Positions 1-64,000 of a DNA stretch of 64,000 nucleotides are shown one piece after another (position 1 is the first letter of the stretch; the number at the start of each line of letters is the position of its first letter). Both the position numbers and the translations under genes were made by a program. The notes under the pieces are model-generated. The model was not told where the DNA came from, made no database searches, and was given only the letters and a program-made list of their open reading frames with translations. This DNA is from Nitrosococcus watsonii C-113 (GTDB lineage: Bacteria > Pseudomonadota > Gammaproteobacteria > Nitrosococcales > Nitrosococcaceae). The stretch lies in the NCBI RefSeq assembly GCF_000143085.1, contig NC_014315.1:991001-1055000 (forward strand), written 5' to 3'.

Positions 1-2
1 TT

Positions 3-2465
3 GTGAGCGCCCGTTCGCCGAACCAGATCGTGAGCTTGATCCTAACCACGGTGGTCTGCGGCGTTTTTTATTTGTTGGGCTCTGATGCTTTAACGGGGTT
101 GTTCGGCAATCGGGTCTCGGAGTTTCTTCAATTGCTGGGCTCCGGCTCGCGTTTTGACTCTATTACCCGGGGCGTGATTGACCTGCGGGATCTTTACTAT
201 TATTTGAGCCTAGTCGGCATATTTCTCACCCTCAATGTTTTTGTCTTGGAGTGGCTGCGATGGGCGGGCAACCCTACTAACCCTACCCATCGGCGCTGGG
301 GTCTTGTAACAGGGCTGTTCGTGGCTAATTTTCTGACCGCTAATTTGTGGCTCGCGCCCCTGGGTGGGGTCCGGGCCGATGTGACCCAAGGTAACGTCTA
401 TTCTATCTCTGAAGCGACCCGGGGTTACCTAGCGCAATTGCAAGAGCCTATGTTGATTCGTGGCTATTTTAGCGCCCAAACCCATCCCTTGCTGGCGCCC
501 TTGGTGCCGCGCCTGCGTGATTTGCTGGAAGAATATGCGGTGGCGGGTGAAGGCCGGTTGCGGGTGGAGTTTATCGATCCCCGGGAGCATCCGGAACTGG
601 AACAGGAAGCCAACGAGAAGTACGGTATTAAGCCGGTACCCTTCCAGTTTGCAAGCAAATATCAATCCTCGGTAGTCAACTCTTACTTCGATATTTTGAT
701 CCAGTACGGGGATCAGTATCAGGTGTTGGATTTTCGGGATCTCATCGAGATCAAGGTGCAGGGACAAACTGATCTCAGTGTGGATTTGGGTAATCCCGAG
801 TATAGCTTGACTCAAGCTATCAAGAAGGTGCTCTATGCTTATCGAAGTGCAGGCAATCTATTCGGAAATATCCCCTATCCAGTGCGCTTCAAGGGGTATA
901 TCTCAGGGAATAAAAAACTACCAGAAGTGCTCCAGACGCTCCGTCAGGATTTGGATGCAGTACTGGATGAATTGCAACGGGAGTCAGGAGGCAAGTTAAC
1001 CGTTGATATTCGCGATCCAGAGGCTGATGGGGGCGCTCTTGCCCAGCAAATTGAGAGCGAGTTTGGTTTTCGTCCCATGGCTGCTAGTTTGCTTGATAGC
1101 AATACCTTTTGGTTTTATATGACCCTTGAAGGAGGGAAGCGCATCATCCAGGTACCTCTGCCGGAAGAATTTAAAAAGGCCGGGCTTGAACGCAGTCTCA
1201 ATGCCGCGCTCAAGCGTTTTTCCCAAGGTTTTCTGAAGACCGTAGCTTTGCATACACCGCCCGCAACGCCCTCTCTGCCCCAGCTTGGTATGATGGGTGG
1301 AGGCGGTAAGCGCTTCAATTTGTTGCGGGACACCCTAGCGGAAGAACACAATGTTATTGCCGCCGATCTTAAGGATGGACAGGTGCCTTTGGATGCCGAT
1401 TTATTACTGCTGGCGGCTCCGGAGACGCTGGATGAGAAACAATTGTTTGCCGTGGATCAGTTCTTAATGCGAGGCGGCACCGTGGTAATGGCTACAGCGC
1501 CCTTTACAGTCGATACCCAACAGGCATTGGCCGCCAAGCCCCACAGCTCAGGGCTGAAAGACTGGTTAGCCCATCAGGGCTTAGTATTTGAAGAACAAAT
1601 GGTGCTTGACCCACAAAACGCGGCCTTTCCTATTCCGGTAGATCGGAATATTGGAGGCTTTGTGGTGAAGGAGACACAGTTGGTGGATTATCCCTACTTT
1701 GTGGATATCCGCAGTGACGGTATGCCTCAGGATAATGCCATCACAGCCGGTCTTAATCAGGTCACGCTAACCTGGGCTTCTCCCATTGCTGTCGATTCGC
1801 AGAAAAATGAGGGACGTAAGGTCATCCCCTTGTTGGAGAGTTCGGAACGATCCTGGACCTCCGATAGCCTTAATATCCAGCCTGATTTCCGTGCCCACGG
1901 CCAACTGGGCTTTCCCGTTGGTGAAAACCCGGGCAGGCGGTTGTTGGGGGTGGCGGTGGAAGGCCGTTTTGATTCCTTTTTTAAGGATAAACCTTCGCCT
2001 TTAATGGCCGCGGAAGAAGAACCGGACGCCGGTAAGGAGAAAAAGGCGGCGGGCTCTCAAGAAGATGAGGCCCAGAGCAAAGAGAAGCCGGAGCCGGTGA
2101 TTGCGCGGGTGATTGAACGCTCGCCTGAGTCGGCTCGTATTATTCTGTTTGCTTCTAATAGCTTCCTTAGCGATGAAATGCTGGATCTGGCTGCCGCCGG
2201 GTTGGGTACGCATTATCTTAAACCCGTCGAGCTGGCGGAAAACGCGATTGATTGGTCCTTGGAAGATCGAGGTTTACTCGCTATTCGTGGCCGAGCCCAA
2301 TTCTCGCGTACGCTTTATCCCCTGGAGCGGGAGGCTCAAGTATTCTGGGAGTACCTCAACTATGGCCTTGCCCTGTTGGGGCTGCTGTTGGTGTGGCTGT
2401 TTCGCAGGCAAGCCAATCGGCGGACTCGGCAGCGCTATGCAGGCATATTGGGTGAAACCAGATAA
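3..2465 (+). CDS. GldG-family ABC-type transport protein (820 aa)
   Basis: Large membrane-anchored protein of the GldG/ABC_transp_aux type, the extracytoplasmic partner of an ABC exporter-like complex (GldA ATPase, GldF permease). Three hydrophobic segments lie near residues 9-30, 60-80 and 100-118, followed by a long soluble region and a final membrane helix near 783-800 with an Arg-rich tail. A charged Glu/Lys linker sits around residues 670-700. The GTG start at 3 overlaps the TGA at 4-6 of an upstream gene in another frame (GTGA overlap), so translation is probably coupled to a gene just outside the window, expected to be the permease. The DUF4340 gene follows after 15 nt, the usual partner of this family. 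Substrate unknown; the gliding link applies to Bacteroidetes and need not hold here. Confidence 0.85.
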   Translation: MSARSPNQIVSLILTTVVCGVFYLLGSDALTGLFGNRVSEFLQLLGSGSRFDSITRGVIDLRDLYYYLSLVGIFLTLNVFVLEWLRWAGNPTNPTHRRWGLVTGLFVANFLTANLWLAPLGGVRADVTQGNVYSISEATRGYLAQLQEPMLIRGYFSAQTHPLLAPLVPRLRDLLEEYAVAGEGRLRVEFIDPREHPELEQEANEKYGIKPVPFQFASKYQSSVVNSYFDILIQYGDQYQVLDFRDLIEIKVQGQTDLSVDLGNPEYSLTQAIKKVLYAYRSAGNLFGNIPYPVRFKGYISGNKKLPEVLQTLRQDLDAVLDELQRESGGKLTVDIRDPEADGGALAQQIESEFGFRPMAASLLDSNTFWFYMTLEGGKRIIQVPLPEEFKKAGLERSLNAALKRFSQGFLKTVALHTPPATPSLPQLGMMGGGGKRFNLLRDTLAEEHNVIAADLKDGQVPLDADLLLLAAPETLDEKQLFAVDQFLMRGGTVVMATAPFTVDTQQALAAKPHSSGLKDWLAHQGLVFEEQMVLDPQNAAFPIPVDRNIGGFVVKETQLVDYPYFVDIRSDGMPQDNAITAGLNQVTLTWASPIAVDSQKNEGRKVIPLLESSERSWTSDSLNIQPDFRAHGQLGFPVGENPGRRLLGVAVEGRFDSFFKDKPSPLMAAEEEPDAGKEKKAAGSQEDEAQSKEKPEPVIARVIERSPESARIILFASNSFLSDEMLDLAAAGLGTHYLKPVELAENAIDWSLEDRGLLAIRGRAQFSRTLYPLEREAQVFWEYLNYGLALLGLLLVWLFRRQANRRTRQRYAGILGETR

Positions 2466-2480
2466 GCGGAGAGAATAAGC

Positions 2481-3473
2481 ATGAAAAAGTGGATTATCAT
2501 TTTGAGCGGCCTGCTATTAGCCCAATTGGTTTTGGCAGTGGCGGTCAACCTGATGAGCGAGGATTACAATGCCTTTGAGCCGCAAGAGTCGCTACTCGCT
2601 TTCGATGTTAAGGCGGTGGAAGGTTTGCAGATTGAAGATGGGCAGAATAGCTTGGTGCTCAAGCAACAAGATGACCAATGGCGGTTGCCGGAAAGCGGGG
2701 ACTTTCCGGCTGACCAGGACGCCGTGGAGCGGTTGCTAGACGAGCTTGCCGGGTTGGAGAGGGGCTGGCCGGTGGCGACTACCCCAGAGGCAGCTAAGCG
2801 CTTTAAGGTGGACAAAAATGCCTTTGAACGGAAGCTGACGCTACTGGGAAAAGATGAAAGCGAGGTGGTGCTCTATGTGGGCACTTCGCCTGGATTTCGC
2901 AAGGTCCATGTTCGGCCCGCAGGGGAAGAGGCGGTTTATGCCGTAGTCTTTAATACCTGGGAGGCGAATGCTAAGGCTAGCGACTGGATTGACAAGGATA
3001 TTCTCAAGTTGGATGCTAATCAGGTAATTCGGCTGGAAATGCCAGATTTCGTCCTGGAACGGGATGGCGAAGTGCTGAAGGTAGCCGATCTGGGCGCGGA
3101 GGAAGAAACCAAAGAGGAAGAAGCCCGTGCCTTGGTGGATAAGCTGGCCGATCTTCGCATCCAATCCCTGTTGGATTCCGAGGTGGAGTCGGAGTATCAA
3201 CAAGCTGAGCCTGAACTGGAGATTAAACTAGTCCGTGAATCTGGCGATCCTCTGATTTATCGTTTCTTCAAGTCCGAGGAAGAAGCTTATTACCTGCTTA
3301 AGCGTTCAGATTGGGAGCCCTATTTTAAAGTCGCCGCGTTCGTCTTAGAGCCGATTAAAGAAATAGGGCGGGAAAATCTGGTGCAGGCTAAGACAGAAGA
3401 GACGCCAAAGGAAACCGCCGAGAGCAATGCTTCTGCCGAAGCAGGAATGGTTACACCGGAGGTAAAGGAATGA
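2481..3473 (+). CDS. DUF4340 domain-containing protein (330 aa)
   Basis: Starts at ATG 2481 with GGAGAG upstream, 15 nt after the GldG-type gene, so the two form one operon. Residues 1-22 form a signal anchor. The body is acidic and beta-rich with repeated units of about 100 residues, which fits DUF4340 proteins that are regularly found beside GldG-type ABC genes. An acidic Glu/Lys stretch near residue 208 and a low-complexity C-terminus (Glu, Thr, Ala, from residue 310) are probably disordered. It likely faces the periplasm as an accessory part of the transporter. No catalytic motif is visible; function unknown. Confidence 0.8.
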   Translation: MKKWIIILSGLLLAQLVLAVAVNLMSEDYNAFEPQESLLAFDVKAVEGLQIEDGQNSLVLKQQDDQWRLPESGDFPADQDAVERLLDELAGLERGWPVATTPEAAKRFKVDKNAFERKLTLLGKDESEVVLYVGTSPGFRKVHVRPAGEEAVYAVVFNTWEANAKASDWIDKDILKLDANQVIRLEMPDFVLERDGEVLKVADLGAEEETKEEEARALVDKLADLRIQSLLDSEVESEYQQAEPELEIKLVRESGDPLIYRFFKSEEEAYYLLKRSDWEPYFKVAAFVLEPIKEIGRENLVQAKTEETPKETAESNASAEAGMVTPEVKE

Positions 3474-3532
3474 TAAAAGTGTTAAATGCTCCTACAATAA
3501 ACTACAAGTAGATGTTTTTAGGGAATTGAAAA

Positions 3533-4975
3533 ATGCATAGATATCGGATGATTTTGTTATTGCTAGTGGTGCTTTTTGCATTACCAGCCCAGGCTCTTGA
3601 GAAAGGTGGCGTTGAGAGTCTGCGGCAGACGGGCAAAGCCTTTGCCGCCGTGGCCCGTGAAGTATCGCCCTCAGTGGTCTTTATTCAGGTGGAGAGTATC
3701 CGTGAGGAGCAGGGCTCGCAGGCGTTTCCTCCACCCTTTGGCGATGAGTTTTTCAGGCGCTTTTTTGGCGAGCCCTTTTCGCCCCGGGGCGAGGCGCCTA
3801 GGGGCCACCAGCGCCGTGCCGTCGGTCAAGGATCAGGCTTCATTTTTTCATCGAAAAAGGGCTTGCTGTCGGATAAGACTTATATTCTGACTAACAGCCA
3901 TGTAGTGGAAGACGCTGACAAAATTCGGGTCCAATTTCAAGATGATCGTGAGTTCGAGGGTGAAATCGTAGGAACCGATCCCAAATCGGACATTGCGGTT
4001 ATCGAGATCGCCGCCGGTGGACTTCCGGCCCTGAAATGGGGTGATTCCTCCAAACTTCAAGTGGGGGAATGGGTGGTAGCCATGGGCAATCCCTTTGGCT
4101 TGAGCCATACTCTGACCGTTGGCGTGGTGAGCGCCACGGGCCGCACTAGTTTAGGTATCAGCGATTACGAGGACTTCATTCAAACGGATGCCGCCATCAA
4201 TCCTGGCAACTCCGGCGGTCCACTGGTAAATCTGAACGGCGAAGTGGTGGGTGTTAATACCGCTATCTTCAGCCGCAGCGGGGGCTATATGGGTATAGGA
4301 TTTGCCATTCCCAGCAAGCTGGCCAAAGTTATCGCCAATCAGCTCATTGAAACAGGCGAAGTGACCCGGGGTTATTTGGGGATTGTCATTCAGCCCCTGA
4401 CGGCGGAGCTGGCGGAATCCTTCAATATGGAGCAGTCCCAGGGTATTCTTGTTGCCCAGGTATCGGAGGACTCGCCTGCGAAAAAGGCAGGACTCAAACA
4501 AGGGGACGTAATTGTCGGTTATCAGGATAAGCCGGTTAAAGATATTGGCAGTTTCCGTAACCGGGTTGCGCTTACCGCGCCTGGTAGCCACGAAACTCTT
4601 ACTATTATTCGCGATGGTAAGCAGCAGAAGGTGAAAATCACTATTGGTGAACTCAGCCAAGAGCAAACGCTTACCGAGGCACCTACCCAAAGTGCGGAAG
4701 AATTGGGGTTGGCAGTTCAGACCTTGACTCCGGAGTTAGCAAAACAATTTGATGTCAAAGCGGGCGAGGGTGTGGTCGTCACTGGGGTTGAGCGTGGTTC
4801 CATCGCCGCCATGGCGGGGATCAGGACGGGTAACGTGATTCTCCAGATCAATCGTAAGCCGATCCATAGTGCGAAGGAATTCAATCGTGCAATCCAGGAA
4901 AGCCAGGAGGGTAAGCGTGCTTTGTTGCTGATTCGCTCAGGCAATATGCAACATTACGTTGTGCTGCGCTGGTAG
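3533..4975 (+). CDS. degQ: Do-family periplasmic serine endoprotease DegP/DegQ
   Basis: HtrA-type protease that degrades or holds misfolded envelope proteins. Signal peptide at residues 1-21 (cleavage likely after AQA). The trypsin-like domain carries the triad His123 (TNSHVVED), Asp153 (KSDIAV) and Ser227 (GNSGGP). Two PDZ domains follow, at about residues 260-360 and 390-475. Length 480 aa is normal for DegP/DegQ/MucD. The long loop after residue 60 rich in Phe, Gly and Arg corresponds to the LA loop. It stands alone, 59 nt after the DUF4340 gene and without an rseA/mucB neighbour, so it cannot be assigned with certainty as degP, degQ or mucD. Confidence 0.93.
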   Translation: MHRYRMILLLLVVLFALPAQALEKGGVESLRQTGKAFAAVAREVSPSVVFIQVESIREEQGSQAFPPPFGDEFFRRFFGEPFSPRGEAPRGHQRRAVGQGSGFIFSSKKGLLSDKTYILTNSHVVEDADKIRVQFQDDREFEGEIVGTDPKSDIAVIEIAAGGLPALKWGDSSKLQVGEWVVAMGNPFGLSHTLTVGVVSATGRTSLGISDYEDFIQTDAAINPGNSGGPLVNLNGEVVGVNTAIFSRSGGYMGIGFAIPSKLAKVIANQLIETGEVTRGYLGIVIQPLTAELAESFNMEQSQGILVAQVSEDSPAKKAGLKQGDVIVGYQDKPVKDIGSFRNRVALTAPGSHETLTIIRDGKQQKVKITIGELSQEQTLTEAPTQSAEELGLAVQTLTPELAKQFDVKAGEGVVVTGVERGSIAAMAGIRTGNVILQINRKPIHSAKEFNRAIQESQEGKRALLLIRSGNMQHYVVLRW

Positions 4976-5026
4976 CGCTTTCCTGCTTAGCTGTGCTTAT
5001 TGAAGAGTTGGGTAGCCTGTAAATTG

Positions 5027-5047
5027 CCCCCGGTTTTGCCGGGGGTA
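5027..5047. repeat. GC hairpin, copy 1
   Basis: Perfect 7-bp stem (CCCCCGG / CCGGGGG) with a 5-nt loop TTTTG at 5027-5045, followed by TA. A near-identical copy lies at 5392-5412, so the pair brackets the small gene at 5081-5359. There is no run of T after the stem, which argues against a classic intrinsic terminator; it may be a dispersed palindromic repeat or an mRNA-stabilising hairpin after degQ. Confidence 0.7.
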
Positions 5048-5080
5048 CTGCAGCAGCCATAATGAGTAGGAGATGAGCTA

Positions 5081-5359
5081 ATGAAAGCAACGGCTGAATT
5101 ACAAGTAATTCCGATCGGGAGTGAGACCTCCGTCAGGGCAGAGATTTCCCGTGTGATTGAAGTACTCCAAGAGCATGATTTTATTTTGGAAACTCATGCC
5201 TCGGGAACGAATATTGAAGGGGAACTCGAAGATATCCTCAGCATCGTCAGGCAAATACATGAGACGCTACATAGGGAAGGTGCCGTTCGACTCATCAGTT
5301 ATCTAAAACTAGAAACCCGCACCGATAAGATTCCAACCATCGCTGGTAAACGGCTTTAA
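5081..5359 (+). CDS. MTH1187/YqgV-type thiamine-binding-like protein (DUF77)
   Basis: Small cytoplasmic protein of 92 residues of the DUF77 / thiamine_BP family (ferredoxin-like fold, usually tetrameric). Typical features are the opening beta strand with a PIGSETSV-like motif, the central ILETHASGTNIEGE segment and a closing strand before the end. ATG at 5081 follows GGAG in GTAGGAGATGAGCTA. It lies between degQ and a convergent DUF2333 gene and is enclosed by two identical-type hairpins. Some members bind thiamine or related pyrimidines, but no TPP riboswitch or thi gene is seen nearby, so the ligand is open. Confidence 0.82.
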   Translation: MKATAELQVIPIGSETSVRAEISRVIEVLQEHDFILETHASGTNIEGELEDILSIVRQIHETLHREGAVRLISYLKLETRTDKIPTIAGKRL

Positions 5360-5391
5360 CAGCGGTTTAATCGGTATCTAATTAGGGTAAA

Positions 5392-5412
5392 CCCCCGGCT
5401 TTGCCGGGGGTA
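5392..5412. repeat. GC hairpin, copy 2
   Basis: Second copy of the hairpin at 5027-5047: 7-bp stem CCCCCGG / CCGGGGG, loop CTTTG, again followed by TA. It lies in the convergent gap between the DUF77 gene and the minus-strand DUF2333 gene, where it could serve as a bidirectional transcription end, though no T-tract follows on either strand. Confidence 0.7.
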
Positions 5413-5440
5413 ATGTACTGGTTGGAAGTGCGGAATGTCT

Positions 5441-6553
5441 TTAACCTTGCTTTAGCAGATTGCGAAGGTCAATAAGGGCAGCGTTGGCTGCGGCTAAATA
5501 AGAGGCTAATACCAGGGAGTGGTTAGCTAGCATGCCAAAACCGTCACCGTTGAGTATCATCGGACTCCAAATAGTTCTCTGGGAATTTTCTAGGCCGCGA
5601 ATAACCTGCGCGAGGCTCACCTCGGCGTTTTTATCCTGCAGGACATGCTCGAATTCAACTCGCAGAGCATGAAGGAAGTGCACCAGTGCCCAGGCAGCCC
5701 CCCGGGCTTCGTAAAAAACGTCGTCGAGTTCCCACCAGGAGGTTTTGACCCGGACCTCGCGGGGCTCAGGCTTGGCTGATCGGCCTTGTCGATCCCCCGC
5801 CAGGTTAACATTAAATTGCATCTCCCCCACAGCGGCGGCTAGACGCTGGGTTAACCCCCCTAGTCGCTTTTCCACTACTTCCAGGTAGGAGCGTAGGTTA
5901 TCCGCGCGGACGAAGAACTGGCCATCATTTTCCTTGTCGTCCGAGAGCCGTTTTAGATAACGGAGCAAGGCCTTGTTGCCCTTCCGGTATTGACTTTCCG
6001 TAGAGGGGAGTATCCAGGACTCCGAGTTGAAATTAAATTGGGGATCGGCAATCTGCAAGTCTTTGTCCTCAAGGGATTGGGTTTGGGCGCGGGAGAAATC
6101 GTTGCGTAGGTTACGGACAAAGTCCCGTAACTGGACTAATACGCCGAATTCCCAATTGGGGACATTATCTAGGTAGACTCCGGGGGGGAAAACATCGTTA
6201 CTAAGATAACCGCCGGGTTTTTCCAGCAAAACGTTGGCGACATGAATTGCTGCGGTTGTAGCGATAAATCCAGCAGGCAAGTCTTTCTGCTTATCTTGGG
6301 GCAGGCCTATTTCCCTAGCCATTTCTTCGGCCATTACCTTGGTTACATCTTCGGTATGGGCGTGACCCTCAAAAGCTGCTGGCTCGAATGACCACAGGAT
6401 ACCTAGAATCACTACGACGACCATATAGGTCGCCAGGGCAAGACCAATTGTCCAGAGAATCCCTTTTTCCTTCCAGGTCCGGGGACGGTACAGCCAGGCC
6501 AGGCGACGAACGCCTTCCTTAGATTTGTGCGCAATAGAACTTGTCACGCTCAT
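5441..6553 (-). CDS. DUF2333 family inner-membrane protein (370 aa)
   Basis: One membrane helix near residues 31-54 after a basic cytoplasmic N-terminus (WLYRPRTWKEKG), then a long periplasmic region with conserved aromatic and Pro residues, matching DUF2333 in sequence character and length. The family is common in gammaproteobacteria and has no assigned function. It is convergent with the DUF77 gene and divergent from the HTTM-DCC gene 420 nt away. No catalytic motif is seen. Confidence 0.8.
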   Translation of the reverse strand: MSVTSSIAHKSKEGVRRLAWLYRPRTWKEKGILWTIGLALATYMVVVVILGILWSFEPAAFEGHAHTEDVTKVMAEEMAREIGLPQDKQKDLPAGFIATTAAIHVANVLLEKPGGYLSNDVFPPGVYLDNVPNWEFGVLVQLRDFVRNLRNDFSRAQTQSLEDKDLQIADPQFNFNSESWILPSTESQYRKGNKALLRYLKRLSDDKENDGQFFVRADNLRSYLEVVEKRLGGLTQRLAAAVGEMQFNVNLAGDRQGRSAKPEPREVRVKTSWWELDDVFYEARGAAWALVHFLHALRVEFEHVLQDKNAEVSLAQVIRGLENSQRTIWSPMILNGDGFGMLANHSLVLASYLAAANAALIDLRNLLKQG

Positions 6554-6973
6554 AGTATTATCCTTGAGTTGTTCATTTATATTTTAATGCTCGTTAGCCT
6601 CTTTATCCGATATTCATCCATACCCCTGCAGGTTTCTTCAAAGATAGGATTTTGCATGGATAAAGCCAGGGAGTAAATGAAAGCTCTTCGTCATTAATAG
6701 ATACGAGAAGCATGTATTGCTTATTATGCAATATAATATCTAAGTTATAGAAGGTAATTAAGGAAATGTATATAGGAATGTATGGAGCTCGCTTTAGCAG
6801 GGATGGACGGCAAGGAGACCAAAAAACCTTCATTTCCTTTGGAATTGGCTTTATTCAGGTGTTATTTTTTCTAAAGGAAAACTTGACTCTCTTTTGCCGT
6901 TAGTCAATTAAACCTTATGGCATGGTTTTTTCGTTATTTACCATAAAACTATGGTGGATGATGATTTCCTAGA
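6554..6973. other. A+T-rich intergenic region, 420 nt
   Basis: Divergent gap between the DUF2333 gene and the HTTM-DCC gene. A short minus-strand ORF at 6603-6833 has no family features and is not called. Near the plus-strand gene there is TTGACT at 6883-6888 with a weak -10 (AATTAA) 17 nt later, and a perfect 6-bp palindrome ACCATA-N4-TATGGT at 6940-6955, just upstream of the start codon, that could be an operator. Confidence 0.4.
6940..6955. repeat. Palindrome ACCATA-N4-TATGGT upstream of HTTM-DCC gene
   Basis: Inverted repeat with 6-bp perfect arms and a 4-nt centre, ending 18 nt before the TTG start at 6974. Its place in the leader fits a regulator site, but no regulator is encoded nearby and a 6-bp palindrome in A+T-rich DNA can arise by chance. 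Confidence 0.3.
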
Positions 6974-8938
6974 TTGGAATTAAATAGGAAATCATTTTTT
7001 AAAACGCTATCGGGGTTAATAAAATTAATGTATCAAAAAGTATTCCGTCTCGTCAAAATTGGACTTGAAAAACAAGTTCCGGCGTTAGGGCTTGGGGTTT
7101 TTCGTATTTTTTTGGGTTTGGTTATTTTTCAAGAAATCGTTTTTCTCTATTATTTCCGCCATCTTATTTTTGATACTATTCCTTTTATTGACGTCGCTTC
7201 GCCTTCCATTTATTTTTTTCTAATTCTATGGGGTATTAATACCCTTTTTTTAACGGTGGGTTACCATACGCGTCTCGCTGCTATTGTCAACTATTTTTTC
7301 TGGGTGATCTTTACCGCCTTTACCCCTATGTGGCGAGATTTTGATGGAGGGTTTGATCAGTTTATGATTGGATCGGGTTTTCTTCTTATTTTCTTGCCCA
7401 CGGAAAGAGCACTCTCCTTAGACAATCTTAAAGTAAGGCTTAAATGTTTTAAATCAGGATTACACTATGATCCTGTTAGCACCGTTTCTGTCCTTAGCTA
7501 TTATCTTCCTCTCGCTATCTCTTTAGGATTCATTTACTTTGATTCGGCCGTTCATAAATTATTTGCGGAGCATTGGCGTAATGGATTAGGGGCATGGTTA
7601 CCTTTGACGATGCCTTATTATATTTCCGCGATCGATATGACGTGGTTTTTGAATCAAGAGATTCTGCAAAAAGTTATTGGTTATTTAATTATAATTTTTG
7701 AATTTATTTTTATTTTTACTTTTTATCTCCGGTCTTTTCGGGTGCCTTTGATGATTACGGGGATCTCTCTCCATAGCGGTATTATTTTATCCCTTAATAT
7801 TTATCCTTTTGGCTTCGGAATGTTGGTTTATTACTTTTTGATGGTTCCTTTTTCATGGTGGCAGGGCTTAAAGGAAACATTACAGCTTAAGACGCCAAAA
7901 TTGGTTGTTTTCTATGATCAACAATGCCCACTTTGCAATCGCACCAGAATTATTATAGAGCATTTTGATGTTTTTAAGGCTATCAATTTTGAAGGACTGC
8001 AAAAGCATGCAAGAAAATATCCTGAACTGAATAACATTTCTGAAGAACAATTGCTAAAAGACATTTATGCTCTTGATCAAAAAGGGCATCTGTACGTGGG
8101 TATAGACGCCTATCGGCAAATTTTATTGAAAATGAAATATCCTGCTCTTGCAGGAATTTTTATAAGAATTCCAGGAATTTATCATTTTGGGAAAAAAATA
8201 TATCGGCGAATTGCTGATCAGCGTACTCGGCTTGCCTGCGATGAGAGCTGCTTTGTTTCTTCAGAAAACACCCTGCAGGAAACATATAGCTTCAAAAAAA
8301 TTTATGAATATTATGCTGGAACAAAAAAACAACGCTCTAATCGTATTACCAAGTTTCTAGTATTGGTTATTTTTTTGCAGCTAAATAGCACGATCCACTA
8401 TGGAATATTTTATCGCCTCAACGAGCATGGAACAGAAAGCGAGATCGGTCAAATTTTATCGCCGATAAGCAATGCAGTATTATTTCTGTCCCATGCCTTT
8501 TTAGGAATAACGCCGCATGCGCTTTATATGCACGATCATTTTCAGGGTTATAACCACATTTTGGCACTTACCTACAAAAATGAACTGGGACAAGAGCAAT
8601 GGCTTCCCTTTGTAAACAGGGAAGGACGGCTAGTTGCACCAAACTGGGGAAGAGTTCAATCCATGTGGGCGAATGTGGCAGTAACTCCTCATATAGAACA
8701 AAAACGCCTTTATAAATTTATTAAAAAAATTACTGCTTTTTGGGGTAAGAATCTAGGTTTAGATTTACAAGATACTGAATTTATCATAAAAATGAAGCGA
8801 ATAAATGTTCCTGTGCACTGGGAAAGTAATCTGCGTAATAAGAATATAAATCGGCCGTGGGTAAATATTGGCAGAGTAGTTTGGCGCGAGGGTGTAGCAA
8901 GCATAGAGGTACAGGATGTTAAACTTGAGTCATTATAG
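6974..8938 (+). CDS. HTTM domain / DCC thioredoxin-like fusion membrane protein (654 aa)
   Basis: N-terminal polytopic HTTM domain (residues about 35-295), related to vitamin K-dependent gamma-carboxylase membrane domains, with several helices and the conserved-looking segment around GGFDQF (125-130). It is followed by a DCC (DUF393) thiol-disulfide domain with Cys318-Pro-Leu-Cys321 in the motif VVFYDQQCPLC. A basic C-terminal part (430-654) with another membrane segment near 455-470 is unassigned. The start could be TTG 6974 or ATG 7028 (residue 19, after a GGGG run); neither is decisive. Codons are strongly A/T-biased compared with genes on either side. A lipoprotein gene follows after 37 nt, probably in one transcript. 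Role unknown; redox or membrane modification is only inferred from the domains. Confidence 0.78.
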   Translation: MELNRKSFFKTLSGLIKLMYQKVFRLVKIGLEKQVPALGLGVFRIFLGLVIFQEIVFLYYFRHLIFDTIPFIDVASPSIYFFLILWGINTLFLTVGYHTRLAAIVNYFFWVIFTAFTPMWRDFDGGFDQFMIGSGFLLIFLPTERALSLDNLKVRLKCFKSGLHYDPVSTVSVLSYYLPLAISLGFIYFDSAVHKLFAEHWRNGLGAWLPLTMPYYISAIDMTWFLNQEILQKVIGYLIIIFEFIFIFTFYLRSFRVPLMITGISLHSGIILSLNIYPFGFGMLVYYFLMVPFSWWQGLKETLQLKTPKLVVFYDQQCPLCNRTRIIIEHFDVFKAINFEGLQKHARKYPELNNISEEQLLKDIYALDQKGHLYVGIDAYRQILLKMKYPALAGIFIRIPGIYHFGKKIYRRIADQRTRLACDESCFVSSENTLQETYSFKKIYEYYAGTKKQRSNRITKFLVLVIFLQLNSTIHYGIFYRLNEHGTESEIGQILSPISNAVLFLSHAFLGITPHALYMHDHFQGYNHILALTYKNELGQEQWLPFVNREGRLVAPNWGRVQSMWANVAVTPHIEQKRLYKFIKKITAFWGKNLGLDLQDTEFIIKMKRINVPVHWESNLRNKNINRPWVNIGRVVWREGVASIEVQDVKLESL

Positions 8939-8975
8939 AAAATAGATGGCGGTTTATTACTTATGGGATTTTAAT

Positions 8976-9605
8976 ATGAAAAAAGCAGTTTTTTTTACAT
9001 TACTATTGGGGTTATGTTTAGTGGCTACGCTTGGAGCTTGTGCTGAAAAGTTATCGTCTTATGAAGTAGCTGAAAAATTTTGGACGGCGGTAAAAATGAA
9101 TGATGTTAAAACCATTCATACATATATTTTGACAGAATCCTTAAATAAAGAAGATTTAATATCTTCGTTGTTGCCTATCACTAATTTTAAATTAGGTAAA
9201 GTTATTATTGATGGAGATCAATCTTGGATTGAAACTACCGTGACTGTAAGTAATGAACGTCCGGTGACTATCCCCCTTGATACTGTGCTTGCCAAGGAAA
9301 ACGGTTACTGGAAGGTACGCTATGATGAGACTGTGAAAATGTTGTCTGAAGCGAGTGAGCTGGCACAGGCCTTGGAGGGGTTTGGAGTCATGACTGAACA
9401 GTTTTCAAACAAAATTGATCAATCCCTTGATGAATTACAACGTTCCTTACCTAGGGTCCAACGTGAGTTGAAGTCTATCGAAGAGAAGCTAAAAGCGGCA
9501 CTTCCTGAAATTCAAAAACAGATGGAAGGCTTCGCAAAAGAGTTACAGGATTTATTCAAATCCCTGGAACAGACACCGCCACCTGAGAAAGAGCAAGCGA
9601 TATAG
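8976..9605 (+). CDS. Predicted lipoprotein with NTF2-like and coiled-coil parts (209 aa)
   Basis: The reading frame is open from 8946, but ATG 8976 gives a standard lipoprotein signal: two Lys, a hydrophobic stretch and the lipobox LGAC with Cys22, so that start is preferred. Residues about 28-125 look like a small alpha/beta domain of the NTF2/DUF4878 kind (helix with EKFWTAVKMND, then strands ending in a GYWKVRYDE-like segment). From about 130 to 200 a long amphipathic helix rich in Leu, Glu and Lys suggests a coiled coil, with a Pro-rich end. Low G+C as in the upstream HTTM-DCC gene. Function unknown. Confidence 0.72.
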   Translation: MKKAVFFTLLLGLCLVATLGACAEKLSSYEVAEKFWTAVKMNDVKTIHTYILTESLNKEDLISSLLPITNFKLGKVIIDGDQSWIETTVTVSNERPVTIPLDTVLAKENGYWKVRYDETVKMLSEASELAQALEGFGVMTEQFSNKIDQSLDELQRSLPRVQRELKSIEEKLKAALPEIQKQMEGFAKELQDLFKSLEQTPPPEKEQAI

Positions 9606-9669
9606 GTGGCGGTTTGATTGATGTAGGCATCTTTTTCGCGGAATTTATCTTCTTTTTTTAGAAGGCAGT

Positions 9670-11025
9670 GTGGGCTGGATAACTTTACTTCCTGCACTGG
9701 CAGCGATTTTAATAGGAATCTGGAAAAGGGAGGTTATTCTCTCTCTGCTGGTAGCCCTTTATCTCTCCGAAACCTTACTTGCTGGAAACAATCCTGCGCT
9801 GGGATTTATCGGATTATTAGAACGTATTACCGCTGTATTTCAAAGTCAGAGTAATACCCAAATCCTGCTGTTCAGTATACTAGTGGGAGCGCTATTAATT
9901 TATATGAATCAGTCAGGTGGAGTCAGTGCTTGTGTTCAAGCACTGACTCGTGTGGGTTTTACGCAGACACCACGCCGTGTGGGACTCCTCACTGCTTTCG
10001 TTGGAGTCGCTATTTTTATCGAGAGTAATATGAGTATGTTGGTTGCGGGAATACTGTCACGGCCATTATTTGATAAATTTCGGATGAGCCGTGCCCGGCT
10101 GGCTTATTTTGTGGATTCTACTTGTGCGCCGGTGTCTATTTTGATATTGCTCAATGGGTGGGGGGCCTATTTATTAGGATTACTGACAGAGCAGGGATTT
10201 TCTGAGCCCATTACTATTTTGGTAATGAGTATACCGCTCAACTTCTATGCCCTTATTACTTTAGCTTTGGTTTTTTATACTGCCATTGTACAGCGTGTTT
10301 ATGGGCCGCTACGGTCTTCAGAAAAGCGCCGGGGAGAAGATATTAAGGAGGAACCTATTGCCCCTACGAGAGTAAGATATATGTTGCTGCCATTGTTGGT
10401 TATGGTGAGCGCCGTTTTGTTTTTCCTCGGCTATACCGGGAATGGCGATTTATTGGCGGGTTCGGGATCGAGTGCCATTTTTTGGGGTACAGCTTTGGCT
10501 ACGCTAGTAGCCTATTTTTTATTACTTAAAGATAGAGTTTTCTCCCATCAGAAGCTCATTACGTTAGGCTTTGAGGGAATGGGAAAACTTCTGCCGGTAG
10601 TCACCACGGTATTGTTGGCACTTGCTTTAAGCGCTAGCATGGGCGTTCTGGGAACGGGGAAATTCGTGGCTCAAATAGTAGGATCGTCCCTGCCTCCTCC
10701 CCTTATTCCAGTATTGGTTTTTATAGCAGCAGGACTGATATCTTTTACCACGGGCACCTCATGGGGTACGTTTGGGATAATGATTCCCATTGCATTACCT
10801 CTTGCCCAAGCTGCCGAATTACCTCCAGCCTTGATATTGTCTGCTCTTTTGGGGGGCGGGGTTTTCGGCGATCATTGTTCTCCCATTTCTGATACTACCC
10901 TTATTTCTTCATTAGCAGCAGGTTGCGATCATCTTGAGCACATTCAGACCCAGCTTCCCTATGCCTTGAGCGCAGCAGGGGTAACCCTCTTACTTTACTT
11001 TGTTACTACCTGGCTACTGTGGTGA
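9670..11025 (+). CDS. NhaC-type Na+/H+ antiporter family transporter (451 aa)
   Basis: Polytopic inner-membrane protein with about 11-12 hydrophobic segments and the family signatures IFIESNMSMLV (about 117-127), VDSTCAPVS (about 148-156), FTTGTSWGTFG (about 360-370) and GDHCSPISDTTLISS (about 405-419). These belong to the NhaC/YuiF superfamily of Na+/H+ or Na+-coupled amino-acid exchangers. GTG at 9670 is the first start in frame; no good Shine-Dalgarno is seen, and no earlier start is available. It lies 64 nt after the lipoprotein gene. Ion and partner specificity cannot be read from sequence; a marine or alkaline lifestyle would fit. Confidence 0.85.
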   Translation: MGWITLLPALAAILIGIWKREVILSLLVALYLSETLLAGNNPALGFIGLLERITAVFQSQSNTQILLFSILVGALLIYMNQSGGVSACVQALTRVGFTQTPRRVGLLTAFVGVAIFIESNMSMLVAGILSRPLFDKFRMSRARLAYFVDSTCAPVSILILLNGWGAYLLGLLTEQGFSEPITILVMSIPLNFYALITLALVFYTAIVQRVYGPLRSSEKRRGEDIKEEPIAPTRVRYMLLPLLVMVSAVLFFLGYTGNGDLLAGSGSSAIFWGTALATLVAYFLLLKDRVFSHQKLITLGFEGMGKLLPVVTTVLLALALSASMGVLGTGKFVAQIVGSSLPPPLIPVLVFIAAGLISFTTGTSWGTFGIMIPIALPLAQAAELPPALILSALLGGGVFGDHCSPISDTTLISSLAAGCDHLEHIQTQLPYALSAAGVTLLLYFVTTWLLW

Positions 11026-11101
11026 ACAGATGCGAAATCCAAATTAACGGCTCCAGTTTGTTATAGTGATGCTTTGAATAAATTTTCTGCTGCTATTTGA
11101 A

Positions 11102-11136
11102 CCTAGTCGTCGCAATTTAGTCCCGTCGTGACTAGG
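11102..11136. repeat. Inverted repeat CCTAGTC ... GACTAGG
   Basis: Perfect 7-bp arms (11102-11108 and 11130-11136) around a 21-nt loop, about 75 nt after the antiporter stop. No T-tract follows, so it is not a canonical intrinsic terminator. It could be the transcript end of the antiporter gene or a protein site. Confidence 0.35.
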
Positions 11137-11176
11137 GTAATGAGATTAACCACGTTAAGGTAGCTATATTGGGAAG

Positions 11177-11621
11177 GTGTTTTATTTGCTTTCAAAAATT
11201 CTTGTTGGCCCCAAACATCAGATCCCAACCAAACATTCCAATCGCTTAATAAGACGGCGTAAATTAGCTTTCCTGGGAGTATTTATAATATTCATTGGCT
11301 TAGCGAAAAGTTATCCTAGAAGGGGGGCTTGACTGTGATATTTTTTCGGATCGTACCGTTGGCACCGTTTACTATCATTAATTTTGTGGCTGGTGCCTCC
11401 CACATTAAAATTCGAGATTACTTCATTGACTCGCTGCTGGGGATGGCGCCTGGAATATTTGTTATGGTTTTCTTTGTTGAGGGTTTAATGGCTGCCTTGT
11501 ATAAACCTGGGATGCTCAGTTCTATTTTTTAATTTTATTCGGTTTCTTGCCGCTTGTTATCACCATTTTTGGGAGATATTGGTTGCGGTGGGAGAAAGCC
11601 GAAAGAAAAGAAAAAATCTAA
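11177..11621 (+). pseudogene. Broken VTT/TVP38-TMEM64 family membrane protein gene
   Basis: Three pieces in three frames join into one VTT-type protein. Piece 1 (open from 11159, possible GTG start 11177) ends IRRRKLAFLGVFIIFIGLAK then RRGA-stop near 11335. Piece 2 (11329-11532) reads TVIFFRIVPLAPFTIINFVAGAS-like and IRDYF..LLGMAPG, the conserved VTT C-terminal core. Piece 3 (from 11532, stop 11619-11621) gives FGFLPLVITIFGRYWLRWEK, the usual final helix and basic tail. Pieces 1 and 2 would join with one more G in the G-run at 11322-11327; pieces 2 and 3 are offset at the T-run 11525-11530. About 100 residues of the middle are missing. In many proteobacteria this protein is encoded next to the EEP gene that follows here, which supports a lost neighbour. 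Confidence 0.7.
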
Positions 11622-11634
11622 TGTCTAATATTTA

Positions 11635-12315
11635 ATGCGGTTTGCGACTTATAATATCAGCAGCTGTATTGGCACGGACCGCCGTTTCGATCCTGCCCGA
11701 ACAGCTTCCGTCATCCGATCTCTCAAGGCCGATGTGCTTGCTTTGCAGGAAGTTGAACATCGCTCGATAAAGGGTCAGGATTTGCTGGATTATCTTGCCC
11801 ATCAAACTGGGTTAAGGGCTATTCCGGGTCCAATATTTTTGCGGCGTTCGCTGCGTTATGGTAATGCTTTATTAACGCGCACAGAATGGCTAAAGGTTCA
11901 GCGCCATGAATTGAGCGTCCCGCGGCGTGAGCCTCGTGGGGCTATTGATGTAAATCTCAAATGGCAGGGGCAAAAAATCCGGGTAGTAGCCACCCATTTA
12001 GGATTGAGTGCGCGGGAGCGCAGCTTTCAAGTACAACAGCTACTCAACTTGGGGCTTACCCCAGATGGAGAGCGCACAGTGCTTATGGGAGATTTCAATG
12101 AATGGTGGCCTTGGAGTCGGAGCCTGCATCGGCTACGGGGTGAATTTGGCTGTTTTTCCAATCTTCCTTCTTTTCCTGGTTGCTACCCCATCCTTGCGCT
12201 TGATCGGATTTGGCTCCATGGCTATCAACGTTTATTAGCCTTGGAAGTGGAGACTTCCTCGCTGGCGCGAGTAGCCTCCGATCATCTTCCTCTCAAAGCG
12301 GTGGTGGAATGGTAG
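11635..12315 (+). CDS. Endonuclease/exonuclease/phosphatase (EEP) family protein (226 aa)
   Basis: Compact EEP-fold hydrolase without signal peptide. Motifs in order: N-terminal FATYNI, LALQEVEHR (metal-binding Glu), THLGLSARER, GDFNEWWPW (Asp/Asn pair) and SDHLPL near the end (catalytic Asp-His). These are the metal and catalytic residues of DNase I-like phosphodiesterases and phospholipases. It starts at ATG 11635, 13 nt after the end of the broken VTT gene. Relatives beside VTT and phospholipase D domain genes suggest a role with lipids or polar head groups, but the substrate is unknown. Confidence 0.85.
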   Translation: MRFATYNISSCIGTDRRFDPARTASVIRSLKADVLALQEVEHRSIKGQDLLDYLAHQTGLRAIPGPIFLRRSLRYGNALLTRTEWLKVQRHELSVPRREPRGAIDVNLKWQGQKIRVVATHLGLSARERSFQVQQLLNLGLTPDGERTVLMGDFNEWWPWSRSLHRLRGEFGCFSNLPSFPGCYPILALDRIWLHGYQRLLALEVETSSLARVASDHLPLKAVVEW

Positions 12316-12337
12316 GGGTCTAGAGGAGGGGCTATTT

Positions 12338-13213
12338 TTAGCCTTTGGCTCCGGGCACTTTGCTAGCCACGGATTCGTAAACACCGAATATCTGACTAGG
12401 TTTTTCCTTCTCTACCGCATCATAGTAAAGAGAATGGAGCTTGAAGTCCGCGGGTGGGTCAAGCTGTTCCCCTTCCACCAAAATGTCAAAGGGTTCCCCG
12501 CCTAGTATTCGCAGGGCATGGGTTAGATAGAGGCGGTTAAGCATTTGAGCAGCTAATAATGTTTTTAAAACGCCAGGGCCAGCAACCGAATAAATGGTGG
12601 TAAACCCTTCTTGTCCTAGCGCCGCGATCAACTTTTGACCTTCCACGAGTAATCCCGTACCTGCCGTAATTATCTGGATGCCTTTCGCTTTGAGTTCCTG
12701 GGCTCGGAGCTGGTTTGCCTCCGAGCCAGTCGCAACATAAAGGGGGCGATTGGCCTTTAACAAGGCCTCGGGAATGGGAATATTCAAGCTATCACTTACG
12801 ATTACGATGGCAGGCTGGGGAGCAAGTCCTTGCGATTGACGCCATTGGATAAGATCTGCATAAGCGGGTTGCTCGCTGATCGGTAGGATGTCCTGGGCTA
12901 CATTCTGTGCAAGCTGGCGAATGTAACGGCCGCTGGTGAGCAGCACATCTGCTTGGGCGGCTAATTCTTGAAATAAGCGCCAATCACGGAGGTTAGCAAT
13001 TGCTTTTGGAACAACAAAAGTTTTCTTTTGTGGGTGTTCTAATGAAATCCGCCCCTCCATGCTAGCGATAAAATTGCTATAGACAAAGGGTTGTGAGGAT
13101 GTTCCTAATTTATGTAATTGCTGATTGAGATAAAGTCCCTTTAGGGCTACGGATTCTACCGGGGTCGGAAACAATCTTAGAAGTTTATTTCTGGGGCTAT
13201 TTATGCTATCCAT
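12338..13213 (-). CDS. RibD C-terminal domain reductase (291 aa)
   Basis: Single RibD-C / dihydrofolate-reductase-like domain: RPFVYSNF-type opening (here QPFVYSNFIASMEGRISL), an LTSGRYIR segment (riboflavin reductase proteins have LTGxGT here), a central VATGSEAN region and a GGEPFDILVEG end. There is no deaminase domain, so it is a stand-alone reductase-like protein and not full RibD. NAD(P)H-dependent reduction of a pyrimidine or pterin-like substrate is inferred from the family. It converges on the EEP gene with a 22-nt gap; a small GGCTA-TTTT-TAGCC hairpin (12330-12343) covers the junction. Confidence 0.78.
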   Translation of the reverse strand: MDSINSPRNKLLRLFPTPVESVALKGLYLNQQLHKLGTSSQPFVYSNFIASMEGRISLEHPQKKTFVVPKAIANLRDWRLFQELAAQADVLLTSGRYIRQLAQNVAQDILPISEQPAYADLIQWRQSQGLAPQPAIVIVSDSLNIPIPEALLKANRPLYVATGSEANQLRAQELKAKGIQIITAGTGLLVEGQKLIAALGQEGFTTIYSVAGPGVLKTLLAAQMLNRLYLTHALRILGGEPFDILVEGEQLDPPADFKLHSLYYDAVEKEKPSQIFGVYESVASKVPGAKG

Positions 13214-13307
13214 TTAATATTGCTCTATTTGCAATTGAATATAAAAGTATGGTTTTGTGGATTTCTGGCTAGCGTGGTGCTTGAAAGTAAAGAACAAGGA
13301 GGGAGAA

Positions 13308-13499
13308 ATGACTAAAAACGAGGAACTTATAGATAAGCTTTGCACTGAACTACAGCAACTATATACAGAGCTAGAGAAGGTAAAAACTGTTTCGGAAGAA
13401 AACTGCGGCAGAAGCATTACAGACAATATAAAAATGAAAGGTGTTAACTCTACTATAAGCAAAAATAAGAATCTTAGAAAGGTAAAATCAGTAAGATAG
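13308..13499 (+). CDS. Small coiled-coil hypothetical protein (63 aa)
   Basis: The frame is open from 13257, but ATG 13308 has a strong Shine-Dalgarno (AAGGAGGG, 5 nt before) and is chosen. The first half is a heptad-like acidic helix (ELIDKLCTELQQLYTELEKV); the second half is basic and polar. No family recognised. It lies between the minus-strand RibD-C gene and the P-type ATPase, with 175 nt to the latter. The good ribosome site and sensible amphipathic helix support a real gene; the minus-strand ORF across the same bases (13214-13636) is judged a shadow. Confidence 0.5.
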   Translation: MTKNEELIDKLCTELQQLYTELEKVKTVSEENCGRSITDNIKMKGVNSTISKNKNLRKVKSVR

Positions 13500-13674
13500 C
13501 ATGTTACCGAGGAAGCTTTAATCATTAAGTTAATGGGAACGGGGTAGAAGCAATCTTCTTTAAGGCGGATAAACGGTTGCATCCGTGCTTGCATAGGAGA
13601 GATTTCGTAATAGTTTGGGTTAGGGGTTGGCAGCATTTATACGCTAATTTTATATCTATGATTTTGTTCATTTT

Positions 13675-16332
13675 ATGAATAACGATACTTTAGAGGGCCA
13701 ATACTGGCATGCTCGAGACTTAAAGGAAGTCTTGCAGCGATTAGACGTTCATCCAGAACAGGGGCTGACTTTGGAAACCGCCAAGGAAAGGCTGGCGACT
13801 CATGGCAAAAACACTATCCAAGAAGCTACTCGGCGTTCTGTATGGCGCATGATATGGGGCCAATTCAGAGACTTTATGGTCATCGTCCTGATCGTGGCAG
13901 CGGTCGTTTCGGGTATTGTCGGTGAACCTCGGGATGCCATTGCAATTGTAGTGATTGTGGTGTTGAACGCGATCGTGGGTGCATTTCAGGAATATCGCGC
14001 GGAACGGGCGGTTGCTGCTCTGAGAAGGATGGCGTCGCCCGATGCCCAAGTGTGCCGAAATGGAGAGATTCGAACTATACCTGCCACTGAGTTAGCGCCG
14101 GGTGATATTGTGTTGCTAGAAGCGGGTAATGTGGTCCCGGCGGATCTCCGTCTTTTGAAAACTTCCAATCTCAGAATCGATGAGGCGGCGCTTACGGGGG
14201 AGTCTCAAGCCGTTCAGAAAACCCCCGAGACTCTGAGTGAAAATGAAGTCCCCTTGGGGGACCGTTTTAATATGGCTTATAAGGGCACGTTTGTCAGCCA
14301 TGGCCATGCTACAGGTATCGTGGTGGCGACCGGTATGGAGACTGAGTTGGGCCAAATCGCCGCCCTGTTACAGCAAGAGGAAGGCGTTAAAACGCCTCTC
14401 CAGCAACGTTTAGCTCACTTTGGGCAGAGGTTGGCTGTTGGCGTGCTTATTGTTTGCGGGGTTATTTTTGTCACCGGTCTGCTGCGGGGCGAGGAAGGGG
14501 TCTTAATGTTTCTAACCGCGGTAAGCTTGGCGGTAGCCGCCATCCCGGAAGCTTTACCGGCGGTTGTTACCGTGTCTCTGGCTATGGGGGCTCGTAAGAT
14601 GAGCCGTCGGAATGCTTTGATTCGGCGTTTGCCCGCCGTGGAAACACTTGGCTCGGTGACCTATATTTGTACTGATAAAACCGGCACGTTGACTGAGAAC
14701 CGGATGACTGCAGAGGGTTTTTGGGTAGCCGGCGAATATCAGCATGAAATTCCACCTCTAGCTTCGGAATCTCCTCCCTGGAATCGGCTGGCCCAAGCCT
14801 TGGCCCTCTGTAATGAGGTAATGTTTGATAAAGAGCAGGGCGTGTGGGGAGATCCCACCGAAGTCGCCCTTTATCAGGCAGCCCATGAGGCGGGTTATAA
14901 GCGGCAGTCCCTGGAAAAGAAGCTACCCCGTATAGGCGATATCCCTTTTGACTCTGACCGTAAGCGGATGACGACTGTGCATCGAGTCTCAGAGCGTGAG
15001 GCGATTGCCTTTATCAAGGGAGCGCCAGAGAAAATCTTGTCCCGTTGCTCCCGGATGCAAATGGCTAATGAGGTCGCCGAGGTGGATAGGGACATTTTGC
15101 TGAGGGAAGCAGAACGCCTTGCGGAGCAAGGCTATCGAGTGCTTGCCATGGCGTTCCGGTCCCTTACAAACATCCCGGTGGAATGGACGCCGGAAACCCT
15201 GGAAAAGGATCTTATCTTTCTGGGACTGGTGGCCTTGATTGATCCACCCCGCAAAGAGGCCTTTAGGGCGGTGGCTGATTGCATCTTGGCGGGTATTACC
15301 CCGGTAATGATTACGGGAGATCATCCGGGAACCGCACGAGCTATTGCTGTTCGATTGGGGATTGATAAGGAGGATGGTTGGGTGATCAAGGGCCAAGATT
15401 TGGCGCAAACCCCAGCCCCAGATTTTGCCCATCAGGTGAAGCAAATCAGAACGTATGCACGGGTCACCCCGGAGCAAAAAATTACGATTGTGAAGGCGTT
15501 GCAAGATGAGGGAGAGTTTGTGGCTATGACCGGCGATGGTGTCAATGATGCGCCTGCTTTAAAAAGGGCCGGGATCGGGGTGGCCATGGGCCAAAAGGGA
15601 ACCGATGTGGCCCGGGAAGCGGCCGATATGGTGTTGCTTGATGACAATTTTGCCACCATTGTGAGTGCGGTGCGGGAAGGGCGCCGTATCTTTGATAATA
15701 TCCGCAAATTTATCAGATATACGATGACCAGCAATTCAGGAGAAATCTGGACTTTATTCCTCGCTCCTTTCCTGGGCTTGCCTTTGCCTTTGGTGCCCAT
15801 CCAAATTCTTTGGATCAACTTGGTAACGGATGGACTGCCTGGCCTAGCCCTTTCTGCGGAACCTCAGGAACGGGGAGTTATGCGGCGTCCTCCCCGTCCC
15901 CCCAATGAAAGTATTTTCGCCCATGGTATGTGGCAGCATATGCTTTGGGTGGGCCTGCTGATTGGCGGATTATCTCTCTTGGCCCAAGCTTGGGCGTATC
16001 ATGGAGGCGATGCCCACTGGCAAACCATGGTGTTTACCGTCTTGACTTTCTGTCAATTGGCTCATGTGTTGGCTATTCGCTCGGAGAAAGAATCCCTCTT
16101 TACCCAGGGCCTTTTGAGTAACCCATGGCTGCTTGGGGCCGTGGCAATGACGGTGGCTTTACAGTTAGCCGTGATTTACCTGCCATTTTTGAATCCCATT
16201 TTTAGAACGGCCCCCTTAACCATGGAAGAATTGGCGTTCTGTTTTGCCTTGCCCATGGTAGTGTTCGTTGCCGTGGAAATTGAAAAATGGCTGGTTCGAA
16301 AAGGCTGGATTTATGTTAATTGCGCCTCCTGA
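13675..16332 (+). CDS. Cation-translocating P-type ATPase, Ca2+ (P2A) type (885 aa)
   Basis: Full-length P-type ATPase with an N-terminal cation_ATPase_N domain, actuator motif TGES (174-177), phosphorylation motif with Asp334 in DKTGTLTEN, nucleotide-binding KGAPE, TGDHPGTA, and the hinge GDGVNDAPAL. Membrane helix 4 reads IPEALP (290-295) where SERCA-like pumps have PEGLP; helix 6 carries WINLVTDG. These fit bacterial Ca2+/Mn2+ pumps related to PacL/PMR1. No metal-binding N-terminal Cys motif is present, so it is not a Cu/Zn pump. Monocistronic: 175 nt from the small ORF upstream, about 400 nt from the next gene. Confidence 0.92.
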   Translation: MNNDTLEGQYWHARDLKEVLQRLDVHPEQGLTLETAKERLATHGKNTIQEATRRSVWRMIWGQFRDFMVIVLIVAAVVSGIVGEPRDAIAIVVIVVLNAIVGAFQEYRAERAVAALRRMASPDAQVCRNGEIRTIPATELAPGDIVLLEAGNVVPADLRLLKTSNLRIDEAALTGESQAVQKTPETLSENEVPLGDRFNMAYKGTFVSHGHATGIVVATGMETELGQIAALLQQEEGVKTPLQQRLAHFGQRLAVGVLIVCGVIFVTGLLRGEEGVLMFLTAVSLAVAAIPEALPAVVTVSLAMGARKMSRRNALIRRLPAVETLGSVTYICTDKTGTLTENRMTAEGFWVAGEYQHEIPPLASESPPWNRLAQALALCNEVMFDKEQGVWGDPTEVALYQAAHEAGYKRQSLEKKLPRIGDIPFDSDRKRMTTVHRVSEREAIAFIKGAPEKILSRCSRMQMANEVAEVDRDILLREAERLAEQGYRVLAMAFRSLTNIPVEWTPETLEKDLIFLGLVALIDPPRKEAFRAVADCILAGITPVMITGDHPGTARAIAVRLGIDKEDGWVIKGQDLAQTPAPDFAHQVKQIRTYARVTPEQKITIVKALQDEGEFVAMTGDGVNDAPALKRAGIGVAMGQKGTDVAREAADMVLLDDNFATIVSAVREGRRIFDNIRKFIRYTMTSNSGEIWTLFLAPFLGLPLPLVPIQILWINLVTDGLPGLALSAEPQERGVMRRPPRPPNESIFAHGMWQHMLWVGLLIGGLSLLAQAWAYHGGDAHWQTMVFTVLTFCQLAHVLAIRSEKESLFTQGLLSNPWLLGAVAMTVALQLAVIYLPFLNPIFRTAPLTMEELAFCFALPMVVFVAVEIEKWLVRKGWIYVNCAS

Positions 16333-16736
16333 TTGACGTTCGCCCTAATTGATTGCGGATGGGTCTAACCCTCGTCTCGTTACACGCATTGGTTCTGCGA
16401 GTGGCTAGCAGCATCGAAACGACCTGGGTATTGCTGGGCTAATACAGTGGGACTGCCTTGCCAATAGCAACACTTGCCCAACTACGTTAATCAATTCAAT
16501 GAGCAAGAGGCAGGGACTAACTTGGTATTTCTCGCCATCCTCGGTAGACTATCGAGCCTTGTTGCGAGGTAGAGAGTAGGATGATTTTTGAGGTGAGAAA
16601 ATTAAATTGTTTTTTCGCCGAAACGACTTTCCGGTATTTAAGAAGCAGCGAATAAAGGGCCATTCATTACTTTCTATGCTGATACTGCTAACCTAGCCCA
16701 AATTTGTAGTAACCATTATTTTCTAGAGGAGAACCC
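16333..16736. other. Intergenic region, 404 nt, no gene seen
   Basis: Between the P-type ATPase and the aminotransferase. No ORF with family features, no tRNA and no clear terminator. The last 20 nt carry the strong ribosome site AGAGGAGA for the aminotransferase ATG at 16737. The length suggests a promoter and leader for the downstream pair, but no convincing -35/-10 was found. Confidence 0.4.
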
Positions 16737-17912
16737 ATGTCCATTACTTCCTTTCATCCTCCCGCCCGTATTCTTATGGGACCGGGACCGTCCGATGTGA
16801 ATCCCCGTATTCTTGAGGCTATGTCCCGGCCAACGATAGGCCACCTAGATCCCGTCTTTATTGCCATGATGAATGAAATGAAGGCCCTCCTGCAATATGC
16901 TTTTCAAACCAGCAATGAACTGACTTTTCCTGTTTCTGCGCCAGGTAGTGCGGGGATGGAAATCTGTTTTGTGAATCTGCTGGAGCCAGGCGATAAGGTT
17001 GTCATCTGCCAAAATGGTGTATTTGGTGGGCGAATGAAAGAAAATGCCGAGCGTTGTGGCGCAGTTCCTATCCTTGTGGAGGATCCTTGGGGTGCGGCTG
17101 TCGATCCCAATAAGCTTGAAGAGACCCTTAAATCCCATCCAGACGCCAGGGTAGTGGCCTTTGTCCATGCGGAAACGTCTACCGGCGCTTGTTCTGATGC
17201 GAAGACGCTTGTGGAAATAGCCCATCGCCACGGTTGCTTGACGATAGTGGATACGGTGACATCGCTTGGGGGTAGTCCCGTGAAGGTAGATGAGTGGGGC
17301 ATCGATGCCATTTATTCCGGAAGCCAGAAATGTCTTTCCTGTACCCCCGGATTATCGCCAGTAAGTTTTAATGAGCGGGCTGTTGAGCGGGTTCGATCTC
17401 GCCAAAACAAAGTACAAAGTTGGTTTCTCGATTTGAGTCTGGTAATGGGTTATTGGGGAGGGGATGGCAAGCGAGCTTATCACCACACCGCGCCTATTAA
17501 TGCCCTTTATGGGCTCCATGAAGCGCTGGTTGTGTTACAAGAGGAAGGCTTGGAAAACGCTTGGGCACGCCACCAGCGCAATTATCAAGCCCTGCGGGCG
17601 GGTATCGAAGCGATGGGGTTGCAGTTTGCAGTTAAGGAAAAGGAGCGGCTTCCCCAGCTCAACGCAATCACTATTCCGGCAGGTGTTGATGATGCCGCAG
17701 CGCGCACCCGGTTGTTGCAAGAATATGGCCTGGAAATTGGGGCGGGTTTAGGTGAAATGGCGGGAAAACTTTGGCGTGTTGGCCTGATGGGGTATAGTTC
17801 TAATCCGCGCAATGTGCTGATCTTCCTAGGGGCTTTGGAAACGGTGCTTCATGATTTGGGAGCCGGTATCGAGCCAGGCGTTGCCGTCAGAGCCGCTCGG
17901 GCGGCTTGGTAG
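16737..17912 (+). CDS. Class V aminotransferase, serine/alanine-glyoxylate type (391 aa)
   Basis: PLP-dependent fold-type I enzyme. Motifs: GPGPSDVNPRI at the N-terminus, GSAGMEICFVNLLEPGD (about 70-86), HAETSTGACSD, the Asp of VDTVTSLGG, and the PLP lysine Lys198 in YSGSQKCL. Length and motifs match the alanine-glyoxylate / serine-glyoxylate aminotransferase family (SgaA/AGXT). It probably transfers an amino group from Ser or Ala to glyoxylate, relevant to photorespiratory glycolate disposal or a serine route; the true donor is not readable. Good SD AGAGGAG. The chorismatase gene follows immediately and overlaps or nearly touches. Confidence 0.88.
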   Translation: MSITSFHPPARILMGPGPSDVNPRILEAMSRPTIGHLDPVFIAMMNEMKALLQYAFQTSNELTFPVSAPGSAGMEICFVNLLEPGDKVVICQNGVFGGRMKENAERCGAVPILVEDPWGAAVDPNKLEETLKSHPDARVVAFVHAETSTGACSDAKTLVEIAHRHGCLTIVDTVTSLGGSPVKVDEWGIDAIYSGSQKCLSCTPGLSPVSFNERAVERVRSRQNKVQSWFLDLSLVMGYWGGDGKRAYHHTAPINALYGLHEALVVLQEEGLENAWARHQRNYQALRAGIEAMGLQFAVKEKERLPQLNAITIPAGVDDAAARTRLLQEYGLEIGAGLGEMAGKLWRVGLMGYSSNPRNVLIFLGALETVLHDLGAGIEPGVAVRAARAAW

Positions 17913-17941
17913 TTGGCCTGGAATTGGCAGCCAAGCCATTC

Positions 17942-18988
17942 ATGGGAAATAACCGCCGACAACGAGTATCTGACTGCCTTAATTCCCCGTTCCAGGTAAG
18001 GTATGAAAATGCGGCCCGCCTTCAAACCCTATTAAACGAGGAGGGTCTCTTGGCGGTTATTTCCTTTGGCCAAGAGCATGAGACCAAAGATGCGCGTTTA
18101 GTGACGGTGGAATTGCCGGAACTGGGTGGTAACTCTACCCTGGAAGTTTGGCATACTCCCTGCTCCCCGGAAACGGGCTATGTAGGAGAAATCCGGTATA
18201 GTCGGACCGATACGGTGTTATTTGGCTATATACAATTCGAAGTAAGCCGGGTTCCAGGGATGGAACAAGCTACTTATGACGCCTATCGTGCCATCTTGGC
18301 CTGCCAGCAACACCTAGGTTATCCTTACTTGTTGCGAACCTGGAACTATTTGTCGGATATTCACCGGGAGGAAGACGGACTAGAGCGCTACCGGGCCTTT
18401 TGCCTGGGACGGCACCGAATCCTAGAGACAACTCCGGATTTTGAGCGCCATCTAGTGGCAGCTACCGCCATGGGAACCCGTACCTCCCAAGTGCTGATCT
18501 ATTTCTTGGCGGCGCATGAACCCGGTTTTCGATTAGAAAATCCGCGCCAAGTGAGCGCCTTTCGCTACCCATCCCACTATGCTCCTCGTAGTCCTTCGTT
18601 TTCCCGCGCCACGTTAAAACCTTGGGGCGCTGAGGCCCATCTTTATATTTCCGGGACGGCTAGCATCGTTGGCCATGAAACCCGGCATGTAGACAACCCG
18701 CTAGCCCAGCTTGATGAAACGCTTAATAACTTGCAATCGCTGGCGGATAATGCGCGGCGTTTGCATGGATTAGCGATTCAATCGCTGGATGAATTGAGTT
18801 TGCTAAAGGTTTACTTACGTCAGGGTGTGGAGATGGCGCCCATTGTCCAATGTTTGCAGCGGCGCCTCGGTGGCAGAGTGCCAGCTTTGTTTCTCCAGGG
18901 GGATGTTTGTCGAAACGACTTATTGCTGGAAATTGAGGCCTTCCATGCGGGGATATTAGGAATTCCTGAAAAGGCGCTCGGGGGATAA
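17942..18988 (+). CDS. Chorismatase, FkbO/Hyg5/XanB2-like (348 aa)
   Basis: Matches the chorismatase family (once called pteridine-dependent dioxygenase): GEIRYSRTDTVLFG, a central LGYPYLLRTWNYLSDIH motif, YRAFCLGRH, ATAMGTR, ENPRQVSAFRYP, SPSFSRA and ISGTASIVGHETRH, in order. Family members hydrolyse chorismate to 3-hydroxybenzoate, 4-hydroxybenzoate or a dihydrodiol; XanB2 of Xanthomonas makes 3- and 4-HBA for pigment and ubiquinone. The frame is open from TTG 17906, overlapping the previous stop; ATG 17942 is preferred. It is probably co-transcribed with the aminotransferase. No aryl-polyene or xanthomonadin genes are visible, so supplying 4-HBA for ubiquinone in place of UbiC is one plausible role. 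Confidence 0.8.
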   Translation: MGNNRRQRVSDCLNSPFQVRYENAARLQTLLNEEGLLAVISFGQEHETKDARLVTVELPELGGNSTLEVWHTPCSPETGYVGEIRYSRTDTVLFGYIQFEVSRVPGMEQATYDAYRAILACQQHLGYPYLLRTWNYLSDIHREEDGLERYRAFCLGRHRILETTPDFERHLVAATAMGTRTSQVLIYFLAAHEPGFRLENPRQVSAFRYPSHYAPRSPSFSRATLKPWGAEAHLYISGTASIVGHETRHVDNPLAQLDETLNNLQSLADNARRLHGLAIQSLDELSLLKVYLRQGVEMAPIVQCLQRRLGGRVPALFLQGDVCRNDLLLEIEAFHAGILGIPEKALGG

Positions 18989-19028
18989 CGCTTACCTGAG
19001 CAGCGTCGCGTTTAATGTTCGCGACATT

Positions 19029-20159
19029 TTATTCTGTAAGTAATATCTCTAATAGGCGGCTGTAGATTCGGGAGAGTGTTTCCAGATCTGCCACAGCAAC
19101 GCATTCATTGACTTTGTGAATGGTGGCGTTGATGGGACCAACCTCCACGACCTGTGCTCCTGTGGGAGCGATAAACCTTCCATCCGAGGTGCCGCCAGTT
19201 GTGGAAAATTCCGCATCAAGTCCAGTGATGTCCCGTACCGCCTGAGAAACCGCTGCCATCAAATTCCCTGGCATGGTGCGGAAAGGCTTTCCAGAGAGGG
19301 TCCACTCTAATTCGTAGTTCAAACTTTGCTGGGATAATACTTCCTCCACCTGCTGTTGTAACTGTTGGTGGGTAACTTCCGTGGAATAGCGGAAATTAAA
19401 CAGAACTTCCACCTCCCCTGGAATGACATTAGTCGCTCCTGTTCCCCCTTGAATATTTGAGATTTGAAAGGTAGTGGGAGGAAAATCCTCATTGCCCTGA
19501 TCCCATGTTCGAGCACATAGCGTGACTAATGCCGGTGCTAGGCCATGTATGGGGTTGTCGGCCAGGTGAGGGTAAGCCACATGCCCTTGAATGCCACGTA
19601 CAATTAGACGGCCACCCAGCGAACCTCGGCGGCCATTTTTAATCATATCTCCAAGTTGCTTCTGGCTAGTAGGTTCTCCCACCAGGCAGTAGTCGATTTT
19701 CTCACCTCGAGCTTGCAGGGTTTCCATTACTTTGACAGTCCCATCGATTGCCGGTCCTTCTTCATCACTGGTGAGTAGGAAAGCGATTGAGCCGGCGTGT
19801 TCTGAATGGGCGTTAATAAAGCGTTCGCAGGCAGTCACCATGGCAGCAAGGCTGCCTTTCATATCAGCTGCGCCACGGCCGTAAAGCAGGCCATTACGAA
19901 TCTCAGGCGTAAAGGGATTAGTCAGCCATTGGTCGGGTGGTCCCGGGGGGACCACATCGGTATGGCCCGCGAAAACAAAGAGCGGTGGTTTTTGGCCTCG
20001 CCGCAGCCAGATATTATCTACTTCTCCAAAATTCATCCGTTCACCCTGGAAACCAAGGGCCGTGAGACGTTGAGCCAGCAGCGTTTGGCAGCCGGCATCA
20101 TGGGGGGTGATCGAGGTGCAAGCGATCAGCTCTTTTGCTAATGCTAGGGTAGCAGACAT
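19029..20159 (-). CDS. dapE: Succinyl-diaminopimelate desuccinylase
   Basis: Zn-dependent M20 hydrolase that removes succinate from N-succinyl-LL-diaminopimelate, giving LL-DAP for lysine and peptidoglycan. Metal motifs are visible: [21 protein letters not shown], the DEEGPA pair, LVGEPTS and a C-terminal [10 protein letters not shown]. About 376 aa, the usual size. ATG at 20159 ([12 protein letters not shown]) is preferred over the longer frame to 20180, matching family N-termini. It is the last gene of the minus-strand set dapC-dapD-dapE, 39 nt after dapD. Confidence 0.95.
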
Positions 20160-20198
20160 GAAGTTTCCGTAGTTGCCCAAGGGGAATGTCTTGGAAAT

Positions 20199-21020
20199 TT
20201 ATATATTCCGTAGAAGCTCATTGATCCCGACCTTGCTACGGGTTTTTTCGTCGACCTGTTTGACGATAACAGCGCAATAAAGGCTGTATTTACCGTCTTG
20301 AGAAGGTAGATTGCCGGGTACAACCACTGAGCCGGCGGGGACACGACCGTAGCTGATGGTATCCGTTTCCCGATCATAAATTCGGGTACTCTGGCCAATA
20401 AATACGCCCATGGAAATTACTGATCCTTCTTCTACGATGACCCCTTCCACAATTTCAGAGCGGGCGCCAACAAAGCAATTATTTTCGATAATGGTGGGTT
20501 TGGCTTGTAGGGGCTCTAATACCCCGCCAATACCCACGCCTCCGGAAAGATGGACATTTTTTCCAATTTGGGCACAGGAACCCACAGTGGCCCAAGTATC
20601 CACCATGGTTCCCTGATCTACATAGGCGCCAATATTGACATAGGAGGGCATGAGTACGACGCTGGGTGCAATAAAAGCTCCTTTGCGCACGGAAGCTGGG
20701 GGTACGACGCGAACTTCATCCTGGCGGAAGTCCCGTGAGCTGTAATCAGCATACTTGGAGGGAACTTTATCAAAATAGTTGGTATAGCCCCCTTTCATAA
20801 AAACATTATCCGATAGCCGGAACGAGAGGAGAACGGCTTTTTTAAGCCACTCATTGACTATCCACTCACCCTTTTGTTTTTCCGCCACCCGGGCCTTGCC
20901 CGTATCAAGCAGGTATAGTGCTTCTTCCACCGCATCCTTGACCAGGGTCTCTGCTTTGCGAGGGCTAATTTCAGCGCGGCGCTCAAAAGCTTCTTCAATA
21001 ATTGCTTGAGAATCATTCAT
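20199..21020 (-). CDS. dapD: Tetrahydrodipicolinate N-succinyltransferase
   Basis: Left-handed beta-helix acyltransferase using succinyl-CoA on tetrahydrodipicolinate. Recognised by its helical N-terminal domain, then hexapeptide repeats ([22 protein letters not shown]-like run, [17 protein letters not shown]) and the conserved [15 protein letters not shown] segment. 273 aa, the E. coli DapD length. Starts at ATG 21020. It lies between dapC and dapE in one direction, so three consecutive steps of the succinylase branch of lysine synthesis are in one operon. Confidence 0.96.
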
Positions 21021-21043
21021 TACGTTACTCCATTAGTATAATT

Positions 21044-22243
21044 TTACAGGGCATTTACAAAATTTTTGATCCGCCACGCGGCTTCAACACATTCCTCTAG
21101 GGGCGCGACGAGAGCCAAGCGGATTCGCTGCTCTCCGGGGTTGGTGCCGTGGGCTTCCCGGGCGAGAAAACGTCCGGGAAGAGTCAAAACATTTTCTCGC
21201 TGATATAGCTGCTGGGCAAAATCAGTGTCGGGAATTGGGGTCTCCGGCCATAAATAAAAACTTGCCTTGGGTAGCGAGCAGGAAATTTCAGAGCCTAGGA
21301 TTTCGAGAACTGCAGCGAATTTTTCTCGGTAGCGGTGGCGATTTTCTATCACATGGCGCTCATCATTCCAGGCAGCTATGCTAGCGGCTTGCGTTGCGGG
21401 GGGCATAGCGCAGCCATGATAGGTGCGGTAGCGCAAGAATTGTTCGATGAGGTGAGCATCGCCAGCGACAAAACCGGAGCGTAGTCCAGGTCCATTAGAG
21501 CGCTTGGAGAGGCTGTGAAATACTAAGCAGCGGCGAAAATCATCTAAGCCAGTGTGGATGGCGGCTTGCAATAGACCCGGTGGAGGATCGCTTTCATCTA
21601 AGTATATTTCGGAATAGCACTCATCCGCAGCGATAATAAAATCAAAACGCTGGGCCAGCTCAATAAGGGCGGCGAGTGTTTCCAGATCTAAGACCGCGCC
21701 GGTGGGGTTGCCAGGAGAGCAGAGATAAAGCAGTTGGCAGCGTTGCCACACCTGTTTAGGTATGGCCCGATAATCAGGGATAAAATAATTGTCAGCGGTA
21801 CAGTTAACATAATAGGGTTGAGCGCCGGCCAGCAAGGCAGCTCCCTCGTAGATTTGATAAAAGGGATTGGGCATGACTACCAAGGGATCCTGGTTAGAAT
21901 CGATTACGCAGTGAGCAATGGCGAATAGGGCTTCGCGGGTTCCATTGACAGGGAGGATATGGTGTTCAGGATCAGCTGCTCCGGCAGGCAAATGAAATCG
22001 TTGTGTTAACCAGGTGGCGATGGCTTCTCGAAGGCCCGCCATGCCTCGGGTAGTGGGATAGGTGGCCAGGCCATGCAAATGACTGACGAGTGTTTCGACG
22101 ATAAAGCTGGGCGTAGCGTGCTTGGGCTCTCCGATAGAAAGCGCAAGGGGAGGCTTTGAAGGTGGTGGAGTGGTTTCCCTTATCAGCTGGGCCAGGCGCT
22201 GAAAGGGATAAGGCTGAAGCCGGTTGAGATTAGGATTTGTCAT
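21044..22243 (-). CDS. dapC: Succinyldiaminopimelate transaminase
   Basis: Class I/II PLP aminotransferase acting between DapD and DapE. Signatures: LSIGEPKHATP near the N-terminus, NGTREALFAIAHCV, NPFYQIYEGAALLAG, LCSPGNPTGAVL, and the PLP lysine in HSLSKRSNGPGLRSGF. The family name (DapC, proteobacterial type) fits the neighbours dapD and dapE, 23 nt downstream. First gene of the lysine operon; the DUF815 ATPase gene upstream on the same strand may also be part of it (72-nt gap). Confidence 0.92.
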   Translation of the reverse strand: MTNPNLNRLQPYPFQRLAQLIRETTPPPSKPPLALSIGEPKHATPSFIVETLVSHLHGLATYPTTRGMAGLREAIATWLTQRFHLPAGAADPEHHILPVNGTREALFAIAHCVIDSNQDPLVVMPNPFYQIYEGAALLAGAQPYYVNCTADNYFIPDYRAIPKQVWQRCQLLYLCSPGNPTGAVLDLETLAALIELAQRFDFIIAADECYSEIYLDESDPPPGLLQAAIHTGLDDFRRCLVFHSLSKRSNGPGLRSGFVAGDAHLIEQFLRYRTYHGCAMPPATQAASIAAWNDERHVIENRHRYREKFAAVLEILGSEISCSLPKASFYLWPETPIPDTDFAQQLYQRENVLTLPGRFLAREAHGTNPGEQRIRLALVAPLEECVEAAWRIKNFVNAL

Positions 22244-22315
22244 AGGGAGGATTCTACTTTGAGCACCTTAGTATAGGCGATTGTAGCTAATCTCCCAAAC
22301 CTTGGGGGAGAGAAC

Positions 22316-23200
22316 TTAAGGAGCATTGCTGAGTTTGTGACGGCCCGCGAAATCACGGGCAAATTGCCATGCGGTACGGCCGCTACGGGAACCTCTTAGC
22401 AGAGCCCATTGGAGGGCCGCTTCGGTGGCCTGTTCCCTTAATTCAGGGGTGATGCCATAATAATCGAGCCAGGCGCTGGCGATCTCGATATAGCCCTGCT
22501 GATTAAAAGGATAGAAGGATAACCAGAGACCAAAACGATCAGAAAGCGCAATCTTCTCCTCCGTTGCTTCGTTGGGGTGAATTTCTCCTTTTACTAACTG
22601 GCTTTGTTGATTTTCCTCTATGTACTCAGGCAATAAGTGGCGGCGATTAGAGGTGGCATAGACTAGGATATTTTCTGGCGCAGCGCTAACAGAACCATCG
22701 AGTACGACCTTAAGTGCCTTGTAGCTAGGATCATTAGCGTCAAAAGAGAGGTCATCGCAGAATAAAATAAAGCGTTCTGGGCGATGGGAAGTAAGCGCGA
22801 CAATGTCAGGCAGGTTTAGTAATTCGTGCCGATCAACTTCGATAAGACGTAAGCCTTGATTAGCAAAAGTGTTGAGGAGTGCTTTAATAAGCGAGGATTT
22901 ACCTGTACCCCGGGCGCCCCAGAGAAGGATGTTATTGGCTGGTAAGCCAGAGAGAAATTGGGCGGTATTCTGAACGATTTGCCGCTTTTGCACTTCAATG
23001 CCACGGAGCTCGCTCAACTGGATGTTATGGGCATGGGGGACCGCTTCTAAGTAGCCCGGACCCCGCGCGTGGATGCGGCGCCAACGGAAGGCAACCGACC
23101 GCTCCCACTCGGGCTCTGATGCCTGAGCCGGCAGCAAATTTTCAAGGCGTTCCAGAAGCTCTGATGCTTGTTCAATGAGCTGTTCAACAGATGTTTTCAT
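22316..23200 (-). CDS. DUF815 family AAA+ ATP-binding protein (294 aa)
   Basis: P-loop ATPase of the DUF815 family: Walker A in LLWGARGTGKSSLIKAL, Walker B-like RFILFCDDLSF, sensor-1 type LVYATSNRRHLLP and a final Arg-rich SGRTAWQFARDF. The N-terminal part is helical with a WRRIHARGPGYLE motif. ATG 23200 (MKTSVEQL) is taken as the start, as the 15 extra residues to 23245 look like non-coding. Function unknown; the family is conserved in proteobacteria. Same strand as and 72 nt upstream of dapC. Confidence 0.85.
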   Translation of the reverse strand: MKTSVEQLIEQASELLERLENLLPAQASEPEWERSVAFRWRRIHARGPGYLEAVPHAHNIQLSELRGIEVQKRQIVQNTAQFLSGLPANNILLWGARGTGKSSLIKALLNTFANQGLRLIEVDRHELLNLPDIVALTSHRPERFILFCDDLSFDANDPSYKALKVVLDGSVSAAPENILVYATSNRRHLLPEYIEENQQSQLVKGEIHPNEATEEKIALSDRFGLWLSFYPFNQQGYIEIASAWLDYYGITPELREQATEAALQWALLRGSRSGRTAWQFARDFAGRHKLSNAP

Positions 23201-23472
23201 GGGAATTCTCCATAGAGGGTGAACGTGTTCCCCTAGTGAGGTCACAAAGTGAAACGGCGCGTCGAGCGAGAGGACTCAGATGACTTGCATTTCGATGAAT
23301 TCGCACCATAATTTTCTCGCTCTCGGAGCCTGGGGTGGGGAACGCTCGAGTAACCCCTTTGTTGAGGACTGCCGGGAAACGCAAATTCTTCAGTATGTTG
23401 CCTTTAGATAAAGGATGTAATTATTAATTTAGTTTTTTTGCTTAACACAGTTTTTCCGTATCTACTTATAGC
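23201..23472. other. Divergent intergenic region before the tRNA-fMet operon
   Basis: No gene supported. It contains an inverted repeat GAGCGAGA (23264-23271) / TCTCGCTC (23315-23322) separated by 43 nt, and an A/T-rich tract at 23418-23460 just ahead of the tRNA promoter that may act as an UP element. Confidence 0.35.
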
Positions 23473-23501
23473 TTGAAAGCGCTTTCTCTATTAGATATCA
23501 T
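23473..23501 (+). promoter_or_regulatory. Sigma-70 type promoter of the tRNA-fMet / rimP-nusA-infB operon
   Basis: TTGAAA (23473-23478), 17-nt spacer, TATCAT (23496-23501), predicted start near 23508, 16 nt before the mature tRNA. A run of A/T lies upstream. Good spacing and position; single mismatches from consensus in each box. It should drive the tRNA and, by read-through, the downstream operon. Confidence 0.6.
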
Positions 23502-23523
23502 ATAGAAACATCGAGGTTACAGA

Positions 23524-23600
23524 TGCGGGGTGGAGCAGTCTGGCAGCTCGTCGGGCTCATAACCCGAAGGTCGCAGGTTCAAATCCTGCCCCCGCTACCA
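23524..23600 (+). tRNA. metY: Initiator tRNA-fMet (CAT)
   Basis: 77 nt with encoded CCA. Anticodon CAT at 23558-23560. The anticodon stem has the three G:C pairs (GGG/CCC) typical of initiators, and base 1 (T) cannot pair with base 72 (T), preserving the mismatch that E. coli initiators have as C1:A72. The T-loop reads GGTTCAAATCC. Its position directly before rimP-nusA-infB matches E. coli metY. Confidence 0.95.
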
Positions 23601-23614
23601 AGTTTTAAACGATA

Positions 23615-23634
23615 AACCCCGAAATCGGGGTTTT
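23615..23634 (+). terminator. Intrinsic terminator after tRNA-fMet
   Basis: AACCCCG-AAAT-CGGGGTT followed by TTG: a 7-bp stem closing on a short T run, 14 nt after the tRNA CCA end. It would end most tRNA transcripts, with some read-through into rimP. Confidence 0.65.
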
Positions 23635-23681
23635 GTCGTATACAGGGCTCGCTAACCTTGGAGGATGTTGTTATTAAAATT

Positions 23682-23701
23682 GGGCCATTGGCCCTTTTTT
23701 T
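23682..23701 (+). terminator. Second hairpin with T-run, directly before rimP
   Basis: GGGCC-ATT-GGCCC followed by seven T, ending 12 nt before the rimP ATG at 23714. This is a well-formed intrinsic terminator in the leader of an essential operon, so it must be partial or regulated. No Shine-Dalgarno is visible between it and the rimP start. Confidence 0.65.
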
Positions 23702-23713
23702 ATTTCTGTCAGT

Positions 23714-24169
23714 ATGTGGGGCGATAAACGAATTAGCAAGTTGGTGGGACCGGTCGTGGCCGCTCTTGGCTATGAATTGGTAGGTGTAGAACGCTTATCA
23801 TCGGTAGGTAAAGGGGTTCTTTTGCGTATATATATCGATGCACCATCTGGGGTAACGGTCAACGACTGTGAGCGAACAAGCCATCAAATTAGTGCCCTGC
23901 TAGATGTAGAGGAGCCAATGGCGTCAGCGTATACCCTGGAAATTTCTTCCCCTGGACTGGATAGGCCATTGTTTACGGAAGAGCATTTCAAGCGTTTTAC
24001 AGGAGTGGAGGCATCCATCACTCTGAGCGAACCGCTAAACGGGCGCCGCGAATTTAAAGGCTTACTGCAGGGGATTCGTGGTGATCGCGTGGTTATTTTA
24101 GTGGCTGGAGAAGAGTTTGAATTGCCGCTAGAAGGCATTAAAAAAGCGCGATTAATACCAGAATATTGA
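23714..24169 (+). CDS. rimP: Ribosome maturation factor RimP
   Basis: Cytoplasmic factor for 30S subunit maturation. 151 aa, with the N-terminal KLVGPVVAALGYELVGVE region, the central DAPSGVTVNDCERTSHQIS and LEISSPGLDRPL motifs typical of RimP, and a C-terminal Sm-like barrel. Starts at ATG 23714 without an obvious SD, 12 nt after a terminator-like hairpin, which suggests controlled expression. First protein gene of the operon; nusA follows after 25 nt. Confidence 0.95.
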   Translation: MWGDKRISKLVGPVVAALGYELVGVERLSSVGKGVLLRIYIDAPSGVTVNDCERTSHQISALLDVEEPMASAYTLEISSPGLDRPLFTEEHFKRFTGVEASITLSEPLNGRREFKGLLQGIRGDRVVILVAGEEFELPLEGIKKARLIPEY

Positions 24170-24194
24170 GGATGTATCTGGCTTGAGGGCGGCA

Positions 24195-25715
24195 ATGAAC
24201 AAAGAAATTCTGATGGTAGTAGACGCTGTTTCTAATGAAAAAGGCGTCAACAAGGAAGTCATCTTCCAAGCAATTGAGGCGGCTTTGGCGATGGCCACTC
24301 GCAAGCGCTATCAAGAAGATATTGCAGTGCAAGTTGTTATTGATCGGACCACGGGAGATTACCAATCCTTTCGGTCGTGGGAAGTTATTGAGGATGAGGC
24401 GGAATTAGAAGCGCCAGAGCGCCAGATGTGTTTAAGCGAAGCGTGCAAACGGGACTCTAGCGCCGAAGTGGGGGGGGTTGTGAAAGAGCCCATGGAATCG
24501 ATAGCATTTGGGCGTATTGCTGCCCAAACCGCTAAACAAGTGATCGTTCAAAAGGTGCGGGAGGCGGAACGGGCTAAGGTTGCCGCAGCTTACCAGGGCC
24601 GGGTTAAAGAGATGGTCATGGGGGTAGTTAAACGCATGGATCGTGGCAACATTATTCTGGATCTGGGAGACAATGCCGAGGGTATTATTCCTCAAGAAGA
24701 GATGATACCCCGTGAGGCAGTCCGGCCAGGAGATCGATTGCGAGGTTACCTTAAGGAAGTACGAGCTGAAGGGCGAGGACCCCAACTAGTTATTAGCAGG
24801 ACTGCCCCGGAGCTTCTCATTGAATTGTTCAAGTTAGAGGTTCCTGAAATCAACGAGAACCGTATTGAAGTCAAGGGTGCTGCTCGGGATCCAGGTCTTC
24901 GGGCTAAAATTGCCGTAAAAACTAATGAGACTCGTATTGACCCGGTAGGAGCCTGCGTAGGCATGCGGGGTTCTAGAGTTCAAGCCGTGTCGAATGAGCT
25001 TGCTGGTGAGCGGGTGGATATTGTGCTTTGGGACGAAGATCCGGCGCGTTTTGTAATTAATGCCATGGCGCCAGCGGAAGCCGTCTCTATCGTGGTTGAT
25101 GAGGAACGCCATAGCATGGACGTTGCTGTGGCTGAGGGGAATCTCTCTCAAGCCATTGGCCGTGGAGGGCAAAACATACGTTTGGCTAGCCAGCTGACCG
25201 GCTGGGAGTTGAATGTAATGACAGAACAAGAAGCAGAAGAAAAAGGTGAAAGTGAGGCAAAATCGCTTCAGCAAATGTTTATGGAACAGTTAGATGTGGA
25301 TGAGGAAGTGGCAGCTATTCTAGTACATGAAGGTTTTTCTAGTATTGAAGAAATGGCCTATGTGCCAGAACAAGAGATTCTTGCTATAGAGGAGTTTGAC
25401 TCCCAGATCGTTCAGGAACTACGCAATCGAGCTCGTGATGTTCTTCTTACGCGAGCAATCGCTAATGAAGAGACTATTGAAACCGTACAGCTAGACCAGG
25501 AATTATTGGACATGGAAGAGGTTGACCATGGATTAGCCTCTGCACTGGCCAGCAAGGGTATTACAACCAAAGAAAACTTGGCGGAACAGGCAGTGGATGA
25601 ACTCATGGAGATTGAGGGAATGAAGAGGGAGAAAGCTGCTCGCCTCATTATGGCGGCACGAGAATCTTGGTTTGCTGACGAGGAGCAGAGTGATGAAACG
25701 GAGGAGCGGCAATGA
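24195..25715 (+). CDS. nusA: Transcription termination/antitermination factor NusA
   Basis: Binds RNA polymerase and controls pausing, termination and antitermination. N-terminal domain from [18 protein letters not shown]1 domain (about 130-200: [17 protein letters not shown]), two KH domains (GVGMRG-type loop seen as [10 protein letters not shown] and [12 protein letters not shown]) and two C-terminal acidic repeats (about 365-420 and 440-490). 506 aa from ATG 24195, chosen over TTG 24183 because family members begin MNKEI. Its stop overlaps the infB start by ATGA. In E. coli NusA feeds back on this operon's leader. Confidence 0.97.
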
Positions 25716-28366
25716 GTGAAGTAACCGTACGGCAGCTAGCCGATGTGGTCGGTACTCCTGTCGGCCGCTTACTTGAACAGCTACGGGAGGCGGGCATTGG
25801 AGTCGACCGGGAAGATGCGGCGATTACAGAAGCGCAAAAGTTGCAGCTGTTGAGATACTTGAGGCACAGCCATGGCGCTAGCGTAGAGGTTGCAACGCCT
25901 AAAAAAATTACCCTAAATCGCCGGAGCCATAGTGAAATTCAAGTGAATGCAGGGGGGGGGCGCTCCAAGACAGTCAACGTTGAGGTGCGTAAAAAGCGCA
26001 CCTATATCAAGCGCAGCGCGATACTAGAGCAAGAGCAAGAGCGTTTAGCGAAACTTCATCGGGAGGAAGAAGAGGCGCAGGCAGAAGTTCGTGTACAACA
26101 GGAACGAGAAGCGCGGCTTATAGCCGAGGAGGAAGTCAAACGCCGGGCCGAGGAGGAAGTCAAACGCCAGGCCGAGGAGGAAGTCAAACGCCAGGCCGAA
26201 GAGCAAGCCAAACGCCAGGCCGAAGAGCAAGCCAAACGCCAGGCCGAAGAGCAAGCCAAACGCCAGGCCGAAGAGCAAGCCAAACGCCAGGCCGAAGAGC
26301 AAGCCAAACGCCAGGCCGAGGAGCAAGCCAAACGCCAGGTCGAGGAGCAAGCCAAACGCCGTTTTGATGCGGAAAAGAAACCAGAGAACGAGTTGGAGAC
26401 AGCCAGAACGGACAAGCCTGCTAGCCGGAAAGCGAAATCTCGATTCCGTTCCGAGGATCGGGAATCTGAGCAAAAACAAAGGGGAACTAAGTTCGGTCGC
26501 AAAGAGCTACACATAGCTCCTGGCAAGGTTGGTACCAGTAAGCGTAAAAAATTTCGGCCCCAAAAAGTGGCACCCGCAGCTAAGCATGGATTTGAAAGGC
26601 CAACGGCGCCTATCGTGCGTGAAGTCTCTATTCCCGAGACGATCACTGTTGCCGAGCTAGCTCAAAAAATGTCAGTGAAGGCAGCCGAAGTGATTAAGTC
26701 ACTGATGAAATTGGGTATTATGGCGACTATCAATCAGGTTTTAGATCAAGATACGGCGACCATCGTTGTGGAGGAAATGGGCCATAAACCTAAGCGCTTG
26801 CAAGAAAACACGCTCGAGTTGGAGTTGGTCCAAGCTGAGCAAGAAGTAAGCAGACAAGTTTCACGGGCTGCCGTGGTCACTATTATGGGCCATGTAGATC
26901 ATGGTAAAACCTCGCTGCTTGATTATATCCGGCGAGCGAAAGTTGCCACGTCTGAGGCGGGGGGAATTACCCAGCATATTGGAGCCTATAAGGTGCGTTC
27001 GGATAAAGGTGAGATTACTTTTATCGATACACCAGGCCATGCGGCCTTTACCGCGATGCGCGCCCGGGGGGCTAAAGTCACCGATATTGTTATTTTGGTG
27101 GTCGCTGCGGATGATGGCGTCATGCCACAGACGGTGGAAGCTATTCAGCATGCTCGTGCAGCAGGCGCGCCACTTGTGGTGGCGGTTAATAAGATTGACC
27201 GGCCTGATGCCGATCCAGATAGGGTTAAGCAAGAGCTTGCTAATCATGATGTAATTACCGAGGAGTGGGGAGGGGACACTCAGTTTGTCAATGTCTCGGC
27301 TAAGACGGGGGAAGGCATTGATGATCTAATTGAAGCTATCTTGCTTCAGGCTGAAGTAATGGAGATTAAGGTATCCGCCGAAGGGCCTGCTCGCGGTGTC
27401 GTTATCGAATCTCGGCTAGATAAAGGGCGCGGCCCGGTAGCTACAGTATTAATGCAAAGTGGTACTTTACGTAAGGGTGATATTCTTCTCAGTGGAGTGG
27501 AAACTGGTCGGGTTCGCGCCATGCTTACCGAAACTGGTCAAGAGATAATGGAAGCAGGGCCATCAACACCGGTGGAAATTCTAGGTTTGTCGGGGGCACC
27601 CAATGCAGGCGATGAGGCAGTGGTAGTGCCGGATGAGCGTAGAGCGCGGGAGGTTGCTGGGCATCGCCAAGCTAAAGAACGGGAAGTTAAGCTGGCGCGG
27701 CAGCAATCCGCCAAGCTTGAGAATATGTTCAATGAGATGGAAGAAGGAGAAATTAGGGCGCTTAATCTCGTAATTAAGGCTGATGTGCAGGGATCTGCTG
27801 AGGCTCTTTCCAGTTCCTTGACTAAACTTTCTACCGATAAGGCAAGGGTTAAGGTCGTCGCTGCGGGTGTCGGTGGTATTAATGAGACAGACGTTAATCT
27901 GGCGGTTGCTTCTAACGCTGTTGTGATTGGCTTTAACGTTCGGGCGGATGCTACAGCGCGCCGTCTAATTGCCGAGAAAGGGGTTGATTTACATTATTAT
28001 AGTGTAATCTATAATGCTATTGATGAAATAAAAGGGGCTTTAATCGGCATCCTAGATCCCGAGTACCGGGAAGAAATCATTGGCTTGGCCCGGGTAGACG
28101 ATGTATTTCGTTCACCTAAGCTGGGGGCTATTGCGGGTTGCTTGGTGGTTGAAGGTACCGTACGCCGCAATAATCCTATCCGTGTACTGCGCGATAACAT
28201 CGTCGTTTTTGAAGGCCAGCTAGAATCCCTGCGTCGCTTTAAAGACGATGTCCAGGAGGTTCGGGCAGGCACCGAATGTGGTATTGGCGTTAAGGATTAT
28301 AAGGATGTTAAAGTGGGAGACCAGATTGAAGTTTATGAAAGAGTAAGAAAAGAGCCCGCTTTATAA
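25712..28366 (+). CDS. infB: Translation initiation factor IF-2
   Basis: GTPase that brings initiator tRNA to the 30S subunit; here encoded in one operon with that tRNA. N-terminal IF2_N domain ([17 protein letters not shown]), a charged linker with ten 8-residue repeats (residues about 138-217), a second IF2_N-like domain near 310, the G domain from about 393 ([26 protein letters not shown]), then domains with the conserved [10 protein letters not shown] and the C-terminal fMet-tRNA-binding part ending near FKDDVQEV. 884 aa, similar to E. coli IF2-alpha. The start overlaps the nusA stop, so translation is coupled. Confidence 0.98.
26123..26362 (+). repeat. Ten tandem 24-bp repeats inside infB
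   Basis: Ten units of 24 nt, each coding for an 8-residue unit of the form AEEQAKRQ (early units AEEEVKRQ, last VEEQAKRR). The central six units are almost identical in DNA. It encodes the charged helical linker between N-terminal and G domains. Long reading frames on the opposite strand here arise from the repeat and are not genes. Confidence 0.95.
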
Positions 28367-28375
28367 CCAAGGGAT

Positions 28376-28759
28376 ATGAGTCAAGAAATTTCTCGCGCTC
28401 GCCGGGTTGGTGAATTACTGCAAAGGGAACTGGCTCGCCTACTCCAGGCGGAACTAAAGGATCCCCGGGTAAAGTTAGTTACCGTTTCTCATGTGAGAGT
28501 GTCGCCAGATTTTAGACAGGCTAAAGTCTACGTTACTTTTCTAGGGAAAGAAGAAGACACTCAGAGACAGTTAACGATTTTAAATAAGGCAACCGGATTT
28601 CTCCAGCATGGTTTAAGCCAGCGGGTGGAGTTACGGGTCGTCCCGCGCTTGCAATTTGTTTATGATGACTCTATCAAGCGTGGTAGGCGCCTAAGCGCGC
28701 TTATTGATAAAGCGGTTCAGAAAGATATAGACGGGGGATCAGATAATTTAACTGAATAA
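28376..28759 (+). CDS. rbfA: Ribosome-binding factor A
   Basis: KH-like 30S maturation and cold-adaptation factor. 127 aa with the family's EISRARRVGELLQREL opening, DPRVKLVTVSHVRVSPDFRQAKVYVTF core and LQFVYDDSIKRGRRLSALIDKA end. ATG 28376, ten nt after infB stop, with an AAGGGAT ribosome site. Conserved neighbour of infB and truB. Confidence 0.96.
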   Translation: MSQEISRARRVGELLQRELARLLQAELKDPRVKLVTVSHVRVSPDFRQAKVYVTFLGKEEDTQRQLTILNKATGFLQHGLSQRVELRVVPRLQFVYDDSIKRGRRLSALIDKAVQKDIDGGSDNLTE

Positions 28760-28808
28760 TCCCCTCTGCCTTTATTAGTTGAGTGGTCGAAAACGTAATA
28801 ATACAAGG

Positions 28809-29735
28809 ATGAAGAAAAAACGCCGCCTTCAGGGCCAAGACGTCCATGGAATGTTGCTTTTAGATAAACCTGCAGGCATCAGTTCTAATGGTGCTTTGCA
28901 GCGAGTTAAGCAGATATATCAAGCCCGGAAAGCGGGGCATACGGGCAGTTTAGATCCTCTTGCAAATGGATTGTTGCCAATTTGCTTGGGGGAGGCAACT
29001 AAATTGTCGGGGTTTTTGCTAGAGGCTGACAAGCGCTATCAGGTGAGGTGCCGTCTCGGTGTAGTGACTACCACTGGGGATGCTGATGGTGAGGTAGTAG
29101 AAACCCATCCTGTCAATGAGTTGGATGAAGATGAGGTGGCAAAATTTTTATCCAGCTTCTCTGGCCCGCAAGAGCAGGTGCCTCCTATGTACTCGGCAAT
29201 TAAATATCAGGGCCAGCCGCTCTATAAACTTGCCCGCCAAGGAATTGAAGTGGAGCGTAAATCTCGCCAGGTGACTATCCATACCATTAAATTGACAGGA
29301 TTATCCAATGATCAATTAGAGTTTGAAGTTTTTTGCTCTAAGGGGACTTATATTCGTACCCTGGCTGAGGCTATTGGTCAGGCGCTGGGATGTGGCGCTC
29401 ATGTTATAGCACTGCGTCGTACCCAAGTCGGCTCTTTTGGTGCGTCGGATATGGTTTCCCTGGAAGAGTTGGAAATGCTAGCCGAAACTAATACTGAGGC
29501 ACTCGGAAATTTGCTGTTACCCGTAGGGCAAATTTTGGCTGATTGGCCTGCAGTAGATCTAATTGCTGATTTAGCCTACTACCTGCGGCAGGGGCAATCG
29601 GTACGGGTTCCGCAAGCCCCAAGCGAAGGCTGGGTTCGTTTAATGGAGTGTGACAAGGGATTTTTTGGGGTAGGACGGGTTATGGAGGATGGTCGTGTTG
29701 CTCCGCGCCGTTTGATTTTCAGCCAAAATGGTTAA
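28809..29735 (+). CDS. truB: tRNA pseudouridine(55) synthase TruB
   Basis: Makes pseudouridine 55 in the T-loop of tRNAs. Motifs: GMLLLDKPAGISSN, the catalytic-Asp motif AGHTGSLDPLANGLLPICLG, RYQVRCRLG, PPMYSAIKYQGQPLYKLAR and CSKGTYIRTLAEAIG; a PUA-like C-terminal domain follows. The frame is open from TTG 28779; ATG 28809 gives the normal family N-terminus, though its SD (AAGG) abuts the start and the upstream TTG remains possible. About 308 aa. Confidence 0.93.
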   Translation: MKKKRRLQGQDVHGMLLLDKPAGISSNGALQRVKQIYQARKAGHTGSLDPLANGLLPICLGEATKLSGFLLEADKRYQVRCRLGVVTTTGDADGEVVETHPVNELDEDEVAKFLSSFSGPQEQVPPMYSAIKYQGQPLYKLARQGIEVERKSRQVTIHTIKLTGLSNDQLEFEVFCSKGTYIRTLAEAIGQALGCGAHVIALRRTQVGSFGASDMVSLEELEMLAETNTEALGNLLLPVGQILADWPAVDLIADLAYYLRQGQSVRVPQAPSEGWVRLMECDKGFFGVGRVMEDGRVAPRRLIFSQNG

Positions 29736-29873
29736 CCTATAGATAGGGATTAGGGGTTAGGAGTTTGTTTTGGGTGACTTATTATTGTTAGGGAATCTTA
29801 TTTGTGAGTAAAATTGAAGACCTATCAAATAGCCAGTCAATATCAGCTAAAAGCGAGAATGGGGAATGAAAAT

Positions 29874-30143
29874 ATGTCCTTAAGTAGTGAAAGAAAAATA
29901 CAAGTTATCAAGGAACATCAGTGTTCTGCCAATGATACGGGTTCACCGGAAGTGCAGGTTGCCCTGCTTTCGGAACGTATCACTCAACTGTCCGGTCATT
30001 TTAAGCAGCACACCCATGATCATCATTCACGCCAGGGGCTACTGCGGGCTGTGGGGCAACGGCGTAAGCTATTAGATTATTTGAAGAAAAAAGATTTAAA
30101 TCGTTATCGTACTTTAATTGGTAGGCTTGGATTGCGCCGCTAG
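29874..30143 (+). CDS. rpsO: 30S ribosomal protein S15
   Basis: 89 aa from ATG 29874 ([14 protein letters not shown]), the standard S15 length; the frame is open 20 codons further up but that part is not S15-like. Key features: [17 protein letters not shown], the [12 protein letters not shown] motif and [13 protein letters not shown]. Binds 16S rRNA helices 20-22 early in 30S assembly. In E. coli S15 represses its own translation through a leader pseudoknot; the 138-nt gap after truB could hold such a leader here. Confidence 0.96.
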
Positions 30144-30155
30144 CTACTTCTCCAA

Positions 30156-30171
30156 GCAGATCAAAATCTGC
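30156..30171 (+). promoter_or_regulatory. Hairpin in the rpsO-pnp intergenic leader
   Basis: GCAGAT-CAAA-ATCTGC, a perfect 6-bp stem 12 nt after the rpsO stop. A competing longer pairing AGCAG (30155-30159) with CTGCT (30193-30197) is possible. In E. coli the rpsO-pnp spacer carries a terminator and an RNase III-cut stem through which PNPase controls its own mRNA; an analogous role is inferred, not shown. Confidence 0.4.
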
Positions 30172-30265
30172 ACATCGCTATCGTGGTTGAGCTGCTTTTT
30201 GTAAGTGAGGCCGCATGGCGGTTGGTTATTCCTCTTTCCCAGCTATTTAGTGTAAGGAAATAAAT

Positions 30266-32353
30266 GTGACCCCCATTAAAAAGGTAATTGAATACGGTGA
30301 TCGCCCCTTAATTCTTGAGACCGGTTGTATTGCACGCCAGGCCAGCGGAGCTGTTGTCGTCCGCTATGGTGAAACAGTTGTGTTGGTGACGGTAGTGGGA
30401 ATGAAAGAGGCGGTTGAGGGGCGTGATTTTTTTCCACTGACAGTTAATTATCAGGAAAGAACCTATGCTGCTGGTAAAATTCCGGGAGGTTTTTTTAAGC
30501 GTGAAGGAAGACCCACTGAAAAGGAAACACTGACTTCCCGGCTGATTGATCGTCCACTCCGACCCTTATTCCCTAAAAATTTTGTTAATGAGGTGCAGGT
30601 GATCGCAACCGTTATCTCCTCAGATAGTGAAAACGATCCCGATATTCCTTCCCTTATCGGTGCCTCTGCTGCCTTGACGCTTTCCGGAATTCCTTTTGCC
30701 ACACCTATTGCGGCAGCCCGGGTGGGCTATATTGACGGCCAGTATGTGCTCAATCCAACGCTGAGCCAGATGGAAGAATCAGCGCTTGATTTAGTAGTTG
30801 CAGGGACGGAAAAGGCGGTATTGATGGTTGAGTCCGAGGCTCAAGAACTGCCTGAGGAAATCATGTTGGGATCTGTCATGTTTGGTCATCAAGAAATGCA
30901 AGAGGTGATCCAAACCATTCGAGAACTAGCGGAGGAAGCTGGTAAACCCGCTTGGGATTGGCAGTCTCCCATTGAAGAAGAAGATTTGAAATCGGCTATC
31001 CGGGACATTGGAGAGGCCCGCGTGCAAGAAGCCTATCAGGTACGCTCGAAACAGGAACGCCAGGCTTGCTTGACGGAATTACGGAATTCCATTGTTGGAA
31101 GTCTGGTACCTGAGGATAATTCCCAGTGGAGTCGGGAGCAGGTGCTAGAGGCTATGGGTGCCTTGGAAAAGCGCTTAGTGCGTGAGCAGATTCTAGCTGG
31201 TGGGGAACGTATTGATGGCCGTGATACTACGGCCATCCGGCCTATTAGCATTACCACTGGGCTGTTACCTCGAACTCATGGTTCAGCTCTCTTTACCCGC
31301 GGCGAAACTCAATCCTTGGTGGCGACGACTTTGGGCACCGAACGGGATGCTCAAGTGATTGATGCTATTGAAGGGGAGCGCCGGGAGCGCTTTATGTTGC
31401 ACTATAATTTTCCCCCCTATTGTGTTGGCGAAACGGGTTTCGTTGGCTCTCCTAAGCGTCGGGAAATCGGCCATGGACGCTTAGCTAAGCGCAGTTTGAA
31501 TGCAGTGGTGCCAGATGAAGAAAGTTTCCCTTATGTCATTCGGGTGGTTTCTGAGATTACCGAATCTAACGGTTCTAGCTCCATGGCGACGGTGTGTGGA
31601 ACTAGCCTTTCCCTAATGGATGCGGGAGTTCCTATTAAGGCGCCGGTTGCGGGTATCGCCATGGGGCTTATCAAAGAAGCGGATCGCTTCGCTGTTTTGA
31701 GTGATATCCTCGGCGATGAGGATCATCTCGGCGATATGGATTTTAAGGTGGCGGGTACGGAGAAAGGAGTCACGGCCTTGCAAATGGACATTAAAATTGA
31801 CGGCATTACCGAGGAGATCATGCGGACGGCTCTGACTCAGGCGCGTGAAGGCCGTTTTCATATCCTCCAGAAAATGAATGAGATTATTTCTACCCCACGC
31901 CAAGAGATGTCCGAATATGCCCCGCGCATGATCGTGTTCAAAATTAATCCAGAAAAGATCCGTGATGTAATCGGCAAAGGGGGTGCAACTATTCGGGCAC
32001 TTACCGAGGAAACGGGTACTACGATTGATATCGTAGATGATGGAACGGTGAAGATTTTCTCTGCGGATAAGGCGGATGGTCAAGAGGCTAAGCGCCGAGT
32101 GGAAGAGATCGTCTCTGATGTGGAAGTGGGCAAAATCTATGAAGGGCGGGTTTCCCGGCTAATGGATTTTGGGGCCTTTGTCACTATCCTGCCTGGTAAA
32201 GACGGTTTGCTTCATATCTCGCAGATTTCGGCCGAGCGGGTAAAAAATGTGAGCGATAAGTTATCCGAAGGCGATATTATTCGTGTTAAGGTTTTAGAAG
32301 TAGATAAACAAGGCCGAGTCCGTTTGAGTGTAAAGGCAATTGGAAACGAATAA
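30266..32353 (+). CDS. pnp: Polyribonucleotide nucleotidyltransferase (PNPase)
   Basis: Phosphorolytic 3'-5' exoribonuclease, trimeric, part of RNA degradosomes. Two RNase PH cores (first with [40 protein letters not shown]; second with [18 protein letters not shown] and the phosphate-site segment [16 protein letters not shown]), a KH domain ([15 protein letters not shown]) and an S1 domain ([21 protein letters not shown]). 695 aa. GTG start at 30266 with TAAGGAAA upstream. Last gene of the tRNA-fMet to pnp operon. Confidence 0.97.
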
Positions 32354-32479
32354 CCTTAAACTTATCCTTCCCTAATTACATTACAAAATAACGGGTGCTA
32401 GTGGGATATTGTTACCAACTAGTGAATAGAGAAGATCGAGATAGTTGATATTACGCTTAAATCCCAAGAGCAATGTTCC

Positions 32480-34978
32480 ATGTCAAAGCACTTTTATAAT
32501 ACGATATCCTTATCCAAACTTATGGGATTGCCGCCGTTGGGGATGGATAGGCAGAGTTTAGCTGAAGACTACAAAGGCTATTTCGGCCGCTTTCTGGGGC
32601 GTGACGAAAGCCTTGTATCAAAACATTATTTGTATTTTGCCCTAGTGCTTACCGTTCGTGATCGATTAATGGAGCGCTGGAGAAATACTAAGCGCGCCTA
32701 CGATGAAAGCCGTTGTTCTTGGGTATATTATTTCTCCATGGAATACCTGCTAGGGCGTTCCCTGAGCAATGCCATGCTTAACTTGGATCTTGAGGATGAG
32801 GTGAGCGCTGCCTTACAGGAATACGGTTTAAATTTGGAGGGATTGGCAGAGTTAGAACACGATGCTGGTTTGGGTAATGGAGGTTTAGGGCGTTTAGCCG
32901 CTTGTTTTTTGGATAGTTGCGCAACTTTGCAGCTTCCCGTTATGGGGTATGGTCTACGCTATGAGTATGGCATGTTTCGGCAGGAATTTGATAATGGGTA
33001 TCAGGTGGAAGAGCCTGACCGCTGGCTTCGAGATGGTAATCCCTGGGAGTTAGAGAGATCGGAATATACTCAAAGGATCAAATATGGCGGCCGTACAGAA
33101 TATCTAGATGATGGCCGCGGAGGCTGGCGTGTGTGCTGGGTTGATACCCATGATGTACTTGCAGTGCCTTACGATATTCCTATTCCGGGATATCGTAATG
33201 ATACGGTCAATACTTTACGGTTATGGAAAGCTGAGGCGACTGATGTTTTCGATCTTGGCGAATTCAATGCGGGAAGATATCCAGAATCTGTCGCAGCGAA
33301 AAACGCCGCCGAAAATATTACCATGGTACTCTATCCTAATGATGCGATGGAGTTGGGTAAGGAAACCCGCCTGCGCCAACAATACTTTCTGGCTTCGGCA
33401 AGTTTACAGGATATCCTGCGCGATTGGATACGGCGTCGGGGTGAGGATTTTAGCCAGTTTGCTGAGAAAAATCGTTTCCAGCTTAATGATACTCATCCTA
33501 CTTGTATGGTGCCGGAGTTGATGCGCTTGCTAATGGATGGGCGTGGGCTAGGGTGGGACGATGCCTGGGAAATTACCAGTCGTACCGTGGCCTATACTAA
33601 CCATACTTTGCTGCCGGAAGCGCTGGAGAAATGGCCAGTAAGTATGTTTGGCTCGCTATTGCCACGTATTTTAGAAATTATTTATGAAATCAATGCTCGC
33701 TTCTTAACTGAGGTTGCGCGTTGTTGGCCGGGAGATACCACGTTGCGGGCGCGTATATCTATTATAGAAGAGGGAGAGAACCCGCAGGTACGTATGGCCC
33801 ATCTTGCCATCGTTGCTAGTTTCTCTGTCAATGGGGTTGCTGCCTTGCATACCCATTTACTTAAGCACGGCTTATTTCATGATTTTTATCAACTTTGGCC
33901 GCATAAATTTAATAATAAGACTAACGGGGTAACTCCCCGCCGCTGGCTGGCTAAATGCAATCCTGATTTAGCTGGTTTAATTACCGAGACCATTGGCGAG
34001 GAATGGGTTACTGATTTAAGCCAACTTCGCCGGCTCTCCCTCTGTGCGGAAAATCCAGAGTTTCGCGCCCGATGGCATAGTATCAAACATGAAAACAAGA
34101 AGCGGCTGCTCGCTCTTCAGGCCCAACAAGGTATCCAGGCCAGCGCTCATTTCTTATTTGATGTGCAAGTAAAACGTATCCATGAATACAAGCGGCAGTT
34201 GTTGAATATCCTGCATATTATTCATCTCTATGATCGGATTAAGCGAGGGGACATGGAGAATTGGGTTCCTCGTTGCATGCTGATCAGCGGAAAGGCAGCC
34301 CCTGGTTACTGGATGGCAAAATTAATTATTAAATTAATTAATAATGTTGCCGATGTAGTCAACCATGATCCGAGAACGGATGGTGCCCTCAAAATCTTTT
34401 TCATGCCCAATTATGGGGTTTCAATAATGGAAACTATTTGCCCTGGAGCTGATCTCTCAGAGCAGATCTCTACCGCTGGCAAGGAAGCGTCTGGTACCGG
34501 CAACATGAAATTTATGATGAATGGTGCCATTACTATCGGTACGCTAGATGGTGCCAATATCGAGATTCGTGAGGAGGTGGGCGATGAAAATTTCTTCTTA
34601 TTTGGGTTGACGGCTGAAGAGGTGGAAGCGACGCGACAGCACTATGATCCTAATGGGGTTATTGCTAGTGATGACGAATTGCAACGGGTGATACATCTGC
34701 TTGAATGCGGTCATTTTAATCAGTTTGAGCCAGGAATTTTCAACCCTATTTTGGATTCACTGCGTAGCCCACGAGATCCATGGATGACGATTGCTGACTT
34801 TCGGGGTTATATTGATAGTCAACGTCGAGTTGCGGAAGCCTACTGTGATCAGGAACGTTGGACTCGTATGAGTATTCTCAACACTGCAGCAAGCGGTAAG
34901 TTTTCTGCTGATCGCACCATCCAAGAATATAATACTGATATTTGGAAACTGGAAAAAATTCCGGCTTACATCCCTTAG
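32480..34978 (+). CDS. glgP: Glycogen/alpha-glucan phosphorylase
   Basis: GT35 enzyme that releases glucose-1-phosphate from glycogen or maltodextrin. Diagnostic segments: YYFSMEYLLGRSL, GLGNGGLGRLAACFLDS, FQLNDTHPT, KFNNKTNGVTPRRWL, and the PLP lysine in EASGTGNMKFMMNGAITIGTLDG. 832 aa is the normal size for bacterial GlgP/MalP. No other glg genes are in the window; it stands alone 126 nt after pnp and converges on the DUF1631 gene. Indicates storage-polymer turnover. Confidence 0.95.
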   Translation: MSKHFYNTISLSKLMGLPPLGMDRQSLAEDYKGYFGRFLGRDESLVSKHYLYFALVLTVRDRLMERWRNTKRAYDESRCSWVYYFSMEYLLGRSLSNAMLNLDLEDEVSAALQEYGLNLEGLAELEHDAGLGNGGLGRLAACFLDSCATLQLPVMGYGLRYEYGMFRQEFDNGYQVEEPDRWLRDGNPWELERSEYTQRIKYGGRTEYLDDGRGGWRVCWVDTHDVLAVPYDIPIPGYRNDTVNTLRLWKAEATDVFDLGEFNAGRYPESVAAKNAAENITMVLYPNDAMELGKETRLRQQYFLASASLQDILRDWIRRRGEDFSQFAEKNRFQLNDTHPTCMVPELMRLLMDGRGLGWDDAWEITSRTVAYTNHTLLPEALEKWPVSMFGSLLPRILEIIYEINARFLTEVARCWPGDTTLRARISIIEEGENPQVRMAHLAIVASFSVNGVAALHTHLLKHGLFHDFYQLWPHKFNNKTNGVTPRRWLAKCNPDLAGLITETIGEEWVTDLSQLRRLSLCAENPEFRARWHSIKHENKKRLLALQAQQGIQASAHFLFDVQVKRIHEYKRQLLNILHIIHLYDRIKRGDMENWVPRCMLISGKAAPGYWMAKLIIKLINNVADVVNHDPRTDGALKIFFMPNYGVSIMETICPGADLSEQISTAGKEASGTGNMKFMMNGAITIGTLDGANIEIREEVGDENFFLFGLTAEEVEATRQHYDPNGVIASDDELQRVIHLLECGHFNQFEPGIFNPILDSLRSPRDPWMTIADFRGYIDSQRRVAEAYCDQERWTRMSILNTAASGKFSADRTIQEYNTDIWKLEKIPAYIP

Positions 34979-35016
34979 AGAGTGCTCGATTTCGCCTGCA
35001 TAAACGAAGGCTTTTC

Positions 35017-37359
35017 CTATAACAAATTATCGTGCATTTGACGGAGGCTCTTTAAAACGGAGTCCAGGGCACGGTCTAAGATTAAGTCGTCAGCCAGTAT
35101 TTTAATATGGCCGTGGCGCATTCCTTGTGCAAGATCGGAAGGAGATTGCTCCAATATTTTGGCGCCTGTTCGGTTTACAAAAACGTAATTGCCGCCTCCG
35201 GCAATTCGAATGGAAAGCTTGCCGCGGCGTTTCTGTTTTTTGGGGTAGGTAAATAAAAACCAACTCCCGAGGGGTACAGCCGCTAATTCTCGCAGGTATT
35301 TATCCTCTTCAGGAGGGGGAGGGTCTTTCTGGTTGGTGGACGAGGAAAGCGGAATATCATGAGTTTCTTCACTTGACTGAGGATCAGGCTGATTTCCAAG
35401 AGACGGGGTCTGCTTTGATTGACTTGCATTTGGGGTTAGGTGCTTGTGGTTTGTCGAGGTTGTTGCCTGCTTTTCGTTAAAATGAGAATCGCCATGAGAT
35501 GAAGCACGAATGCAACTGATATGGCATGTCTCCAGGGTTTTGAAAAACCGTACGGTATCCATTGGATTGCACTGTACCTGATTAAAGCCGTGGCGTAGCT
35601 CTTGCAGCAAACCTGGTATGGTGACTAGAAGTTTTTTTCTTTCTTCTCCTGTTTGTTTAGGAACCAGCGTCCAGGCCAATTTATCAAGGGTGGCTATGGC
35701 TTGCTGCCAATCCTTGCTGTTAGGCCCCTCTCTAAGATAGATAAGCAGTGGAATCCTAGACCAAACTTGGTGAAGTAGGGTGGTCATGGTTTCAGGTAAT
35801 CTACTGGCTTGGACACGAGTTGCTATTTCTTTTTGTATCTGAATACGCGCTTCTGTAACCCGGGATTTGCCTTCTTCGGCTTGCTGGGTGCGCTCTTCAA
35901 TAATTCTTATTTTACTCTGCTCCGCGCTTAGAAATTCTGAAAACTCTTGCTGGAGCTCTACAAAAATTGAAATATCGTCATCGAATTCATTGAGAATCCG
36001 GTTGACGGTATGCTTCATTTGAGCATAGACCCCCTGCTGGATTATAGGCTCATCTTCATTCCAGCCTGTTCCTGCCCTTGCCAGGTCATTTAATAACATC
36101 CGTGCTGGATGTTGTTTTTTGCTAAAGAAAGTTTTATCCAGGATACTTACCTTGAGCATTGGAATCTGGAGTCGCCCAATCAGCGCTTTAATGGTATCCG
36201 GTATTCCCTGGTCGTCAAGGATAAAATCGAATAGCATGCTAACAATATCGATTACATTGTCTTCGGTACGGCCAAAGTTCTCTAGCTTTTGTTCTGACGA
36301 GGCTTGCTCGAGTACCCCGATGATTCGTTGTTTGAGATTATCCTTGCCAAGGTAAGAGGGAGAGGAATTTAGTGATGCCTTTTCTTCCTTTTCGACCTTA
36401 TTTTGGACCGCTGACAAAACGTTAATCAGCTTTTCCTCGCTCCAGGCCGGTTGATATTCTTCACATACAAGTGGAGTATCGTGTTGAGTATGGTTGAATG
36501 GGGCAGAAGCATTCAAGAACTGCTGCATTAATTGAAATAAATCAGAGGAATCTATATTTGTATTTACTACTGAAGCTTGCTCTTGAGTATCAAGCGGATG
36601 GGTGCTGCCGATATGTTCTGCTTTTTGGCCTTGTTGATGGTGGGGGAGCCAGAGGTTTTGCGTAAATTCCGCTAATATACCCGCATCGATGAGAAGCAGA
36701 TTTAGCTTTTCGTAGAGTTCTCCAAGATGGCTTATTAGATGTTTGTCGAAGAGTTTAAAAATGATAAGTTTGCTCTCAAGAGAAAGCTCCAGATCTCGAA
36801 TGGTTCTATCAAAGGCGTTTGCGATAATTTCGGGGTCAACAGGATTGGAATGGGAATCAATGCTTTTGCGATCAATGAGAAAAGCCAAGCGGATTTCCAG
36901 CTGAGATAAAGGCAGCGAGAAACAGGTTCTTGCTCTGGCAACCATGCCAGTAAGAGCTAAGCTTTCTTCTAGTTGGTTATCCTCTACTAGTGAAAGCCCA
37001 TTAGGGACAATAGAGTTAGGCTCAACCGGTTTTTCTATTGGGGCAGGAAGCGAGTGTTCGGGGAATTTATTGAAATGGCTGCTGATGTCATTGAGAAAGG
37101 TGCGTTCGATAACTGTTCGCTGCATTCGTACTAGACGCATGCCATCTAGGTAGGCGGATTGTTCACTATTATTGACTGCTCTCTCGGCACGCTTGAAAAA
37201 AGTATCGTCAATTGCCCCAAAGGTGCCCTCGAGAAGAGTCTTAAATTGCTCGAGTGTTTGAGAACAAAGAAGCTCAATAATCTGATGAACTGGAAATTGT
37301 GTTTGTTTATTGGCCCCTGTGGGTGAGGCATCAAGGTAATGGACGTTGGTCGCCATCAT
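35017..37359 (-). CDS. DUF1631 family protein (780 aa)
   Basis: Large cytoplasmic, mainly helical protein matching DUF1631 in length and in two conserved parts: near the N-terminus LLEGTFGAIDDTFFKRAERA and VRMQRTVIERTFL, and a C-terminal domain with GSWFLFTYPKKQKRRGKLS and ILEQSPSDLAQGM. A Ser/Gln/Pro-rich linker lies around residues 620-690. ATG 37359 or 37356 is likelier than the TTG at 37374. Function is unknown; the C-terminal basic strand region resembles PilZ-like c-di-GMP effectors in some relatives, which is only a suggestion. Convergent with glgP. Confidence 0.78.
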   Translation of the reverse strand: MMATNVHYLDASPTGANKQTQFPVHQIIELLCSQTLEQFKTLLEGTFGAIDDTFFKRAERAVNNSEQSAYLDGMRLVRMQRTVIERTFLNDISSHFNKFPEHSLPAPIEKPVEPNSIVPNGLSLVEDNQLEESLALTGMVARARTCFSLPLSQLEIRLAFLIDRKSIDSHSNPVDPEIIANAFDRTIRDLELSLESKLIIFKLFDKHLISHLGELYEKLNLLLIDAGILAEFTQNLWLPHHQQGQKAEHIGSTHPLDTQEQASVVNTNIDSSDLFQLMQQFLNASAPFNHTQHDTPLVCEEYQPAWSEEKLINVLSAVQNKVEKEEKASLNSSPSYLGKDNLKQRIIGVLEQASSEQKLENFGRTEDNVIDIVSMLFDFILDDQGIPDTIKALIGRLQIPMLKVSILDKTFFSKKQHPARMLLNDLARAGTGWNEDEPIIQQGVYAQMKHTVNRILNEFDDDISIFVELQQEFSEFLSAEQSKIRIIEERTQQAEEGKSRVTEARIQIQKEIATRVQASRLPETMTTLLHQVWSRIPLLIYLREGPNSKDWQQAIATLDKLAWTLVPKQTGEERKKLLVTIPGLLQELRHGFNQVQCNPMDTVRFFKTLETCHISCIRASSHGDSHFNEKQATTSTNHKHLTPNASQSKQTPSLGNQPDPQSSEETHDIPLSSSTNQKDPPPPEEDKYLRELAAVPLGSWFLFTYPKKQKRRGKLSIRIAGGGNYVFVNRTGAKILEQSPSDLAQGMRHGHIKILADDLILDRALDSVLKSLRQMHDNLL

Positions 37360-37536
37360 GGGTACCTGCAGCAATGAAAATCACTAGATTGTATGGCTTT
37401 ATAGCCGGTACCGACTCTTATAATCCCCTATTGCTAGAGATGGCGTGCAATGCATCACAAAATGCAAATGATGCGATGGAATCGTAATGTTAATGAAGTA
37501 ATTGAAGGACTTTTTAAAGGCTTAGCTGGTAAAATG

Positions 37537-38052
37537 CTAGAATGAATCCGTTGAGACGAACAGGCCAACCCGAAGATCTTTAGCAAGGTAGATTTCCCGG
37601 CCATCCACCGCCATAATGCCATCGGCAATGCCCATCACTAGCTTGCGCATAATCACGCGTTTAAGGTTAATGTGGTAGCTAACCAATTTGTTTTTAGGGG
37701 TGACCTGGCCCGTGAATTTTACTTCTCCTGAACCTAAAGCACGACCATGGCCAGGGCCGCCACGCCACGCAAGATAGAATCCCAAAAGTTGCCACATGGC
37801 ATCCAAGCCCAAGCAACCTGGCATCACGGGGTCGTTCGGGAAATGGCAATTAAAGAACCAAGAGTCGGGTTTGATTTCCATTTCAGCATTAATTTCTCCC
37901 TTGCCAAAAGGGCCGCCTTCATCGCTGATATAAGTAATGCGATCAAACATTAGCATAGGAGGCATGGGCAGTTGAGCATTGCCGGGACCAAACATTTCGC
38001 CGCGGCCGCACCGTAAGAGATCTTCATAGCTAAAAGCACTGGGTCGTGTCAT
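37537..38052 (-). CDS. fabA: 3-hydroxydecanoyl-ACP dehydratase/isomerase FabA
   Basis: Dehydrates 3-hydroxyacyl-ACP and isomerises trans-2- to cis-3-decenoyl-ACP, starting unsaturated fatty-acid synthesis. 171 aa with the active-site motif [19 protein letters not shown]; catalytic His70 and Asp84 fall at the E. coli positions. The RIxMRKLVMG..DG strand and GREIYxAxDLRVGLF end are also standard. No fabB lies beside it, which is unlike the fabAB operons of pseudomonads and more like E. coli. Confidence 0.96.
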
Positions 38053-38225
38053 TATCTTTAATATCGCTAGTGATTAGAAAAAACACTGAATTTCCGCGAG
38101 TACCTTGTTTAGAGGCACAGAATGCTAATTTGGCAACGGAGCGGGTAAACAGAATAAATGATACTCTCTCTTAGGCAGAGAAGCGAGTAAAATGGCAGGG
38201 TAGTTGGAAAGTAAAAGTCGATGTT

Positions 38226-39038
38226 ATGTCTCTAGTAGGGGGAAAAACAACGCTTGGTGAGGCAGCTTTGCATTGCTTGACAGTCTGTGATCCGGAAGAA
38301 AAAGTCGAGGCGACTTGCGATGTGGCGCAGCTTTGGAAAGCTGGATGCCTGCAGCTTGGTTTTCCTCCTGAGAGTTGCTTGCCCGAAATTCCCGGCCGTC
38401 CCCTATGGCCACCTCTAGTGACACCGGGGGAATTGCCCCGCCGTAGGCTCACCACGGTTTTGGGGCGAGCGGCATTAATTCATGCCATTGCCCATATTGA
38501 ATTTAACGCAATTAATTTGGCCTGGGATGCCGTTTGCCGTTTTCGTGGTTTGCCTGGGGCATTTTATGATGATTGGGTGCAAGTTGCACTGGAAGAGGGC
38601 TATCATTTTTGTCTTCTTCAGGATCACTTGCATTCGATGAATCATGAGTATGGTGATTTTCCAGCCCATGACGGCCTTTGGGAGATGGCGCAAAAGACGG
38701 CCCATGATCCTTTGGTGCGCATGGCCCTTGTTCCCCGTGTACTAGAAGCACGAGGGTTGGATGTCACGCCGGGCATGATAGAGCGGCTGCAACAAGCAGG
38801 TGATGTGCGGGCAGTTTTAATCCTTGAAATCATTTTGCGCGACGAGGTAAGCCATGTTGGGATTGGTTCCCATTGGTTTCGCCATCTATGCGAGAGTCGT
38901 AAGCTTAACGCCGAGCGTACGTTTCGTGATTTAGTGAAGGGCTATTTCAAGGGTAAAACCCGCGGTCCCCTGCATCGTGAAGCGCGGTTGCGGGCAGGAT
39001 TTTCTGAAGCCGAACTGAGAATGTTAGAAAGGGATTAA
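38226..39038 (+). CDS. DUF455 family ferritin-like protein (270 aa)
   Basis: Helical ferritin-like fold protein of the DUF455 family. Putative metal ligands are seen as HAIAHIEFNAINLAW (Glu and His on one helix), the EEGYHFCLLQDHL pair and ILRDEVSHVGIGSHWF. Other family hallmarks are ALIHAIAHIE and NHEYGDFPAHDGLWEMA. Members are suspected di-iron proteins related to MiaE, but their reaction is unknown. Divergent from fabA by 173 nt, start ATG 38226. Confidence 0.85.
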   Translation: MSLVGGKTTLGEAALHCLTVCDPEEKVEATCDVAQLWKAGCLQLGFPPESCLPEIPGRPLWPPLVTPGELPRRRLTTVLGRAALIHAIAHIEFNAINLAWDAVCRFRGLPGAFYDDWVQVALEEGYHFCLLQDHLHSMNHEYGDFPAHDGLWEMAQKTAHDPLVRMALVPRVLEARGLDVTPGMIERLQQAGDVRAVLILEIILRDEVSHVGIGSHWFRHLCESRKLNAERTFRDLVKGYFKGKTRGPLHREARLRAGFSEAELRMLERD

Positions 39039-39186
39039 ATGATCCTCGGTTCTGTTAAGAAGGGCAATTTAACTTGACCATTTAATATAAAAAAAGAGAC
39101 CATACTCCGCTTTGTTAGCAGAGCGCTCGCCAAAGTCTAAAGGAAATTCTTCCAGAATACAGATTGATAGATACCCAGAGGGGGAT

Positions 39187-40218
39187 ATGAAAAAGATTGA
39201 TCGCAAACGGTTACTGCGGGAGATGGTTTTTTTCCGCCGCTTCGAGGACCGTGCCTTTGAAGCCTACATGGAGCGTAAAATTGGTGGTTTTCTGCATCTT
39301 TATTCGGGGCAGGAAGCGGTGGCAACAGGGGTGCTCGAGGTGGTGCAGGCGGAACATGGGGTCGGCTTTGATTATGTTATTACGGGTTACCGAGATCATA
39401 TCCATGCCATCAAGGCAGGCGCGCCAGCGCAGGAGGTGATGGCGGAATTGTATGGCAAAGAAACCGGAAGTTCCAAAGGGCGTGGGGGGTCAATGCATAT
39501 TTTTGACCCGAGCGTGCGCTTTATGGGGGGGTATGCCCTAGTAGGCCAGCCCTTCCCCTTGGCGGCAGGGTTAGCCTTGGCTTGCAAGCACCAGAACGAA
39601 GGGCGAATCGCCGTCTGTTTTCTTGGAGAGGGGGCTAATAACCAGGGCACCTTCCATGAAACTATGAACATGGCTTCCCTATGGAAATTGCCAGTATTGT
39701 TTGTATGCGAAAATAACCGCTACGCTATTGGCACCGCTATTCAACGATCAACGGCTGTCATTGATCAATACAAGCGCCTTGAAGCTTATAATATTCCCGC
39801 TAGCCAGCACCTTGGCCAGGATATTGAGGTGGTGATGGAAGCGGCCCAACCTGCCGTAGACCATGTACGTAGTGGCGCGGGACCTTATTTTCTGGAGTTT
39901 CTAACTTACCGCTATCGGGGTCACTCCATGTCGGATGCAGGCGCTTACCGCAGCAAGGAAGAGGTGGCGGAATGGAAGCAGCAGGACCCCCTTCAGATTT
40001 TAGCCAAGCGCTTGATTGAAGCCGGTGAATTAACAGAGGAGGAATTTAAGGCCATGGAACAGGCGGTCCAGGATGAAATCGACAATGATATCATCAAATT
40101 TGCGGAGGAGAGCCCCGAGCCGAAAGTAGCCGATCTGACAAAATACGTACTAGATGATAACCCTGATCCGCGCTGGATTGGGCCACTCCAGGCGCAAGGA
40201 GGGCGGCAGCATGGCTGA
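39187..40218 (+). CDS. pdhA: Pyruvate dehydrogenase E1 component, alpha subunit
   Basis: TPP-dependent 2-oxoacid decarboxylase subunit of the alpha2beta2 type. Start ATG 39187 (MKKIDRKRLL) with AGAGGGG just before is preferred to the longer frame from 39112. Motifs: FRRFEDRAFEAYMERKIGGF, YSGQEAV, GSSKGRGGSMHIF, the TPP/Mg motif GEGANNQGTFHE...ENN, and YRYRGHSMSDAGAYRS with the phosphorylation-loop-like region. 343 aa. The pdhB start lies inside its last codons (8-nt overlap), so the subunits are co-translated. Confidence 0.93.
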   Translation: MKKIDRKRLLREMVFFRRFEDRAFEAYMERKIGGFLHLYSGQEAVATGVLEVVQAEHGVGFDYVITGYRDHIHAIKAGAPAQEVMAELYGKETGSSKGRGGSMHIFDPSVRFMGGYALVGQPFPLAAGLALACKHQNEGRIAVCFLGEGANNQGTFHETMNMASLWKLPVLFVCENNRYAIGTAIQRSTAVIDQYKRLEAYNIPASQHLGQDIEVVMEAAQPAVDHVRSGAGPYFLEFLTYRYRGHSMSDAGAYRSKEEVAEWKQQDPLQILAKRLIEAGELTEEEFKAMEQAVQDEIDNDIIKFAEESPEPKVADLTKYVLDDNPDPRWIGPLQAQGGRQHG

Positions 40219-41191
40219 GCTGGCTTATTGGGAGGCATTGCGCCGCGCCCATGACGAAGAATTGGCCCATGATCCCCTGGTCATTGCCATGGGCGAGGAT
40301 ATTGGCGTGGCGGGCGGTACTTACAAGGTTACCCTGGGTTTGTACGATAAATATGGGGAAGAGCGGATCATTGATACGCCTATTTCCGAAAATTCCTATA
40401 CCGGTATTGGGATTGGGGCCTCAATGGCTGGCATGCGGCCCATCATTGAGATCATGTCCATTAACTTTGCCTTGCTAGCCTTGGATACGCTTATCAATGC
40501 GGCCGCCAAGATCCATTATATGTCAGGTGGTCGAGTGCAATGCCCCATTGTGATGCGAACTCCGGGCGGAACGGCCCATCAGCTTGGCGCTCAGCATTCA
40601 GCACGGCTGTCGAGACTATTTATGGGGACTCCGGGCCTGCGGGTCGTGACACCCAGTACCCCCTTGGATGCCTACGGCATGCTTAAATCCGCGGTGCGTT
40701 GTAATGATCCGGTGATCTTTCTTGAGCATGAGAGTATGTATAACCTCAAAGGGGAAGTACCCGATGAGGAGACTTTTCGGCCCTTGGAGGGTGCTGAGGT
40801 CGTTCGCGAAGGGACGGATATTACCCTGATAGGCTATAACTATAGTGTGCATTGGTGTTTAGCTGCGGCGGATAGGCTGGCTCAGGAAGGTATTCATGCC
40901 GAGGTTATCGACTTGCGCTCCCTCAAGCCGATTGACCGGGAAACCATTCGCCGCTCCATAGAAAAAACTCATCGAGTGCTGGTGGCCGAAGAAGATGAGG
41001 CACCGGTGGGTGTTGGCAGCGAAGTGATCGCTGGAATCATCGAGGATTGCTTCTTTGCTTTAGATGCCCAGCCAGTACGAGTTCATGCGGCGGATGTTCC
41101 GGTACCTTACAACTATAGTCTGGAGAAGGCGGCGATTCCTGATGTCAAGGATGTTTATCAGAGTGCCCTTAAGGTATTGGGAAAAGTTTAG
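40211..41191 (+). CDS. pdhB: Pyruvate dehydrogenase E1 component, beta subunit
   Basis: Transketolase-like beta subunit: AMGEDIGVAGGTYKVT, RIIDTPISENSYTGIGIGASMAG, GGRVQCPIVMRTPGG, HSARLSRLFMGTPGLRVVTPSTP and EVIDLRSLKPIDRETI. ATG 40211 is chosen because GGAGGG precedes it and it overlaps pdhA's stop; the frame reaches back to 40154 but only through pdhA. 326 aa. It joins PdhA for pyruvate (or a related 2-oxoacid) decarboxylation; the E2-E3 fusion gene follows after 32 nt. Confidence 0.93.
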   Translation: MAELAYWEALRRAHDEELAHDPLVIAMGEDIGVAGGTYKVTLGLYDKYGEERIIDTPISENSYTGIGIGASMAGMRPIIEIMSINFALLALDTLINAAAKIHYMSGGRVQCPIVMRTPGGTAHQLGAQHSARLSRLFMGTPGLRVVTPSTPLDAYGMLKSAVRCNDPVIFLEHESMYNLKGEVPDEETFRPLEGAEVVREGTDITLIGYNYSVHWCLAAADRLAQEGIHAEVIDLRSLKPIDRETIRRSIEKTHRVLVAEEDEAPVGVGSEVIAGIIEDCFFALDAQPVRVHAADVPVPYNYSLEKAAIPDVKDVYQSALKVLGKV

Positions 41192-41223
41192 CGGCAAAAT
41201 AATTAGAATTAGGTTTTGATTTT

Positions 41224-43926
41224 ATGGCTGAGCCCTATGTCATCAAGATGCCCCAGCTCTCGGATACCATGACCGAGGGAGTGTTGGTTTCTTGGGAAAA
41301 AGAGATTGGCGAATTTATTGAGCGTGGTACGGTGGTAGCAACGGTGGAAACCGATAAAGCTATCATGGACGTGGAAGTGTTCCGTGAAGGTTATCTTTCT
41401 GGACCTCAGTTACCCGTAGATGGAGTTGTCGCTGTCGGTGAGCCTATCGCTTATTTGGTAGCGGAGGCGGAACAAGTTGTATCTACCGAAGCTGATTCCA
41501 GCCCCAAGCCAGCGCCCGAGGTTGATGAGCCGCCCAAGTTTGAGCCTGCCGGCGCCTCTAAACCCAAGACCAGGATTCCGGCCATGCCGGAAGGCGCAAC
41601 CCCCGCGCCCCATCCAAGCCATACCCGTGCTACTCCCTACGCGAGACAGCTTGCTGGCGCCCATGGCATTGACTTAGCGGGCATTAAGGGTAGCGGCTCG
41701 GCGGGTGTTATTGTGGCGGCTGATGTGGTGAGCGAGGAGGGTACTAAGGGAGTAGCCCGTCGTATCTTCAAACTTCCAGGCGCGGGCCGGCCCATGGACA
41801 GTATGGAGAAGGCGATTGCCCATAATATGGAATACTCCCTTTCCATGCCCCTGTTTCGAGCGACGGTTTATGTGGACCCCTCCCGGCTTGTGGCGGCAGC
41901 TAAAAAGCAGGGCAGTTCGGTGACCGTAGTCTTGGCCAAGGCAGCGGCGCTGGCCATTGAGAAACACCCCAAGATTAACAGCGTCTATCAGCATGAAGAC
42001 CGAATTCTGGAACGGGAGCAGATCGACGTGGGGTTGGCGGTTGCAACGGAAGGAATGGGCCTGGTGGTGCCGGTGCTGCGGGATGCTTCCCAGCGTGATA
42101 TCGCCGATCTGAATGCTAGTTGGATTGATCTGGTGGAACGGGCGCGGATTAAACGGTTAAAACCGGAAGAGTATTCTAATCCCACCTTCGTTATCTCTAA
42201 TATGGGTATGTTGGGGGTAGCTTATTTTGATGCTATTCCCTCGCCAGGAACTTCCGCTATTTTAGCGATTGCCACCACTGGTCCCCAAGGGATGCCTGTG
42301 ACCATCACCGCCGATCATCGGATTGTTAACGGTGCTGATGCCGCCCGTTTTCTGAATACCTTTAAGGAGCGGGTAGAGCACCCAGAAGCTTGGATCAGCA
42401 GCAGTGGTGGTACCGTGCCAGCTTCCAAGCAATCACCAAAGGCTCCCCTGCCCTTGGAAGGAGACTGGGATTATGATGTGGTGGTGATTGGTGCAGGCCC
42501 TGGGGGAGAGGATTGTGCTCGGGAATTGGTCGAACACGGTCTTAAAGTTGCTCTTATTAATGACTCTCCTCTGCCAGGAGGGGAGTGTCTGTGGCGGGGC
42601 TGTATTCCTTCCAAAACGTGGCGTGCAGCGGCTGATCGTATCCGTGACCGAGCCCACGATGCCCGTTTAGGAGTGGAAGGTACAGCTTCCACGGCGCTTA
42701 ATTGGAAAACACTGAAGGCTACTCGCCACCAACTGCTCCAATCCCGAGGCGAGATGGCGCTAAAAGCCGATAAGGGGATGAAAATCAAATTCATCCAGGG
42801 TCATGCCCGTTTTGCCGATGAGCATCACGTTGAGGTTGTTACCGCAGGCAATAGTGATGATCCTTTTAGCCGTACTCAACCTGGATCGGATTCTCCAAGC
42901 CAAAAAATAAGTTTTGCCGGAGCCGTGATCGCCACCGGTGCGCCACCTTTTATTCCGCCTATTCCTGGCGCACAGGAAGGCTTGAGGGGAGGAGGAGTGC
43001 TGACCTCCGATACAGTTTGGGGCTTGGAACAGATCCCTAAACGCTTGGCGGTGATTGGCGGCGGGGCCATTGGCGTGGAAATGGCGCAAATTTTCCAGGA
43101 TTTTGGTACTGAAGTCCTATTATTGGAAGCCCAGGATCGGTTGCTAGCCGAGGTGGAGCCAGAAGTGGGTAAATTGCTGGCAGGCGTGCTCAATGCCGAT
43201 CCACGGCTTACAGTGCAAACCTCCGCCAGGGTCCAGGCTATCAGTGGCCAACCAGGAGCTATGGAAGTCAGCTTTACTGATGGGGGGGGTACTAGCCATC
43301 GGCTGGAAGTGGACCGTGTCATTATGGCGACTGGGAAACGACCCCATCTGGAGCCTTTGGCCTTGGACCAAGCCGGTGTGGCTACGGAAAATGGTGCCAT
43401 TCGAGTGGACGCCCAATGTGCGACTTCTAAACCTCATATTTTTGCAGTGGGTGATGTTATTGGCGGTTTGATGCTGGCCCATACTGCGGCGCAGCAAGGA
43501 CGGGTAGCAGCAGCTACCATGTTAGGCGAGGCCCATGCCTATGAGTTGGAGAAGGATTGTGGAGTGATTTTTACCCGTCCCCAAGCGGCTTTCGTAGGCC
43601 TATCGGTGGCCCAAGCCAAGGAAAGGGGAATGGATGCGGTGGAAGTGAAGATGCCTGTCCGCATTGATGCCAAGGCGATGATCAATAATGAAACCGAGGG
43701 CCTCATTAAAATAGTGGCCGACAAAGCCAGTCACCGTATCATTGGGGTCCATTTCTTGGCGGATCACGCCGATACCTTGATTGGGGAAGCGGTTATGATG
43801 GTAGCGGGGAACATGACTTTGGAGCAGACCGCCCGCGCTATTCATCCCCATCCAACCCAGACCGAGATGTTTGGAGAAATGGCACGGCGTTTACTTTCGC
43901 GCTTGCGCCGTACCCAACGGCGATAG
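41224..43926 (+). CDS. Fused dihydrolipoyl acyltransferase (E2) and dihydrolipoyl dehydrogenase (E3), 900 aa
   Basis: One polypeptide with the E2 and E3 functions of a 2-oxoacid dehydrogenase complex. Residues 1-80: lipoyl domain with Lys45 in ETDKAIMDV. About 80-132: Pro/Ala/Glu linker. 135-170: E1/E3-binding domain ([16 protein letters not shown]). About 185-385: acyltransferase core ending [16 protein letters not shown], with His365 but Asn369 where Asp is usual. About 395-412: short linker. 413-900: FAD-dependent E3 ([13 protein letters not shown], redox Cys455 and Cys460 in [34 protein letters not shown] near the end). The frame is uninterrupted, so this is not an assembly join of separate stops. 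It completes the operon pdhA-pdhB. The substrate is probably pyruvate, but branched-chain 2-oxoacids or acetoin cannot be excluded. Confidence 0.9.
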
Positions 43927-43976
43927 CAAGGGAACGTTCCTTTAGTTCAGATATTTTATTTGGAGTAAACGAGGCC

Positions 43977-45194
43977 ATGTCAGCAATAAAAAAAGTCGTG
44001 TTGGCTTATTCAGGAGGACTAGATACCTCCGTGATCTTGAAATGGTTGCAGGAGACTTATGGCTGCGAGGTGGTGACCTTCACCGCGGATATCGGCCAAG
44101 GGGAGGAGGTAGCGCCGGCGCGGGCCAAGGCGGAAGCCTTAGGGGTTAAGGAGATTTATATCGAGGATCTGCGCGAAGAATTCTGCCGGGATTATGTTTT
44201 TCCCATGTTTCGGGCTAATACTCTCTATGAGGGAGAATATTTGCTCGGTACTTCTATTGCTCGTCCTCTCATCGCCAAACGTTTGGCGGAGATTGCCAGT
44301 GTCACGGGTGCGGACGCGGTTGCCCATGGTGCTACCGGTAAGGGTAATGATCAGGTACGCTTTGAATTAGGTGTCTATGCTCTGCAACCTGATATCCAAG
44401 TTATTGCCCCCTGGCGAGAATGGGATCTGACTTCGCGGGAGAAATTACTGGCTTATGCGGAGACTCATGGTATTCCGGTAGAGGGCAAGCGGGGGACCCG
44501 TTCTCCCTATTCCATGGATGCCAATCTGCTGCATATTTCCTATGAGGGAGGTCCTCTGGAAGATCCCTGGTTTGAGCCCGAAGAATCCATGTGGCGCTGG
44601 ACGGCTTCCCCAGAGGCATCTGCTGATCAGGCTACTTATTTGGAACTGGATTACCGCTGTGGTGATATTGTTGCCATTAATGGTGAAGTCCTAAGTCCTG
44701 CTAAAGTGCTGGAGAGCTTAAATCAGTTAGGTAGCAAACATGGCATTGGCCGTTTGGATTTGGTGGAAAACCGTTATGTGGGGATGAAATCCCGCGGTTG
44801 TTATGAAACCCCAGCGGGAACCATCATGCTCAAAGCCCACCGGGCGCTGGAGTCCCTGACCCTAGACCGGGAAGTGACCCACTTAAAGGATGAATTGATG
44901 CCCCGTTATGCCAATCTTATTTATAATGGTTACTGGTGGTCTCCAGAGAGATTTTTATTGCAGCAGCTTATTGATGGGTCTCAGGTTACGGTCAACGGCA
45001 CAGTACGCCTCAAGCTATATAAGGGTAATGTGGTAGTGGTAGGACGCCGGTCAGAGACTGACAGTCTATTTGCTCCTGAGATCGCTACCTTTGAAGACGA
45101 TGCGGGTGCTTATAACCAGCAGGATGCGGAAGGTTTTATTAAGCTTAATGCACTCCGCCTGCGTATTGAAGCGCTCAAAAAACAGACCCATTAA
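43977..45194 (+). CDS. argG: Argininosuccinate synthase
   Basis: ATP-dependent ligation of citrulline and aspartate in arginine synthesis. N-terminal PP-loop [17 protein letters not shown], then [34 protein letters not shown] and [18 protein letters not shown]. 405 aa, standard for the bacterial type. ATG 43977 with GGAG 11 nt upstream. Fifty nt after the E2-E3 gene on the same strand, but functionally separate; converges on the next gene with 13 nt between stops. Confidence 0.97.
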
Positions 45195-45207
45195 ACTGAC
45201 GGGTTGC

Positions 45208-46071
45208 TTATTCCACTTTATCCGCGCGAATAAAGAAATGGCGCAACTCCTCGCTGCGGGAATGAGTGCCGTAGAAGGTTCCAAGCCCCTGCTGTTGACG
45301 GTTTCCATCAGCACCACCTAATTCCAGCCACCGCCCTAATGGAACCGAGACTTGTGTTGCTAACTTTTGTATTGCGATACGGCCCCCACCCTGTCTGCTT
45401 GGGTTAGCTTGATAAGGTCTAATATCCAGGGTGACTTCATCCCCATGGATGCGGGGAAGCACCTCAAATCCGCTCACCACATCGTGGTAATATACTGAGT
45501 TTTGAGTCAGCAGCCCTCCTCCTGGGAGTAGCCAGGCCCTATTGGTCATGGGAATGGAATGGCCTGCTTGTACCCGTGCGGTCTGCCCTTCCATTACCCG
45601 CACCTGCTGGGTGTTGCTGCCTTGATCTCGGGTCCGAGTTCCCGCCAAGTAGCCTATTCTCCATTCAGGCTCATTGGTCAAGAAGCTTGGATTTTCTCGT
45701 CCAGGGCGCGGAGAGGTAAGTCCTGGCGCCGGGGTATTTCTCCTTTGACTCATTCCAATGTCGGCGCGAAACCGTACTGCTTCGCGGGTGCTTAACTGCT
45801 TGACCGTAAGCAACAGTTGCCGCAACGGCTTGTCAAGTTGGGCCAGAATGGTTTTAATCTGTGCCAGATTTTCTTTATTGGTGCGGACAATAATAAGGTT
45901 ATTATCGGCTTGAAGAGCGCCACCTTTGGCTAGAAAAGGGCGTAAAGCAGGTATCACCTGCTCGGGTAACCGGTGCTTTAAGGGGAGGATGGCGAGTTCT
46001 TCACTCTGACTCCAGGAAAGTGGGGAGTAAAGGATCAGCCCGAGCATTAATCCGAAAATAATGTTTGCCAT
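45208..46071 (-). CDS. Secretin-domain periplasmic protein (287 aa)
   Basis: Signal peptide (residues 1-21, SWSQS). Residues about 25-85 match the secretin N1/NolW fold: LPLKHRLPEQVIPALRPFL, then ADNNLIIVRTNKENLAQIKTILAQLDKP, a pattern shared by PilQ/GspD-type proteins. The rest contains the motif RVMEGQTARVQAGHSIPM and an LPLG-like end typical of the start of a secretin barrel domain, but it is too short to form a full pore. No type II, IV or III secretion genes are adjacent. It could be a secretin-like accessory or a truncated secretin. Ends 13 nt from argG. Confidence 0.65.
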   Translation of the reverse strand: MANIIFGLMLGLILYSPLSWSQSEELAILPLKHRLPEQVIPALRPFLAKGGALQADNNLIIVRTNKENLAQIKTILAQLDKPLRQLLLTVKQLSTREAVRFRADIGMSQRRNTPAPGLTSPRPGRENPSFLTNEPEWRIGYLAGTRTRDQGSNTQQVRVMEGQTARVQAGHSIPMTNRAWLLPGGGLLTQNSVYYHDVVSGFEVLPRIHGDEVTLDIRPYQANPSRQGGGRIAIQKLATQVSVPLGRWLELGGADGNRQQQGLGTFYGTHSRSEELRHFFIRADKVE

Positions 46072-46130
46072 AGCGCTAAGATAAAAGATCTTTTTTCCTT
46101 ATGGTTAGGGGGTCATTTCCCGGTGAACCA

Positions 46131-47555
<1,425 letters not shown>

Positions 47556-47687
47556 TTAAGCGGGCCTTTATTTACCGTGGCTTGAAAGAGAGAAACAGCT
47601 CCAGTAGGTGTTTAAACTTTTAGCGATACTGGTCGATGACTCTTACCCTATAGTATCTACAAGTAGCTCGCTCCCCATGAGAAGTTT

Positions 47688-48710
47688 GTGAATAAAAATA
47701 ACTCTTATTGTTTGTCCACGCAGGGATTTGAATACAGAGACCTCATGGCGCTGCGGTCTTTGCTGGATCTCATCAATTCCCAGGCCCATGAAGGTTGGAG
47801 GCTTATGGAAGAGGGCCAGGCGAATGTCGTGCTGTTTGATGTGGATACCAAGGCTGGGTGGGCTGCTTGGAATACCAATCAAGGCTTGACGCAAAAGTCG
47901 ATACGGGTATGGTGCTCGCGCCGGGGGCCTACCGAGGCGGTCAAGTATTATTTAAAAAAACCTTATCGGTACCGACACTTAGCCGATTTACTGGCTATGG
48001 TGGGACAATCCCAAAAGAAGGCGGGAGAAGTGGCTTTTCCTTCTGCCGCTATAAAAAGCAAACCAAGAAAAAGACTTGCTGGTCCGAGTTTTGAGCCTGC
48101 AAAATATTTTCTTGGCTTGCTGTTGTCGGCAATAGAAGAGAAACGGTCGGTACGGTTCCAGTACCAGGATAGTGCTCCCCTATATGTGGAACCTGCGGGT
48201 TGGGAATATTTCTACCCGGATAGTGAGAGAGCTTTACGAAGACTTTGCGGTAGTGTGTCATCTTGCATCCAGGTTGAATCAATAACTAAGGATTTACTAG
48301 TTCAACAAGTCGCTCAAGACGGGATAAAAAGCTGTTCTTTGCAGAGTCTCATTTGGCTGGCTGCTTTTGAAGGTTCCGCTGGACGGCCCCTCCCAGGCTG
48401 GAGAGAAGAGGGTTTATTTAAATTAAAACAGTGGCCTAATTTGGGCGTACTTCAACACGATTTGGATGAAATGCGGCTGGCTGCTTTTATGACCAAGCAG
48501 GCGGCAACTCTAGTCTCGATTCTTACTCATACGGGTGTTGCCAAGCGAAAAGCAGTGAGTTTTATTAACGCCTGCTATGCGGTAGGGTTACTGGAGAAAA
48601 ATATAGAAATTGCAAGCATCTCAGCGTTAGCCACGGCCAATCAAAAGCAAGGCGGAAGCCATAGTCCAGCACACCGCTTAAGGAGTAGCGGCGAGAAGAA
48701 ACCTCTTTAA
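47688..48710 (+). CDS. Protein with degenerate receiver-like N-terminus and C-terminal helical domain (340 aa)
   Basis: GTG start 47688. Residues about 30-105 resemble a response-regulator receiver that has lost most acidic residues: a strand VVLFDVDT in place of the phospho-Asp strand, and YYLKKPYRYRHLADLLAMV that mimics the Lys-Pro switch and last helix. After a basic linker, residues about 135-340 are helical with a final winged-helix-like part (KQWPNLGVLQHDLDEMRLAAFM ... FINACYAVGLLE, split here). No DNA-binding or enzymatic motif is certain. Divergent from purB. Probably a regulator or scaffold; function unknown. Confidence 0.6.
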   Translation: MNKNNSYCLSTQGFEYRDLMALRSLLDLINSQAHEGWRLMEEGQANVVLFDVDTKAGWAAWNTNQGLTQKSIRVWCSRRGPTEAVKYYLKKPYRYRHLADLLAMVGQSQKKAGEVAFPSAAIKSKPRKRLAGPSFEPAKYFLGLLLSAIEEKRSVRFQYQDSAPLYVEPAGWEYFYPDSERALRRLCGSVSSCIQVESITKDLLVQQVAQDGIKSCSLQSLIWLAAFEGSAGRPLPGWREEGLFKLKQWPNLGVLQHDLDEMRLAAFMTKQAATLVSILTHTGVAKRKAVSFINACYAVGLLEKNIEIASISALATANQKQGGSHSPAHRLRSSGEKKPL

Positions 48711-48813
48711 AAGGCTTCTTAGCTTTTGTAGTGAGTACAGCTAAGCCGCTTTGCGAATGTTAGATTGATTGGGTATCCGCCCGCTAGGTAATGACGCCTG
48801 CCCTTAAGCAGTA

Positions 48814-49500
48814 TCAGGACCTTACGCTCCAACTGACTGACCTTGCTTGACATTGATGAATGAATTTAAGGTCATTGGACTCCTTTTCCAGTAGGGCGCG
48901 CTTGCGCTCCAGGCCCCAGCGATAGCCGGCTAGGCTGCCATTGCTGCGGACCACCCTATGACATGGAATAGCCACCGCTAAAGTGTTTGCGGCGCAGGCC
49001 CGAGCTACAGCCCGCACTGACTTTAGGGCACCGATACGCTTGGCGATATCAGTATAACTTACGGTCGAGCCGGCCGGAATCGTGCGTAAAGCTTGCCAAA
49101 CCCGTTGTTGAAATGCGGTGCCGCGTATATCCAGCGGTAAGTTTAAGCTAATACCTGGCGCTTCAACAAAGGCGACTATTTTGGCGATAAACTGCTCGAA
49201 TGGGGCATCGCCACTAATCAGGATAGCGTGGGGAAATAGCTCTTTTAAGTCGCGCGCAAGTTTTTCGGGATCATCGTCCATAAAAATGGCGCAAATGCCC
49301 CGATTGCTCTGAGCGATAAGGATTGCTCCGAGGGAGCATTCGCCAATAGCAAAGTGAATTTCGGTATTCGTGCAGTCAGCACGGTAGCGGGCGGGTGTTA
49401 TCCCCACGATTTCGTTTGATTTCTCGTAGATAGAAGCGGCTGCTGGAGTGATAGCCTGCTGCAAAAAGGGTGCTGGCTGGCTCTGTTGAAGTTTCGTCAT
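48814..49500 (-). CDS. ada: Truncated Ada-type methylated-DNA--protein-cysteine methyltransferase
   Basis: The C-terminal two-thirds are an intact Ogt/AdaB domain: FAIGECSLGAILIA, GTAFQQRVWQALRTIPAGSTVSY, and the acceptor Cys in AVAIPCHRVV, ending GYRWGLERKRALLEKE. Just upstream, IYEKSNEIVGITPARYR is the tail of Ada's AraC-type HTH, but the rest of that domain and the Zn/Cys N-terminal AdaA domain are missing in this frame. The preceding HTH helix (FAAGYHSSSRFY) is found in the next frame, at about 49430-49470, consistent with a 4-nt insertion near 49430. ATG 49500 is the most reasonable start for what remains. It may still repair O6-methylguanine but cannot act as the methyl-phosphotriester switch. 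Confidence 0.7.
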   Translation of the reverse strand: MTKLQQSQPAPFLQQAITPAAASIYEKSNEIVGITPARYRADCTNTEIHFAIGECSLGAILIAQSNRGICAIFMDDDPEKLARDLKELFPHAILISGDAPFEQFIAKIVAFVEAPGISLNLPLDIRGTAFQQRVWQALRTIPAGSTVSYTDIAKRIGALKSVRAVARACAANTLAVAIPCHRVVRSNGSLAGYRWGLERKRALLEKESNDLKFIHQCQARSVSWSVRS

Positions 49501-49744
49501 GGCTGATTTCAATGTTGTTCCTGCAAAATTTATCCGCTTGGAGAATTCGTGCTTCAATGGGTACCTCAGCTCTCTTCCTCCCGAGGATAGGTTGCGCTGC
49601 TGACAATAAAGAAATGATAGCGCGAATTCGGCGAAACACAAGCAACTTGGTCCTCATTTTCCGTGTGCCGCTTCACCTTGCTTGTGCGTATCAACACGCA
49701 CAGCCAAACATCGTCGCTAGGGGCGTCGGCACCCATGCGCTCCT

Positions 49745-50458
49745 TCACAAGGGTAGAACTCGGGCACAAGTCCAAACTTCAACCATTTGCGCTCCTCCCC
49801 GGCGTAGCGTTTTGGTGAGTTCCGCCACAGTATGACCCGTAGTTAGCACATCATCCATAATGGCCACATGGCGCGCGGTCAGAGTGTTATTGAGCGCAAA
49901 GGCGCCGCGCAGATTACGCTTCCGCTCCTGGCGGGGCAGTTCTGATTGGCGGGCGGTATTCCGCTGCCGTTGGACCGCTTTATAGTGGATAGGAATTTTT
50001 AGCTGCTTGGCCACTGGCCGCGCCAGTTCCAGGGCTTGGTTGAAGCCCCGTTCCCGGAGTCGGGTAGGGTGCAAGGGGACCGGGATGATACACTCTGGTA
50101 AAGGGTGAACCCGTTGTTCCAGGTATTCAGCGGTTAATTGTCCCAGCAGTGGGGCGAGATGTAATTTGCCATGAAACTTGAGTTGCAAAAGCAAATAATC
50201 TAGGGGAGGAGCGTAGCGGAAAGGGCTGAAAGTGTAATGTTGGGGGGGTGCCTGCTGCTGACAAGCTCCGCAAATTCCGGCGATAGGCAGCGGTCGGGCA
50301 CAGCGGGAACAAGCAGCCCCGAGCGCAGGTAAATCTCTTCGGCAGGGAGCGCAAAGATCGTGCTCCGGTGTGCCTGGTGCTCCGCATAAGGCACACCGGG
50401 GAGGATACAATCCCCGCCAGAGGATTTCTAGCCAGGTTGCAGCCCGGTTGACAGTCAC
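49745..50458 (-). CDS. comF: ComF family phosphoribosyltransferase-like protein
   Basis: 237 aa. N-terminal zinc-ribbon region with paired Cys motifs (CALCGAP, CAPCRRDL, CSRCARPLP, CGACQQ) and a C-terminal PRTase domain with the PRPP loop VAIMDDVLTTGHTVAEL. The ComF family takes part in DNA uptake in naturally competent bacteria. Divergent from bioB by 51 nt, an arrangement often seen in gammaproteobacteria where comF (gntX) lies beside bio genes. Confidence 0.92.
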   Translation of the reverse strand: MTVNRAATWLEILWRGLYPPRCALCGAPGTPEHDLCAPCRRDLPALGAACSRCARPLPIAGICGACQQQAPPQHYTFSPFRYAPPLDYLLLQLKFHGKLHLAPLLGQLTAEYLEQRVHPLPECIIPVPLHPTRLRERGFNQALELARPVAKQLKIPIHYKAVQRQRNTARQSELPRQERKRNLRGAFALNNTLTARHVAIMDDVLTTGHTVAELTKTLRRGGAQMVEVWTCARVLPL

Positions 50459-50495
50459 CGCTTCTCCATCAAGAATCCAGCGTCAGTTTGACGAG

Positions 50496-50501
50496 TATAA
50501 T
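50496..50501 (+). promoter_or_regulatory. Consensus -10 (TATAAT) close to bioB start
   Basis: Perfect TATAAT whose end lies 8 nt before the bioB ATG at 50510. Transcription would begin at or within 1-2 nt of the start codon. No matching -35 (GAATCC at 17-nt spacing) and no Shine-Dalgarno are present, and the in-frame TGA at 50501-50503 rules out an earlier start. Either bioB mRNA is leaderless or this box is fortuitous. Confidence 0.4.
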
Positions 50502-50509
50502 GATTAATT

Positions 50510-51547
50510 ATGACCTATTTTCCTCCTGCAACTGAAATATGTGACAGTCCACGCCACGATTGGTCCATCCCAGAGGTGTTGACTTTGTTTGAATTACCGT
50601 TTGTAGAACTGATTTATCGGGCGCAGACGGCACATCGCCAGCACTTTAATCCTAATCAGGTCCAGATGAGCACTTTGCTCAGTATTAAAACGGGGGGATG
50701 CCCTGAAGATTGCGCCTATTGCCCCCAAAGTGTTCGCTATAGCACGCCCGTGAAAGCTGAACCTTTACTGCCCCTGGAGGAGGTATTGGTGGCGGCGCGG
50801 AATGCCAAGGCTCGGGGCGCAAGCCGTTTTTGTATGGGAGCGGCATGGCGTAGGCTCAAGGAACGGGAGCTGGAACCGGTAGCGGAGATGATTACAGCGG
50901 TAAAGGACCTGGGGCTAGAAACCTGCGTGACGTTAGGCATGCTAGGTCCAGGGCAAGCGGAACGGCTCAAGGCTGCGGGGCTCGATTATTACAATCATAA
51001 TTTGGATACTTCGCCGGAATTCTATGGCGAGATCATTACCACCCGCACCTATCAGGATCGGCTGGAGACTTTGTCTCAAGTTCGGGAGGCAGGCATTCAT
51101 GTATGCTGTGGCGGTATTGTGGGAATGGGCGAGGAGCGTTCTCATCGGGCGGGTTTGCTGGCTAATTTAGCTAATCTGCCCCGTCACCCGGAGAGCGTCC
51201 CAATTAATAGGCTGGTCCAGGTAGAAGGTACCCCCTTGGCTGGAACTCCCGCGCTAGACCCCTTTGAGTTTGTGCGCACCGTGGCCTGCGCCCGGATTCT
51301 GATGCCTAACTCCTTCGTGCGCCTTTCGGCAGGCCGGGAGACCATGAGCGATGAGCTGCAGGCTCTTTGTTTTCTCGCTGGAGCCAATTCCATTTTTTAT
51401 GGTGAAAAGCTGCTCACGACCCCCAATCCAAGCACGGATCACGACCAGCAGTTGTTTGAGCGTTTGGGACTTGAGTTGTTGTTTCCCCAGGCACAGACTG
51501 TTACTTCTGCGCCGGATGCTGATAACGTGGAATCAGCCTCTGGCTGA
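50510..51547 (+). CDS. bioB: Biotin synthase
   Basis: Radical SAM enzyme inserting sulfur into dethiobiotin. The [4Fe-4S] motif is Cys64-Cys68-Cys71 in [13 protein letters not shown]; further matches are [38 protein letters not shown] and [17 protein letters not shown]. 345 aa. First gene of bioB-bioF-bioH-bioC-bioD with 8-nt or overlapping junctions. No BirA-type operator was recognised upstream. Confidence 0.97.
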
Positions 51548-51555
51548 AACGAGCG

Positions 51556-52716
51556 GTGCCCGATTTAAAAACGGCCCTTACTGGGGAGCTGAGGCAGCGC
51601 CAAACTCGGTCTCTTTACCGCTATCGGCGAGTACTGGAAGGTCCCCAGGGGGCAGAAGTCCAAATAGGTGGCCGCCGGATTTTAGCCTTTTGCAGCAATG
51701 ACTATTTAGGTCTAGCGAATCACCCTGCAATCCGGACTGCTTTTATGCAGGGAGTCCAAAAATACGGAGTTGGCAGTGGAGCAGCCCACCTAGTAACGGG
51801 CCATAGTCGTGCCCATCATGCGCTGGAGGAGGCTCTGGCGGTATTTGTGGGGCGTCCCCGGGCCTTGCTGTTTTCTACCGGTTATTCGGCCAATCTTGGG
51901 GTTATCAGCGCCCTAATAGGGCGCCAAGACGCAGTTTTCGAGGATCGCCTCAATCATGCCTCCTTACTGGATGGGGGGCTGCTTGCAGGGGCCCGCTTTA
52001 AACGCTATCGGCACCGGGACTGTCAGTCCCTCGAAGTCGCTTTAACTGCCACCAAGGCCCGCCGCAAATTGGTGGTGACGGATGGGGTTTTTAGCATGGA
52101 TGGGACGCTGGCCCCTCTGCCAGCCTTAGCCGCGGTTGCCGACCGTTTCGATGCCTGGCTGATGGTGGATGATGCCCATGGTTTGGGCGTTTTGGGCGAA
52201 AAAGGGCGCGGCAGCGTAGCCCATTTTGGGCTGGAAATGGCCCAGGTGCCTATTTTGGTGGGCACCTTGGGCAAAGCCTTGGGCACTTTCGGGGCTTTTG
52301 TGGCCGGTGAGGAGGCCCTTATTGAAACCTTGATTCAGCAAGCGCGGACTTATATTTATACTACGGCTCCGCCCTCTGCGGTGGCTGTGGCGACCCTAGC
52401 CAGTTTGCGGCTGATTGAAACCGAATCCTGGCGTCGGGATAAATTAACCCGCTTGATTGCTCAATTTCGGCAAGGCGCCGCTCAGCTGGGGCTTCGGCTC
52501 ATGGATTCCCCGACCCCTATCCAGCCGTTGTTGGTGGGGGATGCAGGGGCTGCGGTTAAACTAAGCGAGCGCTTACTTGCACGAGGGATACTGGTGACGG
52601 CTATTCGCCCGCCTACGGTACCAGAGGGAAGCGCCCGCTTGCGAATTACTTTAACGGTGGCTCATTCCGAGGCCCAGGTAGCGCGCCTGCTGGAGGCGCT
52701 GGCCCACGTCTTATGA
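51556..52716 (+). CDS. bioF: 8-amino-7-oxononanoate synthase
   Basis: PLP enzyme that condenses pimeloyl-ACP with alanine. GTG start 51556, eight nt after bioB. Motifs: [56 protein letters not shown], and PLP Lys240 in [11 protein letters not shown]. 386 aa, standard. Its stop overlaps the bioH start by 4 nt. Confidence 0.96.
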
Positions 52717-53483
52717 CGCCGCTCCATGTAGTGCAATGCGGCGCAGGTCCTGAGCTAGTGATGCTCCATGGGTGGGGCTTTCATAGTGGGGTTTGGGCTC
52801 CCCTGGTGGAGCGCCTGTCGGCTTGCTTCCGTTTGACCTTGGTGGATCTGCCGGGTCATGGCCACAGCCCTCCGTTGCCCCACGGGCGGCGGTTAGCCGC
52901 CGTGGCCGAGGCGGTGATACAGGCGGCGCCATCCCAGGCTTCTTGGTTGGGGTGGTCTCTGGGAGGGTTGGTGGCTTTGCAAGCGGCTATCAATTTTCCC
53001 AGGGGAGTCAATAAACTTGTGCTGGTAGCTAGCACGCCTTGCTTTGTAGCGGCGGCTGACTGGCCTTATGGGGTTACTTCGAAGGTGTTTATGGATTTTT
53101 CAGCATCGCTTCAGCACGATCCTGCAGAGACTTTGAAACGTTTTGTTTGGCTGCAGACTCGCGGAGCCGAAAGGGCAAAAGGGGTAGCTCAGGTTCGTTT
53201 AGCCCATTTCAATGCTTCTTATCGCCCATGCACCCAGGGTCTGGAAGATGGTTTGGCCCTGCTTCAGGAGAGTGATTTGCGGGTAGAATTAGAAACCATT
53301 GCCTGCCCCACTTTAGCGATTATGGGACAGCGTGATCCACTGGTGCCTCCTAACGTGGGTGCTTGGTTGTCAGCCCATTTGCCCCAGGGTCAAGTTTGTA
53401 TGATTCCAGGGGCGGGACATGCGCCCTTTCTCTCCCATGGACAAGTATTTCAAGACACTGTAAGCCATTTTTTGCAAGCATAA
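52713..53483 (+). CDS. bioH: Pimeloyl-ACP methyl ester esterase
   Basis: Alpha/beta hydrolase that removes the methyl group put on by BioC once the pimeloyl chain is built. Nucleophile Ser82 in LGWSLGGL, Asp in GQRDPLVP and His in [10 protein letters not shown]; Ser82 is at the E. coli BioH position. 256 aa. ATG overlaps bioF (ATGA). Neighbouring bioC supports the assignment among many look-alike hydrolases. Confidence 0.94.
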
Positions 53484-53509
53484 AGAAAGATCGTCGGAGA
53501 AATAAATTT

Positions 53510-54439
53510 TTGCATTCGGAATACGGTATTGATAAGCGGCAGATAGCCAAAGCCTTTAACCGAGCGGCCGCCCATTATGATGAAGTAGCCATCTTGCAGC
53601 GAAGGGTAGGAGAGCAACTCCTGGAGCGATTGGATTGGGTTAAGCTGTCTCCATCTGTGGTATTAGATGTGGGGACGGGGACGGGTCTTCAGGCGGCGGG
53701 CCTTCTGAACCGCTATAAAGAAGCGCGCCTTATCGCTTTGGATTTGGCGCCTGAAATGCTCCATAGAGCCCAACAGCGGCTCAAAGAAAGCGTGCCGCAA
53801 AGGTTGGGGAGGATATTGAAAATGGTATGGCCTCCCTTCCATCGCCATCATTATCACTTTGTCTGTGGTGATGCGGAGGGGTTGCCTTTGGCTAACCACA
53901 GCGTAGATTTGATTTTCTCCAATCTGACCTTGCAATGGTGTCCAGCACCCGATACTGTGTTCGCCGAGTTTCAGCGAGTCTTAAAACCAGGCGGATTGCT
54001 TACTTTCACCACTTTTGGACCTGACACTTTAAAAGAGTTGCGGGCTGCTTGGTCTGAGGTGGATGCCTACTGGCATGTGAATCCTTTTATGGATATGCAT
54101 GATATTGGTGATGGACTTGTCCGGGCCAGATTTATAAAACCGGTGATGGACGTTGAACGCTATACGCTCACTTACCCTGACGTTTATAAACTGATGGGCG
54201 ATCTTAAACGGCTGGGGGCGCAAACAGTAGGCTCGGGCCGACAAGGGAGATTGATGGGCAGAGCACGGCAGCGGAAGATGGCACAAAGTTATGAAACTTG
54301 GCGGGAGGGGGGGCGCTTGCCTGCCAGTTTTGAAGTGGTGTATGGCCATGCTTGGAGCACGACCTTGCAGCGGCGTACATCGGAGGGCTCGGTGCCCATC
54401 TCTTTTCATACGCCTAAAGACCCTTCTAAAAACACTTAA
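53510..54439 (+). CDS. bioC: Malonyl-ACP O-methyltransferase
   Basis: SAM-dependent methyltransferase that primes pimelate synthesis by methylating malonyl-ACP. Class I motif VLDVGTGTGLQAAGLL, then ALDLAPEMLHRAQQ, SNLTLQWCPAP and LKPGGLLTFTTFGPDTL. The frame extends back to 53363 inside bioH, but a TTG at 53510 after GGAGA starts a normal BioC N-terminus (DKRQIAKAFNRAAAHYDE). About 309 aa, slightly longer than E. coli BioC with an Arg/Gln-rich C-terminal segment. Confidence 0.9.
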   Translation: MHSEYGIDKRQIAKAFNRAAAHYDEVAILQRRVGEQLLERLDWVKLSPSVVLDVGTGTGLQAAGLLNRYKEARLIALDLAPEMLHRAQQRLKESVPQRLGRILKMVWPPFHRHHYHFVCGDAEGLPLANHSVDLIFSNLTLQWCPAPDTVFAEFQRVLKPGGLLTFTTFGPDTLKELRAAWSEVDAYWHVNPFMDMHDIGDGLVRARFIKPVMDVERYTLTYPDVYKLMGDLKRLGAQTVGSGRQGRLMGRARQRKMAQSYETWREGGRLPASFEVVYGHAWSTTLQRRTSEGSVPISFHTPKDPSKNT

Positions 54440-54443
54440 ATAA

Positions 54444-55160
<717 letters not shown>

Positions 55161-55347
55161 GACGGATGTTCCCTCAAAGTAACAAAAATAGGTGATTTGG
55201 CCCGTCATATCCTTGACGCAGGGCTGCCATGGAAGCAAGAGGTAAAAAATTATATTGCCTTGCGGCTTTTTTAAAGATTTTGAAAAACAAATAATTACGT
55301 CCTTTCCATGCGTCTATCCCAGTAGCTGGGAAGGTGTTTTATAAAAA

Positions 55348-55363
55348 TGGCATAATTTCTGCT
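55348..55363 (+). promoter_or_regulatory. Putative sigma-54 (RpoN) promoter
   Basis: TGGCATAATTTCTGCT matches the -24/-12 consensus TGGCAC-N5-TTGCT: GG (55349-55350) and GC (55361-55362) are separated by exactly 10 nt and only the C of -24 and one T of -12 differ. Predicted start near 55375. The palindrome CCCAGTAGCTGGG lies 20 nt upstream; enhancer sites for RpoN activators are normally further away, so its role is unclear. Confidence 0.45.
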
Positions 55364-55374
55364 TAATAATTAAT

Positions 55375-55468
55375 ATTGGTTAAATTTGAGTAACGCTCTC
55401 TTTCAATGTTTGTCCTGTAGTTCTCCTGGTTTTGGGCGCCTTATTATAATGATAGGCGCCTTTTTTTT
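55375..55468 (+). ncRNA. Candidate small RNA, about 94 nt
   Basis: Interval between the putative sigma-54 start and the end of the T-run of a strong terminator. No ORF. It contains the pyrimidine-rich single-stranded-looking stretch TTCTCCT (55421-55427), complementary to AGGAGA Shine-Dalgarno sequences, then the GGCGCCT hairpin. Size and layout fit a trans-acting sRNA. No known family (Qrr, GlmY, CrcZ, 6S) was recognised by eye; existence of the transcript is inferred. Confidence 0.4.
55435..55468 (+). terminator. Strong intrinsic terminator
   Basis: GGCGCCT (55435-55441), 12-nt A/T-rich loop, AGGCGCC (55454-55460), then eight T (55461-55468). It lies 275 nt after bioD with no gene between, so it either ends a long bioD tail or a separate small transcript. 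Confidence 0.85.
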
Positions 55469-55606
55469 ATGGATAGCGGTCCTTGTCTCAAGGAATTTGC
55501 TATCTCCGTTGGAGGGTGGGATCAGAAAGGTTCGCTAGATAGAAGTTAAGGTGGGACAATGGAAATACTAACAGGGTTAATAAGTATTTTTTAGGTGGGA
55601 AATAAG

Positions 55607-56272
55607 ATGAAGTGCCAGTATAGAGCAAAACAGTTTTTAGTGCGATGGATCATGGTAGCAGGGCTTATCGTCCCGTTAGGTGTGAGTGCCCAGGCTGCCA
55701 CATCCTCACCACGGGACATTGTGCTGGAAACCTCCCAGCGGGTGCTAGAGGAATTACAGGATAAAAATGTCACTCCTGCCGATAATCCGGAGTATTTCTA
55801 CCGCCTGGCGGATAAACTTATTGTGCCACATTTTAATTTTAGGCGGATGTCGCAGCGAGTATTGGGCAAGTATTGGCGCCAGGCAAGCCAGCAACAAAAA
55901 GCTGATTTTACGGATCAGTTTCGCCAACTATTGGTACGGACCTATGTGACGGCCTTACATAGCTATAGTGCAGAGGATATTCAAGATTTTCTTCAGGAGC
56001 GGATTAAGGTGCTGCCCGCGAATTATCCGCCAGAGGCGACCAGAGCCGGTGTGAAGGTACAGGTGGAGAGTGATAAGGGGAGACCTCCCATTAATATGAT
56101 GTTAAATCTTTATCTCGATCAGAAAAAAAACTGGAAAGTAGATGATGTGCAGGTAGAAGGGGTCAGCTTAGTTACCAACTACCGGGCAAGTTTTTACCGC
56201 GAAATCCGGGCGAACGGACTTCAGGGATTAATTGATAGATTGACGGCGCGTAACCAACAAGTGATGAAATAA
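55607..56272 (+). CDS. MlaC/Ttg2D family phospholipid-binding periplasmic protein
   Basis: Signal peptide in residues 1-31 (cleavage after SAQA), then the MlaC fold: SPRDIVLETSQRVLEELQ, ADKLIVPHFNFRRMSQRVLGKYWRQAS and FRQLLVRTYVTAL, ending VEGVSLVTNYRASFYREI. Such proteins carry phospholipids between outer and inner membranes with MlaFEDB. ATG 55607 is preferred over GTG 55595 because AGGTGGG precedes it. No mlaFEDB genes are adjacent, so this is an orphan copy; a hopanoid-linked HpnM-type role is an alternative. Convergent with nadE, 7 nt apart. Confidence 0.83.
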   Translation: MKCQYRAKQFLVRWIMVAGLIVPLGVSAQAATSSPRDIVLETSQRVLEELQDKNVTPADNPEYFYRLADKLIVPHFNFRRMSQRVLGKYWRQASQQQKADFTDQFRQLLVRTYVTALHSYSAEDIQDFLQERIKVLPANYPPEATRAGVKVQVESDKGRPPINMMLNLYLDQKKNWKVDDVQVEGVSLVTNYRASFYREIRANGLQGLIDRLTARNQQVMK

Positions 56273-56279
56273 TACCTCT

Positions 56280-58358
56280 TCATGAATCCCATGGGGGTTC
56301 CCCATCGGGAATCCGCTCTAGTTGGGTGAGCCAGGCCGTGGCCTCGCTGTCGCTGGGGGCACGGTAGTCGCCACGGGGCGACAAGGAGCCTCCGGAGCCT
56401 ACCTTGGGTCCATTGGGCACACAGCTTCGCTTGAACTGGCTGGATTGGAAAAACCGTTTTAGAAAAACCCCCAGCCAGCGCTTTATGTCAGCCAAGGGGT
56501 ATTGGTTGCGTTGGGTTTCCGGAATGCCAGGCCAGGCGCCGCAAGTCCGATCGTGCCAGGCAGACCAGGCGAGAAAGGCAACTTTAGTGGGATCATAACC
56601 GAACCGTAGGAGGTAATAAAGATGAAAATCCTGGAGTTCGTAGGGTCCGATAACTTCTTCCGAGCGCTGGCCGGGTTGTTCCTTGCTTTTGTGGGGAACC
56701 AGTTCCGGGCTTATGTCGGTTGCCCGTATTTCTTCCAGAATGGCGCTGGCCTCCGGGCTTAATGATTGGTTGCGCGCTACCCAGCCTATAAGATATTGAA
56801 TGAGCGTCTTAGGCACGCTAGCGTTGACATGATAATGGGACATGTGATCCCCGACTCCATAGGTGCACCAGCCCAGCGCTAACTCGCTTAGGTCGCCGGT
56901 CCCGACCACCAGGGCACTATGAAAATTGGCAAGCCGGAATAGATGGCTGGTGCGCTCCCCTGCCTGTACGTTTTCAAAAGTCACGTCATAGACTGGTTCG
57001 CCCTGGGCATAGGGATGGCCCAGGTCCTTTAGCATTTGCAGGCAACTCGGGCGAATGTCGATTTCATGGGCTTGGCACCCCACGGCTGCCATTAACTGCC
57101 GCGCTTGGTTCAAGGTTCGCTCGCTGGTGGCAAAACCAGGCATGGTGTAGGCTAGCACGTGGCGGCGAGGCAGCTTCATACTATCCATTGCGCGGGCGCA
57201 GATGATAAGCGCCTGGGTAGAATCCAGCCCGCCTGAGATGCCAATAACCACTTTATCCGTGTGGGCCGCTTGAAGCCGCTTGACTAAGCCTTGGATTTGG
57301 ATGTCATAGACTTCCTGGCAGCGTCGATCCCGGTTTATGGGATCGCTGGGAACATAGGGAAAACGTTCATAGATTCGCTTGAGGAGCACCGATTCCTGCG
57401 CGGGAAGAGGGGCCGAGAAACGAATGGTCCGGAAGGCCGTTAGCCGATCCCGATGGCGGGCGCGAGACTGGCCAAAGCTATTTTGACGCATCCGATCTTG
57501 TTGCAGGCGGTCCAGGTCGATATCGGCCGAGGCTAGTTGGGAGGTATAGCTGAATCGTTCCGTTTCGGCCAAGCAATCGCCATTCTCATACACCATGCCA
57601 TGGCCATCCCAGGCCAGATCCGTGGTGGATTCCCCGGTCCCGGCGGCGGTGTAGAGGTAGGCGGCCAAACAGCGACTCGATTGGCTATTGGCGAGGAGGC
57701 GACGGTAATCATCTTTACCCACGGTAATATTGGAGGCGGAAAGATTAATGATCACCGTAGCTCCGGCTAAAGCCGCATAGGAAGAAGGGGGGATGGGTGA
57801 CCGCAAATCCTCGCAGATTTCGACATGGAAAGTCAGCAGAGGCTGTTCCGCCACCTGAAACAAGAGATAGCTACCGAAGGGCACCTCCTTCTGGTCACAC
57901 AGATCGATGCACTCCCGCAGGGCGTAATCAGCCGGAGCAAACTGGCGCAGCTCGTAGAACTCCCGGTAATTGGGCACATAGGTTTTAGGCACTACCCCCA
58001 GGAGACGGCCCCGATAAAACACAACAGCGCAGTTGAACAGTAAGTGCTCAACTTGCAGTGGCAAGCCCACGATGCCAATGAGGGGGAGCTGCTTGGAATA
58101 GTTGAGGATTTGACGAAGCCCCTGCTGGCATTCAGCCAATAAAGCTTGTTGCTGGAAGAGATCATCACAGGAGTAGGCGGAAAGCCCCAGTTCCGGGAAG
58201 GCAACCAGCAGGCTATGCTGGTCCGCGGCTTGCCCCAGCAAATCCCTTGTTTTTTGGGCGTTAAAGCTAGGATCAGCGACCCGCAGCTCAGGGACCGCCA
58301 CGGTGGCGCGAATAAAATTGTGATGATAGAGGTTGAAAAAGGTCTCTTGCTTGCTCAT
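56280..58358 (-). CDS. nadE: Glutamine-dependent NAD+ synthetase
   Basis: Two-domain enzyme making NAD+ from deamido-NAD+. N-terminal carbon-nitrogen hydrolase domain with Glu of [11 protein letters not shown], Lys of [15 protein letters not shown] and Cys of [12 protein letters not shown] provides ammonia from glutamine; C-terminal synthetase domain has the PP-loop [15 protein letters not shown] and [16 protein letters not shown]. About 692 aa from ATG 58358 (MSKQETFF); 58373 and 58397 are alternative starts. The size and the extra C-terminal [19 protein letters not shown] segment match the long type of NadE. Confidence 0.93.
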
Positions 58359-58397
58359 GTTTTTATTGGCCATGCTGGGAGATCCTGCAAAATTCAA

Positions 58398-58769
58398 GTT
58401 TATTGTGCCACGCCCATGCCTCTAAGTAATCCCGCGAATCACGGCTGATCTGATGGTTCATGTCATTAGATTTTATCCTGATTCGAGAAACAGCCAAGAG
58501 GCTGGCGGCTAAGAGGCCACGCATTAGCGCTATTTAGCTCAGGCTGCCGTAGCCATGTTCGCCCAACCGCGCCGGGGCTTTTGGTAATGGATTTTTGATT
58601 CATGATGTGCTTTGCTTAGCAAAGACCTGGCGCATCCCGTGGTAAGTTCGGCGGCTGGCCTCCTGGGCCATATCATGAGCAATTGGGGCCACCGTCAGTA
58701 TGCCGTGGTTCCGCTACCTGAGTTGGCTGTGAACAATGGACATGATTCATGACTCAATAGGAGATTTCC
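58398..58769. other. Intergenic region nadE-FG-GAP array, 372 nt
   Basis: No intact gene. A plus-strand frame is open from 58606 to the TGA at 58750-58752 and has protein-like composition (AHPVVSSAAGLLGHIMSNWG) but no start codon fitting a gene, so it may be a relic. A palindrome CTTTGC-TTA-GCAAAG lies at 58610-58624. The last 20 nt (ACTCAATAGGAGA then CCATG) copy the junction between later genes of the array. Confidence 0.45.
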
Positions 58770-60812
58770 ATGAACAACCAAGTTAACCCCACTTCTTTTC
58801 CCGTTCCGTGTCGCCCTGATTCCACGGTGAAATTCTCCGCCGCTGTGCCTCGCACCGTGGCGCTGCGGCCTTTGGCGGTGGCCCTTCGCCGGGTGCTGGG
58901 CGGAGGGTTGCTGGCGGCGGGCCTGATGGGTCCGGCCCTGGGGCAAAGCCTGGGCACGGTCTTGAGCCCGGCTCAGGTCCCCAATCAGAGCAAGAGCCTG
59001 GATCTATCCACTCTGGATGGCAGCAATGGTTTTACGCTCAACGGTATTGCAGTTGGTGATCGCTCGGGCTGGTCAGTGAGCGGAGCGGGGGATGTGAATG
59101 GGGACGGGATCGATGACTTTCTGATTGGTGCACCTTATGCCGACCCCAATGGCGCTGGCCAAAGCTACGTGGTGTTTGGAACCAACGGAGGGTTTCCTGC
59201 GGCGCTGGATCTCTCTGCCCTGGATGGGAGCAATGGCTTTATGATCAACGGCATTGCGGCCGGTGATAGCTCGGGCTCCTCGGTGAGCGGCGCGGGGGAT
59301 GTGAATGGGGATGGGATTGATGACCTGGTGATTGGCGCACCCTGGGCCGACCCCGGCGGGCGCGATAATGCGGGCCAGAGCTACGTGGTATTTGGGAACA
59401 GCGCGGGCCTTCCCGCGACAGTGGAGTTGTCTGCCCTGAATGGCAGCAATGGTTTTGCGCTCAACGGTATTGCGGTTGATGATCGCTCGGGCTGGTCGGT
59501 GAGTGGTGCGGGGGATGTCAATGGCGATGGGGTCGATGACATCATCCTCGGCGCGCCCAATGCCGACCTCAATAGTGTTGATAGAGCAGGCCAGAGTTAC
59601 GTGGTATTTGGGACCAACGGAGGGTTTCCCGCGGCGCTGGAATTGTCCGCTTTGGATGGCGGCAATGGCTTTATGATCAACGGTATTGCGGTTGATGATC
59701 ACTCGGGCCGGTCGGTGAGCGGGGCGGAGGATGTCAATGGCGATGGGGTCGATGACATCATCCTCGGCGCGCCCGGCACTAGCTGGAGCTACGTAGTGTT
59801 TGGCACGAGCACGGGGTTTCCCGCCGTGCTGGAGCTTTCCGATCTGGATGGCGACAATGGCTTTGTGCTCAACGGCATTGAAGTCTATGACTTCTCAGTT
59901 CTCTCGGTGAGCGGGGCGGGGGATGTCAATGGCGATGGGATCGATGACATCGTGATTGGCCAAGCCGGTTTCAGCGGCTATTCAGGCCTGAGTTACGTAG
60001 TGTTTGGGACGAATGCGGGATTTCCTGCGGCGGTGGATCTCTCCGCTCTGGATGGCAGTAACGGCTTTGTGCTTGGCAGCACGCTCACCGGTTCCCGTAC
60101 GGGCTTTTCGGTGAGCGGTGCGGGGGATGTGAATGGGGACGGGTTCGATGATCTTCTGGTTGGCGCCCCCGGTACTTACCCCTTTGAAGGCGACTCGCTG
60201 GGTTATAGCTACGTGGTATTTGGAGCGAGTACCTTTCCCTCGGCAATACTTCTCCCCTATGATTTGGATGGTAGCAACGGCTTTATCATCAACGGCACTG
60301 AGCTCGGTGACCGTTTGGGCCACTCGGTAGGTGGAGTGGGTGATGTCAATGGCGATGGGGTCGATGACATCATCCTCGGCGCACCTAGCGCCAGCCCCAA
60401 CGGCGAGAATTCGGGCCAAAGCTACGTAGTATTTGGGACACCCTCGGTCGGTGGTCCGGCGGTTTTGCTCAAGGGGCTGATTGCCGAGGTGGAAGCGCTA
60501 GATCTGCCGGCAGGGCTTGAACACTGGCTGGCTAGGCCGCTTAAAAGGGCCGAGAAGAAGCTGGATGAGGGCGAGGTGGCCAAGGCGCTCTACAAGGTGG
60601 TGGGGTTTATCCAGCGGGCGAGGGTGCTGCGGCAATACGGGATACTGCCGGCGGACGAAGCCAACGCCCTCATTGCCCAAGCCAAGACTATCATCAAGGC
60701 GCTGCTGGACTTGCCGGAGCTCTCGCGTGTTGCCGCCACGGATCTTCTTCCCGCCGACCTGATCCCCAGTGACGGGCCGGTACCGGCAGGTCCTCCTGCC
60801 ACTACTCAATAG
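58770..60812 (+). CDS. Secreted FG-GAP (integrin alpha-type) beta-propeller protein, copy 1 (680 aa)
   Basis: Unusually long N-region (about 40 residues) before a signal-like stretch ALRRVLGGGLLAAGLMGPALG with cleavage likely after GQ (about residue 59). Then seven FG-GAP repeats of roughly 65-75 residues, each with a Ca2+ loop of the type GDVNGDGIDD followed by IGAP and a SYVVFGT strand, which should close a seven-bladed propeller. Residues about 570-655 form a helical domain (KGLIAEVEALDLPAGLEHWL ... IIKALLDLPEL, split here) resembling FIMAH. The end is Pro/Gly-rich with no anchor. SD TAGGAGA. First of three tandem paralogues. Probably secreted or periplasmic, with adhesion or surface binding inferred from the fold. 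Confidence 0.85.
   Translation: MNNQVNPTSFPVPCRPDSTVKFSAAVPRTVALRPLAVALRRVLGGGLLAAGLMGPALGQSLGTVLSPAQVPNQSKSLDLSTLDGSNGFTLNGIAVGDRSGWSVSGAGDVNGDGIDDFLIGAPYADPNGAGQSYVVFGTNGGFPAALDLSALDGSNGFMINGIAAGDSSGSSVSGAGDVNGDGIDDLVIGAPWADPGGRDNAGQSYVVFGNSAGLPATVELSALNGSNGFALNGIAVDDRSGWSVSGAGDVNGDGVDDIILGAPNADLNSVDRAGQSYVVFGTNGGFPAALELSALDGGNGFMINGIAVDDHSGRSVSGAEDVNGDGVDDIILGAPGTSWSYVVFGTSTGFPAVLELSDLDGDNGFVLNGIEVYDFSVLSVSGAGDVNGDGIDDIVIGQAGFSGYSGLSYVVFGTNAGFPAAVDLSALDGSNGFVLGSTLTGSRTGFSVSGAGDVNGDGFDDLLVGAPGTYPFEGDSLGYSYVVFGASTFPSAILLPYDLDGSNGFIINGTELGDRLGHSVGGVGDVNGDGVDDIILGAPSASPNGENSGQSYVVFGTPSVGGPAVLLKGLIAEVEALDLPAGLEHWLARPLKRAEKKLDEGEVAKALYKVVGFIQRARVLRQYGILPADEANALIAQAKTIIKALLDLPELSRVAATDLLPADLIPSDGPVPAGPPATTQ
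60452..60812 (+). repeat. C-terminal (FIMAH-like) DNA block, copy 1
   Basis: About 360 nt encoding the last 120 residues of the first FG-GAP protein. It is repeated with few mismatches at 62470-62830, an offset of 2018 nt. The identity is much higher than in the blade regions between, suggesting recent duplication or gene conversion. Confidence 0.8.
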
Positions 60813-60823
60813 GAGACACTACC

Positions 60824-62830
60824 ATGCACGATAATAAAGCTACTTTTACTTCTTGTTCCGTTTCAAGCCGCTCTGATTCACAGAGCTCTACTCATCCACC
60901 TCGTGCCCTTGCGCCGCGGCCTTTGGCGGTGGCGCTTCGCCGGGTGCTGGGTGGAGGGTTGCTGGCGGCGGGGTTGATGGGTCCGGCCCTGGGGCAAAGC
61001 CCGGGCCCGGACTTAAGCCCGGCTCCGGCCCCGAGTCAGAGCAAAAGCTTGGATTTGTCCACCCTGGATGGGAGCAACGGCTTTACCATTAATGGTAGAG
61101 GCTCCTCGGTGAGTGGGGCGGGAGATGTGAATGGAGACGGGTTCAATGATATTGTGATTGGCGCATCCAGCGCTAGCCCCAATGGCGAGAATTCGGGCCA
61201 GAGCTACGTGGTGTTTGGAACCAATGGAGGGTTTCCCTCGACGCTGGAACTCTCCGCTCTGGATGGCAGCAATGGCTTTATCATCAACGGCATTGCAGCC
61301 GGTGACTACTCGGGCATCTCGGTGAGCGGGGCAGGGGATGTGAATGGGGACGGGTTCGATGACCTGGTGATTGGCGCGCCTAGCGCCAGCCCCAACATCG
61401 ACCATTCAGGCCAGAGCTACGTGGTGTTTGGAACCAATGGAGGGTTTCCCTCGACGCTGGAACTCTCCGCTCTGGATGGCAGCAATGGCTTTATGATCAA
61501 TGGCATTGCGGCCGGCGACTCCTCGGGTTCCTCGGTGAGTGGGGCGGGAGATGTGAATGGAGACGGGTTCGATGATATTGTGATTGGCGCGTATGGCGCC
61601 CGACTCGATAGTGATCAATCGGGCCAGAGCTACCTGGTGTTTGGGGCCAGCGGGGGTTTTCCCGCAGTGGTGGAACTGTCCGCCCTGGATGACAGCAACG
61701 GCTTTATCATCAACAACATCGGGCGCTATGATTATTCAGCTCTGTCGGTAAGCGGCGCGGGGGATGTGGATAACGATGGGTTTGGTGATGTCCTTATCGG
61801 CATACGCAATTTAGTTGGCGACGGAGGGGTAGATGTGGGCGGCGGAACCTACGTGATATTTGGAGGCAGTAGTGGATTCGGTAACGTAGTCCTCATCGAT
61901 CCATCCTATTATCCTGACGATATTTTAGTGAGTGGGGCGGGGGATGTAAATGGGGATGGAGTCGATGACTTTGTGATTGGTGCGCCTGGCGTCCCTCCTT
62001 ACAGCTCCTATTCGGGCCGGAGCTATGTGGTATTTGGGACAAGTGGGGGTGGCTTGCCGACGGATCTCTCCACCCTCGATGGGAGTAATGGCTTTACCAT
62101 CGATGGTATTCCGATTAATCCCAGCAGCGGCGCGGTATGGTCGTCGGTGAGTGGTGCGGGAGATGTGAACGGGGACGGGCTCGATGACATTTTGATTGGC
62201 GCGCCTGGCGCTAGCCCCAACGGCACATGGTCGGGCCAGAGTTATGTGGTGTTTGGGACGGATGGGGGGTTTCCCGCGGCGCTGGATCTCTCTGCCCTGG
62301 ATGGCAGTAACGGTTTTATCATGAATGGTATTGCGGCCGGTGACTCTTTGGGTGATTCGGTGAGTGGGGTGGGAGATGTGAATGGAGATGGAGTCGATGA
62401 CTTTCTGATTAATGCGCCTGGTGCCGGCGATTCAGGCCAGAGCTACGTAGTGTTTGGGGTGGCCTCGGGGGGACCAGCGGTTTTGCTCAAGGGACTGGTT
62501 GCCGAGGTGGAAGCGCTAGATCTGCCGGCGGGGCTTGAACACTGGCTGGCCAGGCCGCTTAAAAGGGCCGAGAAGAAGCTGGCCCAGGGCGAGGTAGCCA
62601 AGGCGCTCTACAAGGTGGTGGGTTTTATCCAGCGGGCGAGGGTGCTGCGGCAATACGGGATACTGCCGGCGGCCGAGGCCAACGCTCTGATTGCCCAGGC
62701 CAAGACTATTATCAAGGCGCTGCTGGACTTGCCGGAGCTCTCGGGCGTTGCCGCCGCGGATCGTCTTCCCGCCGACCTGATCCCCAGTGACGGGCTGGTA
62801 CCGGCAGGACCTCCCGCCGCCACCCGGTAG
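60824..62830 (+). CDS. Secreted FG-GAP beta-propeller protein, copy 2 (668 aa)
   Basis: Same plan as copy 1: 40-residue Ser/Thr-rich N-region, Arg39-Arg40 before the hydrophobic LGGGLLAAGLMGPALGQ stretch, seven FG-GAP blades and the FIMAH-like C-terminal domain, nearly identical to that of copy 1. Blade 1 is shortened (NGRGSSVSG in place of the longer loop) and blade 4 is divergent (GDVDNDGFGDV), with a shorter blade 5. It begins 11 nt after copy 1 and its SD (TAGGAG) overlaps the previous stop codon. Blade loops differ more between copies than the end domains do. Confidence 0.85.
   Translation: MHDNKATFTSCSVSSRSDSQSSTHPPRALAPRPLAVALRRVLGGGLLAAGLMGPALGQSPGPDLSPAPAPSQSKSLDLSTLDGSNGFTINGRGSSVSGAGDVNGDGFNDIVIGASSASPNGENSGQSYVVFGTNGGFPSTLELSALDGSNGFIINGIAAGDYSGISVSGAGDVNGDGFDDLVIGAPSASPNIDHSGQSYVVFGTNGGFPSTLELSALDGSNGFMINGIAAGDSSGSSVSGAGDVNGDGFDDIVIGAYGARLDSDQSGQSYLVFGASGGFPAVVELSALDDSNGFIINNIGRYDYSALSVSGAGDVDNDGFGDVLIGIRNLVGDGGVDVGGGTYVIFGGSSGFGNVVLIDPSYYPDDILVSGAGDVNGDGVDDFVIGAPGVPPYSSYSGRSYVVFGTSGGGLPTDLSTLDGSNGFTIDGIPINPSSGAVWSSVSGAGDVNGDGLDDILIGAPGASPNGTWSGQSYVVFGTDGGFPAALDLSALDGSNGFIMNGIAAGDSLGDSVSGVGDVNGDGVDDFLINAPGAGDSGQSYVVFGVASGGPAVLLKGLVAEVEALDLPAGLEHWLARPLKRAEKKLAQGEVAKALYKVVGFIQRARVLRQYGILPAAEANALIAQAKTIIKALLDLPELSGVAAADRLPADLIPSDGLVPAGPPAATR
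62470..62830 (+). repeat. C-terminal (FIMAH-like) DNA block, copy 2
   Basis: Second copy of the block at 60452-60812, at the end of the second FG-GAP gene. Differences include Ala-Gln for Asp-Glu after KKL and a few synonymous changes. Confidence 0.8.
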
Positions 62831-62841
62831 GAGAAATTTCC

Positions 62842-64000
62842 ATGAACGATAACAAAGCTACTTTTACTTCTCGTCCCGTTTCAAGCCGCTCTGATTCACA
62901 GATCTCTACTCATCCACCTCGCGCCCTTGCGCCGCGGCCTTTGGCGGTGGCGCTTCGCCGGGTGCTGGGTGGAGGGTTGTTGGCGGCGGGCCTGATGAAC
63001 CCGGCCCTGGGGCAGAGCCTAAGCCTGGAGCTTTCCGATCTGGATGGCAGCAACGGCTTTGCACTCAATGGCATCGGACCCGGTGATTCCTTGGGCGATT
63101 CGGTGAGTGGTGCGGGGGATATGAACGGCGATGGGTTCGATGATCTGGTGATTGGCGCACCCGATGCCAGCCCCAACGGTGTTAGCGGAGCAGGCCAGAG
63201 CTATGTGGTGTTCGGGACCAGCGGGAGATTTCCCGCAAGTCTGGATCTGTCCACTTTGGATGGTGGTAACGGTTTTATCGTCAACGGCATCGCGGCCTTT
63301 GATGGCTCGGGCCGGTCGGTGAGTGGTGCGGGGGATATAAACGGCGATGGATTTGATGATCTGGTGATTGGCGCGCCTGATGCCAGTCCCGACGGTGTTA
63401 GCGGAGCGGGCCAGAGCTATGTGGTGTTTGGGACTAGCGGCGGTTTTCCCGTAAGTCTGGATCTGTCCACTTTGGATGGCGGCAATGGCTTTATCATCAA
63501 TGGCGTTGCGGCTGCTGATCACTCGGGCCGCTCGGTAAGCGGAGCGGGAGATGTGAACGGCGACGGGTTTGATGACCTGGTAATTGGCGCGCCCAGCGCC
63601 GACCCCAATGGTAGCCGTTCGGGCCAGAGCTACGTGGTGTTTGGGACGAATACGGGCTTTCCAGCCGCGCTAGAACTCACCGCCCTGGATGGAAGTAACG
63701 GCTTTGCGCTCAATGGTATCGCGGCCTTTGACGGTTCAGGCTGGTCAGTGAGCGGAGCGGGGGATGTGAACGGCGATGGGTTTGATGACCTGGTGATTGG
63801 CGCGCCTGCTGCCGGCTCCCCCTTTGCTCCTCCCTTTCGTCCCCATGGCAGCGGTTCGGGCCAGAGCTATGTAGTGTTTGGGACGGGCGGGGGTTTTCCC
63901 GCAGCAGTGGAGTTATCCGCCCTGGATGGGAGTAATGGTTTTTCGCTCAACGGCATCGCGGCCTATGATAACGCAGGCTCTTCGGTGAGCGGCGCGGGGG
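62842..64000 (+). CDS. Secreted FG-GAP beta-propeller protein, copy 3 (partial, runs off window)
   Basis: Open from ATG 62842 to the window end without stop (386 codons). N-terminus nearly identical to copy 2 (MNDNKATFTS, then the LRRVLGGGLLAAG signal with LMNPALG), followed directly by propeller blades. Four complete Ca2+ loops (GDMNGDGFDD, GDINGDGFDD, GDVNGDGFDD twice) and the start of a fifth are present. Blade 4 has a Pro-rich loop insertion (SPFAPPFRPHG). SD TAGGAGA, stop of copy 2 in the same bases, 11-nt spacing. The FIMAH-like domain is expected beyond the window. Confidence 0.8.
   Translation, partial: MNDNKATFTSRPVSSRSDSQISTHPPRALAPRPLAVALRRVLGGGLLAAGLMNPALGQSLSLELSDLDGSNGFALNGIGPGDSLGDSVSGAGDMNGDGFDDLVIGAPDASPNGVSGAGQSYVVFGTSGRFPASLDLSTLDGGNGFIVNGIAAFDGSGRSVSGAGDINGDGFDDLVIGAPDASPDGVSGAGQSYVVFGTSGGFPVSLDLSTLDGGNGFIINGVAAADHSGRSVSGAGDVNGDGFDDLVIGAPSADPNGSRSGQSYVVFGTNTGFPAALELTALDGSNGFALNGIAAFDGSGWSVSGAGDVNGDGFDDLVIGAPAAGSPFAPPFRPHGSGSGQSYVVFGTGGGFPAAVELSALDGSNGFSLNGIAAYDNAGSSVSGAG

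Follow-up and report, generated by a model that had tools for sequence, protein, structure and literature searches.

A tandem array of predicted integrin-type propeller genes in Nitrosococcus watsonii, marked by duplication, exchange and loss

We analysed a 64,000-nucleotide stretch of the chromosome of Nitrosococcus watsonii C-113, a marine ammonia oxidiser (NC_014315.1, positions 991,001 to 1,055,000; hereafter the window), whose end carries three FG-GAP propeller genes, W1 to W3. The proteins belong to an already published kind of bacterial integrin-like propeller, the array has a history of duplication, exchange and loss, and replacements among its copies are most rapid on the presumed ligand-binding face. 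Our overall reading, to which we give a probability of about 0.62, is an operon-like array of exported, Ca2+-stabilised integrin-type propellers that would present a ligand-binding face and diversify by recombination. The array is a well-resolved, mostly ordinary gene family. A preliminary description was right in its observation and in the fold, and half right in its evolutionary reading; the kind was already known.

Layout of the array and its leaders

Three successive genes in tandem had been described, and the adjacent open reading frames bear this out. Their features are as follows.

58770..60812, plus strand: W1, FG-GAP seven-bladed propeller, 680 aa (open reading frame, Pfam, seven DxNxDG loops, AlphaFold2)
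58770..58946, plus strand: putative W1 N-terminal leader, about 59 aa, with an n-region of about 40, the hydrophobic core RPLAVALRRVLGGGLLAAGL and an ALG/Q-like cleavage site
58995..60437, plus strand: W1 propeller, seven blades with one predicted Ca loop each (loops, AlphaFold2, Foldseek)
60438..60809, plus strand: W1 FIMAH-like helical tail and Pro-rich end (AlphaFold2 bundle; Pfam FIMAH E 0.0035, below cut-off)
60810..60815, plus strand: W1 stop TAG inside the TAGGAG Shine-Dalgarno-like site of W2 (printed sequence)
60824..62830, plus strand: W2, FG-GAP seven-bladed propeller, 668 aa, blades 4-5 degenerate (open reading frame, Pfam, loops)
60824..60997, plus strand: W2 leader, nearest to that of W3 (DNA identity 0.93)
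62459..62827, plus strand: FIMAH-like helical tail of W2, with 89% identity to that of W1 (alignment, Pfam FIMAH)
62828..62833, plus strand: W2 stop TAG inside the TAGGAG site of W3 (printed sequence)
62842..64000, plus strand: W3, third propeller gene, truncated at the window end (open reading frame, completed from the genome)

The W1 stop codon lies 11 bases before the W2 start, and the same overlap with TAGGAG is repeated from W2 to W3. Because each stop TAG belongs to the next gene's Shine-Dalgarno-like site, W1 to W3 are probably co-transcribed and likely form one operon-like unit.

Finished from the genome sequence past the window, W3 encodes 634 aa and ends at L001:10746. Downstream of it are a gene that we named TIGR03032-like from its sequence, another that is DUF488-like, and a V-type ATPase operon. 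Extending the locus past the window end revealed no intact fourth copy after W3 and, because other gene types follow, the array comprises three intact genes and no more. As to the suggestion that more copies might lie beyond the window, no further intact array copy exists there, and what remains is a leader stub of about 27 codons followed by TAG (L001:10808-10910, beyond the window end; AATAGGAG..ATGAACAACCAAGCTAAC...), together with a dispersed relative, W4, 425 kb from the array (about 1.477 Mb; L003:4701-6623). The stub has 83% identity to the start of W1 and 91% identity to a stub following the last array gene of a sister genome (G003, probably N. oceani), and it is the relic of a lost fourth array copy. 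W4 has seven loops and a Cys-containing C-terminal tail (GCALRG...DWIMNC) that is unlike the array tails, matched no Pfam family and is kept in the sister genome.

The sister genome has three propeller genes, A, B and C, at the same locus with the same flanks (G003:C2:2401-2407 kb). Gene A has seven loops and a helical tail, B has eight loops, and C has seven loops with two adjacent blades that are 94% identical in DNA. Blade number seven is therefore common but not fixed. This conserved array makes it highly improbable that the one in N. watsonii arose by misassembly of repeats. Repeat units some 210 bases long can be collapsed or reordered in an assembly, but the three frames are all open and distinct, the syntenic three-gene array comes from an independent genome, and the contig is the 3.3-Mb chromosome of a 3.37-Mb genome in three contigs.

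The leaders point to export. Their core, RPLAVALRRVLGGGLLA, is invariant over a leader of about 59 residues, an ALG/Q cleavage site appears plausible from the alignment by eye, and the significant leader matches within the genome are W1, W2 and W3 only. The leader is a probable Sec-like export signal, which would take W1 to W3 through the inner membrane. Arg-Arg precedes the hydrophobic core, and the Tat pathway is less likely because the single-copy relative of the sister genome has RQ rather than RR at this place. The proteins had been called secreted, and inspection of their N-termini makes that export probable. The genome encodes a T2SS pseudopilin, and we would guess at a T2SS as a possible way out of the cell. 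RTX-type C-terminal GGxGxD repeats were found in none of W1 to W4, and the genome's only HemolysinCabind matches lie at 1.40 Mb.

A seven-bladed propeller with two kinds of tail

All three proteins match the Pfam FG-GAP family (E-values of 5e-55 for W1, 8e-51 for W2 and 3e-40 for the part of W3 within the window), with seven matching stretches in W1, six in W2, where one degenerate blade is missed, and four in the in-window part of W3. Strict DxNxDG-type loops number exactly seven apiece in W1, W2 and the completed W3, spaced by about 71 residues; the earlier count of seven Ca2+-loop repeats in each of the two complete genes is exact, and it extends to the third. According to the loop scan and the strand context of an AlphaFold2 model, a DxDxDG-like loop sits at the 1-2 loop of every blade, where calcium binding is predicted; each blade would fold around one such loop. 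NCBIfam 'XAC2610-related' matches were confined to one Ca-loop blade and were taken as motif cross-hits.

The AlphaFold2 model of W1 was built from an alignment of 33 sequences from the window and from relatives' loci, and has a mean pLDDT of 82, mostly above 90 across the propeller. Its strands fall into seven repeated sets, with a short strand (76-78) ahead of blade 1 and no matching strand past blade 7. When the model was compared to the PDB with Foldseek, integrin alpha heads appeared throughout the matches listed (E-values to 1e-19 and TM-scores to 0.71 by target length), in alignments spanning 530-560 columns. A profile search of PDB sequences with the propeller likewise returned integrins only (E = 1.5e-15). 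The model thereby supports the integrin-alpha-type seven-bladed propeller that had been proposed. Closure of the ring is deduced from strand order and alignment length rather than from inspected coordinates; on that basis, the N-terminal strand apparently completes blade 7, and the modelled ring does close as far as its strand order shows.

W1 shares with the integrin alpha head (alphaV, alphaIIb, alpha5) the predicted fold, the blade motif and the placement of Ca loops on one face, but it has no thigh, calf or transmembrane parts and no beta-subunit partner, and a Ca loop is found in all seven blades of W1 to W3 compared to three or four in integrin alpha. Because blade 7 is followed in the model by no more than a helical bundle and a Pro-rich end, we call W1 integrin-like rather than an integrin.

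The tails of W1 and W2 are confidently modelled as a helical bundle; for W1, pLDDT exceeds 90 across most of the core. FIMAH (PF22888) is the best Pfam match of the helical tails (E-values of 3.5e-3 for W1, 2.2e-3 for W2 and 2.5e-4 for A), covering positions 13-80 of 81. The tails are called FIMAH-like, and are not filed as FIMAH members, because their three scores (18.3-22.0 bits) lie under the Pfam gathering cut-off (24.8 bits), even though the match is nearly full length. In a Foldseek search the tail resembles small helical bundles, including the C-terminal four-helix bundle of NnGH92 (PDB 7nsn; PMC10167667), with a probability of 1.00 and a TM-score of 0.55, but an E-value of only 0.2. 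Like FIMAH and the NnGH92 domain, the W1 tail would be a short helical bundle at the C-terminus of an exported multi-domain protein. The bundle of W1 and W2 would probably dock or attach the proteins outside the cytoplasm. A PDB sequence search with the tail returned weak matches to SK-channel calmodulin-binding helices (E-values of at least 0.23), which were set aside as helix similarity.

The expectation of FIMAH-like tails holds for W1 and W2 and fails for W3, which has in place of the domain a short tail of about 45 residues with cysteines. This tail, with its two cysteines, is common to W3, B and C, all three without the helical tail. Loss of the W3 tail by a recent frameshift was considered and rejected: there is no remnant of the helical region downstream, and the two sister-genome genes have the same Cys tail. 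A search for the FIMAH family in 143 genomes of the class and 12 relatives' genomes yielded no match above cut-off, a silence that does not show absence there. Relatives of the helical tail were found neither on plasmids nor in relatives' FG-GAP loci, and a tail profile searched against 398 genomes of the phylum gave weak matches only; those inspected lay in apparently antisense or unrelated frames and were discarded.

Exchange between copies and change on the blade faces

The preliminary description had noted that blades diverge while both ends are conserved, which is correct for W1 and W2 (identity of 0.90 in the tail and 0.67 in the blades), and had taken this pattern as a sign of diversifying selection, which the silent sites do not support. 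Between W1 and W2, dS is 0.24 in the tail compared to 0.93 in the blades; between the W2 and W3 leaders it is 0.13, and for flanking genes between the two species it is 0.19-0.47. Because their silent divergence is lower, the ends are younger than the blades, and in part they postdate the species split or are of roughly the same age as it.

The two ends also have conflicting histories. Leader trees group (W1,A) and (W2,W3,B). At the start of the tail, W1 and W2 instead pair with each other and are joined by A, with W3, B and C forming a separate group. In AU tests of seven topologies, a set of our own choosing applied to short segments, the topology that fits the leader best fails on the tail (P = 7e-10), and the one that fits the tail best fails on the leader (P = 6e-7). 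Within the propellers, W2 and A have a common degenerate blade pair despite their different leaders, and W3 and B have a common unusual FAPPF loop in non-collinear order. Since silent sites are similar too and the leader and tail trees conflict, the ends have been exchanged or homogenised by recombination or gene conversion. In the history we propose, the copies would have exchanged leaders, blades and tails or converted them to one another's sequence, some blades would have been duplicated and others lost, and entire copies would have disappeared. Gene conversion can, without positive selection, yield conserved ends and divergent middles, and such patterns should be read with this in mind.

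We next consider the blades by face, following the strand numbering used for integrins, whose ligand face is formed by the 4-1 and 2-3 loops. The overall dN/dS (w) of the blades is 0.21-0.35 in all pairs. By face, the pooled values are 0.56 [0.42-0.74] for the 4-1 and 2-3 loops, 0.12 [0.08-0.17] for the Ca face (1-2 and 3-4 loops) and 0.27 [0.22-0.34] for the strands, with intervals that are optimistic because the pooled pairs (W1-A, W2-A and W3-B) are not strictly orthologous and share genes. The Ca face is frozen; measured against silent changes, the 4-1/2-3 face evolves some four to five times faster. In the single-copy pair W4-D, the same 4-1 and 2-3 loops have a dN/dS of 0.17 [0.10-0.29]. 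Judging from relatives among integrin alpha chains and lectins and from where replacements cluster, the 4-1/2-3 face would be the likely site for binding glycans or proteins, whether on the cell surface or within the extracellular matrix.

True positive selection on the binding face of surface proteins, for example against phage or grazers, would account for the elevated loops, whose pooled ratio exceeds that of the single-copy pair and reaches 1.03 [0.62-1.69] between W3 and C. We nevertheless regard it as unlikely: no pair's interval is wholly above 1, the overall blade ratio is low, just two array-bearing genomes are compared, and conversion explains the conserved ends, silent sites being conserved as well. 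Relaxed constraint explains the loop excess as well as diversification does. Of the proposed diversifying binding face, what stands is the concentration of replacements on one face; a ratio above 1 does not. The blade-loop comparison that had been suggested gives the same divided answer, with one face elevated over the single-copy relative and every pair's interval reaching below 1.

The Ca loops themselves are the most conserved part (w of about 0.05), and the other loops stay below 1. Both facts would fit periplasmic or extracellular structural or Ca2+-buffering proteins without a specific ligand, their loops unconstrained and their copies kept by dosage, and calcium storage or signalling has been suggested for such propellers if cytoplasmic (Chouhan et al. 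2011; PMC3192720). This explanation is less likely than our main reading, since members of the propeller family mainly bind ligands (integrins, PVL and tachylectin lectins; PMC8023676), and buffering does not require replacements to concentrate on one face.

Relation to known propellers

Chouhan et al. (2011; PMC3192720) described, in five bacteria and with function unknown, seven-bladed integrin-type propellers that have a Ca site in every blade and are closed by an N-terminal strand completing blade 7. Their set includes two Nitrosococcus oceani ATCC 19707 entries, one of them Q3JAB2_NITOC, under the printed name 'Nitrococcus' (PMC3192720), and these are almost certainly orthologous proteins of the array. 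Our literature search found no paper pairing FG-GAP with Nitrosococcus, and a misspelt name would escape it. W1 to W3 agree with the published propellers in their seven FG-GAP blades, a Ca loop per blade, the N-terminal strand modelled as completing blade 7, and the genus. Absent from that account are the tandem array, the helical and Cys tails, the leader, the eight-loop copy and the recombination seen here and in the sister array. Pereira and Lupas place these propellers in the VCBS supercluster with lectins (PMC8023676) and describe blades as continually amplified (PMC9218822). With the bacterial propeller known since 2011 without a function, close copies with swappable parts offer a natural test of which face is in use.

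The RTX-tailed FG-GAP proteins of Nitrosomonas, cyanobacteria and alphaproteobacteria are 47-58% identical in the propeller and often have seven or fourteen loops. Unlike W1 and W2, with their leader and helical tail, they usually start without a signal peptide and bear the GGxGxD repeats of type I secretion. Among 68 uncut FG-GAP open reading frames at relatives' loci, GGxGxD motifs occur two or more times in 44 and a signal-like start in only 4, and the relatives therefore mostly look type-I-secreted. One propeller is in this way coupled to different export and attachment modules. A stronger reading would see a recombination-driven repertoire of integrin heads with fixed leader and tails and exchangeable blades, its face diversified for changing ligands and an ancestral RTX, type I tail replaced; we hold this to be improbable.

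Propeller arrays recur in unrelated ammonia oxidisers. Two or more propeller genes lie on the same strand in 10 of 67 loci elsewhere, with five in one Nitrosomonas contig. Three Nitrosomonas contigs (L040, L044 and L055) have runs of four to five propeller genes; many of these encode 7 or 14 loops and end in RTX-like or related C-termini. The N. watsonii genome itself encodes two more propeller proteins, of the FG-GAP_3/VCBS type (L004:4038-6122 and L005:4952-6355), and the first of these genes adjoins sulfotransferase-like genes.
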